DNA of 57,277 nucleotides from Bacteroidota bacterium (GTDB lineage Bacteria > Bacteroidota > Bacteroidia > Chitinophagales > BACL12): positions 1 through 57,277 of the forward strand of contig JAKQVC010000036.1 of NCBI GenBank assembly GCA_029571985.1. The letters are read 5' to 3'. A model generated the notes under the pieces. That model did no database searches. It was given only the letters and a program-made list of their open reading frames with translations, and had not been told where the DNA came from. The position numbers and the translations under genes were made by a program. The stretch's first letter is position 1, and every line of letters begins with the position of its first letter. Of the stretch, positions 1-57,277 are shown piece after piece.

Positions 1-501
1 ATTGCTTTCAAATTGAGTTCCTTATTTTTGCATTAACAGCTTACAACCAGAAACTCCAGCCGGAGAAACGCTGTGAATTGCTTTCAAATTGAGTTCCTTA
101 TTTTTGCATTAACAGCAATATAGACGTAAGTAACAAAGTCAACGGCGCTGTGAATTGCTTTCAAATTGAGTTCCTTATTTTTGCATTAACAGCTTTTAAC
201 TTAAAATACTCGTCTAATTCATCGCTGTGAATTGCTTTCAAATTGAGTTCCTTATTTTTGCATTAACAGCAAGGGACAGAACAACAACAGACAGAGAGAA
301 GCTGTGAATTGCTTTCAAATTGAGTTCCTTATTTTTGCATTAACAGCCTATACTTGTGACAGTTCCACCAGAACCAGGCTGTGAATTGCTTTCAAATTGA
401 GTTCCTTATTTTTGCATTAACAGCTTATGAAAGTTACGACCCAGATTTATACCTGCTGTGAATTGCTTTCAAATTGAGTTCCTTATTTTTGCATTAACAG
501 C
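1..501 (+). CRISPR. Type II-C CRISPR array, six full 47-bp repeats plus one partial
   Basis: Seen: full repeats at 70-116, 147-193, 224-270, 301-347, 378-424 and 455-501. The last 40 bases of another repeat lie at 1-40, so the array runs off the window. All visible repeats are identical. The six spacers are 29, 30, 30, 30, 30 and 30 nt. The repeat begins GCTGTGAATTGC and ends CATTAACAGC, so its ends form a GCTGT/ACAGC inverted pair. Repeat bases 4-24 pair with the anti-repeat at 5363-5384. This sets the crRNA strand as plus (spacer followed by repeat). Repeat bases 9-11 (TTG), an 18-bp gap and bases 30-37 (TATTTTTG) form a Bacteroidota promoter pointing into the following spacer. Length and layout fit Bacteroidota type II-C arrays. 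Spacer targets cannot be named without a search. Confidence 0.98.
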
Positions 502-537
502 AAACCCCTGTAAAAAGCCTTATTTTACAGGGGTTTT
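502..537 (+). terminator. Boundary hairpin between CRISPR array and cas2
   Basis: The perfect 14-bp stem pairs 502-515 (AAACCCCTGTAAAA) with 523-536, with a 7-nt loop. It starts on the base after the last repeat. Plus-strand transcripts from the array would end in its GGGGTTTT arm. Minus-strand cas mRNA would meet it 39 bp after the cas2 stop. It is therefore best read as a terminator between convergent array and cas transcripts. The minus-strand U tract is weak, so the plus direction is the better supported one. Confidence 0.7.
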
Positions 538-575
538 AGCTGAATTTAGGATTAAAAAAATGCTTATCGGGGTCT

Positions 576-1818
<1,243 letters not shown>

Positions 1819-1838
1819 ATTTCGGCAGATATACTCAT

Positions 1839-4800
1839 TTATCTAACACTATAGACTGTTACAATCTTCCCTAAATTACTTACTTTAACTTTTATTGGAA
1901 GATCTGAGGTAAGGGTCCGCAACCGAAGAAATCGCTTCAGTTCACTTGTTATATTGTTGTCCTCCAACTTGGTCTCCAGGTGATGCCTAAAGTAGTAGTC
2001 TTTACTGGCCAGCTTTTGAACACGATACAAATGCTTACTGATTAAAGAAAATTGAGCTGGATCAAGAAAGTCAACCTCTTTAGGATTTAATCCTATTACA
2101 ACCATATCATTAATCTGCAATGTCAAAACCAAATTATTTCCCATCTCATCCACTGCTGCAAAAACAGGAAGCCCCTGAGCTTTGCGCTCAAGCGCCGTCC
2201 AAAAAGAAACTATGTTTTCAAATCGCTCACCTTTCTCATTCTCATAAATTGCGACATGATGATTATTTCTTTCAATGACAAAATCCTTGGGCTTGCCATT
2301 TTCGTCAGTATGCAGAGCTCTAAGATTATCATAATTTACATACAAACGCACGCTGGTAATCGGCACGCGTTTGCTTTCATCAAACCAGATTGGATTTGCT
2401 GATAAATCTCTAAAGGCTTCCTTTGGATTATGGTTAAATTGCGCCAAGCGTTTTTCAACAATTGCCCGAACCTTTACATCTACAATACTCTGCACATCAG
2501 CAGCTTTAAATTGGTCGTTTAATGTTACTCGTTCAACATATCGGTCGATAAAAATGGTTACTGAGTTTATATTTTTGCCAGGTCTATTTTCCGAAACAAT
2601 AGGATTCTCCTCCAAATTTTTAAACGCCTTTTTAGGGTCAAAATTAAATTCCGAAAGCCGAGCAATTACTGCCGATTTCTCATCACTGTCTACAATAGAT
2701 TCCCAATCCTCAAAACGTGTATTTAATTGTACTCTTTGATACTTGCGGATTTGACCATATACAGTTTCCATGTGCAGATAACTCCTCGGGGTAAGCGAAA
2801 CCTGACCGTTAGCAGGATTTCGCTTTTTGCTTGCCAACTTTCTACCCGATTTAAAGGAAATCAAAACTCGAGAAAGACAATTCTCCACCTCCTGGGGTTC
2901 AAAAGGTCGCTCCGCACCAATGTCAATTTTCTTTAATCCGGCTACAATTATTTGATTCAAATTATTCAACTGTTGCACATATTTCTGTTTAGTCGCAGCA
3001 ATTACAAGTGCGTCCAATCCATGGTGACGATGGTCGTCTCGCTTGCTCCAGCCGTTGATGCGTTTTATATGTTTGTTTCTATCGGCTTTAAAATGCTCTT
3101 CAACTAAACCAATTGCCGCAAATCGCTCTAAATTCAATCGCATCAAGAGTTCGTCATAACCCCAAATATGCCTGAGATAATCTGTAACGGCCCCGGATGT
3201 TGTAGTTACATGAGTGCAAACTTTTTGCAGCATCTCCCTGGCATAACTGGTTATATATTGCGTTTCACGTAGTTGACGGTCAATAAAATTTTGTGGGATT
3301 TCTTTTTGTGGTGTTAATAGCTTTTCTCTCTTTGCATAGCTGATTTTTTTGTTTGCATACAAAGCATTCACCATAGCCAAATATCGTTCAAAAGCCTCAT
3401 CACCTTTGCTCTGCATATAGTCATAAGCTGTCATATTGCCTTTTAACCTGTTTTCATTAGCATCGCACAGCACCTTATTTAAGAAGGAGTCATCAAATAA
3501 TCGGGATTGTGGAATAATATGATCAACATCTACCCTATCGCCATTTAAGCAGGCAGCTAGCACAAGCTTCTTTCCGCTGTATAAACAAAATCCATCTAAT
3601 TCATCATACAACTTCCATTTTTCGATTAAGTTTCTGGTTATTGATTTATAACCCATTTCTGTTAAGCGCTCTGCTATTTTTTTATGCTCGGCATCCATTT
3701 TGTTGTTTCTGATGTAAGTATCCTTTCGCCTATCAATATTCTGTTTCAATTCCCTGGCCAATTCAATCCGGATTTCATCTGGCCTTCCGTACTCAGGATT
3801 TGCGATTATTGAGTTGACGATATTAACCAATTGATTCAGAATCTTTTCTACAACAGGATTTCTCAACTCATTACGCTTAACTTCAGGCAGTTTATCAAGT
3901 AACTTTCTCGCCTCTGATTCAGCTTTTGTTTGACTGTCACTATGGTTATACCCGGCAAGAGCACAGGCTTTAGAATATATGTTACCCTCTACCAAAAATG
4001 GCAATATCCTGCGCATTGCTCTGGCGCTCTTATTTCCAAAACCTCCGGATTTCATATCCAAAGACGCAAGTGCTTCAACTAAAGCATCAGTAAAACCGTA
4101 TTTCTCCTTCAGCACGTGCACTAATTGTTCTTCCGGTAAAGAATACAATATATGCCATAAGCGATACAATGGCTGATGTTCAAAATCACCCTTAATCCTA
4201 ACACGATCTAGGACTTCACCCGATTCCTCATTTATCAAAGTGTCAAAAATTTCAAATTGTAGCAAGTTTTCTCCAGCATGACCATACTTGTCTAATAATT
4301 TGCGTATGGCAACAACAGTTCTATTTCCATCAAGTCCCTTTTTAATAATTTTATAGTTAGGGAAGTATTCACCTTCAGGCTTGAGTTTAAGCAATTTCAA
4401 TAATTGGCTTGAGCTGATATTGGCATGCTGGTGCAAATATTCTACGACCTGTTTCTTCTGTTCCAGCGTTACCAAAACAGGTGCGCCATCCTTGTCCTTG
4501 ATTGAAATATTATTCACCTCTTCCCAAACCTTACATAACTGAAATAATGGCGATGACTTCGGTGAAACTTTGTGGCTAGGCTCAAATCGACAAGCGCTAA
4601 CCAAATGTTTCTGAGACTTTAATGGTCTTTGGTAAAATATAATTTTATCTCTGATGTGCTGCTTCAATTCTTCGGTTAACACTGAATGATACACAGCCTG
4701 CTGTTCCCAAATTCTATTAAATTCCGCTATATAGGCTTCCCTCGGAAAAATCAAACTTTTAATCGTGGCATGGGCTGACTGATTTAAAATATTTAATAGA

Positions 4801-5312
4801 TACTGACCTACCGTCCAATTGTTTTCCTGAATAGTTGCATTGCGGTCGGCAATAGCATCAAGATATGCACTTTGCTGTGCCTTATTTCCTGATTCCTCAA
4901 CCTCTGGTCTCCCTTTGTACCCCCTTTTCTGGTTCATATGAAAAAGAACCCGCCCCAATTCCGGAAGTGTAATTTTCTCTTGTATCGCCTTAACTCTCAA
5001 CGCATAAAGTTCTAAGGGTCTGAGTTCTAAGAAAAGACGGTTATCAGGCATCATACCATGGTCAATCAACACATTACGTAGACTATGCTTGCGCAATTTA
5101 TATCTATAGTTGTTCCGCCTTGCCGTCCTTTTTAATGTACGATTTCGGTTTTTCGAAATTGCATTTCCCTTAGTAAATTCATTACTTTCATCTGTAGACA
5201 AAGGGATTATTCTTACACCAATACCCAAAATTTTGTTTTCAATCGGCAATCGCTCAATCATCGCCCAACCTATCGAGGTAACCCCAAGATCAAGTCCAAG
5301 TATTTTTGTCAT
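1839..5312 (-). CDS. cas9: CRISPR RNA-guided endonuclease Cas9, subtype II-C
   Basis: I chose the ATG at 5312 (MTKILGLDLGVTSIGWAM), giving 1157 residues. An upstream start at 5348 would add a Phe/Lys-rich stretch and overlap the tracrRNA promoter. Catalytic parts are intact: RuvC-I Asp8 in GLDLG; RuvC-II Glu517 in IRIELARELK; HNH His598 in DVDHIIPQS with a following NKVL/NRLKGN segment; RuvC-III His763-His764 and Asp767 in HHGLDALVIAA. An Arg-rich bridge helix (RNRTLKRTARRNNYRYKLRK) lies near residues 53-75. The C-terminal ~350 residues should hold the wedge and PAM-interacting domains. These have no recognisable motif, so the PAM is unknown. With cas1, cas2 and no csn2, this is subtype II-C. 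Confidence 0.98.
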   Translation of the reverse strand: MTKILGLDLGVTSIGWAMIERLPIENKILGIGVRIIPLSTDESNEFTKGNAISKNRNRTLKRTARRNNYRYKLRKHSLRNVLIDHGMMPDNRLFLELRPLELYALRVKAIQEKITLPELGRVLFHMNQKRGYKGRPEVEESGNKAQQSAYLDAIADRNATIQENNWTVGQYLLNILNQSAHATIKSLIFPREAYIAEFNRIWEQQAVYHSVLTEELKQHIRDKIIFYQRPLKSQKHLVSACRFEPSHKVSPKSSPLFQLCKVWEEVNNISIKDKDGAPVLVTLEQKKQVVEYLHQHANISSSQLLKLLKLKPEGEYFPNYKIIKKGLDGNRTVVAIRKLLDKYGHAGENLLQFEIFDTLINEESGEVLDRVRIKGDFEHQPLYRLWHILYSLPEEQLVHVLKEKYGFTDALVEALASLDMKSGGFGNKSARAMRRILPFLVEGNIYSKACALAGYNHSDSQTKAESEARKLLDKLPEVKRNELRNPVVEKILNQLVNIVNSIIANPEYGRPDEIRIELARELKQNIDRRKDTYIRNNKMDAEHKKIAERLTEMGYKSITRNLIEKWKLYDELDGFCLYSGKKLVLAACLNGDRVDVDHIIPQSRLFDDSFLNKVLCDANENRLKGNMTAYDYMQSKGDEAFERYLAMVNALYANKKISYAKREKLLTPQKEIPQNFIDRQLRETQYITSYAREMLQKVCTHVTTTSGAVTDYLRHIWGYDELLMRLNLERFAAIGLVEEHFKADRNKHIKRINGWSKRDDHRHHGLDALVIAATKQKYVQQLNNLNQIIVAGLKKIDIGAERPFEPQEVENCLSRVLISFKSGRKLASKKRNPANGQVSLTPRSYLHMETVYGQIRKYQRVQLNTRFEDWESIVDSDEKSAVIARLSEFNFDPKKAFKNLEENPIVSENRPGKNINSVTIFIDRYVERVTLNDQFKAADVQSIVDVKVRAIVEKRLAQFNHNPKEAFRDLSANPIWFDESKRVPITSVRLYVNYDNLRALHTDENGKPKDFVIERNNHHVAIYENEKGERFENIVSFWTALERKAQGLPVFAAVDEMGNNLVLTLQINDMVVIGLNPKEVDFLDPAQFSLISKHLYRVQKLASKDYYFRHHLETKLEDNNITSELKRFLRLRTLTSDLPIKVKVSNLGKIVTVYSVR

Positions 5313-5324
5313 AGGAATATTTTT

Positions 5325-5355
5325 TTTGAAAAATACAAAAAAAACCATATTTTTA
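5325..5355 (+). promoter_or_regulatory. tracrRNA promoter (Bacteroidota sigma-ABfr type)
   Basis: TTTG at 5325-5328, a 19-bp spacer and TATTTTTA at 5348-5355 match the Bacteroidota -33 TTTG and -7 TAnnTTTG consensus with one mismatch (final G to A). The predicted start is about 5359-5362, one to a few bases before the anti-repeat. The element lies in the short gap upstream of the divergent cas9 start at 5312, so cas9 and tracrRNA initiation may influence each other. Confidence 0.7.
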
Positions 5356-5359
5356 CCTT

Positions 5360-5440
5360 CAACTCAATTTGAAGCAATTCACAATAAGGTTTTTTACCGT
5401 TGTGAAAACATTTTTAAGCGGCCTCCGGGTCGCTTTTTTA
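5360..5440 (+). ncRNA. tracrRNA
   Basis: The anti-repeat at 5363-5384 (CTCAATTTGAAGCAATTCAC and following) is complementary to repeat bases 3-24, about 21 bp with a single bulged U in the repeat. Next comes AATAAGG then TTTTTTACCGTT at 5383-5402. This matches the nexus pattern AAUAAGG...CCGUU of known tracrRNAs. A hairpin with AAGCG/CGCTT arms at 5416-5435, followed by a T6 run, ends the RNA. At about 80 nt it is short for a tracrRNA but has all essential parts: anti-repeat, nexus and terminal hairpin. It should pair with pre-crRNA and load Cas9. It is transcribed divergently from cas9. Confidence 0.93.
5416..5439 (+). terminator. tracrRNA intrinsic terminator
   Basis: The arms AAGCG(G)CC and GG(GT)CGCTT enclose a short TCCG loop, giving about 8 bp including one G-U pair. 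A run of six T follows at 5434-5439. This is a textbook rho-independent terminator and sets the 3' end of the tracrRNA. Confidence 0.9.
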
Positions 5441-5908
5441 TTTAACCAATTGCCCGAAGACAGTCTTTATCAGTGTGTTTCATCCAAAATTTCTTTAAAG
5501 AATTGTAGTAAGATTATTAAAATTAGTGATACATATTATTTCAGGAATGTCATCAACAAGTAGATGTCACAAAATGGTGATAAATTCAACGAAATTGGAT
5601 TGTCGATGCTGTTAACTTGTCCTTCAATCTAAACTTGAATGAGTCTGATTAACGGTTTTCCGGTAATGAAATGACATAAAAACAATGAAAACAACTAAAT
5701 TCAAAATATTTGTCAAATGTCACATTTTGAAAAAAATTAAAATATTTTAGCTTTAAACTTTAACAATTTGCCCTAATCAGCAATTATTTTTATCCAAAAT
5801 GCAACAGCCATTAAGATTTACATCATGGTGAAATCTCAAATCACAATTGCAGCACAAGCAACATATATTTGAAGAATTTAAATTCAATAAGGAATCCTAG
5901 CATAGCAT
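5441..5908. other. Intergenic, A+T-rich, no gene recognised
   Basis: About 470 bp lie between the tracrRNA terminator and the zinc-ribbon/HhH gene. No convincing ORF, tRNA or hairpin was found. TGTCAC occurs twice, at about 5566-5571 and 5719-5724. A TATATTTG box at 5864-5871, 37 bp before the start at 5909, is a candidate -7 element for the next gene, with a poorly spaced TTG at 5847-5849. Confidence 0.5.
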
Positions 5909-6211
5909 ATGTCACCCAAAGGCACAAAACGCACTTGTTCACAAGGACATACTTATTATAAAAGTTCTGATTGTCCGACCTGTCCGGTTTGTGAATCGTT
6001 GCGTAAACCGGTGGATGATTTCCTGTCACACCTGGCAGCTCCGGCAAGGCGTGCGTTTGAGCGTGCGGGAATTACTTCTTTAGATCAATTAGCCAATTAT
6101 AGTAAAGAAGAAATTTTATCGATGCATGGAATTGGTAAGTCTTCTATTCCGAAATTGGAAAAATTGTTGGGTGAAAAGGGGTTGATGTTCAAACAAAATG
6201 CAGAGAATTAA
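5909..6211 (+). CDS. Small zinc-ribbon plus helix-hairpin-helix protein
   Basis: This 100-residue protein has Cys/His residues at its N terminus (CSQGHTYYKSSDCPTCPVCE, residues 10-29), which suggest a zinc knuckle. Residues 45-92 resemble the C-terminal domain of RNA polymerase alpha and other HhH folds (RAFERAGITSLDQLANYSKEEILSMHGIGKSSIPKLEKLL). Such domains bind DNA or proteins without sequence specificity. Small proteins of this make-up occur in Bacteroidota; their role is not established. The gene is monocistronic, between the CRISPR locus and the convergent murF-alr. Nothing shows that it takes part in CRISPR function. Confidence 0.8.
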   Translation: MSPKGTKRTCSQGHTYYKSSDCPTCPVCESLRKPVDDFLSHLAAPARRAFERAGITSLDQLANYSKEEILSMHGIGKSSIPKLEKLLGEKGLMFKQNAEN

Positions 6212-6275
6212 TATTGCGCATTTAATACCCATTGAAAATTTCGAGGCCGGGAAGACTGTAAGACGGTAAGATTCT

Positions 6276-6318
6276 TTATGCTCACTCACCCACTGACCCA
6301 CTGACCCACTCACCACTC
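6276..6318. repeat. Short octamer array between convergent genes
   Basis: About four degenerate 8-bp units (TCACCCAC, TGACCCAC twice, then TCACCAC) lie between the HhH gene and the 3' end of murF-alr, overlapping its last codons. It is one of several short-period arrays in this window. Confidence 0.6.
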
Positions 6319-8808
6319 ACTCTCATACACCCTTTTCACCCTTTGCGAAATACCTGTCATTACTTCGTAGGCGATGGTATTGCGCATGGCGGCGTGGGAT
6401 TGGATGGAGATATGCGTGCCAAATATTTCGACGATATCGCCTTCATGCACTTCTGGAACTTGGGTGATATCAATCATGGTCATATCCATGCATACACGAC
6501 CAACTACCGGACAGATATATTGCTGATTAAATTTTCCATCTGCGGGAATAATAGCTACCTGCCCTCGCCCATTACTGAGCTCGCGCGAAAAACCATCCGC
6601 ATAACCTAAATTAATTGTTGCAATACGCATGGGTTTGTCAGCTACAAAACTGCGACTATAACCAACGCTTTCGCCCACAGCAATATCTTTAATTTGTGCA
6701 ATACTCGTTTCAAATGTGCTGACCGGTTTTAGTTTCGATTGAATGGCATCCGCCGGGTCAACGCCGTACAAACCAATACCTAAACGCACCATGTCGAATT
6801 GCGCATCCGGATAATGACTGATACCGGAAGAATTCAAGGCATGCAAAATAATAGGATAATCCACCGCTTGTTTAATGTGATCGGCAGCTTGTGTAAATTT
6901 CTTTAATTGTTCCTGCGTAAAGGCATGATGCGCTTTATCATCCGATGCAGATAAATGCGTAAACACACTGGCAATACGCAGGCGAGGTAAGTGCTCAATA
7001 ATTGCGTTTATATCCTCTGCCTCAAAACCTAAACGATGCATGCCTGTATCTATTTTAAGATGCACTGCAGGTGAATCAACATGCGCTTGTGTTTCCTGCA
7101 ACCAGGCTTGCAAAATGCGTTTGCTGTATAATTCCGGTTCCAGATTGTGTGCAATCATATTGGCAAATGCATCCGGTTCCGGATTCATAACCATTATCGG
7201 TAATCGAATACCCTGCATACGTAATTCAACACCTTCATCGGCGTAAGCCACTGCTAAATAATCGACGCGCTGATGGGATAAAATACGCGCAATTTCAGCT
7301 TGACCGCTGCCATAAGAAAATGCCTTCACCATTACCATGGTTTTTACACCCGGTTTGAGTGTGCTGCGATATACATGCAGATTATGTACCAGGTGATGCA
7401 TGTGCACACGTAAAACCGTTCCATGTGTTTTTGCTTCCAGCAGGGCGCTGATACGTTCAAGTTTATATCTGCGTGCACCTTTAATTAATATCACCTCATT
7501 GTGAAATGCCGATTGTTTAAATTGCCTGAGGCATGTTTCTGTATCCGGCACAAATTGCATGTCAATACCGCTGAACAGCGATTGATGCGACATATACATA
7601 TCACCAATTGCAATGGCGCGTTGAATATGATATCGTTTTAATAATTGCGCTATTGCAGAACACAAGGCCGCATCCTGCAAACCTGTTTCATCAAATGCAG
7701 CAAAAATAATGGTGCGATGTAAACCGGCACCATGCTGTGCCTGAAATCGCAAAGCAATTTCCAATGAGGCTAAATCAGCACTATAGCTGTCGTTAATAAT
7801 TAAACAATTCTGCACGCCTTTTTTTAATTCAAGTCGCATGGAAATGACAGGAAGGCCCGACGCACGCGTTTGAATGGTGGTAATATCCTTGTCGGTAAGT
7901 GAACCCGCTGCCGAACGAATGAGCAAAGCCGCTACAATGGCATGTATGGCATTTTCTATGGAAGCGGCATCCGTAAACGGGATATGCAGATGAATGAGAT
8001 GTGATTGAAATTGGATGTGGAATTGCGTTGATGTTGCATCAACCAGTACATCCCGCACACAAACATCTGCCTGATCATGTTCGCGGCTCCAGCTGAATCC
8101 TTTGCCGGTTGACTGCATAAAACGCTGCACTTCTGGTTGATCGGCACAATATATAATGCGATGACAAGAAGTAAATAAGTGCATTTTTTCCTGCAACTTT
8201 TCTGCATCATCCCTAAAACCTTCACTATGTGGATGACCAATATTCGTAAACAGACCAATGGTTGGCTGAATTACTTTTTGGAGATATTCCATTTCACCGG
8301 GCTGGGAAATGCCGGCTTCAAAAATGCCGAGTTCGTGCCGGGCATCCATCTCCCAAACACTCAAAGGAACACCAATTTGTGAGTTATAGCTTCTCGGACT
8401 ACGCACAATATCCATTTGCGTTTGCAACAAATGGTTGAGCCACTCTTTAACTATCGTTTTTCCATTGCTGCCGGTAATCCCAAGTACCGGAATATCAAAT
8501 AGCCCCCTATGGGCAGCAGCTACCTGTTGAAGTGCCCTGATTGCAACGGGCACCAGGATAAAATTGGCGTCGGCAGTCGTTTTTTGGGGCATTTTCTCCA
8601 CCACAAAGCACCGGACCCCCGCCTGTAGTGCCTGATCAATGTAGGCATGACCGTCGTGCTGCGTGCCCGGAATTGCGAAAAACAGGCTTTCCGCCCCAAA
8701 ACTCACGTTGCGGGAATCTGTCAATAATTGTCGGATAGGCGCCTCAGGACTGACAATTTGTCCCCGCCCACCTAAAATTTTCGCTATTTCGCCTATGGTA
8801 AAAGCCAT
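6310..8808 (-). CDS. murF-alr: Fused MurF ligase / alanine racemase
   Basis: The 832-residue protein makes two consecutive precursors of peptidoglycan. Residues 1 to about 450 are UDP-MurNAc-tripeptide:D-Ala-D-Ala ligase, with the Mur ATP-binding loop GITGSNGKTIVKEWL. From about residue 460 it is a fold-type III PLP alanine racemase. The catalytic Lys is in MVKAFSYGSG near residue 495. Other racemase motifs are IDTGMHRLGF, LNSSG, RLGIGLYG and VGRVCMDMTMIDIT. The fusion is a known feature of Bacteroidota and couples D-Ala supply to its use. The start MAFTIGEIAKIL matches MurF N termini. The gene diverges from secA, with about 170 bp between the two starts. Confidence 0.97.
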   Translation of the reverse strand: MAFTIGEIAKILGGRGQIVSPEAPIRQLLTDSRNVSFGAESLFFAIPGTQHDGHAYIDQALQAGVRCFVVEKMPQKTTADANFILVPVAIRALQQVAAAHRGLFDIPVLGITGSNGKTIVKEWLNHLLQTQMDIVRSPRSYNSQIGVPLSVWEMDARHELGIFEAGISQPGEMEYLQKVIQPTIGLFTNIGHPHSEGFRDDAEKLQEKMHLFTSCHRIIYCADQPEVQRFMQSTGKGFSWSREHDQADVCVRDVLVDATSTQFHIQFQSHLIHLHIPFTDAASIENAIHAIVAALLIRSAAGSLTDKDITTIQTRASGLPVISMRLELKKGVQNCLIINDSYSADLASLEIALRFQAQHGAGLHRTIIFAAFDETGLQDAALCSAIAQLLKRYHIQRAIAIGDMYMSHQSLFSGIDMQFVPDTETCLRQFKQSAFHNEVILIKGARRYKLERISALLEAKTHGTVLRVHMHHLVHNLHVYRSTLKPGVKTMVMVKAFSYGSGQAEIARILSHQRVDYLAVAYADEGVELRMQGIRLPIMVMNPEPDAFANMIAHNLEPELYSKRILQAWLQETQAHVDSPAVHLKIDTGMHRLGFEAEDINAIIEHLPRLRIASVFTHLSASDDKAHHAFTQEQLKKFTQAADHIKQAVDYPIILHALNSSGISHYPDAQFDMVRLGIGLYGVDPADAIQSKLKPVSTFETSIAQIKDIAVGESVGYSRSFVADKPMRIATINLGYADGFSRELSNGRGQVAIIPADGKFNQQYICPVVGRVCMDMTMIDITQVPEVHEGDIVEIFGTHISIQSHAAMRNTIAYEVMTGISQRVKRVYESEW

Positions 8809-8914
8809 ACGATTTCGGAGATGTAAAGCTATAACAATCCCTGCTAAGTGCCCGTTTACCGTAGTTTAACGGTTTCTGTTTGACGAAATACGTGGCTTTG
8901 CGGGGGCTAATGCC

Positions 8915-8922
8915 TATCTTTG
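8915..8922 (+). promoter_or_regulatory. secA -7 promoter box
   Basis: TATCTTTG, followed by CACCC, is a perfect TAnnTTTG element. It would start transcription near 8927, about 55 nt before the secA ATG. No TTG sits at the ideal -33 distance; TTTG occurs at 8897-8900 (too close) and 8879-8882 (too far). The box supports the ATG at 8982 over the longer ORF start at 8880, which lies upstream of the promoter. Confidence 0.65.
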
Positions 8923-8981
8923 CACCCACGATTGAGGAACGACTTTTGACACTATTGTTACTTCAACCGTATTTCTACGAT

Positions 8982-11900
8982 ATGAGCATTTTCACCCAGA
9001 TGTTGTCCAAAGTTTTTGGTGGCAACAAGTACGAAAAAGACATTAAATCCATAACGCCTTTAGTAGGTCAGATCAACGAGGCTTATGAGAAATTGCGCAC
9101 GCTATCCAATGATGCATTGCGCGGAAAAACTGCTGAATTCAAGCAACGCATTAGTCAACACCTTAAAGATATCGACGCCCGCATTGCACAAATCCGGGCT
9201 CAGGCCGACGATCCTGCGTTAGAAGATGTGGATCAAAAAGATGCCTACTACAAGGAAATTGATGAATTGCGCAAAGACCGCAACAAGCAAATTGAAGTGG
9301 TATTGCAGGAATTACTTCCTGAAGCCTTTGCCGTGATGAAAGAAACTTCACGCAGGTTCAGCGAAATGAAAATCATTACTTCTACTGCTACAGAGTTAGA
9401 CCGTGCCTTATCCGTGCACCACAGCTTTGTGCGTATCGAAGGCGATCAGGCAATATATACCAATGAATGGGAAGCCGCAGGCGTGCCGATTACCTGGAAT
9501 ATGGTGCATTATGATGTGCAGTTGATTGGTGGTATGGTATTGCACTCCGGAAAAATTTCGGAGATGGCCACAGGTGAAGGAAAAACACTGGTAGCCACCT
9601 TACCGGCATACTTAAATGCACTTGCAGGCGAAGGTGTACATATCGTAACCGTAAATAATTACCTCGCCCGTCGCGACGCAGAATGGAATGGCCCTGTATT
9701 TAATTTTCTGGGCTTGCGTGTAGACTGCATCGACTTATATCAACCGAATAGTCCTGAACGCCGCAACGCCTACATGGCGGATATTACCTACGGCACCAAT
9801 AACGAATTTGGTTTCGACTATCTACGCGATAACATGGTGCGGAGTATGGAAGAAAAAGTACAACGCAAACATCATTTTGCAATGGTGGATGAGGTGGATA
9901 GCGTATTAATTGATGATGCTCGTACCCCTTTAATTATTTCAGGTCCTGTGCCAAAAGGTGGTGATGCTGAAGTATATAACGTATTAAAACCGCGTATCAA
10001 TAAACTTATTGATGCACAAAAGCGCGTGTTTAATGCCAACCTGCAGGAAGCGAGAAAATTAATAGAAGCCGGCAAGTTTAAAGAAGGTGGTTTGCATTTA
10101 TTCAGAGCACATCGTGCATTGCCTAAAACAAATGCCTTAATTAAATTACTCAGTGAAGAAGGTATGCGCACCTTGTTGCTCAACACGGAAGGTATTTATA
10201 TCGCCGAGCACAACAAACGCATGCCTGAAATCGACCAGGACTTGTACTTTGTAATTGAAGAAAAGAATAACAGTGTAGACCTTACCGATAAAGGAATTGA
10301 ACTCATCACTGAAGGTAGTGATGATCCGAATTTCTTTATTATTCCGGATGTAGGCGTTAAGATTGCTGAAATTGAACGCTCACTCCTGCCGAAGGAACAG
10401 CAGGTTGAACAGAAGGATGCCTTAATGCAGGACTTCACAATTAAAAGCGAACGTATTCACTCTGTTCAACAATTATTAAAAGCATATGCCTTATTTGAAA
10501 AAGATGTGGAATATGTGGTGATGGATGGCAAAGTGAAAATTGTTGATGAGCAAACAGGTCGTATTCTGGAAGGTCGTCGTTACAGCGATGGTTTACATCA
10601 GGCGATAGAAGCGAAAGAAAATGTAAAAGTAGAGGCGCTTACCCAAACGTATGCGACCATCACCTTGCAAAATTATTTCCGCATGTATCACAAATTATGT
10701 GGTATGACCGGTACAGCCGAAACAGAAGCAGGTGAATTCTGGGAAATTTACAAATTGGATGTTACAGCCATCCCAACTAACCGGGATATCATCCGTAAAG
10801 ACCTGGAAGATTATGTATTTAAAACACGTAAAGAAAAATATAATGCCGTTATTGACCGGATTCAGGTATTAGTGAAAGAAGGTCGTCCTGTGTTAGTAGG
10901 AACAACGTCGGTTGAGGTGAGTGAATTATTAAGCAGGATGTTGCAGATTAAAGGTGTTAAGCACAATGTGCTGAACGCAAAACAACATCAACGCGAAGCA
11001 GAAATCGTGAGCGATGCAGGTAAAGCAGGTGCTGTAACCATTGCAACAAACATGGCCGGACGTGGTACGGATATTAAATTAGGTGCGGGTGTTAAAGAAG
11101 CCGGTGGTTTGGCCATCATCGGTACCGAACGCCACGAATCTCGTCGTGTCGATCGTCAGTTACGCGGTCGTTCCGGTCGCCAGGGAGATCCTGGAAGCAG
11201 CGAATTTTATGTATCGCTCGAAGATAGCCTGATGCGTTTATTTGGTTCTGACCGTATTGCCAAGGTGATGGATACCATGGGATATAAAGAAGGTGAAGTG
11301 ATTCAGCACCGCATGATTACCAAATCCATTGAACGCGCACAGAAAAAAGTAGAAGAAAACAACTTCGGTATACGGAAGCGTTTGCTCGAATATGATGATG
11401 TGATGAATAATCAGCGGACACTGGTTTACCAAAAAAGAAATCATGCCTTATCCGGTGAACGCTTAACCATCGATTTAAATAACACCATTTATGATTTATG
11501 TGAAGAGGTGGTTGGTCTGCATCACGAGAGTAAAGATTATGAAGCCTTTACACTTGATGTAATCAGGTATTTCAGCATGGAACCGGAACTGAGTAAAAAA
11601 GAATTTGAATCAGAAAAAGCGGATACCATTACGCAAAAATTATATACCAGTGCTAAAAATTATTACAAGCGCAAATCAGATGGGTTGATTAAAAAAGTGC
11701 TGCCACTCATTTCTGATTTACATGTAACTCGTGGAGAAACATTGGAGAATGTAATGGTGCCTTTTACTGACGGACGAAAAGGGATTAATGTTCTGGTAAA
11801 TTTAAAACGCGCCGTTGAAACAAGTGGTATTGAAATCACCTATTCAGTTGAACGCATGATTAGTTTAATTGTAATAGATGAACATTGGAAAGATCACCTG

Positions 11901-12299
11901 CGCAATATGGACGATTTGAAACAATCTGTTCAGGGAGCAGTGTATGAGCAAAAAGACCCGCTCTTAATTTATAAGTTTGAGGCTTTCGAATTGTTCAAGA
12001 AAATGCTGAGCGAATTAAACCGTGAAATAGTATCATTCCTCTTTAAAGGTAATGTGCCAATTCGCACAGCAGATGAAGTGCGCACAGCCGCTCCTCAAAA
12101 GCAACAAACCGATATGAGCAACCTGAAAACCGGTCGCGACGAAGCTCAGCCTGCAGGTCCGGGCGCACAACGCCAGCCACAACAGGAACGTCGGGTGGTT
12201 GAACCAATCCGCGTTGAGAAAAAAGTGGGCAGAAACGACCCTTGTCCTTGTGGCAGCGGTAAGAAATACAAAAACTGTCACGGAAAAGACGAAGCATAA
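8982..12299 (+). CDS. secA: Preprotein translocase ATPase SecA
   Basis: SecA drives proteins through SecYEG at the inner membrane. The ATG at 8982 (MSIFTQMLSKVFGGNKYEKD) gives 1105 residues. Motor motifs are intact: ATGEGKT (Walker A), VDEVDSVLIDDARTPLIISG (DEAD-like and following), and GRGTDIKLG with the RQLRGRSGRQGDPGSS segment. A long insertion precedes the second nucleotide-binding half, as in other Bacteroidota SecA proteins. The C terminus carries the zinc motif GRNDPCPCGSGKKYKNCHG, which contacts SecB or ribosomes. The gene heads a plus-strand run with deoC 18 bp downstream. Confidence 0.98.
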   Translation: MSIFTQMLSKVFGGNKYEKDIKSITPLVGQINEAYEKLRTLSNDALRGKTAEFKQRISQHLKDIDARIAQIRAQADDPALEDVDQKDAYYKEIDELRKDRNKQIEVVLQELLPEAFAVMKETSRRFSEMKIITSTATELDRALSVHHSFVRIEGDQAIYTNEWEAAGVPITWNMVHYDVQLIGGMVLHSGKISEMATGEGKTLVATLPAYLNALAGEGVHIVTVNNYLARRDAEWNGPVFNFLGLRVDCIDLYQPNSPERRNAYMADITYGTNNEFGFDYLRDNMVRSMEEKVQRKHHFAMVDEVDSVLIDDARTPLIISGPVPKGGDAEVYNVLKPRINKLIDAQKRVFNANLQEARKLIEAGKFKEGGLHLFRAHRALPKTNALIKLLSEEGMRTLLLNTEGIYIAEHNKRMPEIDQDLYFVIEEKNNSVDLTDKGIELITEGSDDPNFFIIPDVGVKIAEIERSLLPKEQQVEQKDALMQDFTIKSERIHSVQQLLKAYALFEKDVEYVVMDGKVKIVDEQTGRILEGRRYSDGLHQAIEAKENVKVEALTQTYATITLQNYFRMYHKLCGMTGTAETEAGEFWEIYKLDVTAIPTNRDIIRKDLEDYVFKTRKEKYNAVIDRIQVLVKEGRPVLVGTTSVEVSELLSRMLQIKGVKHNVLNAKQHQREAEIVSDAGKAGAVTIATNMAGRGTDIKLGAGVKEAGGLAIIGTERHESRRVDRQLRGRSGRQGDPGSSEFYVSLEDSLMRLFGSDRIAKVMDTMGYKEGEVIQHRMITKSIERAQKKVEENNFGIRKRLLEYDDVMNNQRTLVYQKRNHALSGERLTIDLNNTIYDLCEEVVGLHHESKDYEAFTLDVIRYFSMEPELSKKEFESEKADTITQKLYTSAKNYYKRKSDGLIKKVLPLISDLHVTRGETLENVMVPFTDGRKGINVLVNLKRAVETSGIEITYSVERMISLIVIDEHWKDHLRNMDDLKQSVQGAVYEQKDPLLIYKFEAFELFKKMLSELNREIVSFLFKGNVPIRTADEVRTAAPQKQQTDMSNLKTGRDEAQPAGPGAQRQPQQERRVVEPIRVEKKVGRNDPCPCGSGKKYKNCHGKDEA

Positions 12300-12317
12300 T
12301 TTATTGCATACAAGTTT

Positions 12318-12986
12318 ATGGCAACATCAAAACCGCTCGCATCTTATTTTGAGCATACCGTATTAAAACCAGACACCTCTCATGAAGATGTAGAACGTGT
12401 GTGCAGAGAAGCCTTACAATTTCATTTCGCAGGAGTATGTGTACCGCCTTATTTTGTTGAACAGGCCGCTGACCTGTTGCAGGATAGTGATGTAGATTTA
12501 GTTACGGTAATCGGATTTCCATATGGTTACAGCACAACGATGAGTAAGTTTCAGGAAATGGAAGATGCCATGCAGGCAGGTGCTTACCACATGGATATGG
12601 TTATCAATATTGCTGCTGTTAAAGCACAGGATTGGGATTTAGTAGAAACTGAAATACAAACACTTACCCGTTTAGCACATAGTGAGGACCGCATCGTAAA
12701 AGTGATTGCTGAAAGTGGTATCATGTCAGAAGTTGAACTTGATTTAATCATTCGCATTGCCAACGATTGCGGTATTGATTATTTGAAAACTTCCACCGGC
12801 ATGAATGGCACCGGCGCAACGGCTGAGGCTATAGAGCAAATGCGTAAAGGTTTATCTGCCGGTATTCGCATTAAAGCCAGTGGTGGCATACGCACACGGG
12901 AAGCTGCTTTAGAGATGATTTCGCTTGGTGCCGACCGCATTGGCGCTTCTGCAAGTGTGGCTATCATGCAGGAAGGCGCTAATTAA
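12318..12986 (+). CDS. deoC: Deoxyribose-phosphate aldolase
   Basis: This 222-residue class I aldolase splits 2-deoxyribose 5-phosphate into glyceraldehyde 3-phosphate and acetaldehyde, allowing use of deoxynucleosides as carbon. The Schiff-base Lys is residue 157 in YLKTSTGM, and the second active-site Lys is in IRIKASGGIRTREAAL. The remaining TIM-barrel motifs (GVCVPPYFV, VIGFPYG, DMVINIAAVKAQDW) are present. It follows secA after 18 bp and is probably co-transcribed. Pairing with secA is not functionally obvious. Confidence 0.96.
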   Translation: MATSKPLASYFEHTVLKPDTSHEDVERVCREALQFHFAGVCVPPYFVEQAADLLQDSDVDLVTVIGFPYGYSTTMSKFQEMEDAMQAGAYHMDMVINIAAVKAQDWDLVETEIQTLTRLAHSEDRIVKVIAESGIMSEVELDLIIRIANDCGIDYLKTSTGMNGTGATAEAIEQMRKGLSAGIRIKASGGIRTREAALEMISLGADRIGASASVAIMQEGAN

Positions 12987-13001
12987 CTCAATTGAATTTA
13001 C

Positions 13002-13009
13002 TACCTTCG
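13002..13009 (+). promoter_or_regulatory. TACCTTCG box five bases before the SPOR gene start
   Basis: This is a TAnnTTTG-like element with one mismatch (TTCG), ending 5 nt before the ATG at 13015. If active, transcription would start at or within a few bases of the start codon. No well-placed -33 TTG was seen. Confidence 0.4.
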
Positions 13010-13014
13010 TTATT

Positions 13015-13398
13015 ATGGTTGTTCGATATGTATGTATACTTGCTTTCTGCTTTGCTGCCTTCCGGGCTCAAGCACAAACAGGTATTACCATACATGATCA
13101 GGCCGGTGCAGGCGAATTAATTGAACGTCATATTTTCTTTAACAAAGAACACGGCGAATTGCCCGGCTACCGTATTCAGGTATATGCGGGCACCAGTCTT
13201 TCTGAAGCTAAGGACCAGAAATCCGGATTTCTTCAAAACTACGACATTGCCGCCACCATCATTTTCGAGGCGCCAAATTATAAAGTCAGGGTAGGTAATT
13301 ATACAAATCGGTTTGATGCCAATCGCGATTTGATGATTGTCAAAAATAATTACTCGGAAGCCCTCATTGTAAAAGACCTTATACGCATAAGTGAATAA
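13015..13398 (+). CDS. Secreted SPOR-domain protein
   Basis: The ATG at 13015 gives 127 residues. A signal peptide (VVRYVCILAFCFAAFRAQAQ) comes first. It is followed by a SPOR-like domain, residues about 58-125 (GYRIQVYAGTSLSEAKDQKS...YKVRVGNYTNRFDANRDL). SPOR domains bind denuded peptidoglycan glycan strands. The upstream in-frame extension to 12925 lies inside deoC and lacks a signal peptide, so I rejected it. The protein is likely periplasmic. The next gene starts 2 bp after its stop, so the two are probably translated together. Confidence 0.88.
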   Translation: MVVRYVCILAFCFAAFRAQAQTGITIHDQAGAGELIERHIFFNKEHGELPGYRIQVYAGTSLSEAKDQKSGFLQNYDIAATIIFEAPNYKVRVGNYTNRFDANRDLMIVKNNYSEALIVKDLIRISE

Positions 13399-13400
13399 TC

Positions 13401-14594
13401 ATGGCTGAGTTGAAGGAACGCATTCAACAATTAGCAGAATCCAATTTTGCCGAAATTCAAAGTTGCCGTCACCATCTGCACCGCAATCCGGAATTATCTT
13501 TTGAAGAATATCAGACTGCTGCTTTTATTCAGCAAAAATTAACTGAATATGGCATTCCTTTTACAGCAGGTGTTGCCGGAACCGGTGTTATTGCATGGAT
13601 AGAAGGAAAAAATCCCGGCAAAAAAACAATAGCCCTGCGCGCAGATATGGATGCGCTTCCTATTCACGAAACAAATCAAACCGACTATACCTCACAAAAG
13701 CCCGGCGTGATGCATGCCTGCGGTCACGATGTGCATACGAGTTGCCTCTTAGGCGCGGGAAAAATATTATTTGCGCTGCGGGATAGTTTCGAAGGTACTG
13801 TTAAATTAATATTTCAGCCTGCTGAAGAAAAATTGCCCGGCGGTGCACATGTATTAATTAAAGAAGGTGTATTGGAAAATCCGAAAGTGGAATCCATTAT
13901 CGGGCAGCATGTATTTAATCCCTTTAAGGTGGGCACAGTCGCATTTTGCTTCGGCACCATGATGGCCAGTACAGATGAAATTTATATTACCATTACCGGT
14001 AAAGGTGGACATGGTGCTTATCCGCATGAAACGAAGGACCCCGTGTTGATGGCTGCACATTTGTTAGTTGCGTTTCAGCAAATAGTGAGTCGCAGCATTA
14101 CACCTTTTCAACCCGCTGTACTCAGTTTTGGAAAAATAATTGCCAATGGCGCCACCAATGTAATTCCAAATGAAGTAAAACTCGAAGGCACATTCCGAGC
14201 CATGGATGAACAGGTGCGCGAACAGGCACATCGCGATATTGTGCATATGGCCAAACATGTGGTTGAAGGATTTGGCGGAACAGTTGATGTGCGTATTGAA
14301 AAGGGATATCCTGTGCTGAAAAATGACGATCAACTCACCCAGCGTTGTTACGACAGAGCTGTTGCTTACCTTGGACAAGAAAATGTGCTGATTACCACCC
14401 CACGTATGGGCGCAGAAGATTTTGCTTTTTATTCGCAACAAATACCGGCTACTTTTTATCGTTTGGGCACGGGCAATCCGGATAAAGGTATCACAGCTCA
14501 AATACATACCAGCGGTTTCGATATTGATGAACGCGCGCTTGTTATCGGAATGGGTATGATGGCCTGGCATGCCGTTGGCGAACTAAGTGCATGA
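13401..14594 (+). CDS. M20 family amidohydrolase
   Basis: This is a 397-residue dinuclear metallohydrolase of the M20D group, which includes amino-acid amidohydrolases such as hippurate and IAA-amino acid hydrolases. Metal-site motifs are RADMDALPIHE, MHACGHDVHTSCLLGAG, and FQPAEEKLPGGAHVLIKEG with the catalytic Glu pair. A C-terminal His is in AQIHTSGFDID. The dimerisation lid domain lies around residues 185-300. It has no signal peptide and is probably cytosolic. The precise substrate (acylated amino acid or peptide) cannot be told from sequence. It sits 2 bp behind the SPOR gene and 32 bp before the ABC exporter. Confidence 0.92.
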   Translation: MAELKERIQQLAESNFAEIQSCRHHLHRNPELSFEEYQTAAFIQQKLTEYGIPFTAGVAGTGVIAWIEGKNPGKKTIALRADMDALPIHETNQTDYTSQKPGVMHACGHDVHTSCLLGAGKILFALRDSFEGTVKLIFQPAEEKLPGGAHVLIKEGVLENPKVESIIGQHVFNPFKVGTVAFCFGTMMASTDEIYITITGKGGHGAYPHETKDPVLMAAHLLVAFQQIVSRSITPFQPAVLSFGKIIANGATNVIPNEVKLEGTFRAMDEQVREQAHRDIVHMAKHVVEGFGGTVDVRIEKGYPVLKNDDQLTQRCYDRAVAYLGQENVLITTPRMGAEDFAFYSQQIPATFYRLGTGNPDKGITAQIHTSGFDIDERALVIGMGMMAWHAVGELSA

Positions 14595-14626
14595 GTTTAT
14601 GTTTGTGAGTTGGGAAAGAAAGCATT

Positions 14627-16399
14627 TTGAGCACAGAAAAAGAAAATAAACGCAAACCCTTATTTAGCGGAACGGATTACGCCATTTTTCGCCGGCTTAT
14701 GTCTTATGCGGGACCTTTCCGCAAACAATTTATTATCAGCACGGTACTGGCAATTGTATTATCTGTTCTTACTCCGCTCAGGCCGTATTTAGTCGGTATT
14801 ACGGTTGATGATTATATCCTGACCAATGACTTCAACGGATTACTGCTGCTCACGGCCATATCCTTTATTGTACTCATTGGCGAATCCATAACAAAATATT
14901 ATTTCCTCTATATCACGAATTGGCTGGGACAACATGTGGTAAAAAATCTGCGTGTGCGTGTCTTCGAACATCTCATCGGATTGCGTTTAAGTTACTTTAA
15001 CCGCACACCTGTAGGCATCAACACCACGCGAACCATTAATGACCTGGAAACAATAAATAGTGTATTTACAGAAGGTGCCATTCAAATCATCGCCGATTTA
15101 CTGACCATCATTTTTGTGATTACCTTCATGTTTATCACCAGTTGGCAACTTACATTAATTTCGTTAATCAGTCTGCCTCTGATCTTGTATGCCACTTATG
15201 TGTTTAAGGAAGGAATTAAATCAACCTTTCAGGAAGTGCGCACTGCTGTTGCAAGACTGAACTCGTTTTTACAGGAGCGTATCAGCGGAATGAAAATTGT
15301 GCAAATTTTCAATGCCGAAGAACAAGAATTTAAACGCTTTGATGCGATAAATGCAGATCACCGTAAGGCGCAAATTCGCTCGGTATGGTACTATTCCATT
15401 TTCTTTCCGGTTATGGAAATGATTATTGCATTAGCAACTGCAATGATGGTGTGGTTAGGTGGGCGATTAATTTTTAATGGTGTTGGTGAGCTTGGTGATA
15501 TTACTGCATTTATTTTATATCTGAATATCCTGTTCAGACCGCTACGTATGCTGGCAGATAAATTCAACACCTTGCAGATGGGTGTAGTAAGCAGCGACCG
15601 TATTTTCAAGATTCTGGATACACATGAAATAATTGCAGACACAGGCACATTACAACCGGAGCGGCTCACCGGAAAAATCACCTTCGACCGTGTATGGCTT
15701 GCTTACCAGGATGAGCAATGGGTGCTGCGCGATGTTTCATTTGAAGTGCCTGCAGGGCAATCACTCGCTATTGTAGGTGCAACCGGTGCCGGTAAAACTT
15801 CCATCATAAATATTCTGAATCGCTTTTACGATATACAGGCGGGCATTATTTCTATCGATAATATTCCTGTGCAACAATATGCGCTCCACCCGATGCGAGG
15901 CAGAATAGGCATGGTATTGCAGGATGTATTTTTATTTAGCGGCAGCATCTACGAAAATATTTCGCTCCGTGATCCTGCCATTACGAGAGAACAGGTAATA
16001 GAAGCCGCAAAAATGCTGGGTGCACATGAATTCATCATGCGCTTGCCGGGCAATTATGATTATAATGTAATGGAAAGAGGTGCTACCCTATCCTTAGGGC
16101 AACGCCAATTAATATCATTTGTAAGAGCCTTGGTGTTTGATCCCGATATTTTAATTCTGGATGAAGCAACCTCCTCGGTCGACATGGAAACCGAACAGGT
16201 AATTCAATACGCCATCGAGAACCTGATCAGCCATCGCACTTCCATCATCATCGCCCACAGACTCAGCACCATCCGCAAAGCCAATCAGATATTGGTGTTG
16301 GATAAAGGTGAGGTTGTAGAAGCAGGCACCCATGATGCGTTAATGGCAAACGAAGCTTATTACCATAATCTGCATACCAGACAATTTGAGTCAGTGTAA
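14627..16399 (+). CDS. ABC exporter, MsbA-like fused permease/ATPase
   Basis: This 590-residue half-transporter has an N-terminal six-helix membrane domain (about residues 30-330) and a C-terminal ATPase. The ATPase carries GATGAGKTSIINI (Walker A), LSLGQRQLISFVRAL (signature), ILILDEATSSVD (Walker B) and IIAHRLSTI (H loop). The family exports lipids or drugs; lipid A flipping is plausible but unproven. The start appears to be TTG at 14627: an upstream in-frame ATG at 14591 is cut off by a stop at 14606. The gene closes the secA-deoC-SPOR-M20 run. A 7-bp hairpin (16402-16408 with 16419-16425) follows without a U tract. Confidence 0.93.
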   Translation: MSTEKENKRKPLFSGTDYAIFRRLMSYAGPFRKQFIISTVLAIVLSVLTPLRPYLVGITVDDYILTNDFNGLLLLTAISFIVLIGESITKYYFLYITNWLGQHVVKNLRVRVFEHLIGLRLSYFNRTPVGINTTRTINDLETINSVFTEGAIQIIADLLTIIFVITFMFITSWQLTLISLISLPLILYATYVFKEGIKSTFQEVRTAVARLNSFLQERISGMKIVQIFNAEEQEFKRFDAINADHRKAQIRSVWYYSIFFPVMEMIIALATAMMVWLGGRLIFNGVGELGDITAFILYLNILFRPLRMLADKFNTLQMGVVSSDRIFKILDTHEIIADTGTLQPERLTGKITFDRVWLAYQDEQWVLRDVSFEVPAGQSLAIVGATGAGKTSIINILNRFYDIQAGIISIDNIPVQQYALHPMRGRIGMVLQDVFLFSGSIYENISLRDPAITREQVIEAAKMLGAHEFIMRLPGNYDYNVMERGATLSLGQRQLISFVRALVFDPDILILDEATSSVDMETEQVIQYAIENLISHRTSIIIAHRLSTIRKANQILVLDKGEVVEAGTHDALMANEAYYHNLHTRQFESV

Positions 16400-16499
16400 A
16401 ATGGAATGAATTACAACCCATTCCAAAGTTGCACTGGAGTATGATCTCACACTTTTACCTGTATCCCTTTTTGCCTTACTCATACACACAAAGTAACGC

Positions 16500-16718
16500 C
16501 CTGTATTCATCAGTGTTCATCTGCGAAAATCCGCGGGAAACCCTTTTTTTTCTCCCGCAGATGTACGCAGAGTTACGCAGAATTAATTTTTTTTGTATAG
16601 CTCTGCGCCTTTGCGTCTCTGCGTGAAATTGTATTTTTCTCCCGCAGATGTACGCAGAGTTACGCAGAAATATTTCCTGTATTCATCTGCGTTCATCTGC
16701 GAAAATCTGCGGGAAACC
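16500..16718. repeat. Interleaved intergenic repeats (43-bp and 32-bp units, two copies each)
   Basis: A 43-bp unit starting CCTGTATTCATC and ending GGGAAACC occurs at 16500-16542 and 16676-16718 with three differences. A 32-bp unit (TCTCCCGCAGATGTACGCAG and following) occurs at 16551-16582 and 16638-16669 without change. The CTGCG and CGCAG cores of the two units are partly complementary, so the region can fold. It fills the gap between the convergent ABC exporter and HU genes. The short ORF at 16429-16626 is a by-product. Confidence 0.85.
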
Positions 16719-16731
16719 TTTACGCTCGCGC

Positions 16732-16761
16732 AAAAAAAAGAGGCTGCCTTTGGCAGCCTCT
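16732..16761 (-). terminator. HU gene terminator
   Basis: The 10-bp perfect stem AGAGGCTGCC (16739-16748) and GGCAGCCTCT (16752-16761) has a 3-nt loop. On the minus strand it is followed by eight U (A run at 16732-16739). It ends the HU transcript 25 bp after its stop codon. The same AGAGGCTG stem core recurs in the sod terminator at 36799. Confidence 0.92.
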
Positions 16762-16785
16762 AAGCAATAGCTTGTTGGTTGTAAA

Positions 16786-17055
16786 TTAAACCGCGTCAGC
16801 AAGTTCTTTACCTGCTTTGAAGCGAACCACATTCTTAGCAGCAATTTTGATTGTCTTGCCTGTTTGTGGGTTACGGCCAGTACGTGCAGCACGCTTGCTT
16901 ACAGAAAAAGTACCGAAACCTACAAGGGTAACTTTGTCACCTTTTTTCAGTGATTTACGGATAGCAGTCATCATGCTGTCGAGGCATGCAGTTGCTTGTG
17001 TTTTGGTCAGACCTGTGTCGGCTGCCATTGCGTCGATCAATTCGCCTTTGTTCAT
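16786..17055 (-). CDS. HU family DNA-binding protein
   Basis: This 89-residue histone-like protein bends and compacts DNA without strong sequence preference. The start [21 protein letters not shown], the beta-arm core [25 protein letters not shown] and the end [13 protein letters not shown] are canonical for HU. The gene stands alone, with its own promoter at 17097-17126 and terminator at 16732-16761. A more diverged paralogue lies at 22840. Confidence 0.97.
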
Positions 17056-17096
17056 CTTTTGTGATTTTATCGTTTGAAAATAAGTTTTAACACGGC

Positions 17097-17126
17097 CAAA
17101 AATACAGTGTTTACGGGCATTTCAAA
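17097..17126 (-). promoter_or_regulatory. HU promoter
   Basis: Read on the minus strand: TTTG at 17126-17123, an 18-bp spacer, and TATTTTTG at 17104-17097, both perfect matches to the Bacteroidota consensus. The predicted start near 17092 leaves a leader of about 37 nt before the ATG at 17055. This element has the same spacing as the promoter inside the CRISPR repeat. Confidence 0.8.
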
Positions 17127-17302
17127 ATGTCTGTCGCCTGAAACCCTTGTATTTTCAACACTTTATACACATTACACCCTCAAAATGCCCGATTTTAGGG
17201 GGTTTCAGCCATTATTTAGGTGAAAAAGAGGCATAAACTGCACTTTGCACGCAAAGACAATTTTTCAAAATACCGGAATTCCGAATCGAAACCAGCAAAG
17301 AA

Positions 17303-19429
17303 TTAAGAAACTTTGCCCCATTGTTTAATTTTCCAGGTTTGCTCAGAGAGATATTTTTTAAGCGCCGCATGAGCAGGTAAGCCAAGTGAAGGGTCTGCAT
17401 CTAATAAGGCTTCAGCTGTAACTCGTGCCTCTTTTAATATAGCCTCATCCGTAACAATATTCGCAATCGCAAATTGCGGTGCACCACTTTGTCGCGTCCC
17501 TTCAATTTCACCCGGTCCACGCAATTGCATATCAACCTCCGCAATTTTAAAACCATCATTCGTTTGCACCAATGTTTGAATGCGTGTGCGCGCATCTGCG
17601 TTGAGTTTATTATCAGTCATTAAAATACAATACGACTGATGTGCACCACGCCCTACCCTTCCACGTAATTGATGTAATTGCGCCAAACCAAATCGCTCAG
17701 CATTTTCTATCACCATAACCGTTGCATTGGGTACATTCACCCCAACTTCTATCACGGTTGTACTAATCATGATTTGCGTTTGCTTTTTCAAAAAACGCTG
17801 CATCTCAAAATCTTTATCTGCCGGCTTCATGCGACCATGTAAAATACTGACCTGATATGCAGGCTTTGGAAATTCACGGTCAATTACTTCAGCACCCTGC
17901 ATCAGATTTTTCAGGTCCAGCTTTTCACTTTCTTCAATTAAGGGATAAATAATAAATACCTGCCGACCTTCTGCAATTTGCTCCTTTAGAAAACCAAATA
18001 CACGCAGACGCTCATTTTCTTTTCTGTGCACGGTAGTGATAGGTTTTCGTCCCGGAGGTAATTCATCAATAATACTGACATCCAAATCACCATAATAAGC
18101 CATGCTCAAGGTGCGCGGAATAGGTGTTGCCGTCATCACTAAAATATGTGGCGCTATACTATTCTTATTCCACAGTTTTGCGCGTTGTTCGACACCAAAA
18201 CGATGCTGCTCATCAATCACAACACAACCCACATTCTGGAATTGCACGGTCTCTTCAATTAATGCATGTGTCCCTATCAGTATGTGAATACTTCCATCAG
18301 CAACACCTGTCAATATTTCCTTCCGTTGTTTTCCTTTAATACTACCGGTAAGTAAAGCTACACGGATAGGCAGTTCTCTCACTAATTCTGATATACCGGC
18401 ATAATGCTGCTGCGCTAAAATTTCGGTGGGCGCCATAAGAGCCGATTGAAATCCGCTATCTAAGGCCATTAACATCGTTAATAACGCAACCACTGTTTTA
18501 CCACTACCTACATCACCCTGCAGTAATCTGTTCATTTGCCTGCCGCTTAATACATCCTTCCGAATTTCTTTAAGCACACGTTTTTGCGCACCGGTTAATT
18601 CAAAGGGCATATACGCATTGTAAAATACATTGAAATAGCGGTCAAGTTCTTTGAATATAAAACCCATGCTGCTGCTATGCCGGAATTGTTTTACCCGCAA
18701 CAACTTCACCTGATCAATAAACAACTCTTCAAATTTAAGTCTGCGTACGGCATGTTGCATATGCTGATCAGAATCTGGAAAATGAATTTGTTTATACGCA
18801 TCAAAGCGACCAATAAGCCGATACTTTTCTACGATATCTGCAGGAATATTTTCTGGCAAATCATAGGGCGTAAGCTGATCGAATAAACTCTGCACGAAGC
18901 GGCTGATCATCTTACTATTCATTCCTTTGGCCTTTAATTTTTCGGTGCCTGAATAAATAGGTTGAATTTTACCACCCAACTGAAACTCACTGGTTGTAGC
19001 CGGATCCATTTCTGGGTGCATCATATTGACAACACCATTAAATATGGATGGCTTGCCAAATACGATATATTGTGTATCCGGTTTTAAAGATTTCTGCAAC
19101 CAGTTAATGCCATTAAACCATACCAACTCCATCGTGCCTGAGCCATCGTACAATTCAGCAACCAGTCGCCTGCCCTTTTTTGCACCGATTACTTTCATAT
19201 TGCGCAGGGCGCCCTTCATTTGGACATCGCGCAATTCCGCTACCGACAAGGTAAGTTGTTTAACCTGGGCTATCGTTTTAAAATCGGTTCGGTCAACATA
19301 GCGCAAAGGAAAAAAATGGAGCAAGTCGAAACAGGTTTCCAGTTCAAGCTCCTTCAGCAACGCTGCTGCACGCTGTTCGCCAACTCCCTTTAAAAAGGTG
19401 AGCGGGGTTTTCAGATTCACACTAGCCAC
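17303..19429 (-). CDS. recG: ATP-dependent DNA helicase RecG
   Basis: This 708-residue SF2 helicase remodels stalled replication forks and branch-migrates Holliday junctions. The N-terminal wedge (OB fold) spans about residues 1-200. Motor motifs are LLQGDVGSGKTVVALL (Walker A), VVIDEQHRFGVEQRAKL (DEQH), VMTATPIPRTL, and the second-lobe ISTTVIEVGVNVPNA with QLRGRVGRG. The start codon is GTG (19429), giving MASVNLKTPLTFLKGVG, the usual RecG beginning. It is transcribed alone between HU and gldD. Confidence 0.96.
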   Translation of the reverse strand: MASVNLKTPLTFLKGVGEQRAAALLKELELETCFDLLHFFPLRYVDRTDFKTIAQVKQLTLSVAELRDVQMKGALRNMKVIGAKKGRRLVAELYDGSGTMELVWFNGINWLQKSLKPDTQYIVFGKPSIFNGVVNMMHPEMDPATTSEFQLGGKIQPIYSGTEKLKAKGMNSKMISRFVQSLFDQLTPYDLPENIPADIVEKYRLIGRFDAYKQIHFPDSDQHMQHAVRRLKFEELFIDQVKLLRVKQFRHSSSMGFIFKELDRYFNVFYNAYMPFELTGAQKRVLKEIRKDVLSGRQMNRLLQGDVGSGKTVVALLTMLMALDSGFQSALMAPTEILAQQHYAGISELVRELPIRVALLTGSIKGKQRKEILTGVADGSIHILIGTHALIEETVQFQNVGCVVIDEQHRFGVEQRAKLWNKNSIAPHILVMTATPIPRTLSMAYYGDLDVSIIDELPPGRKPITTVHRKENERLRVFGFLKEQIAEGRQVFIIYPLIEESEKLDLKNLMQGAEVIDREFPKPAYQVSILHGRMKPADKDFEMQRFLKKQTQIMISTTVIEVGVNVPNATVMVIENAERFGLAQLHQLRGRVGRGAHQSYCILMTDNKLNADARTRIQTLVQTNDGFKIAEVDMQLRGPGEIEGTRQSGAPQFAIANIVTDEAILKEARVTAEALLDADPSLGLPAHAALKKYLSEQTWKIKQWGKVS

Positions 19430-19497
19430 GAGATAAAATTAGAAAATTGCAGCGAATATGCATGCGCACTGCATCATACACAAGGACATCCTACCTG

Positions 19498-20094
19498 TTA
19501 TTTCCATTTCCAACTACCCAACATCCCTTCAATATCCTGCACCATAAATTGAATAACCGGTTTTAAAGAATCGGCATTCGGCTTATTATTGAAATATAAT
19601 GCACCCCGAACAAAGTGGTGCACGGTATCCGTTACAAAAAATTGAAAATTACTCGCCGCATCACCACCCACAAAATAAATAAGCCCATGCACCCCATTGG
19701 CATTTTCAATTTCCTGAGGCTCAATAAAGTCGGCGCGCGACGAATGCTTGTACGTTAACTTATAAGCATCTTCTATCATTTGCGCATAACTATATTTTTC
19801 ATCCAGTGGTTTATTGCTGAGATAAATCGTTGCATTTAAATCTTTACATATCAGATTCATCCAGCAGGGATCGTCAGGTGTTTCTTTGAAGTAGGTCACG
19901 TTGCGATCAATTTCATAATACCCGGGGAGGGTAAATGTATATGGACAATCCGGATCGTCAAAAACCACACTATCATCCGACTCAGGATAATGTACTCGTG
20001 GCCAGGCGTTTGGTTTGGGTGATGTATCTGTTTCGCAGGCGTATATTCCTGAAAGCAAAATGCCGGTAATAAAAATATAGAAGGGTTTAATCAT
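19498..20094 (-). CDS. gldD: Gliding-motility lipoprotein GldD homologue
   Basis: This 198-residue lipoprotein has a signal peptide with lipobox Cys20 (ILLSGIYAC). The body (PRVHYPESDD...CPYTFTLPGYYEID, then FNAT-like DLNATIYLSNKPL and GVHGLIYFVGGDAASNFQFFVTD) matches what I know of GldD. GldD is needed for gliding and type IX secretion in Flavobacterium. It follows mutY and ssb, a gene order seen near gldD in other Bacteroidota. The partner gldE is absent here. A homologue alone does not prove that the cell glides. Confidence 0.85.
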   Translation of the reverse strand: MIKPFYIFITGILLSGIYACETDTSPKPNAWPRVHYPESDDSVVFDDPDCPYTFTLPGYYEIDRNVTYFKETPDDPCWMNLICKDLNATIYLSNKPLDEKYSYAQMIEDAYKLTYKHSSRADFIEPQEIENANGVHGLIYFVGGDAASNFQFFVTDTVHHFVRGALYFNNKPNADSLKPVIQFMVQDIEGMLGSWKWK

Positions 20095-20223
20095 GCAGTC
20101 AAATGCCTCATCGCAGCAGTGATGGATTTATTTAAATAAGTCGGATGCAAAAGTACGACAAGAGAGTGTAAACATGTGGTTGCCTGCATTTTAAAATCAA
20201 TGTGCTTATAGTGGATAAGCAGA

Positions 20224-20640
20224 TTAAAATGGCAAATCATCATTAACTTCCTGATCACTTTGTTTATGTGTGGAAACATCATCATGATGATCACCACCGT
20301 CACTGTTTGTTCTTGGTCCGAGTAAGGTGAAATTTTCAGCAACAATTTCAGTGATATATTTTTTGTGACCTTCCTTGTCTTCCCATGATCTGTTTTTAAT
20401 GCGCCCTTCAATATACACTTTAGCACCTTTGCGCAAAATTTTGCCGGCAATTTCTGCCAGCTTGCCCCACATGGCAATATTATGCCATTCGGTTTGTTCT
20501 ACTTTATTTCCATTGCGGTCGCGAAACACTTCGGTGGTAGCTAATGTAAAGTTGGCTACCATATTTCCGCCTTCGAAACTGCGCACTTCAGGGTCTTTAC
20601 CGAGATTGCCTATTAAAATGACCTTATTTACTCCACTCAT
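20224..20640 (-). CDS. ssb: Single-stranded DNA-binding protein
   Basis: This 138-residue protein has an OB fold in residues 1-108 (MSGVNKVILIGNLGKDPEVR, WHNIAMWGKLAEIAGKILRKG, VYIEGRIKNRSWEDKEG). It ends in an acidic tail with the partner-binding tip NDDLPF. It coats single-stranded DNA during replication and repair and recruits partners such as RecG and RecQ, both encoded in this window. It lies between mutY (34 bp away) and gldD (129 bp away). Confidence 0.97.
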   Translation of the reverse strand: MSGVNKVILIGNLGKDPEVRSFEGGNMVANFTLATTEVFRDRNGNKVEQTEWHNIAMWGKLAEIAGKILRKGAKVYIEGRIKNRSWEDKEGHKKYITEIVAENFTLLGPRTNSDGGDHHDDVSTHKQSDQEVNDDLPF

Positions 20641-20673
20641 ACAGTTATCGTTGCCATTAGGTTACTTGAATAG

Positions 20674-21729
20674 TTAAAAGTAAGTATTTCTTTTTAAAAA
20701 AGAACGAATTGCACCCGGGAATGCGTATTGATTCAGTTTCTCAATTCGTACTTGTATACATCCCGGCAACTTTTTTGTTTTGACAACCGGTTTATCCAAC
20801 ACATAAAAACTACAGTGCAATTCCTGATGCGTGAGAATCTGCTTCTGCATATCCACCCGATTAAATTTTAAATCCTGCAATCCGTATGCCTTTGCCGAAG
20901 CCAATTGTAACACCTGCGATAAGGTACTGGCCGAACCCGTTTCCACAACCGGAAATTGCCATAATTGCTGCCAGATATCACCTGCAGGTCGTTGCTGTAT
21001 AAATACGTCGGACTTACTCCGAACAATAAAAAAATGGAAATAACGCCTTCTTCGTGCTGCTTTTGCAGTCTTTACCGGAAATGCATCCTGAACACCTTGT
21101 TTTTTAGCATGACATCGATTGGCTAATGGACAAAGCTGACAAACCGGATTTCGGGGTTTGCAAATAGTGGCTCCCAAATCCATCATAGCCTGATTATAGA
21201 CATGCGATTGACTTTTGTCAACAAGCTTTTGGGCTAGCTGTTCAAGTTCCGATTTACCCGCCGGTGTATTAACAGGTGTAGCAATACCATACACGCGACT
21301 TAAAATCCGAAACACATTTCCATCCGCAACTGCGTATGGTTTATGGAAGGCGTAGGATAAAATAGCCCTTGCTGTATATGGACCAATACCTTTTAATGCC
21401 GTTAGTCCTTCCAAAGTATCCGGAAAAACCCCATTGAGATCATGTGCAATCAACTTTGCGGTAGCATGCATATTACGGGCTCTGGAATAGTAGCCTAATC
21501 CTTCCCATAATTTCATGACCAGCGTTTCCGGAGCTGTGGCGAGCGACTGGACATCCGGAAAAGTATCAATAAATCGCAGATAATAATTCAGACCTTGTTC
21601 AACGCGCGTTTGTTGCAAAATAATTTCGCTCAACCAAACACGATAAGGATCCTTCTCGCCCACCCAAGGCAGTTCGCGCGCATGCTCAGGATACCAACGC
21701 AACAATTGATTCGCAAAACTTCCGGCCAT
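20674..21729 (-). CDS. mutY: Adenine DNA glycosylase MutY
   Basis: MutY removes A mispaired with 8-oxoguanine. The ATG at 21729 (MAGSFANQLLRWYPEHARELPW) gives 351 residues. Catalytic Glu35 is in LSEIILQQTRV, the HhH is LKGIGPYTARAILSYAF and Asp136 is in VADGNVFRIL. The 4Fe-4S motif is C-x6-C-x2-C-x5-C (CKPRNPVCQLCPLANRC). The C-terminal MutT-like 8-oxoG recognition domain spans about 230-345. The longer ORF start at 21873 lies in repeat DNA and was rejected. TATTATTG at 21744-21737 is a possible -7 box, 7 nt before the start. Confidence 0.96.
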   Translation of the reverse strand: MAGSFANQLLRWYPEHARELPWVGEKDPYRVWLSEIILQQTRVEQGLNYYLRFIDTFPDVQSLATAPETLVMKLWEGLGYYSRARNMHATAKLIAHDLNGVFPDTLEGLTALKGIGPYTARAILSYAFHKPYAVADGNVFRILSRVYGIATPVNTPAGKSELEQLAQKLVDKSQSHVYNQAMMDLGATICKPRNPVCQLCPLANRCHAKKQGVQDAFPVKTAKAARRRRYFHFFIVRSKSDVFIQQRPAGDIWQQLWQFPVVETGSASTLSQVLQLASAKAYGLQDLKFNRVDMQKQILTHQELHCSFYVLDKPVVKTKKLPGCIQVRIEKLNQYAFPGAIRSFLKRNTYF

Positions 21730-21757
21730 TTGGGGGCAATAATACGAAATACAGGGG

Positions 21758-21789
21758 TGTCGACGTGTCGACGTGCCGACGTGTCGACG
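21758..21789. repeat. Octamer array, 4 x TGTCGACG
   Basis: Four 8-bp units (TGTCGACG, one with TGCCGACG). The SalI-like palindrome GTCGAC recurs every 8 bp. Two more units (TGTGGACG, TGTCGACG) sit at the junction of the 209-bp copies (21984-21999). Confidence 0.85.
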
Positions 21790-22198
21790 TGAAAGGCAAA
21801 TGTGAAAGTGTGGTTCGCCTGGCGGCGAATTGGTGTTTGGAAGTGTGTAAATGAAACATATATTACGATTCAACCGGTACTTTCACTTAAATAGAAAAAG
21901 GTATCGCCCTCTTTGCGACGGCAGGAGGCTTGCCGCTCCGAGGAACGAGGTGTGGGGAGAGGGAGGGGTGAGGCAAGAAAAATGTGGACGTGTCGACGTG
22001 AAAGGCAAATGTGCAAGTGTGGTTCGCCTGGCGGCGAATTGGTGTGTGGGAGTGTGTAAATGAAGCATAAATTACGTTTCAACCGGCACTTTCACTTAAA
22101 TAGAAAAAGGTATCGCCCTCTTTGCGACGGCAGGAGGCTTGCCGCTCCGAGGAACGAGGTGTGGGGAGAGGGAGGGGTGAGGCAAGAAAAATGTGGAT
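21781..22198. repeat. 209-bp tandem duplication
   Basis: Copy A is at about 21781-21989 and copy B at about 21990-22198, differing at roughly ten positions. Each contains GTTCGCCTGGCGGCGAA, TTTCACTTAAATAG, a CCCTCTTTGCGACGGCAGG segment and GGGGAGAGGGAGGGGTGAGG. The last two blocks resemble the CCCTCTCTACGACGACAGG and GGGTGAGG blocks of the 321-bp repeat at 56739-57277. The two sites thus share one dispersed repeat family. Confidence 0.88.
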
Positions 22199-22281
22199 GT
22201 GCGGACGTGCGGACGTGCGGAGGAGCGGAGGTGGAATGCAAGTGTGTTCAAGTGTTCAAGTGCTCAAGTGCTCAGGTGTTC
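22192..22281. repeat. Two further octamer arrays
   Basis: 22192-22231 holds five units of the type TGCGGACG/TGCGGAGG. 22242-22281 holds five units of the type AAGTGTTC/AAGTGCTC. Sequences differ from each other and from the TGTCGACG array, yet the period is 8 bp in all three. Confidence 0.85.
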
Positions 22282-22303
22282 AGGTTGGAGCAAAATACAA
22301 TCT

Positions 22304-22581
22304 AGCCCCAGCGAGGCGACACACCCACTAACAGGCAGGAAGCACCACCCAAAACAGCCCCAGCGGGGCGACACACCCATTAACAGGCAAAACGCACCAC
22401 TCAAAACAGCCCCAGCGGGGCGACACACCCACTAACAGGCAAGAAGCACCCCCAAAACAGCCCCAGCGGGGCGACACACCCACTAACAGGCAAGAAGCAC
22501 CCCCAAAACAGCCCCAGCGGGGCGACACAACCACTAACAAGCAAGAAGCCCCCAAAACAGCCCCAGCGGGGCGACACAACG
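22304..22581. repeat. Minisatellite, six ~51-bp units each with a GC-rich hairpin
   Basis: Units start at 22304, 22356, 22408, 22459, 22510 and 22559 (periods 52, 52, 51, 51, 49; the last is partial). Each begins AGCCCCAGCGGGGCGACACA and continues with CCACTAACAGGCAAGAAGCA-like sequence. GCCCC-AGC-GGGGC can form a tight hairpin in all units except the first, where it is GCGAGGC. A 95-residue minus-strand ORF over the array simply repeats SPRWGCFGGASCLLVG and is not credible as a gene. Confidence 0.92.
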
Positions 22582-22619
22582 GCCCATTCAAAACCACACT
22601 GACTATCACTTTCAAGCCA

Positions 22620-22738
22620 CCTGAAGTAGAATCTTTTTCCGCTGCGCTACAAAAGATTCACTTCAGGGCAGGCCACCATCCATTCAACCATGAAGTAGAA
22701 GCTTTTTTCCGCTGTGATGCAAAAAGATTCACTTCAGG
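22620..22738. repeat. Two ~50-bp palindromic elements (family with 36885-37004)
   Basis: Element 1 (22620-22667) has arms CCTGAAGT...ACTTCAGG with inner AATCTTTT/AAAAGATT. Element 2 (22689-22738) has arms CATGAAGT...ACTTCAGG with a similar core. Loops contain CCGCTGCGCTAC or CCGCTGTGATGC. They lie in inverse orientation to the two elements at 36885-37004, and share flanking GCAGGCC...CCATTC (complement of GAATGG...GGCCTGC). Confidence 0.88.
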
Positions 22739-22839
22739 GCTGGGCCACTCTGCCAGCTAAAATCTTTCAGAAAATATGTAATAAAAACCCGACATTTGCA
22801 GTTTAACAGGTTGATTATCAAACACTAAAACAAAATTCC

Positions 22840-23130
22840 ATGAGAAAGGCCGACATCGTAAACCGCATTACAGAAAAGACTGGTTTGGAGAAGGTGGATG
22901 TGATGGTTGTAGTGGAAGCGTTTTGCAAAGAGATTAAAGAAACCATGGCAGAAGGTAACAATGTTTACCTCCGTGGTTTCGGTAGTTTTGTCGTTAAAAC
23001 CCGGAAAAAAAAGATAGGACGGAATATTAAAAAGAATATAGCTGTAGAAATCCCCGAACAAAAGATGCCGTCGTTTAAACCCGCACAGCTTTTTATCGAT
23101 AGGGTTAAAAATGGCAAAAAGCCAAAATAA
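22840..23130 (+). CDS. HU/IHF family DNA-binding protein (diverged paralogue)
   Basis: This 96-residue protein has the DNABII fold: MRKADIVNRITEKTGLEKVDVMVVVEAF, then the arm NVYLRGFGSFVVKTRKKKIGRNIKKN and the end VEIPEQKMPSFKPAQLFIDRVKNGKKPK. It lacks the usual GRNPQTG arm tip of HU and has IGRNIKKNIAVEI instead, closer to the IHF-like proteins common in Bacteroidota. It is likely an architectural DNA-bending protein. It heads a plus-strand run: the TPR gene starts 9 bp after its stop, followed by a COX24-like peptide and RNase G. Confidence 0.93.
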   Translation: MRKADIVNRITEKTGLEKVDVMVVVEAFCKEIKETMAEGNNVYLRGFGSFVVKTRKKKIGRNIKKNIAVEIPEQKMPSFKPAQLFIDRVKNGKKPK

Positions 23131-23139
23131 GGTAACTCA

Positions 23140-23928
23140 GTGAAACAGTATCTACTTCCCGTCGGATTGGCCCTGGTGGTCATTCTGGGCATGAATTTCC
23201 TGCTCAATAACAAACCTCCAAAGCAGAGTGCTTTCGACGAACGTCGCGAAAAGCTGATCGATTCGCTGCAATACCCGAACGCCAAGGACCTTGAGCGCAT
23301 GGAAGCGGATATGGAGAAAGCTTCAGGGGCCACTAAAACAGCCTTATTACGACAGCTTTCTGACAGCTGGATGCAATTGAATCAGCCAAGTATTGCAACT
23401 GATTACCTCCGACAGTTAGCAGATAATGAACCCGGTTACGAAAATTATATGCGCGCCGGCAGTGCCATGCGGTCATTGATTGATTTTGAACCGGATGATA
23501 ATTTACGGGTAAATCTGGTTTATGGCGCCCGTTATTGCTTTGAAACAGCAGAAAAACTGAAACCGGGCGACCTGGATGCCCGAATCGGACTGGCTGCAGT
23601 ACTGGTTTCTGGCACTAACCAGCCCATGGAAGGTATTATGATGCTGCGCGAATTAGATGCCGAAAACCCGGAAAATACCGCCATAAACCTCGAATTAGGC
23701 AAATTTTCGGTCATGAGTGGCCAGTTCGATAAGGCAATTGAACGATTTAGCAGTGTTTTACAAAAAGATTCCCTAAATTTGCAGGCTCGTTACATGATCG
23801 CTCAGGCATATCTTGGTCAACAGGATACTTCCCAGGCGATCGGGCAACTTGAAAGAATAAAATCGCTAACCACCGACCCAACGCTGGTTGAACAGGTGAA
23901 TGCAGAGATAAAGAACTTAGAACACTAA
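23140..23928 (+). CDS. Membrane-anchored TPR protein
   Basis: This 262-residue protein starts with GTG at 23140. One N-terminal membrane segment (LLPVGLALVVILGMNFLL, residues 4-21) is followed by TPR-like helical repeats. The best are DARIGLAAVLVSGTNQPMEGIMMLRELDAENPEN, TAINLELGKFSVMSGQFDKAIERFSSVLQKDSLN and LQARYMIAQAYLGQQDTSQAIGQLERI. TPRs mediate protein contacts. It probably faces the periplasm. It sits between an HU/IHF-like gene and a COX24-like peptide ahead of rng, an arrangement that looks like one operon. Its own job is unknown. Confidence 0.85.
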   Translation: MKQYLLPVGLALVVILGMNFLLNNKPPKQSAFDERREKLIDSLQYPNAKDLERMEADMEKASGATKTALLRQLSDSWMQLNQPSIATDYLRQLADNEPGYENYMRAGSAMRSLIDFEPDDNLRVNLVYGARYCFETAEKLKPGDLDARIGLAAVLVSGTNQPMEGIMMLRELDAENPENTAINLELGKFSVMSGQFDKAIERFSSVLQKDSLNLQARYMIAQAYLGQQDTSQAIGQLERIKSLTTDPTLVEQVNAEIKNLEH

Positions 23929-23943
23929 AAAATTATTAGAGTC

Positions 23944-24033
23944 ATGCCATCCGGTAAGAAACGCAAAAGACATAAAATGGCTACCCACAAGCGCAAAAAG
24001 CGTTTGAGAAAGAATCGCCATAAGAAGAAGTAA
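23944..24033 (+). CDS. AURKAIP1/COX24-domain mini-protein, 29 residues
   Basis: The ORF starts ATG at 23944 and ends TAA at 24033, too short for most gene finders. The product begins MPSGKKRKRHKMATHKRKKR and ends in RHKKK; 19 of 29 residues are Lys, Arg or His. This matches the COX24/AURKAIP1 domain of the mitochondrial ribosomal protein mS38 and the tiny Bacteroidota proteins annotated with it. A ribosomal role is the likely reading. It lies 15 bp after the TPR gene and 107 bp before rng, an RNase that acts on rRNA and mRNA, which suits a translation-linked operon. Confidence 0.88.
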   Translation: MPSGKKRKRHKMATHKRKKRLRKNRHKKK

Positions 24034-24140
24034 TCCAACCGGCTCTTCTGCCCTGTATATTCTCCCACCTTTTCCAACCCTGGTAACAGGGAGCCTTATT
24101 ATTTCATTATCCCAATGAGGGATTAAACCCGTATTGTTAC

Positions 24141-25694
24141 GTGGAAAGGGAACTTATTATACATTCGACACCAACCGGAGCGGAAATCGCATTGCTGGAA
24201 GACAAGCAATTGGTTGAAATCCATCGCGATTCACATAGCAGCCGCTTTAACGTAGGTGATTTATACCTCGGTCGCGTTAAAAAAATAACGCCCGGGCTTA
24301 ACGCCTGTTTCGTTGATGTAGGCTTTGAGCGAGATGCTTTTTTGCACTATACTGATTTAAACCCTCAGTTTCGCAGCATTTATAAATACACAAAAGCTGC
24401 TCAGGAAGGACGTCCGTTTGCGATGGATAGATTTCAACGCGAAGCGGATATTGTTAAAACAGGCAAAATCAATAACGTTATTGCCAAGAACCAGCATATT
24501 CTGGTTCAAATTATCAAAGAACCTATCCAAACAAAAGGCCCGCGCCTCAGTTGCGAAATTTCTTTGCCCGGACGATATCTGGTGCTTACGCCTTTTAATG
24601 AAGTGGTTGGCGTATCGCGCAAAATTGCCAGCGCCGATGAACGCAAGCGACTGCAAAAAGCAATTGAACAATTAAAACCTAAAGGATTTGGTGTCATCAT
24701 CAGAACGGTAGCTGAAAATGTACCGGTTCATAAACTGCATGAGGACTTAAACAGTCTGGTTGAACAGTGGAAGGAAATAACCAAACGATTAAATGGCGCC
24801 CAGGCTCCGCATATCGTTTTCAGCGAAACAAAAAAAACCAACACCCTCCTGCGCGATGTGCTCAACGATTCCTTCAACCGTATCGTTGTAAATGATCCGG
24901 CTATCGGAAATGAAGTAAAAGAATATATTCGCAGGATAAGTCCGGGTGCCGAAAAAATGGTTACCCTCCATAACGGTCCAAAAACCGTTTTCGAACAATA
25001 CGGCATCACCCGACAAATAAAATCCCTTTTTGGTCGCACCGTAAATATGGACAGCGGTGCCTATCTCATCATTGAGCATACCGAAGCCCTGCATGTTATC
25101 GATGTAAACAGCGGTAACAAAACAGCTATTAAAGGCGACCAGGAGGCAAATGCCGTTGCTGTAAATATGGAAGCGGCAAAAGAAATTGCACGTCAATTGC
25201 GCTTACGTGATTTAGGTGGCATTATCGTGATCGATTTCATCGACATGAAAAACCCTGAAAACAAAAAGGCTATTCATAATGTGCTGAAACAAGCCATGGC
25301 AGGTGATCGCGCTAAGCATACCATTTTGCCGATATCCAAATTTGGTGTCGGACAAATTACCCGTCAACGCGTAAAACCTGAGGTAAATATTACTACTGCA
25401 GAAGTTTGTCCTACCTGTGCAGGCACCGGAAAAATTGAAGCTAGTATTTTATTGCTCGACGATATCGAACGCAAATTAAAACATCTGGTTACTATTCAGA
25501 ATCTGAAACAGGTAAATCTCATGGTACATCCATATGTTGCAGCCTACCTGAAGAAAGGATTATTCTGGTCAAGCTTATACCACAAATGGAAGCGCACCTA
25601 CAAGGTTAAACTCAAAGTAACTTCAAGCGACGATTTCCATTATATGGAATACCGTTTCTTTGATGCCAATGAGGAAGAAATTAATGTAGAGTAA
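24141..25694 (+). CDS. rng: Ribonuclease E/G family endoribonuclease
   Basis: This 517-residue protein matches the catalytic half of RNase E, i.e. RNase G. An S1 RNA-binding domain lies at about residues 35-125 (GDLYLGRVKKITPGLNACFVDVG). The 5'-sensor/RNase H-like core follows, then the catalytic Asp pair in LHVIDVNSG (near 320) and VIDFIDMKNPEN (near 363). The zinc-link is CPTCAGTG (Cys423, Cys426). It processes rRNA and starts mRNA decay. The start is GTG (24141). A small CCCTG/CAGGG hairpin (about 24083) lies in the gap before it. Confidence 0.95.
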   Translation: MERELIIHSTPTGAEIALLEDKQLVEIHRDSHSSRFNVGDLYLGRVKKITPGLNACFVDVGFERDAFLHYTDLNPQFRSIYKYTKAAQEGRPFAMDRFQREADIVKTGKINNVIAKNQHILVQIIKEPIQTKGPRLSCEISLPGRYLVLTPFNEVVGVSRKIASADERKRLQKAIEQLKPKGFGVIIRTVAENVPVHKLHEDLNSLVEQWKEITKRLNGAQAPHIVFSETKKTNTLLRDVLNDSFNRIVVNDPAIGNEVKEYIRRISPGAEKMVTLHNGPKTVFEQYGITRQIKSLFGRTVNMDSGAYLIIEHTEALHVIDVNSGNKTAIKGDQEANAVAVNMEAAKEIARQLRLRDLGGIIVIDFIDMKNPENKKAIHNVLKQAMAGDRAKHTILPISKFGVGQITRQRVKPEVNITTAEVCPTCAGTGKIEASILLLDDIERKLKHLVTIQNLKQVNLMVHPYVAAYLKKGLFWSSLYHKWKRTYKVKLKVTSSDDFHYMEYRFFDANEEEINVE

Positions 25695-25739
25695 TTGCTG
25701 TCGCCCACATCAGGTTACTGATTATAACTTTTCATTACA

Positions 25740-27395
25740 TCAGGACAAATACTTGCCTTCAATAGGCATGCGTCGGCCTAAACCAAATGCTTTTGGAGAA
25801 ACTCGGAGGATAGGTGGAAACTGCCATCTCTTCCACTCATTGGCGTTGACCATTTTTAATGCACGATTTACAGTATGGGCATCAAATCCTTGTTCGATAA
25901 TATCTTGCGGACTTTGATGTAGTTCGATGTACTGATATAAAATAGCATCGAGTATATCGTAAGGAGGCAATGTATCCTGATCTTTTTGTCCGGGTTTTAA
26001 TTCAGCACTTGGAGCTTTATCAATAGAATTTTGTGGAATAATTTCGGCATTGCGGTTGATATAATTGGAGAGTTGATATACTTCCGTTTTATACACATCC
26101 GCCAGCACCGCCAGGCCACCGCATAAATCTCCATAGAGAGTGCCGTAGCCAACAGCTGCTTCACTTTTATTGGTGGTATTTAATAATATATAGCCATGCT
26201 TATTACACATCGCCATTAACGTTAATCCTCGCAAACGCGCTTGTAAATTTTCTTCCGTTACATCTTCCGGTTTACCTGCAAATAAGGGAGAGAGATTTGC
26301 TTCCACCGTATCAAACATATCTTTAATTGGCACGATATCGTATCGCATGCCGAGATTTTTGGCCAGTGCTTCGGCATCAGCAACTGAATGACCAGTTGAG
26401 TATTGAGAAGGCATCAACAATCCCCAAACATTTTCTTTACCCAATGCATGTACAGCCAATACAGCAGTGAGCGCCGAATCTATGCCGCCGCTTAAACCTA
26501 AAATCGCTTTTTTGAATCCCAGTTTCTCAAAATAATTGCGGATACCGGTTACCAAGGCCTGGTAGATGAGTGCTACCTTTTCTTTCTCCTGTTCCTGATC
26601 AGCTTGTAAAGTTTTTTCAGAGGCAATAATGGCATCTAAATCATAAACACGCAGCACTTCTTCAAAATAGGGCAATTCATCATACACGACTGCATTTCCG
26701 TTTACCACCAGACTGCCTCCATCAAAAATTAAATCCGTTTGCGCACCGCAATGATTTACATAGAATACCGGGATACCATATTTCCGTGTATTGGCTTTCA
26801 ATGTTTCAATGCGTTCGGCGGCATGATTATAATCAAACGGCGATGCCGAAATATTGAACATCACTTCAGGCCTGTCGGCATCCTGAATAAGCATATCCAT
26901 CGGACACGCTTTATACATCGGATTGTCATTACCTACGTTCCATAAATCTTCACAAACAGTTAAAGCGATGCGTCTACCTTTAAAAGTAATATTGCTGAAT
27001 TCAGTTGCCGGTTCGAAATAGCGATACTCATCAAAAATATCATAGGTAGGCAATAATGCTTTATGCACTACATGCTGAATTTCTCCCTCATGAATAAAAA
27101 AAGCAGCATTAAATAAATCCTTCCCTTCCGCTCTTGTATTTCTTGCAGGTGAACCAATAATCACTGCAATTTTATGTGTTAAAGGTTTAATCCTGTCAAT
27201 AACGGCATAACACTGGTCAATGAAATCAGAGAAATCCAGGAAATCGCGGGGCGGATAACCACAAACGGCTAATTCAGGAAAAAGAATAATATCTGCGCCG
27301 GATGTTTCAGCCTGTTGTATAAAACGGGCAATCTTGTCGAAATTGCTTTCAAAATTGCCGATATGCACATTTATTTGAGCAAGAGCTATACGCAT
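25740..27395 (-). CDS. nadE: Glutamine-dependent NAD+ synthetase
   Basis: This 551-residue enzyme makes NAD+ from deamido-NAD+ with ammonia from glutamine. The N-terminal nitrilase-type glutaminase has the triad Glu41 (LFPELAVCGYPP), Lys112 (VVHKALLPTYD) and Cys148 (LTVCEDLWN). The C-terminal synthetase has the P-loop GLSGGIDSALTAVLA near residue 300, plus NTTNKSEAAVGYGTLYGD and PQNSIDKAPSAEL. I chose ATG at 27395 (MRIALAQINVHIG), the family start; a TTG-started extension to 27431 would read through a strong hairpin. That hairpin with its U6 tract ends directly at this ATG. Confidence 0.96.
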   Translation of the reverse strand: MRIALAQINVHIGNFESNFDKIARFIQQAETSGADIILFPELAVCGYPPRDFLDFSDFIDQCYAVIDRIKPLTHKIAVIIGSPARNTRAEGKDLFNAAFFIHEGEIQHVVHKALLPTYDIFDEYRYFEPATEFSNITFKGRRIALTVCEDLWNVGNDNPMYKACPMDMLIQDADRPEVMFNISASPFDYNHAAERIETLKANTRKYGIPVFYVNHCGAQTDLIFDGGSLVVNGNAVVYDELPYFEEVLRVYDLDAIIASEKTLQADQEQEKEKVALIYQALVTGIRNYFEKLGFKKAILGLSGGIDSALTAVLAVHALGKENVWGLLMPSQYSTGHSVADAEALAKNLGMRYDIVPIKDMFDTVEANLSPLFAGKPEDVTEENLQARLRGLTLMAMCNKHGYILLNTTNKSEAAVGYGTLYGDLCGGLAVLADVYKTEVYQLSNYINRNAEIIPQNSIDKAPSAELKPGQKDQDTLPPYDILDAILYQYIELHQSPQDIIEQGFDAHTVNRALKMVNANEWKRWQFPPILRVSPKAFGLGRRMPIEGKYLS

Positions 27396-27429
27396 AAAAA
27401 AGTCATGCCGGCAATTTAACCGGCATGAC
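27396..27429 (-). terminator. Terminator-like hairpin abutting the nadE start codon
   Basis: The perfect 10-bp stem GTCATGCCGG (27402-27411) / CCGGCATGAC (27420-27429) has an 8-nt loop. On the minus strand it is followed by six U (27401-27396) and then immediately by the nadE ATG. It ends the upstream barrel-protein transcript in principle, but also occupies the whole nadE ribosome-binding zone. Confidence 0.85.
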
Positions 27430-27458
27430 AAAGTTACATATTCGAACGTTGATTCTAA

Positions 27459-28127
27459 TCAGAACAATACACCAAGGCGCACACCAATTTGTTTGAGGTA
27501 TGCATTGTTGTCTTCAACATCATCATCAATTACATTGGCAAAGCCGTTTTGCCAGAAAAGACCACCAATAATACTGGTGTTTTCGGTGAGTGCATATTCG
27601 GCACCGGCACCTAAAGTCAGGCTGATATTAATCAGATTATAGGTTGCACCGGCTGCATTGTCTTTATCTGTCATGTCTAAATCTTCATCGATAGCCACAC
27701 CATCTAAATAATAATCCGCACGCGCCTTAATTCTGAATCCGGGTGTTAATCCGAACTGACCATAGTAAGTGAGGTAGTTCACTTCGTTGGTGCGCAAACG
27801 CATGGTGAGCGGAATTTCGATGTATTGCACCCGTAAATCCGTTTCAGCATTGATATCAAACACCGTGTCGGTATAAGATGTACTCAGATTGACATAGTTA
27901 ATCATGATACCTGAGCTAAACGCATAGCGTTCAACATTGCCGATGGTTTGATCGAAAAGGAGTCCGTATTGGAACCCAAATTTAGTTCCACCGTTCTCGT
28001 AAGTATCACCTTCAATGCGTAACCAGTCGAAAACCGGGGTTGCGGTTAAACCAAATCTGAAGGTCGGACTTTGTGCATTGAGGGTCAATGCAGAAAAAAA
28101 CAGGGCGATTAATGCAATTTTCTTCAT
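27459..28127 (-). CDS. Outer-membrane beta-barrel protein (PorT-like family)
   Basis: This 222-residue protein has a signal peptide (MKKIALIALFFSALTLNAQ). Alternating amphipathic strands follow (FRFGLTATPVFDWLRI, GFQYGLLFDQTIG, YIEIPLTMRLRTNE, ISLTLGAGAEYALTENTSIIGGLFW) and the last strand ends in Phe (VRLGVLF), the usual outer-membrane insertion signal. This is the small eight-strand barrel family often labelled PorT or porin family in Bacteroidota. The ligand is unknown. Transcription runs leftwards into nadE, with a terminator hairpin between. Confidence 0.85.
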   Translation of the reverse strand: MKKIALIALFFSALTLNAQSPTFRFGLTATPVFDWLRIEGDTYENGGTKFGFQYGLLFDQTIGNVERYAFSSGIMINYVNLSTSYTDTVFDINAETDLRVQYIEIPLTMRLRTNEVNYLTYYGQFGLTPGFRIKARADYYLDGVAIDEDLDMTDKDNAAGATYNLINISLTLGAGAEYALTENTSIIGGLFWQNGFANVIDDDVEDNNAYLKQIGVRLGVLF

Positions 28128-28164
28128 GGCTCTTTAGTTTTACAGGGTCAAACTACGACCCTTC

Positions 28165-29223
28165 ATGCGGTACAAACATAACGGATTTTTCGGGATACTC
28201 AATATGCTGGCTATTGCTGCCTGCATGTTAACCAGCTGTAATCACGGATACAAGAATCCAAAACCTGATATCAGTCATATCCCGGAAACAAAAATAGAAC
28301 TCGTCCGACTTGAAAAGCTTCTGTTTACCGCCGGGCCTGAAAATTACAATCAGGTGTATGATCAAATCAGAACACAGCATCCCGATATCTTCCAGTCGCT
28401 AACTGAAAATTTCTGGGGACTTACGGTCAGCGATTCTCTGCCCCTGCAAAAAGTATATGATTCATTGTATGCCAATACAGCAGGTAACCAATGGATGCGG
28501 CAATTGTACGACAGTTGTATGTTGATGTATGATAAAATGGATGACGTAGAAGCATCTCTATCAGAGGCATTCCGCTATTACCGGTATTATTTTCCCGATT
28601 CTGCATTACCACAGCTTTATACTTATACCGGTCCGTTTGTGTACTGGACGATGTTTGACAGCGTTACTTTAGGTATAGAACTCGATATGCATTTAGGTCC
28701 GCATTTTGGCTATTATGGCAGTTATGAAAGTAATATGCCGTTATACATTACGATTCGCTGCGATAAACCCTATATCCAAACGAATGTGATGCAGAGTCTG
28801 GTTGACGGAGTTGTACCCTCCTGGGGTGCTGATGCAACCGTATTGGATGAAATGTTGCGTTACGGAAAGATATTATACTATCTCGATTGCATGTTACCCG
28901 ATGTGCCCGACAGTATTAAAATGGGGTATACGGATGCGCAGATTGAATGGTGCTATGACAATGAATCAGAAATCTGGAAATTTTTAGCGGGAGAAGATTT
29001 ATTGTTTAGTAAACGCACTGACGATATGCGCAGATACTTAGGAGAAGCGCCAAACTCGCAGGGGATGCCCGAAGAATCGCCGGGAAGAGCGGCTATTTGG
29101 ACCGGCTGGCAAATAATCAGAACCTATATGGAAGAAAATCCGGATATCACTTTATCTGAATTATTTCTGCAAATGGATGCCATGCGGATATTGAAAGATG
29201 CCGATTATAATCCGGAAGATTAA
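28165..29223 (+). CDS. gldB: Gliding-motility lipoprotein GldB homologue
   Basis: This 352-residue lipoprotein has lipobox LTSC with Cys25. The region after it (KPDISHIPETKIELVRLEKLLF) and the central DMHLGPHFGYYG...MPLYI segment agree with GldB. GldB is required for gliding in Flavobacterium, where it lies near nadE and gldC; here nadE is about 0.8 kb away but gldC is absent. It overlaps the convergent apaG stop by 4 bp. A gldD homologue lies at 19498. No gldC, gldE or other type IX machinery gene is in the window. Confidence 0.82.
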   Translation: MRYKHNGFFGILNMLAIAACMLTSCNHGYKNPKPDISHIPETKIELVRLEKLLFTAGPENYNQVYDQIRTQHPDIFQSLTENFWGLTVSDSLPLQKVYDSLYANTAGNQWMRQLYDSCMLMYDKMDDVEASLSEAFRYYRYYFPDSALPQLYTYTGPFVYWTMFDSVTLGIELDMHLGPHFGYYGSYESNMPLYITIRCDKPYIQTNVMQSLVDGVVPSWGADATVLDEMLRYGKILYYLDCMLPDVPDSIKMGYTDAQIEWCYDNESEIWKFLAGEDLLFSKRTDDMRRYLGEAPNSQGMPEESPGRAAIWTGWQIIRTYMEENPDITLSELFLQMDAMRILKDADYNPED

Positions 29224-29600
29224 TTCAGCATAAACGGCGATACCATGTGGAATTCAGGTATCTCCACATCAAAATACACACCGTCTAAGGTGCGCATCAT
29301 TTGATAACTGCCGTACATTTTTCCGGCAGGCGCCAGCAGATGACAGCCGGATACGTATTGATGAATATGTCCGGGTTTGATAACCGGCGTTTCACCAACC
29401 ACACCTGCGCCCTCTACTTCCCGCCAGGTGCCAATACCATCATAGATATACCAGTGGCGGCGCAAGAGCTGGACAGTAAATTCACTTTTATTTTCGATGG
29501 TGATCCGATAGGCAAACACGTACTCCCCTTTATTGGCCATTTCCGGCTGATAAAAGGTTTCGACACTCACTTTTACACCATGCGTAATTGAAGTAACCAT
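29220..29600 (-). CDS. apaG: ApaG domain protein
   Basis: This 126-residue immunoglobulin-like fold has the ApaG motifs VKVSVETFYQPE, YVFAYRITIENKSEFTVQLLRRHWYIYDGIG, EVEGAGVVGETPVIKPGHIHQYVSGCHL and GSYQM. In enterobacteria apaG mutants are altered in Co2+ resistance and Mg2+ efflux; the biochemical role is not settled. The 3' end overlaps gldB (opposite strand) by 4 bp. The next gene on its strand, gmk, ends 47 bp upstream. Confidence 0.95.
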   Translation of the reverse strand: MVTSITHGVKVSVETFYQPEMANKGEYVFAYRITIENKSEFTVQLLRRHWYIYDGIGTWREVEGAGVVGETPVIKPGHIHQYVSGCHLLAPAGKMYGSYQMMRTLDGVYFDVEIPEFHMVSPFMLN

Positions 29601-29647
29601 GCCTGCTGTTTGGTATGTAAAACTAAGAGAAAAATGCCCCCGCTGGG

Positions 29648-30217
29648 TTAGTCGGCGGTCAAAAAGTTATGCACGAGCTCGGAAGCCTCTCGCAGCGCGG
29701 TTTCCAGCACATCGTTAACAATAACGGCATCGAAGCGGTCGGCAAAGGTGAGTTCGTATCGCACCCTTTCGAGTCGAGTAGCCAGGGTTTCAGGAGTTTC
29801 GGTGCCTCTGTTGAGCAGGCGCTCTGCCAGGGCGTCGACGGAAGGCGGTTTCACAAAAATGGACAAGGTGCGCTCCGGAAACTGGTTTTTCAGATTGAGG
29901 GCGCCTTTCACATCCACATCAAAAATAATATCCAATCCGGCATCCCACAGGCGTTCAACCTCCGAACGCAAGGTGCCGTAGCATTTTCCTGGATACACTT
30001 CCTCCCATTCAACAAAGGCATCAGCCTCCACCTGCAGGCGAAAATCTTCGAGGCTCATGTAATAATAATCTTTTCCATCTACCTCATAATCGCGACGCAA
30101 ACGGGTAGTGGCCGAAACTGAAAATGCCAGATTGGGTTCGGTGGCCAGCAGATGGCGCACAATTGTTGTTTTTCCGGCTCCCGAAGGCGCTGTTACAATA
30201 ATTAATTTACCGGGCAT
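29648..30217 (-). CDS. gmk: Guanylate kinase
   Basis: This 189-residue kinase phosphorylates GMP to GDP with ATP. The P-loop is APSGAGKTT (Lys16). GMP-binding residues lie in SATTRLRRDYEVDGKDYYYMSLEDF and WEEVYPGKCYGTL, and the lid is in LLNRGTETPETLATRLERV. Its ATG overlaps the yicC stop as TAATG, so the two are translationally coupled, a pairing (yicC-gmk) seen widely in bacteria. Confidence 0.97.
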   Translation of the reverse strand: MPGKLIIVTAPSGAGKTTIVRHLLATEPNLAFSVSATTRLRRDYEVDGKDYYYMSLEDFRLQVEADAFVEWEEVYPGKCYGTLRSEVERLWDAGLDIIFDVDVKGALNLKNQFPERTLSIFVKPPSVDALAERLLNRGTETPETLATRLERVRYELTFADRFDAVIVNDVLETALREASELVHNFLTAD

Positions 30218-31089
30218 TACAACACGTTATTGAGTTGCTCTTTAATTTTTTCCAGTTCATCTTTCATCACCACCACTTTGCGTTGCATATCTGCATGATA
30301 TGCTTTTGATCCTATGGTATTGATTTCACGATTCATCTCCTGGGCAATAAATCCGAGTTTCTTGCCTTTTTCATTAACGGTTTCTGCTAAAGTCTGGTCA
30401 AAATAATCGCAGTGAGAACGCAAGCGGATAACTTCTTCCGTGATATCCATTTTTTCGAGATAGAAAATTAATTCCTGCTCGAAACGATTCATATCAATAT
30501 TTTCTTCTGATAAATAGGTTTGTAAATCGGCATGCATTTTTTCGCGCTGCTGCGTCATACGTTGCGGATCTAATTGCTCAACCGCCGCTAAAGCATCCCG
30601 AATTTGCTGCACGCGCAATACCAGATCTTTTTTCAGGTTAGCACCTTCATCTGCACGAAATTTATTTAATTGTGCACAGGCCAAATCCAATTGCTTTTGC
30701 ACAAAAGTCCAATCCTCCTCAGAAAGTGCATCAACAGATGCTGTAGTGATATTCGGCAGTCGAAAAACCAAATCAAGCACACGCGCATCTTGCACACCTA
30801 ATTCCTGAGCAATATTTGCAATCTGACGATAATACTCCTTTACGGCAACAGGATTAATTTCACCTGCCTTTTCATCCATTTGTTCGAAGGAAATTGTACA
30901 ATCGGTTTTTCCTCTTACAATATGTCTGCTAAGTATATTGCGCATCTCCATTTCATACTCTTTAAAAAGTGGAGCTACACGTAAATTCAAATCAAGGGAT
31001 TTACTGTTGAGTGTGCGCACTTCAAGCACTATACTTTTTGCACCCAGACTGAATGTTGTGCGCCCATACCCTGTCATTGACAATACCAT
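30217..31089 (-). CDS. yicC: YicC family endoribonuclease
   Basis: The ATG at 31089 (MVLSMTGYGRTTF) gives 290 residues; the ORF can be opened to 31134, but MxxSMTGYGR is the family start. The N-terminal YicC motif SMTGYGRT and the C-terminal DUF1732 end (EKGKKLGFIAQEMNREINTIGSKA...VVVMKDELEKIKEQLNNV) are intact. Escherichia coli YicC has been described as an endoribonuclease acting on small RNA. It is coupled to gmk by a TAATG overlap. Confidence 0.94.
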   Translation of the reverse strand: MVLSMTGYGRTTFSLGAKSIVLEVRTLNSKSLDLNLRVAPLFKEYEMEMRNILSRHIVRGKTDCTISFEQMDEKAGEINPVAVKEYYRQIANIAQELGVQDARVLDLVFRLPNITTASVDALSEEDWTFVQKQLDLACAQLNKFRADEGANLKKDLVLRVQQIRDALAAVEQLDPQRMTQQREKMHADLQTYLSEENIDMNRFEQELIFYLEKMDITEEVIRLRSHCDYFDQTLAETVNEKGKKLGFIAQEMNREINTIGSKAYHADMQRKVVVMKDELEKIKEQLNNVL

Positions 31090-31175
31090 ACCTGTTATTT
31101 TGCCGTAAAGGTAAGGTTCTTTGGGTAAAGGCATAATACAGTATGATATACCGCCAATGGTAAAAGCTCAAAATG

Positions 31176-31240
31176 GTTTGCCCCTGTCGACGGAGTTACA
31201 TAAGCACAAACTTGCAACTACTCCGCCTGCAGGGGCAAAC
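31176..31240. repeat. Bipartite 65-nt inverted repeat
   Basis: The outer arms GTTTGCCCCTG (31176-31186) and CAGGGGCAAAC (31230-31240) are perfect. A 4-nt unpaired step (TCGA/CCTG) separates them from inner arms CGGAGT (31191-31196) and ACTCCG (31220-31225), with a 23-nt loop. It lies 30 bp after the tonB stop and upstream of yicC. There is no strong U tract; it may still end the tonB transcript. Confidence 0.8.
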
Positions 31241-31270
31241 ACGTTGAAAACCTAATTATGCAAACTACAT

Positions 31271-32071
31271 TTAATCTACGAGTTTAAATTGAATAGGAAT
31301 GACCATTTGCACCCGAACCACTTGTTGGTTTTGCATACCGGGTTTCCATTTAGGCATAGCTGCTACTACTTCTGTTGCAGCTTCATCTAACCCGTATCCA
31401 ATTCCACGCTCAACCTTAACCTGTGAAACAGAACCATCGGTATTTACCACCATCGATACATACACGGTACCATCAATACCATAGTTTTTTGCAGCAATCG
31501 GAAATTCGATGTGTTCAGCAATATATTTCTGCATGGCCGCAAACCCACCTATAAATTCAGGTGTCACCTCTGCAAACTTGAAAATTTCAGATGTAGTCTT
31601 TACAGGTGGTGTTTCAGGTTTTGGATTTGACACAATACCTTTTATACCCGGTTCTACTTTGTTGGTTTGGGTACTGATAATGCGATCTTTCAAATCACCA
31701 ATTGCAGTGGTTTCAGAAGTGATGGGCTTAGAATCTTCCACCACCCGCATTTCAGTATAGCGCACTGTAGGCTGGCTGACTGCCTGTTTTACCGGAGGAA
31801 GCTCAGGTTGTTTGAGTTCGAAATTTTTCAATAAATCCGGAAAATCTTTTGGACTTGCAATAATCACAATGGGATTCACATCTAACACATCACGTTTCAC
31901 CCAAAGGGCATACACTGAAAATAGTACGGTCAATAAAACAGTAATACCCAATGCGCGCAAAATAAAACTTTGCTCATGTGTGCGCAGATAATAGGCGCCA
32001 TATTGCTTGTTGCGGTTTTCGAAGATAATATCATGTATTGATGCTTCGAGGTATTGATTTGGCCTGTTCAT
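31271..32071 (-). CDS. tonB: TonB-family energy transducer
   Basis: This 266-residue protein has a cytosolic start (MNRPNQYLEASIHDIIFENRNKQYG), one membrane helix (residues 38-58) and a Pro-containing periplasmic linker. The C-terminal TonB domain is GGFAAMQKYIAEHIEFP...GTVYVSMVVNTDGSVSQVKVERGIG...MPKWKPGMQNQQVVRV. It would carry proton-motive energy to outer-membrane receptors. The start resembles the Bacteroidota TonB type that begins with a conserved NxxYGAYxLR segment. exbD lies 120 bp upstream; exbB is not in the window. Confidence 0.94.
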   Translation of the reverse strand: MNRPNQYLEASIHDIIFENRNKQYGAYYLRTHEQSFILRALGITVLLTVLFSVYALWVKRDVLDVNPIVIIASPKDFPDLLKNFELKQPELPPVKQAVSQPTVRYTEMRVVEDSKPITSETTAIGDLKDRIISTQTNKVEPGIKGIVSNPKPETPPVKTTSEIFKFAEVTPEFIGGFAAMQKYIAEHIEFPIAAKNYGIDGTVYVSMVVNTDGSVSQVKVERGIGYGLDEAATEVVAAMPKWKPGMQNQQVVRVQMVIPIQFKLVD

Positions 32072-32191
32072 AATCTTAGGATTTAATATCAGGATGCATG
32101 AATTGAATATATTCCATAACGACCGGGTGAAATGTATGTATGATGACTATGCGGGTGCTGATGTTATGCCGCATCATCTCTTCCGGCCTAA

Positions 32192-32695
32192 CTATTTTGC
32201 CTCCGGTTTTGCCTGCAACACCGCTTCCTCAGCCGGCAAAATATCCTGAATGGCATAATACCGGGTGTTGGTAATCACCATTTCGTCGAGCAGGTTCACC
32301 ATATTCCCGTAATTGCTGCCTTCGTGCAATTTAATCAGGCACATCAGACTGTCGCCGGTGGCAGTCAGCGACTTTTCCTGCGACTGATATATCGCTTCTC
32401 TTATTCCGGAGGCGGATAAATCTGTAAACTGCATAGCCAGCGGATCCATCCCCATATAATACCAGGCTCCCTTGTCGGTGACGATAATATTTAAGGTGGA
32501 AGAGGCTTTTTGCTCGCCGGGCTTATCGCTCTTTTCCGGCATACTCAATTGCATAGCCGTATTTTTAGCCATAACAGTGGTAAGCATAAAAAAACTAATC
32601 AGTAAAAATGCCAGGTCAACCATTGGAGTCAGGTCGACAAACAAACTTGTTCTTCTGGATTTTCCGCGATTGGAAACGGGTTGCATCTGTGCCAT
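32192..32695 (-). CDS. exbD: Biopolymer transport protein ExbD
   Basis: This 167-residue ExbD/TolR protein has a short cytosolic arm and one membrane helix (VDLAFLLISFFMLTTVM). The conserved Asp, in LTPMVDLAFLL, carries the proton path. A periplasmic domain (LNIIVTDKGAWYYMG...LDEMVITNTRYYAIQDI) follows. It works with ExbB to energise TonB. Bacteroidota often encode two ExbD proteins in series; only one is visible here, next to tonB. Confidence 0.94.
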   Translation of the reverse strand: MAQMQPVSNRGKSRRTSLFVDLTPMVDLAFLLISFFMLTTVMAKNTAMQLSMPEKSDKPGEQKASSTLNIIVTDKGAWYYMGMDPLAMQFTDLSASGIREAIYQSQEKSLTATGDSLMCLIKLHEGSNYGNMVNLLDEMVITNTRYYAIQDILPAEEAVLQAKPEAK

Positions 32696-32771
32696 AGGTG
32701 GTGTTTTATACTATAAACGCAGCAGGCACATCAGTAGATACATGCAACCGGAATTGTGATAGAGTTATGAC

Positions 32772-32803
32772 AAAAAAAACGCCGCAAATACCTATTTGCG
32801 GCG
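32772..32803 (-). terminator. Terminator of the TolC/adaptor operon
   Basis: The 11-bp perfect stem CGCCGCAAATA (32780-32790) / TATTTGCGGCG (32793-32803) has a tight 2-nt loop and, on the minus strand, eight U (A run 32772-32779). It lies about 20 bp after the adaptor stop and separates the efflux operon from exbD. Confidence 0.93.
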
Positions 32804-32823
32804 CTGACAAACTTCCTAAAGTT

Positions 32824-34119
32824 TTATTCTTCTTTCATAGGCGTTTTTTCAACCTTTACCATGTCCCCATCCTTAAGCACATTGGTAATGGTATTATATG
32901 GTCCACTGATGACCTTTGTTCCTTCCTTAAGACCTTCTTTGATTTCAATATAGGCATCATCCTGCAGGCCTGATTTAACGGTAACTTCTTTCACCTTATC
33001 ACCCTCCAACACAAACACAATTTCTTTTACCGGTTTCTCTTTGCCCTGTGCAGTGGTATCTTCCCGCGCTGCAACTGCCTGAATAGGAACCGTGAGTACA
33101 TTTTCCGATACATCCGTTTTAATTTCAACTGTTGCGCTCATACCGGGATAAAAGGGATATTTATTTTCTCCACCCTTGTCCATTAAATCCTGATAACTCT
33201 CCGGCAGAATATAAATTTTCACTTTAAAGTTCGTTGCCTGGTCTGTTACGCTGGATAATACACTACCTGATGTCCCCGCTGAATTGGCAATCTGAAAAAC
33301 CACACCTTTAAATTTGCGGTTGAGGTAAGCATCTACTTCAATTTCTGCAGTATCGCCAACATCAATGCGCAACACATCGCTTTCGCTCACATCCACCTGA
33401 ATTTCCATATTCGTTAAATCGGCAATGGTCATGAGCTGATCGCCGGTCATTTGAATTGTACCTAATACCTTCTCACCTTTCTTTTTATTCAATCCGACAA
33501 CAGTTCCGTTTGCAGGTGCATAAATGGCAGTGCGTTTGAAATTATTGCGCATTTCTTTCAGCATCGCCTCACTGCTTTTAACAGTATATTCCATCGCCGT
33601 AACACTCTCCTGAGAAATCTGATATTCGGCCTGGGCAGTTTGATAGGCTAATTGCGACTGTTCAAATTCCTGCTGTGAAATCACTTTATCTTTTAACAAC
33701 TGCGTTGAACGGTCAAATGCAATTTTCGCATTATCCATTTGCATTTTAGTTTGCAATACACGACCGCGTGCTGTTGCTAATTGCGCTTTTGTATTATCTA
33801 ATCCTGCCTGCGCCTGTTCCACCTGACTTTCATATAAATCGGGATTGATACGCATCAGCAAATCGCCTTCTTTTACTTTATCGCCTTCTTTAATCGGCAA
33901 TTCAACAATCTCCCCGGAAATTTCGGCGGCGATGGCCACCTGACTAACAGGATAAATTTTTCCGCTCGCTGTAACTGTTTCCACTACAGAACGCTTAGCC
34001 ACCACTTCGGCAGACACCGGAATGCCGGCACCACCACTAAACCAGCCCTTGCTGCTGCCAATGAGGACAATGACAATCAGCACTACTACTATCGCACCAA
34101 GTATTTTAATTAAACGCAT
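32824..34119 (-). CDS. Efflux periplasmic adaptor (HlyD/MacA family)
   Basis: This 431-residue membrane-fusion protein has an N-terminal membrane anchor (residues 5-21). The lipoyl half-motifs are PVSQVAIAAEISGEIVELPIKEGDKVKEGDLLMRI and YAPANGTVVGLNKKKGEKV. A coiled-coil hairpin (about residues 100-190) and beta-barrel/membrane-proximal domains complete it. It links an inner-membrane pump to a TolC channel. The TolC gene is 9 bp upstream. The pump gene (MacB-like ABC or RND) is missing from the operon, which ends here at a strong terminator. Confidence 0.93.
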   Translation of the reverse strand: MRLIKILGAIVVVLIVIVLIGSSKGWFSGGAGIPVSAEVVAKRSVVETVTASGKIYPVSQVAIAAEISGEIVELPIKEGDKVKEGDLLMRINPDLYESQVEQAQAGLDNTKAQLATARGRVLQTKMQMDNAKIAFDRSTQLLKDKVISQQEFEQSQLAYQTAQAEYQISQESVTAMEYTVKSSEAMLKEMRNNFKRTAIYAPANGTVVGLNKKKGEKVLGTIQMTGDQLMTIADLTNMEIQVDVSESDVLRIDVGDTAEIEVDAYLNRKFKGVVFQIANSAGTSGSVLSSVTDQATNFKVKIYILPESYQDLMDKGGENKYPFYPGMSATVEIKTDVSENVLTVPIQAVAAREDTTAQGKEKPVKEIVFVLEGDKVKEVTVKSGLQDDAYIEIKEGLKEGTKVISGPYNTITNVLKDGDMVKVEKTPMKEE

Positions 34120-34128
34120 ATTCAGGAT

Positions 34129-35469
34129 TTAGAAGTCAATGGGTTTATCCAAATAGTAATCGATAATTTTCGATTTAAAAATCAAATCATATTTTGCCTG
34201 CACCAGTAAGGATTGTGATTGTGCGCGAGCATTAAGGGCATTTGTATACTCGAATGCACTGGCTGTTCCGGCTTTAAACTTTTTTTCTGCAAAATCAAAA
34301 GCACTTTCAGATGCAGTAAAACTTTTTTGTGCTGCATTATAAGAAGCCTGTGCAGCAATAACATCATTTACAGCCTGTGTAACCGTTTTGCGCAAATTAT
34401 TAATGGCAATTTCGCGATTGAGTTGGGTATTTAATATTTGCAAATCCGCATTCTGGCGCGACATCATCACTTGTCCGTTGTTGAATAATGGTATTTGTAA
34501 AGAAATACCAACAACCTCCGACAGGTTATTATCTATTTGCTCATTAAACGGTAAAGCTTCAATACCGAATTGCGGATAGGACGCACTGGAATAATTAGTA
34601 CTCAATTGACCAAACATCGATAAAACGGGATACGCAGGTGCGCCCGCTATTTTTCGGGCATACGCATCACTTTGTAATTGCAGGTCGAAAACCTGAATGC
34701 TGGCGCGATGGGTAACTGCATAATCAATTACATCCTGTGCTGAAGGAACCGGTGCATATAAGACCATATCAAAACGCGACACATCCGGATATTGCACCTG
34801 AATGTTTTCATTCGGATCTGCCTGAATTAATAATTTCAAATCCAGATAGGTTTGGTTCACTTGATTTTGCGCCTGTATTTGTGTTAACTGGTCTTGTGCC
34901 AATTGCGCTTCTATAGCTAATACATTCCCTTCGGGTGCAGCACCCGCCATCACCAGCTTGCGCGTGTCGGATAATTGTGCTTCGGTAGTTGCAATTTTTT
35001 GATCGGCAACTTTCAATTGCTCTTCAGCAAACATCACCGCCAGGTAAGCAGCAATCACCTGAAACTGTACATTCTCTATATTGGCCTGGTAATTCATTTT
35101 GGCCACTTCCATATCCACACGACTCTTTAAAATCGTATTGGCCACATTACCACCACTAAACAAATTAAGTCCGGCGGTGAGCTGATAGCTGTTTGCCTGA
35201 AAGTTATTGGCCAAAGGCAAGTTAGTTACGGGGTCAACCGTATAACCAAAATTCCAGAAATAGGAAGTTCCGGCATTTAAATTGGGTAACAGAAGCAATC
35301 TGCTCTGATTAGCCGCCTTATCAGCCAATTCTACACCGGCAGCATTTTGGCGCAATGACAGGTTTTGTTCTGCAGCCAGTTTTACGCAGTCAGGCAGGGT
35401 AACCACTCGTTGAGCCGATACCAGGCCCGAAAAAGCTATAAAACAGGCTAAAAATGGGATTTTTAGCAT
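34129..35469 (-). CDS. TolC-family outer-membrane efflux protein
   Basis: This 446-residue protein has a signal peptide (LKIPFLACFIAFSGLVSAQ). Two TolC/OEP repeats with long coiled-coil helices follow (CVKLAAEQNLSLRQNAAGVELADKAANQSRLLLLP and VEVAKMNYQANIENVQFQVIAAYLAVMFAEEQLKVADQ). Trimers form a channel across the outer membrane and periplasm. It is the first gene of the two-gene efflux operon. TACCTTTA at 35484-35477, 7 nt before the start, is a possible -7 box. Confidence 0.95.
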   Translation of the reverse strand: MLKIPFLACFIAFSGLVSAQRVVTLPDCVKLAAEQNLSLRQNAAGVELADKAANQSRLLLLPNLNAGTSYFWNFGYTVDPVTNLPLANNFQANSYQLTAGLNLFSGGNVANTILKSRVDMEVAKMNYQANIENVQFQVIAAYLAVMFAEEQLKVADQKIATTEAQLSDTRKLVMAGAAPEGNVLAIEAQLAQDQLTQIQAQNQVNQTYLDLKLLIQADPNENIQVQYPDVSRFDMVLYAPVPSAQDVIDYAVTHRASIQVFDLQLQSDAYARKIAGAPAYPVLSMFGQLSTNYSSASYPQFGIEALPFNEQIDNNLSEVVGISLQIPLFNNGQVMMSRQNADLQILNTQLNREIAINNLRKTVTQAVNDVIAAQASYNAAQKSFTASESAFDFAEKKFKAGTASAFEYTNALNARAQSQSLLVQAKYDLIFKSKIIDYYLDKPIDF

Positions 35470-35598
35470 AGCGAAGTAAAGGTAGGGTACATTTTAACGA
35501 CGTTTGCACTTGTTAAGATATTTTAATGTATACGGTCAGCAAATTTCAGGGCAGCAGATGACCCGTATCTCGGAAACGGGAACAGGCGTGTATTTGAT

Positions 35599-35606
35599 TA
35601 TTTTTG
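35599..35606 (+). promoter_or_regulatory. tadA -7 box four bases before the start codon
   Basis: TATTTTTG is a perfect TAnnTTTG element ending 4 nt before the ATG at 35611. A -7 element at this place would start transcription at or next to the start codon, giving a leaderless mRNA. No good -33 TTG was seen. Confidence 0.5.
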
Positions 35607-35610
35607 CAGC

Positions 35611-36054
35611 ATGGGAATCATTCAGGATCCGGATGAATTTTTTATGCAGGAGGCCTTAAAACTGGCCAGAAAGGCTCTAGAAGAAGACGAGGTGCCTGTT
35701 GGGGCCATCATCGTATCGGGCACACAAATCATTGCCAAGGCCCACAATCTCGTAGAACGACTCAGCGACCCGACCGCTCATGCCGAAATGCAGGCCATCA
35801 CCAGCGCCTGCAACCATTTTCAGTCAAAATACCTGAATACCTGCACGCTATATGTAACCCTTGAACCTTGTCCGATGTGCGCAGCAGCAGCACACTGGGC
35901 ACAAATTGGGCGGGTAGTTTATGGTGCTTCCGACCCTAAAATGGGCTACTCCCGTCACGAACATCTGTTACACCCTCGCACGGAAGTACGTGCCGGCGTT
36001 TCGGGAGATATGGCCAAAACTTTGTTACAACAATTTTTCACAGGAAAAAGATAA
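35611..36054 (+). CDS. tadA: tRNA adenosine(34) deaminase
   Basis: This 147-residue zinc deaminase carries HAE (His57, Glu59) and PCPMC (Cys87, Cys90), as in TadA. TadA converts A34 of tRNA-Arg(ACG) to inosine. LSDPTAHAEMQAI and VYGASDPKMGYS favour TadA over cytosine or guanine deaminases, though these relatives are hard to tell apart. It is a single gene ahead of sod, on the same strand, with 126 bp between them. Confidence 0.88.
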   Translation: MGIIQDPDEFFMQEALKLARKALEEDEVPVGAIIVSGTQIIAKAHNLVERLSDPTAHAEMQAITSACNHFQSKYLNTCTLYVTLEPCPMCAAAAHWAQIGRVVYGASDPKMGYSRHEHLLHPRTEVRAGVSGDMAKTLLQQFFTGKR

Positions 36055-36123
36055 TGGAGCCATCGGCAAGATTAATTCTACGGTTACCGAACTCGTTTTG
36101 ATTTGATACGTTTTATCTTTACG

Positions 36124-36141
36124 CGCCTGGCATAACAGGCG
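36124..36141 (+). other. Small hairpin between tadA and sod
   Basis: The 6-bp stem CGCCTG / CAGGCG with a 6-nt loop lies 40 bp before the sod ATG. There is no U tract, so it may belong to the sod leader. TATCTTTA (36114-36121) just before it is a possible -7 box. Confidence 0.4.
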
Positions 36142-36180
36142 ATTCATTTATTAACATCTTAAATAAAAAAAATACACATT

Positions 36181-36792
36181 ATGGCATTTCAATTACCGGC
36201 ATTAGCATATGCCTTCGATGCATTGGAACCACATATCGATGCACGCACCATGGAAATTCATCACGACAAGCACCATGCTGCTTATACCAATAACCTGAAC
36301 AATGCCATTGCCGGCACGGAATGGGAAAATGCTTCTATCGAAGACATTTTAGCCAACGTAAGCAAAATTGGCATGCCTGTGCGCAATAATGGTGGTGGTT
36401 TCTACAACCACAATTTGTTTTGGGAAATCATGGGCCCAAATGGCGGTGGCGCACCAAGCGGTGATATTCTTTCTGCTATTGAAACACATTTAGGCGGCTG
36501 GGAAAAATTCAAAGAAACATTTAATGCCGCTGCAACTACCCGTTTTGGCAGTGGATGGGCCTGGTTAATTGTTACCGGCGATAAAAAACTGGCGGTAACT
36601 TCTACCCCAAATCAGGATAATTCGCTGATGGATATTGCCGAAGTAAAAGGCACACCAATTCTCGGCTTAGATGTTTGGGAACACGCTTATTATCTAAACT
36701 ACCAAAACCGTCGACCTGATTATATTTCTGCATTCTGGAATGTCATCAACTGGCAAGCCGTAACCGCAAAATTTAACGCAGCAATGAAGTAA
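36181..36792 (+). CDS. sodB: Fe/Mn superoxide dismutase
   Basis: This 203-residue enzyme disproportionates superoxide. Metal ligands are His27 (MEIHHDKHH), His77 ([11 protein letters not shown]), Asp164 and His168 ([21 protein letters not shown]). The iron/manganese family is clear. The metal itself cannot be fixed from these motifs, so sodB is used loosely. No signal peptide, so cytosolic. A strong terminator follows immediately. Confidence 0.96.
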
Positions 36793-36798
36793 AAAAAA

Positions 36799-36831
36799 AG
36801 AGGCTGTCCGGGGGGACAGCCTCTTTTTTTT
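36799..36831 (+). terminator. sod terminator
   Basis: The 11-bp perfect stem AGAGGCTGTCC (36799-36809) / GGACAGCCTCT (36814-36824) has a GGGG loop. It is extended by A/T pairs and followed by a T tract to 36831. Its AGAGGCTG core is shared with the HU terminator. Confidence 0.95.
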
Positions 36832-36833
36832 GT

Positions 36834-37305
36834 GAGTGGTGAGTGGTGAGGAGTGAGTGGTGAACGTGAATGGCTTGAGCCTGCCATGAAGTGAAGCTTT
36901 TCGCAGTGTAACGAAGAAAAGATTCTACTTCATGGGTGAATGGCTTGGGCCTGCCCTGAAGTGAAGTTTTTCGGCGCGTAGCAGAGAAAAAGTTCTACTT
37001 CAGGGTGAATGGTGAGAAAAATACAATGAGGCCTAAGGCCTTAGAATACTGCCTATTCTTTTGAAATTTTACAACCGAAAGAACAATCTCCTGCTCCACC
37101 AAAATCCCTGCATTGTCCCACTACTCACTACCCACTACTCACTACCTGATTACGAGGAAAGGAATGAGGAATGAGGAATAAGGAATAAGGAATGAGGAAT
37201 GAGGAATGAGCTCAGTAGTTAAGTAGCCTTGATACCTGATACTTGATACTTGATACCTGATACTTGATACCTGATACCTGATACCTGATACCTGATACTT
37301 GATAC
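36834..37305. repeat. Repeat island: four heptamer arrays and two palindromic elements
   Basis: Heptamer arrays: GAGTGGT x4 (36834-36861), CACTACT/C x4 (about 37121-37148), AGGAATG/A x7 (37160-37208) and (C/T)TGATAC x11 (37229-37305). Between the first and second lies a 70-bp tandem duplication (36866-36935, 36936-37005) whose cores are palindromes. These are 36885-36934 (CATGAAGT...ACTTCATG) and 36955-37004 (CCTGAAGT...ACTTCAGG). The segment lies between the convergent sod and thioredoxin genes. The minus-strand ORF at 37142-37342 only repeats IRYQVSS and is not a gene. Confidence 0.9.
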
Positions 37306-37351
37306 CCTCTCCCCGTCTCCCAGTCTTCCCGGCCTCGTGCATTTACCTCGC

Positions 37352-38515
37352 CTATTTAGCAGCCTTAATCTGCTCCAGCAAAGCCTCAGTTAGTTTAACA
37401 TCCATACCATCCTGCTTACCTTGTGCTATTGCTTTCTCTGCCCATGTTTCAGCCTGCTTATAATCTTTTGTTTTAAAGAGCAGCGCCGCATAAGTATCCA
37501 TCGCATTATAATCATCCATATCCTTCAAAAACGGTTCAAACCAGGCTACCGCTTTCTTCAAAACCACAACATCCTCACACCCCTCATAAATAGACCACGC
37601 AAGATCATTCACTAAACCCAAACTCACCTCTTCTTTAGCAGCTATCTGTGCATCAAGTAGTTGCGCTAATGAGGCATAATCTTGCAGGGATTGGTAATAA
37701 TTAATCCGCAAATAAAACACCTCGGCTTCCGGATTCAGCGAGTGCGCACGCAACAAACTTTCAGCTTTAGCAAAATAATCAGGATTCTTTTCCTTAATCG
37801 ATTTATCGAGATAACTGTATACAATATTATTTACCTTATCAGCAGCTTCAAACTTGTACCGCGATTTATACTCATTCAGATTATTTAAAAAATAATTCGT
37901 GTACTTATCATTTAAGGTATACATATATATCACCGACCAAACTGTTTCACTAAACAAATCGCTTTGCTGATCTAACCATACATTCGCATCAACACTGCGG
38001 TCGCGCTTCCAGGTAGAATCGTTAGCATCCTTGAAATATTTAATATAAAAATCAGGCCAGGGCATTTCCATTTGCTTATGGTCGATGGCATACACGTTTG
38101 TTTGATCCATATCCACCATTTCTTTAAACCCTTTCAAAAATTCCTGTTGGTCAGAATTGTATCCCAGATGTTTCTCCAACAATTCGCCATTCGAATTAAA
38201 AAACAATAAAGTGGGATATACATTCACCTTGTATTTACGGGCAAAGGCAACACCCGCGTCATGTTCGCATTCTACTTTGTAGGCAACAAAATGTGTATTG
38301 ATATAATCAGCCACTTCCTGGTTACCGTGAAACATGGTTTTATCCATCACTTTACAAGGCCCACACCAATAGGTATAAGCATCCACCAGAATCATTTTGC
38401 CTTCAGCCTTTGCTTTAGCGCGGACTTCCTCCCAGCTGCCGGTAAAGAAATTGACATCCTGCGCAAAGGCCCACACTGGCATCACAAAAAGAATGAGGAG
38501 CATACGGATTTTCAT
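37352..38515 (-). CDS. Periplasmic thioredoxin-fold protein with TPR-like tail
   Basis: This 387-residue protein has a signal peptide (MKIRMLLILFVMPVWAFAQ). A thioredoxin domain, residues about 20-140, carries the active-site CGPC (Cys51, Cys54) in VDAYTYWCGPCKVMDK and the cis-Pro in VNVYPTLLFF. The C-terminal half is helical; its end (YNAMDTYAALLFKTKDYKQAETWAEKAIAQGK) is TPR-like. It probably reduces or guards disulphides of envelope proteins. It is a single gene with its own promoter at 38533-38561. Confidence 0.9.
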   Translation of the reverse strand: MKIRMLLILFVMPVWAFAQDVNFFTGSWEEVRAKAKAEGKMILVDAYTYWCGPCKVMDKTMFHGNQEVADYINTHFVAYKVECEHDAGVAFARKYKVNVYPTLLFFNSNGELLEKHLGYNSDQQEFLKGFKEMVDMDQTNVYAIDHKQMEMPWPDFYIKYFKDANDSTWKRDRSVDANVWLDQQSDLFSETVWSVIYMYTLNDKYTNYFLNNLNEYKSRYKFEAADKVNNIVYSYLDKSIKEKNPDYFAKAESLLRAHSLNPEAEVFYLRINYYQSLQDYASLAQLLDAQIAAKEEVSLGLVNDLAWSIYEGCEDVVVLKKAVAWFEPFLKDMDDYNAMDTYAALLFKTKDYKQAETWAEKAIAQGKQDGMDVKLTEALLEQIKAAK

Positions 38516-38532
38516 ACTGTATAAATTTTAGA

Positions 38533-38561
38533 CAAAGTTAACGATTCGTATGTCAAAACAA
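38533..38561 (-). promoter_or_regulatory. Promoter of the thioredoxin-fold gene
   Basis: On the minus strand: TTG at 38561-38559, an 18-bp gap, and a perfect TAACTTTG at 38540-38533. Transcription would start near 38528, leaving about a 13-nt leader. Confidence 0.7.
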
Positions 38562-38930
38562 TTGCTTTTTTTGGCAATTTTTTATCAATTCATTATCGCA
38601 GTAGAGCGTCTTGCAGCCGTTATGCTACATTAAGGAATGTTATGTAATTCTGTCAAACTTTGACAGTTATTAACACCTGCACATAAAAGGTTATAACTGG
38701 ATTAATATCAAACTATCTAATCTAGTAGGGATTAAAAATCAGAACCAGTTAATCGCAATATACAAACCATTTTTGTTATTGATTTAAATGTAAAAATATT
38801 ATCGCAATAATTTAATACACTTCGACAACTCTCAATTTGATCGCCACGGGAGTTTTCGGAAAGTTTTTATTCTTAGGATTAACGGCGACTAACAAGAATA
38901 TATAATTTTTTTTATTGAATATTTAGTTTT
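38562..38930. other. Intergenic, A+T-rich, nothing recognised
   Basis: About 370 bp separate the thioredoxin promoter from the end of the type IX cargo operon. I saw no ORF, strong hairpin or repeat. No clear terminator for the operon is visible. Confidence 0.5.
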
Positions 38931-40454
38931 CTATAATAAAACAACTTTCAAATTACCTAATATTTTATTTATAGTTTTTATTTGAATAAAATATACGCCA
39001 GGTGCATTAGCCCCCATAGTTAACGGTATAGTGATCATATCATCAATCAGTGTCCAATAAAATCGATCAACCGTAAATTCCTCTATCATTTGGCCTGATA
39101 GATTCCTACATTCTATCTCCAAATATAAAACATCAAATAAATTAAATGCTTCTGCATTAATTTGAATTGTTCCTTCCTGAGTCAAGGGGTTAGGAAAAAT
39201 TAAAATATCAGGAGAATAAAAAGGGGGGATCGGAATTTCAATATCTGCTGAATCACAACCGATTTCAAGACATCCCAAGCTATCTAATTTAAGCAGCCAA
39301 AAATTCTGACTCAGGAAACCCGATTCAAGTAGTGGCTCACCAAAACCAGTTCCTACACAAATTAATTCGCCCGATGCAGTTGCTGTAATATCCCATATAT
39401 AATTAGGATAAAATTCTTCCTCCGTGTAATACTGCCGCTCCCAAACCGTTTCACCATAATTATTGATTTTTCTAAGAAAAGCATGCTCACTATTAGTCTC
39501 TCCCTCATTTAATTTTGATCCGAACACAATTATATTTCCGTCGGCAAGTTCATATTGCGAATAAAGCAAATAAAGGTCATCTGGAAGAAAGTAATTTTTC
39601 CATGCATAGGTAAAATCAGCATTTAATTTCGCAAAAAATGTCAGTTTATAAAGATAATACTCATAGGAAGCAATGAAATAACCGTCATCATACAAACCAG
39701 GAACACCCCATACCAAGCAATTTATTTCTGACTGGTAAGTTGAAAGGACATTTCCAATGTCATCAACGGATTGAATTGTGTAGCCCACAGGATCGCAATC
39801 ACTGTCGCCAAAAGCAATCGAAATATTTCCACTTTCACTTAGTTGAAAACAGCGCGAATCTGTCATCGAGCCATCGCCATAGTATTTATTGAAAATTACT
39901 CCACCAGTGGTATCAATATTCATTAGTAAAATCCTCGAATATCCTCCGACCATCTTCAACCCATAAATTAATAAAGTTGAATCTGGCATCCATTGAATAG
40001 TAAATCCTGCTTCGATACCTGGAAATATAAATTCCGAAAATCGAATTGTATCACCTGTTAGTGGATCAAATGAGCAGAAAAAGACATTTGATTCCTCGTT
40101 AGGCTCAATAATCTTGCCACCAGTTATATAAATATTTCCGTTTTTATCCGTTATGGAATTTGAACCTGATGATAAAGACGATGAGTCACTAATAAATGTT
40201 CTTCGCCAAATCACATTTCCGTTTAAATCTGTTTTACAAATAAATATGCCTTTTATATACCCATCATCCACAACTAAGCCATTTCCAATTAAATATAAAT
40301 AGTCTTCAGAAACACTAATTGCGTAAGCCGATTCCTGATTGCCATTAAAATCAATAGTTTTACTAAATGTGGTTTGACAAAACAAAGCATCTACCTTTAA
40401 CATAAATAAAGGAATAAAATATACATACATTATATATTTAATCGCTTCTCTCAC
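38931..40454 (-). CDS. Secreted protein with type IX sorting domain (beta-propeller-like)
   Basis: This 507-residue protein has an N-terminal signal (YVYFIPLFMLKVDALFCQ). A body of repeated blades follows, of the type LNGNVIWRRTF, INNYGETVWERQYY and LDSLGCLEIGC (recurring G-x-x-x-W), suggesting a beta-propeller. The C-terminal ~80 residues are a type A sorting domain (ILIFPNPLTQEGTIQIN ... APGVYFIQIKT ... LGNLKVVLL). It should cross the outer membrane by type IX secretion. The start may be GTG at 40454, overlapping the previous stop by 4 bp (GTGA), or an ATG at 40430. Function unknown. Confidence 0.85.
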   Translation of the reverse strand: MREAIKYIMYVYFIPLFMLKVDALFCQTTFSKTIDFNGNQESAYAISVSEDYLYLIGNGLVVDDGYIKGIFICKTDLNGNVIWRRTFISDSSSLSSGSNSITDKNGNIYITGGKIIEPNEESNVFFCSFDPLTGDTIRFSEFIFPGIEAGFTIQWMPDSTLLIYGLKMVGGYSRILLMNIDTTGGVIFNKYYGDGSMTDSRCFQLSESGNISIAFGDSDCDPVGYTIQSVDDIGNVLSTYQSEINCLVWGVPGLYDDGYFIASYEYYLYKLTFFAKLNADFTYAWKNYFLPDDLYLLYSQYELADGNIIVFGSKLNEGETNSEHAFLRKINNYGETVWERQYYTEEEFYPNYIWDITATASGELICVGTGFGEPLLESGFLSQNFWLLKLDSLGCLEIGCDSADIEIPIPPFYSPDILIFPNPLTQEGTIQINAEAFNLFDVLYLEIECRNLSGQMIEEFTVDRFYWTLIDDMITIPLTMGANAPGVYFIQIKTINKILGNLKVVLL

Positions 40455-43400
40455 TCTACTACTAAACTTTCGGTCCCAACCAAGCTTTTGTTGCAGATGA
40501 CTTCAATTAAATATATACCTGATTTTAAATCGGTTAATTCAAGCCAAGTAGTGGATTTCCCTTCACCTTTCTTCCGATTTGAAACAAGACGACCAGTTAC
40601 ATCATATACATTTATTTCAATATCGCAATTTGCCGCTACATTTATTAATTCAATATAAACAATGTCTGATGCAGGATTAGGATAAAGTTTAAATTTTGGT
40701 TTGGATGCAAGTCCATTGATATTTACTGTCCTAAACTCAACTTCATCAATAATCGTATCAATGACCTCAGGATAATCTTCAGAATAAGCAAATCTTAAAA
40801 TATTACCAGCGGTAATACCATTTGTTGATTCCTTTGAATTTAATTTTCTTAAGGATGATTCTTCTTCAGTTGTTAAATCTGAATAGCTTCTACCCTCAAT
40901 TTTAATATTTAATAAAACTGACATTAACTCTGAAAATTCAACAATATTCGGATCATCTGAATTTAAATTGCTCAGAGAAGCAGCAGCGGATTCATAATCC
41001 TCTATACTAAAATATAGAGTTATTAGTCTTTGTTTTGCCCAATCGCTACTTTCAGAAGACAAAACTGCAATTGCCGATTCTGTATCCTTGCTTATTAAGT
41101 AAGTGTTAACAGCTTTTTGAATAAGCATAGACTTTTCATTTTCAAGATAGTTAATTTCGATGAGCAACTCTTGCATTGGAGAATATATAGTAACAGGACC
41201 TTCTTCAGTCATGATTAAAGCTTCAGAGATCTCTGCGATAACAAGTTCATTTGTGATACCAGCAGTTTCTAGACTTTCTGTAACAATTTCGCTTAGCGGC
41301 GCATTACTGCTAAGCACATTTAATAAATCAGAGGTGGTTAATTTTTCAGATGTTTCAATTAACGCTTGTAAGACCTCATCACTTAAATAAGGGCCAATTT
41401 CATTTAGTTGCTCAAGAGTGACTTTGCCTTCTTGAATATCTTCCAATAGTGCAGAAGTATTGCCCCCATCAATTTTTGCATAGTCAGCATCAATTAATTC
41501 CTGCAAATATACACCTGATTCAATCATCAGCTGCGCTTCTTCTTCCTCTTCGTCACATGGATCGCTTATACCCGATTCACAATCATATTCATCCTGACAC
41601 TCAATCAGATTGATTGACGAGGAGTAGCATATAGGATCTTCGCCCGATTCATAATGATAATTAAATCCTGAAACACCACTTGCAAGTCTAAAATCTGCAT
41701 GTGAAATACCGCAATCATGTGTAAATATATTTTTTGCCGGTTGAATAATACATGAGCCTTGATGCGGTATACTACCTGAACTAACAACAATATTGTATTT
41801 TGACATTTCTGTAGAAAAATCATTACATCGAATTTGTAATCCATCATTAGTGTTTTGGCATCGTATACCAATTTCCATATCTGCAAAATGGTTTCTATAA
41901 ATTGCTTCCCCTGAAGTCCCGCTGTTTGCTACAAACATGCCACTATTAGGATCTGAATCTTCTGTAACAGTTCCTGCCGTTGTAAAGGAATTATTTTCAA
42001 CATGGTAATTTGTTGATCCTTCAAGATATAGCCCATAACAAACTGTTCCTATAAAATCAGGAACTTGAAAATAATTATTAACCATTTCTATATTACCTAT
42101 GCTCGATATGAGAACTGCCCTTTCATTGTCGTTGAAAGTATTACCATCAATGGTGAGAGGATATATGAAACTAACACCAATAGAGCGCGCTTCGATACCG
42201 CGATACAATCCATCAAATGTATTCCCAACCCACTCCTCACATCCGCATGGTTCAAGAGGTGTTATACAGGACCTCAAGACATCATAAGCTGCTTCTTCAC
42301 TATAGATTCCCTTTCCGCGCTTCCATCCTTTTTTTGTAGCAAGTGGTAAAGTATTTTCAAAAACGTTATCCATAAATAAGACCCCTGTAACATCCCACAT
42401 ACTGACATGCGCAAATGGAATAGCGCCTTCAAACAATGCATCATCGGTAACAAAATTACATCCAATAAATTCACTTACATTTTCATATCCATAAGAAAGA
42501 AATTCAGCACTCCTTCTATTATTTCGGAACGTTGAAGCGAGAGCAACGATAATTCCACCATGGTAGTCAGGATTGCTCCAGCCGACTTCATTGTATTTAG
42601 AAGTGCTTACTCCATTATGCGAATTTTCAATTATTGAGTTGCCATTAATAAATACTACACCATGATCATCTTCAGAAGCAGGATAGGCCCCGCTTAATAC
42701 ATCGGTTAAAACAGGATGGGCAAGGTCATCATAACCCCATACCTCGATACCTTCCCAAAGTGCTTCACACGCATTGGTAATTGTTGCATTATTAATTTCA
42801 AGCCTGCCACCCCGTTCAACAATAAATTTCTTCCCACCTGCCATGGTAATGGTCGCACCAGTGATTGTTAACACAGCATTAGCCTCGATAACTACGTTGG
42901 AAATGATATCGTCATTTGTATTCCAAGTTGTGTTTGTGGTAATATGAATATCATCAAACGTATTAATAGGCAAATCTGATTTCCACATCCCTCTTCCAAA
43001 ACTTGAAGCATAAATATTACCTTCACATTCATCTATGCTCAAATCTGTGATTGGACAATTAGGAAGCCCATTACTAAAAGGTTGCCAATTTAAACCGTCC
43101 TCTTTCCAAAAAACACCTTTATCAGTTGCAATAAAGATTCGATTGTTAGTATTCGGTTGGTATACAACTTTATTTGTATAGCATTTGGGTAAATTAGAAG
43201 AACCATCAAAGTCTTCAACCCATGTTGTACCTCCATTTGTTGTTTTGAAAATGTTTTTATTTTTAAGAGTAGCTCCTGTAACTGTTCTTTCAAAACCAGT
43301 ATACGTTATCCAAACCTCATCATCATCATTTGGATTGACAGCTATTGATGATATCTCACTAGTTACGCCAGGTAAATCAGTAGCAGGACTAATATCTGTC

Positions 43401-45298
43401 CATGTCAATCCACCATCTAGAGACTTAAAAACATTGTAACTAAAATATGCCGTAGGATCAGTCCAAGTAACAGAGGTTTCACATCCCGTCCATGTATTAT
43501 CACGATCAACTATGCAAGGTGTTCCTCCCACTAGTTCTGTATAGTAGCCTTGCGTTGCTATATATATCTTGTCTGGATCTTGTTCTGATAAACCAATAGC
43601 TAGAACATAATTAACAGTTCCATTTTGGTGGGTGTAATTTGCAAGCGAAGTCAATCCGACTGGTAGAGAAGTTGTAGGAGTCTCATAATCATGTTCGTAG
43701 ACTTTTAAAACATCATCACCAACATAAATTAATGAATTATCAAAGCTAGAAATTTCTATTGGCACTATAATGTTTCCACCTGCATCAACTATAGAAGATG
43801 ATTGCGCTGACACACCGGCATCGGCTGAGGCATGAAAGGAAGGGTTCAAATAATCATCATAAAACATATAGTTAGAATTTGTTGGGTCAATTTCGCAATC
43901 CGATCCGTCTCCTCCAACAGAAGTCCAATACCAAGCGTTTCCTCTAAAAACCATTGATGCATTGTCTTGAGTTCCCCCAATAATTCTGTTATCGGTTTCA
44001 GAGGAAGCAACGGAATGAAATTGAACTACACTAACGTCTTTGTTAATAAATGAGAAGGATGGTGAGGAAGTGGTGCTCTTATAAGCACCCCCATCAGTAC
44101 CTGCGAAAATTGTATATTGATTTGAACCACTATACTCTGGGACAAATAACGCCTTTATATCAGCATGAATTGATGAATAGTGAGTTAGGGTAATCGGCTC
44201 AGTAAGGGAATTTGCGTAATAAATCTTTTCAGAACTTCCTCCGAACCATATTTTATTGAAATTATATCCTACTTCAAAAGAGTGATTATAACGCCCTATA
44301 TAAATTGTCGATGACATAGACTTATTATTAATTGATGTAGCTAGTCCATCCGTACTTACGAATAATTCTTTTCCTCCTCCTGCCGATTCATTATTTGTTG
44401 CTACTGCAACCCAATTGTCATAAGTAGAACTTGAACCAACTGGAGCGGTTTCTATTAAAATAAATGACTTATCTGATGAAGCGTCAATATTTAATCCTGT
44501 TAATTTACTTGTAACATCAGTCCATGTGCTTCCAAAATCAGTTGACTTATACAAGCGATGACTTGATAAATAGACTGTATTTGCATCACCAGGACTCACT
44601 TCCATATCAAAAAAGAATTTATCAGAAATATTTGAGGAGGACACTTCTACCCAAGTTGCACCATAGTCTGTGCTGCGATACAATCTTCCCCAATTATTAG
44701 TATTAGATCCGTCACCAACTGGTTTCCTAACTGCAGCAAGCACTTTACTAGCATCATCTCTGTTGATTATTATTTTGGCAATTTGAACTGTATTTTCCTT
44801 GTCGGAAACTGAACCAGGAGCACCAGGATTCATTATTGATTGCCATGACAAAACCTGCGTCCAATTTGCGCCTCCATCTGTTGTTTTATAAATTCCTGAA
44901 CTAGTAGCTCTTCTGTCAGATTCGAAAGCATCCAAATAGTGAATTGCATAACCACTTCCTGTTCCAATCAAAATATCCTCTGAAGTAGTGCCACTATTTG
45001 GATCAACTGCAATCGCTGCAACTCCTATTCTTTCAAGCTCATCTGTATTTAAAAGTTCTGCAGAATTACCGGATTCATCGCGTTTCCATAATCCACCCGA
45101 CTCACCACCAAAGTATATTATATCATTATTGGCAGGATTTTCAGCGAATGAAATTATCCTTCCCTGATAGTCAGTTCCACCAGCGGTACTTCCAAATGGT
45201 CCTAATGGAATCCAACTACCAGTATATGTTTGAGCTTGTGATAAAGTATAAATCAAAGTAAAAAATATTACTATGCTGTGTTTTGGGAAATTTTTCAT
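40451..45298 (-). CDS. Giant 1615-residue type IX-sorted surface protein (Asp-box propeller, beta-helix, helical tail)
   Basis: The signal peptide ends at about residue 22 (TLSQAQ). To about residue 770 it carries Asp-box repeats: GIYKTTDGGANWTQV, RLYRSTDYGATWVEV, RLYKSTDFGSTWTDV, NVFKSLDGGLTWTDI and NIFKTTNGGTTWVED. These mark a VPS10/sialidase-like beta-propeller. About 780-1240 resembles a right-handed beta-helix (NVVIEANAVLTITGATITM, GGRLEINNATITN). After an acidic DPCDEEEEE patch near 1250 comes an Ala/Leu/Ser-rich helical stretch to about 1520. The type A sorting domain (KFKLYPNPASD...SGIYLIEV) starts near 1534. The mosaic suggests an adhesin or surface glycan binder; no catalytic site is evident. 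Confidence 0.88.
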   Translation of the reverse strand: MKNFPKHSIVIFFTLIYTLSQAQTYTGSWIPLGPFGSTAGGTDYQGRIISFAENPANNDIIYFGGESGGLWKRDESGNSAELLNTDELERIGVAAIAVDPNSGTTSEDILIGTGSGYAIHYLDAFESDRRATSSGIYKTTDGGANWTQVLSWQSIMNPGAPGSVSDKENTVQIAKIIINRDDASKVLAAVRKPVGDGSNTNNWGRLYRSTDYGATWVEVSSSNISDKFFFDMEVSPGDANTVYLSSHRLYKSTDFGSTWTDVTSKLTGLNIDASSDKSFILIETAPVGSSSTYDNWVAVATNNESAGGGKELFVSTDGLATSINNKSMSSTIYIGRYNHSFEVGYNFNKIWFGGSSEKIYYANSLTEPITLTHYSSIHADIKALFVPEYSGSNQYTIFAGTDGGAYKSTTSSPSFSFINKDVSVVQFHSVASSETDNRIIGGTQDNASMVFRGNAWYWTSVGGDGSDCEIDPTNSNYMFYDDYLNPSFHASADAGVSAQSSSIVDAGGNIIVPIEISSFDNSLIYVGDDVLKVYEHDYETPTTSLPVGLTSLANYTHQNGTVNYVLAIGLSEQDPDKIYIATQGYYTELVGGTPCIVDRDNTWTGCETSVTWTDPTAYFSYNVFKSLDGGLTWTDISPATDLPGVTSEISSIAVNPNDDDEVWITYTGFERTVTGATLKNKNIFKTTNGGTTWVEDFDGSSNLPKCYTNKVVYQPNTNNRIFIATDKGVFWKEDGLNWQPFSNGLPNCPITDLSIDECEGNIYASSFGRGMWKSDLPINTFDDIHITTNTTWNTNDDIISNVVIEANAVLTITGATITMAGGKKFIVERGGRLEINNATITNACEALWEGIEVWGYDDLAHPVLTDVLSGAYPASEDDHGVVFINGNSIIENSHNGVSTSKYNEVGWSNPDYHGGIIVALASTFRNNRRSAEFLSYGYENVSEFIGCNFVTDDALFEGAIPFAHVSMWDVTGVLFMDNVFENTLPLATKKGWKRGKGIYSEEAAYDVLRSCITPLEPCGCEEWVGNTFDGLYRGIEARSIGVSFIYPLTIDGNTFNDNERAVLISSIGNIEMVNNYFQVPDFIGTVCYGLYLEGSTNYHVENNSFTTAGTVTEDSDPNSGMFVANSGTSGEAIYRNHFADMEIGIRCQNTNDGLQIRCNDFSTEMSKYNIVVSSGSIPHQGSCIIQPAKNIFTHDCGISHADFRLASGVSGFNYHYESGEDPICYSSSINLIECQDEYDCESGISDPCDEEEEEAQLMIESGVYLQELIDADYAKIDGGNTSALLEDIQEGKVTLEQLNEIGPYLSDEVLQALIETSEKLTTSDLLNVLSSNAPLSEIVTESLETAGITNELVIAEISEALIMTEEGPVTIYSPMQELLIEINYLENEKSMLIQKAVNTYLISKDTESAIAVLSSESSDWAKQRLITLYFSIEDYESAAASLSNLNSDDPNIVEFSELMSVLLNIKIEGRSYSDLTTEEESSLRKLNSKESTNGITAGNILRFAYSEDYPEVIDTIIDEVEFRTVNINGLASKPKFKLYPNPASDIVYIELINVAANCDIEINVYDVTGRLVSNRKKGEGKSTTWLELTDLKSGIYLIEVICNKSLVGTESLVVE

Positions 45299-45326
45299 AA
45301 AAAGGATTTTTTAGGTATTAGTTAAA

Positions 45327-46238
45327 TTATTCTTTCAATGCTTTGAATGTGTATGAATTTGTAGAATTTTTTAATAATAAAATGTAAAAACCTGGTTCCA
45401 AAAATTTAGGTGTAGTTATTATATAACTGGGTGAAAGTTTAGTTGAATAGACCAATATGCCGTTTACATTATAAAATTGAACCTCACTTATAGAACTTAA
45501 TATGTTTTGATCACCATTTATAAAAATTAAGTCGTCTATTGGATTGGGATAAATAAATATTGATTCTAATCCAAGGTTTATTAACGATATAGGATCTTGT
45601 TCAATCAAAATTGTATCACAGTCATACCAATCTTCTAATTCGCTGTATAGTAAATTTCCAGATTCTTTGTAACAAATTAATTTTCTATAACTCGGTAATT
45701 CAAAAGCATCATGAGGCCCAAGCTGAATTCCATTGGTGCTTCCAATCCCCTCTATCCAAAATGTTGAATCTGGTGTGAAGTCATTTGTATAACTAATTTG
45801 TATTCGCTTCCGGTAATTACCATCAATAAACACAGAATCGATAGCTGATACACTTGCATCAGGATAATCTAAAAATTCAATTGAATGGGAAGCGGAAGCA
45901 CCAACCAATAAATTAAAATCATATAATAGAGTATCCTTACGGGTTACTCCATCATCATAAAGCGTGTAAACCTTCTTAGTAAAAGTATCATCTCTAAATA
46001 AGGAAAAAACTCCAGTACCGGATTTATACTTTATATAAATTTTACTATCAATTATACTATCTCCTCCAGCCTGAAATTTTTGAACATGATAGGTAGTATC
46101 GAATGGTTCAAAAGTTTCATTACCAAAAATTAATGACCACTCGGAATTTTCGTGAGGAAATGGATGATAAGTCGCCGACTGAGAATATGCAAATGAGGAA
46201 AGAAACAAAAAAAATACTATGTGGAAAATTGTTTTCAT
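45327..46238 (-). CDS. Secreted protein with type IX sorting domain, first gene of operon
   Basis: This 303-residue protein has a signal peptide (KTIFHIVFFLFLSSFAYSQ). The ~200-residue domain is rich in beta strands and aromatic residues (WSLIFGNETFEPFDTTYHVQKF...DGNYRKRIQISY) and has no family I recognise. A type A sorting domain (SIFIYPNPIDDLIFING...LEPGFYILLLKNSTNSYTFKAL) ends it. It is the first gene of the operon, 28 bp ahead of the 1615-residue gene, with tandem -7 boxes upstream. Codon use is A+T-rich, as in its two operon partners and unlike the surrounding genes. Confidence 0.85.
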   Translation of the reverse strand: MKTIFHIVFFLFLSSFAYSQSATYHPFPHENSEWSLIFGNETFEPFDTTYHVQKFQAGGDSIIDSKIYIKYKSGTGVFSLFRDDTFTKKVYTLYDDGVTRKDTLLYDFNLLVGASASHSIEFLDYPDASVSAIDSVFIDGNYRKRIQISYTNDFTPDSTFWIEGIGSTNGIQLGPHDAFELPSYRKLICYKESGNLLYSELEDWYDCDTILIEQDPISLINLGLESIFIYPNPIDDLIFINGDQNILSSISEVQFYNVNGILVYSTKLSPSYIITTPKFLEPGFYILLLKNSTNSYTFKALKE

Positions 46239-46253
46239 AGTTCAGCTTATTTC

Positions 46254-46279
46254 CAAATATAGCAATTTTTACAAATATA
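46254..46279 (-). promoter_or_regulatory. Tandem -7 boxes of the type IX cargo operon
   Basis: CAAATATA occurs at 46254-46261 and again at 46272-46279, i.e. TATATTTG twice on the minus strand, 18 bp apart. The proximal one would start transcription about 10 nt before the ATG at 46238. The distal one could be a second promoter. Neither has a clear -33 TTG. Confidence 0.5.
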
Positions 46280-46442
46280 CTAATTATTGCCTGCTAGGAT
46301 TGGGAACTTTTTTACACAAATATTGCAGATTATTGTGACATGGCAGAAGTCGAAAATAATGGCCTAGAGTGCCCAAATCTAAGCCTTTGAGGTTTAGACT
46401 GCCAATTACGCGCAAATAGACACCATTTGTACGGATTAGCAA

Positions 46443-46566
46443 GTATGGAAACCCATACCTGTATACTGATCACAGAATCTAAACCACTAACCGCTTAACC
46501 CGCTTATATTCGAATATACTCGCTTAAACATTAACCTGAATATGGCAGACATGCTAATTTTGTCTG
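46443..46566. promoter_or_regulatory. Palindrome-rich region upstream of recQ
   Basis: Seen: hairpin GTATGG/CCATAC (46443-46458); perfect palindrome TATATTCGAATATA (46505-46518) flanked by CGCTTAA/CGCTTAT copies at about 46493, 46501 and 46521; hairpin CAGACA/TGTCTG (46546-46566), 14 bp before the recQ start. Such spacing suits an operator region but no known regulator site was recognised. Confidence 0.4.
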
Positions 46567-46579
46567 AAATTATCCCTTA

Positions 46580-48733
46580 ATGCCAAATACTATTCTTAAA
46601 CGCTATTTCGGTTATGATACCTTCCGCGATCAACAGGAAGAAATCATTCACCACGTTTGCCAGGGTAATCATACCCTCGTGGTGATGCCTACCGGTGGCG
46701 GGAAATCACTCTGTTATCAGCTGCCGGCACTTATGCTCGAAGGCCTCACCATCGTTGTGTCGCCACTCATTGCCCTGATGAAAGATCAGGTGGATGCACT
46801 CGTTAATATGGGTATACGCGCCGTGGCACTCAACAGCTCCCTTTCTGCCGAAGAACAACGCGCTACCATGAACAGTATCGCAGCCGGTGAAATCACCTTG
46901 TTATATATTGCCCCGGAAAGACTCATGAGCGATCAGGGGCGACTGCTTGAAACCCTCAGCAATTATAAAATCGCACTCATTGCTATTGATGAAGCGCATT
47001 GTGTGAGTATGTGGGGTCACGATTTCAGACCGGAATATTTGCAGTTAGGCAAAATCAGAGCCTTATTACCACAAGTACCGGTTATCGCACTTACTGCCAG
47101 TGCGGATGACATGACGCGGAAAGATATTGTGCAGAAACTCGGCATACCGGAGGCACGTGTGTTTATGTCGAGCTTTAATCGCAGTAATATTCATTATTAT
47201 ATCGAACAAAAACGCGACGCCTATTCTGCCATCGTTAATTATATTGCAGAACACCCGCAACAATCAGGTATTATTTATACACTCAGCAGAGCTAATGCCG
47301 AAATGCTGGCGCAGCGACTGCAAGACGACGGTTTCGATGCTGCTTATTATCATGCCGGCATGGATGCAAACGCACGCAATACGGTGCAGGAAGCTTTTAA
47401 AAAAGATACCATTCGCATCATGGTAGCCACCATCGCCTTTGGTATGGGTATCGATAAACCGGATGTGCGATTTGTACTGCATTACAATATTCCCAAAAAC
47501 ATAGAATCCTATTACCAGGAAACCGGTAGGGCCGGTCGCGACGGACTGAAAAGCGATGCCATTCTCTATTATTCATATGGAGATGTGATTACCATGCGCC
47601 GCTTTACTGAAGTTGAAAATAATCCGGAACGCAGTGAAATTATGTTGCAGAAACTGGCACAAATGGACCGCTTCTGCAATGCCAATATCTGCCGGCGAAA
47701 AATGCTGCTCGAATATTTCGGCGAAACCTACACAGTCGAAAATTGTGGCAGCTGCGATTTCTGTTTAAGTAAACGCATTTCCTTCGAAGGCACCATTATC
47801 GCCCAAAAAGCCCTGAGTGCCGTAGTGCGCACTGAAGAACGATTCGGCATCGGCTATCTCATTGATTTTCTGAGGGGAAGTCGCAGTGAAAAAATCTGGA
47901 AACAACACAAACAATTTAAAACCTACGGCATAGGTGCAGATATTTCTAAAGAAAAATGGCAGCAATATTTTCAGGAATTGCTCGATCAGAAATTATTGCG
48001 ACGTGAAAATGCAGGCACTTATCCGCGCATCACCATTACCGAAAAAGGAAAACGTGTATTAGCCGGCGCTGAAGAAGTATTATTTACTCTCACCGAAGAG
48101 CGTGTGGCTGTTGATGAAAAGAAACTGCTCGAATACGACAATCAATTATTTGAATTATTACGCAGCCTCCGCACGCGCATTGCGTATCGCGAAGCAATTC
48201 CGCCTTATATGGTGGTGGGAGATGTTAGTTTGCAGGAACTCGCCGGATATCTGCCTTTACACAAAACAGATTTAATCCATATCAATGGCTTTGGCGAAAT
48301 GAAAATTGCCCGCTATGGCGAACAGTTTCTGGATGTAATTCGCAAATACGCAAAAGAGCATCAATTGGTATCGCAAATATCAAAAAAGAAATCGGCTAAA
48401 CCGGCTGTTAAAGCCAGACCAAAAGCACCTGAAGGACTGAACGCCTCCGAACGCATGACACTCGACATGTTTCTGGGCGGCAAATCAGTTGGCGAAATTG
48501 CCGCCATCCGGGAATTACATTACAACACCATCGAATCTCACCTGATTAGTGCCATCGCCGCAAAGGAAATGTCTATTGAAAAATTATTGCCAAAGGATAA
48601 AATCAAACGCATTCGCGAAGTAGTGTTGCAACATACAGATGCAAGACTCGCCGAATTAAAATCGAAACTCGAGGATGATATTTCCTACAATGAAATTAAA
48701 GCCGTTTTAACCGATGTGCAATCGCACGGATAA
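46580..48733 (+). CDS. recQ: ATP-dependent DNA helicase RecQ
   Basis: This 717-residue 3'-5' helicase has motif 0 FGYDTFRDQQEEII, Walker A VVMPTGGGKSLCYQLP and IAIDEAHCVSMWGHDFRPEY (DEAH and the aromatic-rich loop). ESYYQETGRAGRDG is motif VI and the zinc site is CRRKMLLEYFGE...CGSCDFC. RQC and HRDC domains follow (LFELLRSLRTRIAYREAIPPYMVV). The end holds a HTH_40-type domain (LNASERMTLDMFLGGKSVGEIA). It acts in recombination and fork repair. It is convergent with mutB, with only 5 bp between stops. Confidence 0.97.
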   Translation: MPNTILKRYFGYDTFRDQQEEIIHHVCQGNHTLVVMPTGGGKSLCYQLPALMLEGLTIVVSPLIALMKDQVDALVNMGIRAVALNSSLSAEEQRATMNSIAAGEITLLYIAPERLMSDQGRLLETLSNYKIALIAIDEAHCVSMWGHDFRPEYLQLGKIRALLPQVPVIALTASADDMTRKDIVQKLGIPEARVFMSSFNRSNIHYYIEQKRDAYSAIVNYIAEHPQQSGIIYTLSRANAEMLAQRLQDDGFDAAYYHAGMDANARNTVQEAFKKDTIRIMVATIAFGMGIDKPDVRFVLHYNIPKNIESYYQETGRAGRDGLKSDAILYYSYGDVITMRRFTEVENNPERSEIMLQKLAQMDRFCNANICRRKMLLEYFGETYTVENCGSCDFCLSKRISFEGTIIAQKALSAVVRTEERFGIGYLIDFLRGSRSEKIWKQHKQFKTYGIGADISKEKWQQYFQELLDQKLLRRENAGTYPRITITEKGKRVLAGAEEVLFTLTEERVAVDEKKLLEYDNQLFELLRSLRTRIAYREAIPPYMVVGDVSLQELAGYLPLHKTDLIHINGFGEMKIARYGEQFLDVIRKYAKEHQLVSQISKKKSAKPAVKARPKAPEGLNASERMTLDMFLGGKSVGEIAAIRELHYNTIESHLISAIAAKEMSIEKLLPKDKIKRIREVVLQHTDARLAELKSKLEDDISYNEIKAVLTDVQSHG

Positions 48734-48738
48734 AATCG

Positions 48739-50820
48739 CTATACAATTTGTATAAGCTGCTTTAACAAGTCGATGGCTGCATCAGCAATAACAGTTCCAG
48801 GACCAAATATGCCTGACACACCGGCTTCCTGCAGGAAGTCGTAATCCTGTTGTGGAATTACACCACCCACAACCACCAGCATATCTGACCTGCCCTGTTC
48901 GCGCAATAAAGAAATCACTTTTGGCACCAGCGTTTTATGACCTGCCGCTAAGGATGAAATACCAATAATATGTACATCATTTTCAATAGCCTGCTTTACA
49001 GCTTCTTCCGGTGTTAAAAATAAAGGCGATATATCTACATCAAACCCCATATCAGCAAATGCAGTGGCAATTACTTTTGCGCCGCGGTCATGACCATCCT
49101 GCCCTAATTTCGCAATTAAAATACGTGGTCGTCTGCCGGCTTTCATCGCCACCTGATCACTCAAAGCGCGTGCTTCCTGAAAATTGTCGTTGTCCATAAC
49201 TTCTTTTTGATAAACCCCTGAAATGGAACGCGTTTCTGCAACAAAACGACCAAAGGCCACTTCCATCGCATCGCTGATTTCTCCTAAGGTTGCGCGCAAC
49301 CTCGCTGCCTCAACAGCCAATGCCAGTAAATTACCGGTTCCGTTTTGCGCACTTGCCGTAATATTGGATAAAGCCTGTGTAACAGCCGCTGCATTTCGGC
49401 CTGCGCGCACTTGTTGCAATCGGTCAATTTGCGCCTGACGCACGGCACTGTTATCTACTTCTAAAATCTCAAAGGATGCGGTGTCCTGCGTTACAAATGC
49501 ATTCAATCCAACAATTACATCTGCACCATTATCAATACGTCCCTGTTTTTTCGCGGCCGCTTCTTCGATACGCATTTTTGGAATACCTGATTCAATGGCT
49601 TTTTGCATACCGCCCAGCGACTCAACCTCTGCAATTAATGCGCGGGCATCCTGAATTAATTGTGCCGTGCGCGCCTCTACAATATAACTGCCTCCCCAGG
49701 GATCAACCGTATCACAAATACCGGTTTCTTTTTGCAGATAGAGTTGTGTGTTCCGTGCAATACGCGCCGAAAAATCGGTAGGTAAGGCAATGGCCTCATC
49801 AAAACTATTGGTATGTAAACTTTGCGTACCACCTAATGCTGCAGCCAAAGCTTCTATACAGGTGCGTGCCACATTATTAAAGGGTTGTTGTTCGGTTAAA
49901 CTCCATCCACTCGTTTGACAATGCGTGCGCAACATACCCGACTTCGGATTTTTTGGTGAAAATTGCTGCATCAATTCATACCATAATACACGCGCTGCAC
50001 GCAACTTGGCAATTTCCGTAAAATGATCCATGCCGATACCGAAGAAAAAAGATAATCTCGGCGCAAAATCATCCACATGCATACCGGCTGCAATGCCCGT
50101 GCGCACATATTCAATACCATCAGCTAATGTATATGCTAATTCAATTTCAGGCGTTGCACCTGCTTCCTGCATATGATAGCCCGAAATAGAAATAGAATTG
50201 AATTTGGGCATTTCCTTTGCACAATACTGAAAAATATCTGCCACAATACGCATACTGCCCGCAGGCGGATAGATGTATGTATTGCGCACCATAAATTCTT
50301 TCAGAATATCATTCTGAATAGTACCCGATAATTGTTTTGGCAGAACACCCTGCTCTTCCGCAGCAACAATATAAAATGCCATAATCGGAATAACGGCACC
50401 ATTCATCGTCATACTCACACTCATTTGATCAAGCGGAATCTGATCAAATAATATTTTCATATCCTCCACGGTATCAATCGCAACACCGGCCATACCCACA
50501 TCACCAAATACACGCGGATTATCCGAATCATACCCGCGATGTGTAGCTAAATCAAATGCCACACTCAAACCTTTTTGTCCCGCCGCTAAATTCTTCCGGT
50601 AAAATGCATTCGATGCCTCAGCAGTAGAAAATCCGGCGTACTGCCTGATGGTCCAGGGCTGCATCACATACATCGTCGAATAAGGTCCGCGCAAAAAAGG
50701 TGCAAATCCCGGCATACTTTCAGCTATAGGCGTATAGGCTGCATCAGGTTCCGGATGAAATCCCGTTATCGGAAAGTGTTGATATACATGTTTCGAAAAA
50801 TCTCTCTTTGCCATACTCAC
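48739..50820 (-). CDS. mutB: Methylmalonyl-CoA mutase large subunit
   Basis: This 693-residue catalytic subunit interconverts methylmalonyl-CoA and succinyl-CoA using adenosylcobalamin. The N-terminal TIM barrel includes [28 protein letters not shown]. The C-terminal B12 domain has the base-off motif [15 protein letters not shown] with the cobalt-binding His, then [12 protein letters not shown] and [12 protein letters not shown]. The start may be GTG at 50820 (GTGA overlap with mutA) or ATG at 50814. It works with mutA in propionate metabolism, feeding or draining the TCA cycle. Confidence 0.97.
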
Positions 50821-52031
50821 GATTTTTGGGATTCAATAAATGCAGTCCACGCCTGTTCACCCATTTCGCGGGTGAGTGATTCGATATAATAACTGCCATT
50901 AGCTGCGTCGCGGTTTTTATCTAAATAACTTTCATACCGCAATAAATTATGCACGTTGGCGGCAAGTCGCAAACCGTGTTCATCCATCGGTAATTCCGTA
51001 TCATAAACCGGTAAACTGATTGCATCAGCGCCACCTAAAATAGCACTCATAGCAGCTGTTGTTGTTCTCAATAAATTGGTATGTTTATCCTCAGTGGTAA
51101 AACTATTGGTTGAAATGGCACCGTGGATATATGGGTTCGGAATAAAATCAATGTCCGGTACGTACACCTGAACAATATTTTGCCACAAAATTTTAAATGC
51201 ACGCAACTTCGCGATTTCAAAAAAATAATTCGTTCCAATACCAAATCGGAAAGTAATTAATTGAATGAGTTCATGCAAAGGCACATTGCGCGATTCCATG
51301 GCATCCAGATAAGCAGCAGTGCGCTGCAAACAAACCACCAATTGCTGCACGCATGTTCCCTGCGCCTCCGCAATATCCTGCACATCCACTTTAATTAACC
51401 TGCAATCCTGCAAATACCCACTGAATCGCAAACAAGCCTGTGCCAGTTCATGCATTTGTTTACCGGCATCTTCAGGTTTGCCGTGTTGTGCCCAATGCTT
51501 CAGCGGATCAAATTCGATCGCCTGCACCAATCTGTCGCGCTCACCTAAAAAACCGATACGTTCGCGCCAATGATCCACCATCACCTCATCCAGATTTCCG
51601 GTGATATCAAAATAAAAATTTACCGGAGCAGATAATTTTCTGATTTCATTAATAATATGATCCCAATCCGCATCCTGTGCCACACGAATCCGCATATCGG
51701 CAATACCGCGATTACGCGTCATAGCCACCAGCATATTCAAATCAGTTTCGGCGCTGAGGGTAAATTCTTCTACCATACTCCAGGCCAAATGCTGACCGCC
51801 GGCATCGGATATCGCCTCCAGTATGTCCGGATCCACATCCTCTAAAAATTCGGTATTCGGGTCATCGGCAAATTCAGGCAGTGCCTCAACCGTGTATAAA
51901 GGCTCTACAGCTATGCCTTCGCGTTCATGAATCAACTTGTCGGCAAAATCAGCTCCCTTCAGGTCTTTGTTCACCTGTTCCAGCCAATCAGCCTTACTGA
52001 TTTCAGGCAAATGGTTCAAAGAATCATTCAT
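50817..52031 (-). CDS. mutA: Methylmalonyl-CoA mutase small subunit
   Basis: This 404-residue protein is homologous to the barrel of mutB but lacks the cobalamin-binding domain, as usual for the structural subunit. Recognisable parts are [46 protein letters not shown] and [35 protein letters not shown]. It overlaps mutB and is transcribed first. TACCTTTG at 52043-52036, 4 nt before the ATG, is its likely -7 box. It diverges from the enoyl-CoA hydratase gene; start codons are 62 bp apart. Confidence 0.95.
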
Positions 52032-52035
52032 GGTT

Positions 52036-52043
52036 CAAAGGTA
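52036..52043 (-). promoter_or_regulatory. mutA -7 box four bases before the start codon
   Basis: On the minus strand TACCTTTG is a perfect TAnnTTTG, followed by AACC and ATG. A leaderless or near-leaderless mRNA is predicted. No -33 TTG at normal spacing was seen. Confidence 0.55.
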
Positions 52044-52068
52044 TGAAATGCGCTTGGTGGGAAGGCCG

Positions 52069-52076
52069 TATATTTG
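52069..52076 (+). promoter_or_regulatory. -7 box of the enoyl-CoA hydratase gene
   Basis: TATATTTG is a perfect TAnnTTTG element 16 nt before the ATG at 52093, giving a short leader of about 12 nt. It lies back to back with the mutA box, so the two divergent promoters are packed into about 60 bp. Confidence 0.55.
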
Positions 52077-52092
52077 CGGAAAATTCTGTGTA

Positions 52093-52881
52093 ATGCTACT
52101 GGAAAACCTGCTAACGGAGATTAAAGACAATATCCTCTACATCACCATCAACCGCCCCAAAAACCTGAATGCCCTCAACATCAAAACCATTGTTGAACTC
52201 GACGAGGTATTTGAGGAATACATGTATAACGACGATGTAAAAGGTGTGATCATCACCGGTTCGGGCGAAAAATCGTTCGTTGCCGGTGCCGATATCAGCG
52301 AGTTTGCCGATTTTACACCTGAACAAGGCCGCACCATGAGCGAAAACGGTCACGACACTTTCGATAAAATTGAAAACTATAATAAACCTGTAATTGCAGC
52401 TATCAACGGCTATGCACTGGGCGGTGGCTGCGAATTGGCCATGGCCTGTCATGTGCGTGTGGCCAGCGAAAACGCCATCTTCGGCCAACCGGAAGTAAAC
52501 CTCGGCATCATTCCGGGCTACGGCGGCACCCAACGCCTCATCGAATTAATCGGCAAAGGAAAGGCCATCGAATTACTGATGACCGGCGACAGTATCAATG
52601 CCGCACTGGCCAAAGAATTGGGGCTGGTCAATTATGTGGTTCCGCAAACCGAATTAATGGGTAAATGCGAGGAATTACTCAAAAAAATTATCACAAAAGG
52701 CCCTGTTGCCGTAAACAAAGTTATCCAGTGTGTAAACGCCCATTTCCGCAGCGGCGGTTATGTGGGCGACAGCTATCAGACCGAGATTACACAGTTCGGT
52801 CAGTGCATGGAAACAGAAGATTTTACCGAAGGCACCAGCGCATTCCTCAACAAAAGGAAGCCGGAGTTTAAGGGGAAATAA
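52093..52881 (+). CDS. Enoyl-CoA hydratase/isomerase
   Basis: The ATG at 52093 (LLENLLTEIKDNILYITINRPK) gives 262 residues; the longer ORF start at 51937 lies within mutA and was rejected. Crotonase motifs are intact: the oxyanion-hole segment FVAGADISEF, and GGGCELAMACHVRVAS with the first catalytic Glu. The second Glu is in FGQPEVNLGIIPGYGGTQRL. With both Glu present, a hydratase acting in beta-oxidation or butyrate-type pathways is most likely. It is divergent from mutA-mutB, another acyl-CoA pathway. Confidence 0.94.
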   Translation: MLLENLLTEIKDNILYITINRPKNLNALNIKTIVELDEVFEEYMYNDDVKGVIITGSGEKSFVAGADISEFADFTPEQGRTMSENGHDTFDKIENYNKPVIAAINGYALGGGCELAMACHVRVASENAIFGQPEVNLGIIPGYGGTQRLIELIGKGKAIELLMTGDSINAALAKELGLVNYVVPQTELMGKCEELLKKIITKGPVAVNKVIQCVNAHFRSGGYVGDSYQTEITQFGQCMETEDFTEGTSAFLNKRKPEFKGK

Positions 52882-53103
52882 TGGCCGTGTTCACCGTTAT
52901 CACAGGGCTGTAAGGTTCCTGTACGCCGGGTCTCCTTTCAGGGCTGACTCTGCTTCTATCCAGCAGTATCCCATCACCAACAGGCGCACAGGTGCATCAA
53001 AATGCTCGTCCCGAACATCCGTTTACGGCGCCATCAGCTATTTTTCGAACAAAATTTCAGCTTCGTATTTCCTTGTATGTCAGTTGTATAGAAAAATATT
53101 CGC

Positions 53104-53111
53104 TATTTTTC
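53104..53111 (+). promoter_or_regulatory. Box four bases before the 53116 gene
   Basis: TATTTTTC (one mismatch to TAnnTTTG), with TTG at 53084-53086 and a 17-bp gap, forms a plausible promoter ending 4 nt before the ATG. This again predicts a very short or absent leader. Confidence 0.5.
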
Positions 53112-53115
53112 GACC

Positions 53116-54591
53116 ATGCAACTTACCTGGCATCAATTACATCAGCTCATTCACCGGATGCACCGAAACGAAAAGGGCTATTTCCGCAAGCAGCAGGAGG
53201 GTTTTGGTGGCGGAGCAGATGCCCTTTACGTCCGTTTATTTAACCTCCTCGAGCAGCATACCGAAGTAGATACGGATAGCATTAAAAAACAGCTTGGACC
53301 AAAAGCAAATCCAACTGCGGTGCGCAACCACCTCGCCCGCCAAATCACCAAGTCGTTGCGCAATTACCATCTGGATAATGAGCCCCACATGCAACTGCGC
53401 GAAATGATGGATCAGGTAGATATTCTGGAAAAACGCGGACTCGCCGAAGCTGCCATTACGCTCACAAATCAGGCATTGGAAATTGCCGAAAAAAATAATT
53501 GGCTGCCCTATGAAATATTATTGCTGAACAGAAAACGCGCACTCATTAATTTATTGCCCGAAGCTGAACGTGCCACAACTGCAGCTGAATTATATCAAAA
53601 AACATTACAGGCAGGAAACACCTTCGACATCAATACGCGCGTGAGCTACACACACGGACGCATTGCTGCCTATGTAAATACGCATTATCCATTACGCGAT
53701 GCTGCAATTAAATCAGAAGTAAATGCCCTCATTGAAGAAATGCATCTGATGTTGCAACGCGAGGGCATCAGTCCTGTTGCTGTTTCCACCATACATGGAA
53801 CACTCGCACTTGCTCATCGCTTAAAGGCAGATTTTAATACCGCCATCCACCACCAGCGCGAAAGCATGAAAGCCTTCGATACGCCCGACATGATTAAAAC
53901 AAAAACACGTCAATATTATGCTGCCTGGTATAATTTAATTGCCTTATATACACTCAATGGTAATTTCGATGAAGCCTTTCCATTAACGCGTCAATTACTT
54001 ACCCTGCCTACATTTGCGCAGGGTGATGCCCAATTTGTAGAAGCAATTTATTGTCATCAGCTATTGGCCTGCCGACTCGGAAATAAATCAACGCTCACAC
54101 CGGATGAACGTGCAACCATCCAATCTTTTATTCAAACCCCTCCACTGTTAAAAGGTGTATATGAAGAGGCATTATATAAATATGCCTGTATATTATTTAC
54201 ATCGGGCGATGTGACAGCCTGTTTAAACATCATCGGCAAATTGCGGGATGAATTTGCAACACATACACTTATCTCTCTGCATATTCATATTCGACTCTTA
54301 GAAGTATTAGCACATTATAGCTTGCAGCACCATCAATTGTTACCTTCTTTAATTCGCAGCACGTATCGGCTGATGTTGAAAAAAGCACTCACCTTCAGGT
54401 TTGAACATGAATTATTATTGTTGTTTAAAAAATTGGTATTTGCAGCAGACGTACACGATCGCAACACCCTGATGCAACATACCTTACAATCGTTCCAACA
54501 CACCGCCGCCGACCCTTACGAAAAAGCTGCCATGCTCAACTATTTCGACTATGCGCAATGGATGCGCAACAGTATAAACGCCAAATATTGA
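53116..54591 (+). CDS. Helical protein of unknown function (TPR-like)
   Basis: I do not recognise this 491-residue protein. It is almost wholly alpha-helical by composition and begins with TWHQLHQLIHRMHRNEKGYFRKQQEG. Helix pairs resembling degenerate TPRs follow, such as MMDQVDILEKRGLAEAAITLTNQALEIAEKN and YYAAWYNLIALYTLNGNFDEAFPLTRQLLTL. No signal peptide or membrane segment, so cytosolic. The first ~70 residues are charged and separate from the repeat body. It is a single gene between the hydratase and a secreted FISUMP protein. A scaffold or regulatory role is only a guess. Confidence 0.75.
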   Translation: MQLTWHQLHQLIHRMHRNEKGYFRKQQEGFGGGADALYVRLFNLLEQHTEVDTDSIKKQLGPKANPTAVRNHLARQITKSLRNYHLDNEPHMQLREMMDQVDILEKRGLAEAAITLTNQALEIAEKNNWLPYEILLLNRKRALINLLPEAERATTAAELYQKTLQAGNTFDINTRVSYTHGRIAAYVNTHYPLRDAAIKSEVNALIEEMHLMLQREGISPVAVSTIHGTLALAHRLKADFNTAIHHQRESMKAFDTPDMIKTKTRQYYAAWYNLIALYTLNGNFDEAFPLTRQLLTLPTFAQGDAQFVEAIYCHQLLACRLGNKSTLTPDERATIQSFIQTPPLLKGVYEEALYKYACILFTSGDVTACLNIIGKLRDEFATHTLISLHIHIRLLEVLAHYSLQHHQLLPSLIRSTYRLMLKKALTFRFEHELLLLFKKLVFAADVHDRNTLMQHTLQSFQHTAADPYEKAAMLNYFDYAQWMRNSINAKY

Positions 54592-54605
54592 GCACGATTT
54601 TTGCA

Positions 54606-54613
54606 TATCTTCG
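54606..54613 (+). promoter_or_regulatory. Box five bases before the FISUMP gene
   Basis: TATCTTCG (one mismatch to TAnnTTTG) ends 5 nt before the ATG at 54619. TTG at 54588-54590 is 15 bp upstream, slightly too close for an ideal -33. Confidence 0.4.
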
Positions 54614-54618
54614 TTGCC

Positions 54619-55200
54619 ATGAGAATAGCACTCATACTTACAGCCCTCTGCTTCAGCCTGGTTACACAAGCACAGGTAAATGCAGTAAAACCATTTAAAT
54701 CGGTAGTCATCGGCAATCAGGAATGGATGACGCTCAATTGGGATTATAAAACACCCAAGAGTTTCTTCTATAATAACGACAGCACCATCGACAGTAAATA
54801 TGGTCGACTGTATTACTATTCAAATGCCTTAGCCGCTGCGCCGCCGGGATGGCATTTACCTACACTCGATGAGTACTATGAACTCATCAACTATTTAGGC
54901 GGCATCAACAAGGCCGGCCCGCTGATGCTGAGCACCGACACCATTGGTTTGAACTTGCTATGCGGCGGCTATAAATCAGCCAATATCAGCGCCGACAATA
55001 GTGATATGTTCGGCTTTCTGGATGTATACGCTTTTTACTGGACAGCCACACCTGACGGAGAACAAACAGCTTATGCGGTTCGCATATTACCAGCCTCCGG
55101 CGAAATTGAAATCAACACGTTTCGTCGTGCAAATGGTTTTTCTGTACGGTATGTGAAGGATAAAAGTCCTGCAAATACACCCGCTGAAAAGAAGGAATAA
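54619..55200 (+). CDS. Secreted FISUMP-domain protein
   Basis: The ATG at 54619 gives 193 residues (the TTG at 54601 is less likely). A signal peptide (RIALILTALCFSLVTQAQ) leads into a FISUMP-like fold: VVIGNQEWMTLNWDYKTPKSFFYNND, then GRLYYYSNALAAAPPGWHLPTLDEYYELINYLGG, FLDVYAFYWTATPDGEQTAYAV and RRANGFSVRYVKD. WHLPT, WTAT and SVRYV are hallmarks of the domain, first named from Fibrobacter surface proteins and frequent in Bacteroidota. Its molecular role is unknown. It ends without a sorting domain, so periplasmic or outer-membrane location is likely. Confidence 0.85.
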   Translation: MRIALILTALCFSLVTQAQVNAVKPFKSVVIGNQEWMTLNWDYKTPKSFFYNNDSTIDSKYGRLYYYSNALAAAPPGWHLPTLDEYYELINYLGGINKAGPLMLSTDTIGLNLLCGGYKSANISADNSDMFGFLDVYAFYWTATPDGEQTAYAVRILPASGEIEINTFRRANGFSVRYVKDKSPANTPAEKKE

Positions 55201-55302
55201 TGCCCTGATGCAGCTTAAAGCCAATGGCATTTAGTCACGTTTTTCAAAACAACCGGAGTAATTAGCGATGCAGGCAGCATATATCTGTATTGGCAAACGG
55301 CT

Positions 55303-55310
55303 TACCTTTG
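55303..55310 (+). promoter_or_regulatory. Box six bases before the Cys-motif gene
   Basis: TACCTTTG is a perfect TAnnTTTG element ending 6 nt before the TTG start codon at 55317. Transcription would start within a few bases of the start codon. The nearest TTG (55290-55292) is too close to serve as -33. Confidence 0.45.
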
Positions 55311-55316
55311 TGAGCC

Positions 55317-55685
55317 TTGAGGTTTAGTATTTCTGTCATATTACTCGTTACTTTATCATTCCAGATTAACGCACATCTGTGGACTATCCTTACCTTTCAT
55401 TTACAACAGGAATACATCGCAAAAAACTTATGCGTTAACCGGGAAGTTGTTGCCTCTACCTGTGAAGGACATTGTTATCTCACCAAAGAATTGGAAAAAA
55501 ATACCAAACAGGAAGGAAAAACGGCACAGGTTAAAGTAAGGGATGCACAACCTTATTGTATCACGGGTCTGCTCCTATCGCCAAGAACCTTTAGTGCACG
55601 TGCACATGCCGCCAACCTGCCACCTGTATTCCGGGTAAATACCTCCCTACAGTTTTCGGCTATTGACCACCCGCCCGAGTGTTGA
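55317..55685 (+). CDS. Small secreted protein with C-x-G-H-C-Y-L motif
   Basis: This 122-residue protein begins with TTG; no ATG is available in frame. The signal peptide (RFSISVILLVTLSFQINA) leads into LQQEYIAKNLCVNREVVASTCEGHCYLTKELEKN. I recall similar short Bacteroidota proteins with IAKNLCxNR...CxGxCYLxKxL, without an assigned role. The clustered Cys and His residues could bind a metal or form disulphides. A final Cys ends the chain (PPEC). An AraC-type regulator follows 151 bp downstream on the same strand and may control it. Confidence 0.65.
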   Translation: MRFSISVILLVTLSFQINAHLWTILTFHLQQEYIAKNLCVNREVVASTCEGHCYLTKELEKNTKQEGKTAQVKVRDAQPYCITGLLLSPRTFSARAHAANLPPVFRVNTSLQFSAIDHPPEC

Positions 55686-55836
55686 TTCACCAACAATCGC
55701 GTGAGCGCCCATGCTGCTTATACAACCCGTTTTGTGTATCACCTGCACAGGTAATGCTATAATGTTCATCGGGTAATTGGCAAACACAGCTCATGCTTTC
55801 AATGAGTGTTTCTAAATCAATCCATAAATTGTATTT

Positions 55837-56703
55837 ATGCATACAACAGACATATCTGTATGCGCCATTGGTTTATTTGGAGATTCAATCAGTCATTTTT
55901 GGATAAGTAACTTAGCCGGAATTACTGACCAATATCCACACCTGAAAAAACCCCATAAACAAACATTCTATTCGCTCATTTGTGCAGCGGATGCAGAAGG
56001 CGTGGTGGTTATCGACAACGAAACCGTTCAGGTAGAATCATCCAAAGTAATCGTTATTAAACCGGGATGCATCAGTCAACTTACAATAAACAAAAATGCT
56101 GTCGGAAAAATAATCTGCTTTACAGAAGATTTTTTCTCCTTGCGTTATAATAATAATATGCTCATGCAATTTTCCTTTCTCACCAGAGAGGCAAAAAGCG
56201 GTATTTATCTGACCGATAGTCAATTAGCAAAATGGCACGAATTCAGCAATTACATGCAAACCGAATTCGATGAACAAAAGCGCGATGCACAAATGGTATT
56301 GCGCTCTTACCTGAATGTTTTGCTGTTTGAACTGGAGCGTTCTTATAATCCGGGCGGACAAAGCAAAAAAATGAGTCCTCAAATGAAAAAAATTCATGAA
56401 TTCGAGGCCCTCATTGAAAAACATTATCAAACTAAAAAGCTGCCTTCCGAATACGCGGTCATATTATTAGTAACGCCGAATTATCTGAATAAAATCTGCA
56501 GACAAGAATTAGGACAAACCGCCGGCGAAATCATCAGAAGGCGCATATCCATTGAGGCTCAGCGTCTGTTGCATTATACCACACATAGTGTAAGTGAAAT
56601 TTCTGCCATGCTGGGATTTGATAATGCATCCTACTTCACCACCTTTTTTAAAAAGCAAACCGGACAGGCACCGGAAAAATTCAGAAATAACAAATCAACC
56701 TAA
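55837..56703 (+). CDS. AraC-family transcriptional regulator
   Basis: This 288-residue protein has an N-terminal cupin-like sensor (residues about 20-150; GVVVIDNETVQVESSKVIVIKPGC). The C-terminal double helix-turn-helix spans residues about 185-285: LPSEYAVILLVTPNYLNKICRQELGQTAGEIIRRRISIEAQRLL, then TTHSVSEISAMLGFDNASYFTTFFKKQTGQAPEKFR. The effector is unknown. It is the last gene before the terminal repeats; the small Cys protein upstream is the nearest candidate target. Confidence 0.94.
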   Translation: MHTTDISVCAIGLFGDSISHFWISNLAGITDQYPHLKKPHKQTFYSLICAADAEGVVVIDNETVQVESSKVIVIKPGCISQLTINKNAVGKIICFTEDFFSLRYNNNMLMQFSFLTREAKSGIYLTDSQLAKWHEFSNYMQTEFDEQKRDAQMVLRSYLNVLLFELERSYNPGGQSKKMSPQMKKIHEFEALIEKHYQTKKLPSEYAVILLVTPNYLNKICRQELGQTAGEIIRRRISIEAQRLLHYTTHSVSEISAMLGFDNASYFTTFFKKQTGQAPEKFRNNKST

Positions 56704-56736
56704 TACACGATGCTGAAAAGTCAGTGTGCAAGTGAG

Positions 56737-57277
56737 TCCGCCGTACGGCGGATTTGAGTGTGAAAATGTGCAAGTGAAAATGCAAATAAATTAAGCGTCA
56801 CCTTTCACTTCAACCGACACTTTTTATTAAAACAAAAATTAAGCTCCCTCTCTACGACGACAGGAGTGGAGAGGGCGGGGGGTGAGGAAAGGAAAATCGC
56901 AAAGAGATAAACATTCAACCAGCAAAGCTCAATAAAACAAAAAGTAAGCTCCCTCTCTACGACGACAGGAGTGGAGAGGGCGGGGGGTGAGGAAAGGAAA
57001 ATGCAAATTAAAGACAGATGATTTCATGAAATGCAAATGTGTCCACCGTACGGCGGATGTCCACCAAACGGCAAATTAGTGTGAAAATGTGCAAATGAAA
57101 ATGCAAAAAAATTAAGCGTCAAATACCACTTCAACCTACACTTTTTTTTAAAACAAAAATTAAGCTCCCTCTCTACGACGACAGGAGTGGAGAGGGCGGG
57201 GGGTGAGGAAAGGAAAATCGCAAAGAGATAAACATTCAACCAGCAAAGCTCAATAAAACAAAAAGTAAGCTCCCTCT
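56737..57277. repeat. 321-bp tandem repeat with internal 105-bp sub-repeat, running off the window
   Basis: The block AAGCTCCCTCTCTACGACGA followed by GTGGAGAGGGCGGGGGGTGA recurs at 56841, 56946, 57162 and 57267, at offsets 105, 216 and 105. The TTAAGCGTCA block recurs at 56791 and 57112 (offset 321), so the large period is 321 bp. A perfect palindrome TCCGCCGTACGGCGGA lies at 56737-56752 and a one-base variant at 57042-57057. Shared blocks link it to the 209-bp repeat near mutY. No gene is credible here. Confidence 0.9.

What the first reader, a model, noticed from the sequence alone, without database searches (positions are those of the whole stretch)
70..501. Every CRISPR repeat carries a complete promoter that reads into the next spacer
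Seen: in each repeat TTG (bases 9-11), an 18-bp gap and TATTTTTG (bases 30-37) match the Bacteroidota -33/-7 promoter and have the same spacing as the HU and thioredoxin promoters here. The box ends 10 nt before the spacer, so transcription should begin at the repeat/spacer junction on the crRNA strand. Known: Neisseria and Campylobacter II-C repeats have embedded promoters built on a different sigma consensus. From memory, the Bacteroides fragilis II-C repeat also has TATCTTTG. Inference: Bacteroidota evolved the same leader-free, RNase III-optional crRNA supply using their own sigma factor.
Basis: partly seen in the sequence, partly recalled or inferred. Interest (0 to 1): 0.65.

Follow-up and report, generated by a model that had tools for sequence, protein, structure and literature searches.

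The report
Promoter inside Bacteroidota CRISPR repeats
In this and many related bacteria each DNA repeat of the Cas9 immune memory array seems to hold its own start signal for making guide RNA, written in the unusual promoter code of the Bacteroidota; the principle is known from Neisseria and Campylobacter, but this version had only been guessed at from half of its sequence.

Summary
Each 47-nt II-C repeat carries TTG (bases 9-11), N18 and TATTTTTG (30-37), the layout of the HU and thioredoxin-like promoters in the same window. The promoter reading is well supported by comparison, though no RNA data exist here. Among 88 distinct Bacteroidota II-C repeats, 26 carry exact TAnnTTTG on the crRNA strand and none on the other. 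19 have the full TTG-N17-20-TAnnTTTG layout, against 0.5 expected. Betaproteobacterial II-C repeats (16) and other Bacteroidota CRISPR repeats (17) have none. In the same loci the tracrRNA promoters use the same box and spacing. Leader-distal 'extra' repeats lose their tracr-pairing half but usually keep the part from box to spacer. No external promoter is enriched at that end. In most relatives the box sits at 23-31 and the matching TTG is the 5' GTTG (2-4), not TTG 9-11; this window is a shifted register, and its own extra repeat has a damaged box. The motif is not universal (about 30% exact). Repeat-borne promoters were already proposed for Flavobacterium from the TTG alone. RNase III independence was not tested. 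Verdict: a new sigma-specific variant of a known kind.

The parts
1..40 (+). partial CRISPR repeat (bases 8-47), array continues off the contig start
70..116 (+). CRISPR repeat; TTG 78-80, box TATTTTTG 99-106, predicted start A111
   Evidence: start position inferred from the -12 to -5 rule of PMC9723704
147..193 (+). CRISPR repeat; TTG 155-157, box 176-183
224..270 (+). CRISPR repeat; TTG 232-234, box 253-260
301..347 (+). CRISPR repeat; TTG 309-311, box 330-337
378..424 (+). CRISPR repeat; TTG 386-388, box 407-414
455..501 (+). last (leader-proximal, newest) CRISPR repeat; TTG 463-465, box 484-491
502..536 (+). 14-bp hairpin AAACCCCTGTAAAA...TTTTACAGGGGTTT directly after the last repeat; probable terminator of array transcripts, possibly also of the cas operon
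   Evidence: similar hairpins in 46 of 84 relatives on this side against 9 of 60 on the other side
576..905 (-). cas2
   Evidence: TIGR01573
907..1818 (-). cas1, type II (NMENI subtype)
   Evidence: TIGR03639
1839..5312 (-). cas9
   Evidence: TIGR01865
5326..5355 (+). probable tracrRNA promoter: TTG 5326-5328, N19, TATTTTTA 5348-5355 (5 of 6 consensus letters)
   Evidence: inferred
5357..5435 (+). tracrRNA: anti-repeat (about 5357-5385), conserved nexus-like segment, intrinsic terminator 5416-5435

Best explanation
Each repeat of this type II-C array carries a primary-sigma promoter of the Bacteroidota kind (TTG, 18 bp, TATTTTTG) on the crRNA strand. By the published -12 to -5 rule, transcription would start near repeat base 42, six bases before the spacer, so each spacer is transcribed from the repeat in front of it. 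Transcripts run towards the leader and cas2 and stop at the hairpin at 502-536. Their 3' part, the 5' half of the next repeat, pairs with a tracrRNA made from the same type of promoter. Most Bacteroidota II-C repeats that have the element carry it seven bases further upstream: GTTG at 1-4, N18-19, TATCTTTG at 23-31. Shown by sequence: motif, spacing, orientation, comparative enrichment, tracrRNA promoters, retention in extra repeats. Inferred: that polymerase starts there, the exact start, and the effect on crRNA supply.
For: Exact TAnnTTTG on the crRNA strand in 26 of 88 distinct repeats, 0 on the reverse strand; at 80% clustering 10/39 against 2.2 expected (dinucleotide shuffles, maximum 8 in 1000). 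Full TTG-N17-20-TAnnTTTG layout in 19/88 against 0.49 (5/39 clusters against 0.21, maximum 2 in 2000). Controls: 0/16 betaproteobacterial II-C repeats, of which 11 end in TAnAAT, and 0/17 repeats from loci found with type I Cas1 models in Bacteroidota. Promoters upstream of genes in the same loci show a TTG gap peak at 18-19. tracrRNA promoters: 30/59 exact boxes against 3.3 by shuffle, TTG gaps 18-20. In 34 of 40 long repeats the predicted anti-repeat pairing covers at most 2 nt of the box, so pairing does not explain its conservation. Between sister repeats the box diverges half as much as its flanks (0.117 against about 0.215, p = 0.02). Extra repeats lose the 5' half but keep the box in 26 of 30 altered long-repeat cases; one (L177) is altered up to the first base of TATCTTTG. 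Leader-distal flanks hold no excess of boxes (3/61 against 1.8), so no shared external promoter. The leader lies downstream of the crRNA strand, so it cannot be the crRNA promoter.
Against: No RNA data for this organism. Only about 30% of repeats carry the exact box; relaxed to 5 of 6 letters the excess is modest (71 against 54.6, maximum 67). The two 'n' positions are nearly always TC in the large family and are as conserved as the consensus letters, which TAnnTTTG alone does not require. TTG 2-4 and 9-11 lie in the tracr-pairing region and would be conserved anyway, so the -33 element has little evidential weight of its own; many extra repeats lose it. The oldest repeat of this very array has a 2-nt insertion that spoils the box (TATTTTTTG), and a 5-of-6 box with a TTG 18 nt upstream (L005:3759) lies just before the array. 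Repeats are related by descent, so counts are not independent. Box positions for the extra-repeat tally were partly assigned by hand.
Confidence: 0.8

Rival explanations
1. One promoter outside the array, on the leader-distal side (or read-through from an upstream gene), makes a long pre-crRNA that RNase III and tracrRNA cut; the box is incidental.
For: In this genome a TTG-N18-TAACGTTG (5 of 6) lies 35 nt before the first repeat and a short ORF on the same strand ends about 70 nt before the array.
Against: Leader-distal flanks of 61 relatives show no box enrichment (3 against 1.8), while tracrRNA promoters found by the same method do (30/59 against 3.3). It does not explain the one-strand enrichment of the box or its retention in extra repeats.
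Confidence: 0.12
2. The box is conserved for an RNA or DNA role other than transcription, such as tracrRNA pairing, Cas9 contact or Cas1-Cas2 recognition.
For: In several 36-nt repeats the anti-repeat pairs through the GATCTTTG box, and in L166 it appears to do so in a 47-nt repeat. The 'nn' letters are unusually constant.
Against: In 34 of 40 long repeats predicted pairing covers at most 2 nt of the box. The extra repeat needs neither pairing nor integration, yet keeps the box. The letters and the spacing match the promoter used by tracrRNA and host genes in the same loci.
Confidence: 0.06
3. Chance: AT-rich repeats with a conserved ATTGC produce the motif by composition.
For: The box alone appears in 5% of shuffles of this repeat.
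Against: Full layout 0.26% for this repeat, 19/88 against 0.49 across repeats, none on the reverse strand, none in controls.
Confidence: 0.02

Closest known systems
Type II-C arrays of Campylobacter jejuni and Neisseria meningitidis with a promoter in every repeat
   Same: Same cas9-cas1-cas2 order, array read towards the leader/cas2, promoter in the 3' part of each repeat, tracrRNA upstream of cas9. C. jejuni starts were mapped by dRNA-seq (PMC3656092).
   Different: They use a sigma-70 type extended -10 box at the very end of a 36-nt repeat and start inside the spacer. Here the box is the Bacteroidota TAnnTTTG, sits 10-17 nt before the end of a 46-47-nt repeat, and the start is predicted inside the repeat.
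Flavobacterium columnare and F. psychrophilum II-C arrays (PMC8092290, PMC10309648)
   Same: Same phylum; a repeat-borne promoter was proposed from a TTG 33-35 bp before the spacer, with sparse RNA reads in the same direction.
   Different: Neither paper names a -7 box in the repeat or tests it by comparison. The short, tracr-conserved TTG was their only sequence evidence.
Riemerella anatipestifer CRISPR1 (PMC5006608)
   Same: 47-nt II-C repeat, anti-repeat upstream of cas9, palindrome in the leader between cas2 and the array.
   Different: The authors reported no promoter in the repeats, after screening leaders with a Drosophila-trained predictor; the leader palindrome may be a terminator, as here.

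Membership tests
Type II-C CRISPR-Cas | cas9, cas1 and cas2 only, no cas4 or csn2 | tested here: met
   the three genes follow one another and the array comes next to cas2; the next ORFs are unrelated.
Type II-C CRISPR-Cas | tracrRNA with anti-repeat pairing to the repeat 5' half, array convergent to the cas genes | tested here: met
   Anti-repeat at about 5357-5385 on +, cas genes on -, crRNA strand +.
II-C arrays with repeat-embedded promoters | promoter consensus of the host's primary sigma factor inside each repeat, reading into the spacer | tested here: met
   Sequence level only.
II-C arrays with repeat-embedded promoters | oldest 'extra' repeat keeps promoter part while its tracr-pairing part decays | tested here: inconclusive
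   Met in 26 of 30 altered long-repeat arrays, but in this array the oldest repeat has a 2-nt insertion in the box.
II-C arrays with repeat-embedded promoters | transcription starts mapped in or just after each repeat | not testable with these tools
   No RNA data available.
II-C arrays with repeat-embedded promoters | crRNA production independent of RNase III | not testable with these tools
   Needs mutants.

The most novel reading that the evidence does not exclude
Across Bacteroidota, II-C repeats have been rewritten to carry the phylum's own sigma-A promoter with a fixed TTG-box spacing, and lineages such as this one have moved the whole promoter by one step inside the repeat (TTG 2-4/box 23-31 to TTG 9-11/box 30-37) while keeping the 18-bp spacing. 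Repeat-borne promoters would then be a general trait of II-C systems whose box follows the host's sigma factor.
Probability: 0.55. Interest if true: 0.6.

Novelty: new variant of a known kind. Interest (0 to 1): 0.5.

Why it matters
It would extend repeat-borne promoters, shown experimentally in a few Proteobacteria and Campylobacterota, to a large phylum with a different promoter code, and give a sequence rule for predicting crRNA direction and 5' ends there. It would also explain why new spacers sit at the downstream end yet can be expressed at once, and it replaces a weak TTG-only argument in the literature with one that can be tested at single bases.

Tried and rejected
Leader promoter: rejected, because the leader side is downstream of the crRNA strand. 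Conserved external promoter at the leader-distal end: no enrichment. Anti-repeat pairing as the reason for box conservation: rejected for most long repeats, but it remains a confounder for 36-nt repeats with GATCTTTG. TTG 9-11 as a general -33 element: rejected. A gapped alignment of repeats blurred the box because its register varies. An Rfam search of the first 8 kb gave only chance hits. Paper searches for the box in Bacteroidota repeats found none; the library holds open-licence papers only.

Full report
What is there. The window begins inside a CRISPR array: one partial and six full 47-nt repeats with 30-nt spacers, followed by cas2, cas1 and cas9 on the minus strand and a tracrRNA on the plus strand upstream of cas9. 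Another contig of the same genome ends in 35 identical repeats and starts the array with a degenerate copy. The anti-repeat matches the 5' half of the plus-strand repeat, so plus is the crRNA strand. The degenerate, oldest repeat is at the upstream end and the cas2/leader side is downstream, which is the II-C arrangement in which the leader cannot drive crRNA synthesis.

The observation. Every repeat holds TTG (9-11), 18 bp and TATTTTTG (30-37). The same layout lies before HU (N18, TATTTTTG) and a thioredoxin-like gene (N18, TAACTTTG). Outside the array the full motif occurs five times in the window on both strands. A shuffled copy of the repeat has it 0.26% of the time.

Comparison. I collected 88 distinct Bacteroidota II-C repeats from two searches of about 395 genomes each, after setting aside a Betaproteobacteria-like one (L160). 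Exact TAnnTTTG is in 26 on the crRNA strand and 0 on the other; 10 of 39 clusters at 80% identity have it, against 2.2 in dinucleotide shuffles. The full layout is in 19 of 88 (0.49 expected) and 5 of 39 clusters (0.21 expected). None of 16 betaproteobacterial II-C repeats has it; 11 of those end in the sigma-70 type TAnAAT, though they are richer in G+C. None of 17 repeats from loci found with type I Cas1 models in Bacteroidota has it.

The register. In most relatives that have it, the box is TATCTTTG at 23-31, so TTG 9-11 is only 11-12 nt away and cannot be the -33 element. The TTG at the right distance is that of the 5' GTTG: gap 18 or 19. In the window the 5' end reads GCTG, the box is at 30-37, and TTG 9-11 gives 18. 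The window is therefore a shifted version rather than the rule; L127, with GATCTTTG at 31-38, may be another. Gap 18-19 is also the peak before genes in these loci, and 18-20 before tracrRNAs, where 30 of 59 have an exact box. That only half of these tracrRNA promoters match exactly shows that a missing exact box in a repeat does not exclude a promoter.

Function beyond sequence match. Predicted anti-repeat pairing covers at most 2 nt of the box in 34 of 40 long repeats. Sister repeats differ half as often in the box as beside it. Feussner et al. (PMC12080349) found that the oldest repeat of II-C arrays mutates mainly in its first 15 nt and suggested that it must stay a promoter for the first spacer. 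In Bacteroidota arrays here the oldest repeat often has its first 5-22 nt replaced while the rest, box to spacer, is identical; the box is intact in 26 of 30 altered long-repeat cases (some box positions assigned by hand). In L177 the change stops at the first base of TATCTTTG. In a betaproteobacterial array (L201) only the last nine bases with the -10 box remain. Leader-distal flanks show no box excess. On the leader side, strong hairpins are common (46 of 84 against 9 of 60 on the other side), including 502-536 here, as expected for termination of transcripts coming out of the array; they could also end the convergent cas operon.

Limits. There are no RNA data. The oldest repeat of this array has a damaged box, and a weak candidate promoter (TTG-N18-TAACGTTG) lies just outside it, so an external contribution cannot be excluded here. 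The TTG elements lie in sequence conserved for pairing and prove little alone. The 'nn' letters are more constant than the consensus needs. In 36-nt repeats the box is often absent or lies within the tracr pairing.

Literature. C. jejuni starts were mapped in II-C arrays (PMC3656092). Repeat-borne promoters were proposed in Flavobacterium from TTG alone (PMC8092290, PMC10309648), and none was seen in Riemerella (PMC5006608). The -7 box position (-12 to -5) is from PMC9723704. I found no paper that names TAnnTTTG in these repeats, within an open-licence library. Verdict: a new, sigma-specific variant of a known kind, interest 0.5.

Noticed in passing
spacers of the collected Bacteroidota II-C arrays: TAnnTTTG is rarer on the crRNA strand of 2219 spacers than expected (12 against 23.6 by shuffle; 23 on the reverse strand), as if spacers with their own promoter were disfavoured.
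   Followed up: partly
36-nt repeats, e.g. L051, L053, L058, L060, L065: Many 36-nt Bacteroidota II-C repeats lack the box but end in TAGATT, TACATT or GATATT, which could be the first six letters of TAnnTTTG at the repeat/spacer border, or a sigma-70 type -10.
   Followed up: no
L177 and L083, extra repeat: The oldest repeat has a short hairpin (e.g. TCCCGCCAGAGGCGGGA) in place of the bases just before the box.
   Followed up: no
L160 (G469:C28), identical in Cas1 to L178: A II-C locus in a Bacteroidia bin has Cas1 100% identical to Candidatus Desulfobacillus denitrificans and a Betaproteobacteria-type repeat; probably contamination of the bin.
   Followed up: partly
L166, tracrRNA: The anti-repeat contains AAAGATACTA and could pair with the TATCTTTG box, unlike most other long repeats.
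   Followed up: no
window 1 and L005 3794-6551: The array is split over two contig ends (C60 and C20); 41 full repeats are visible and the middle may be missing.
   Followed up: partly
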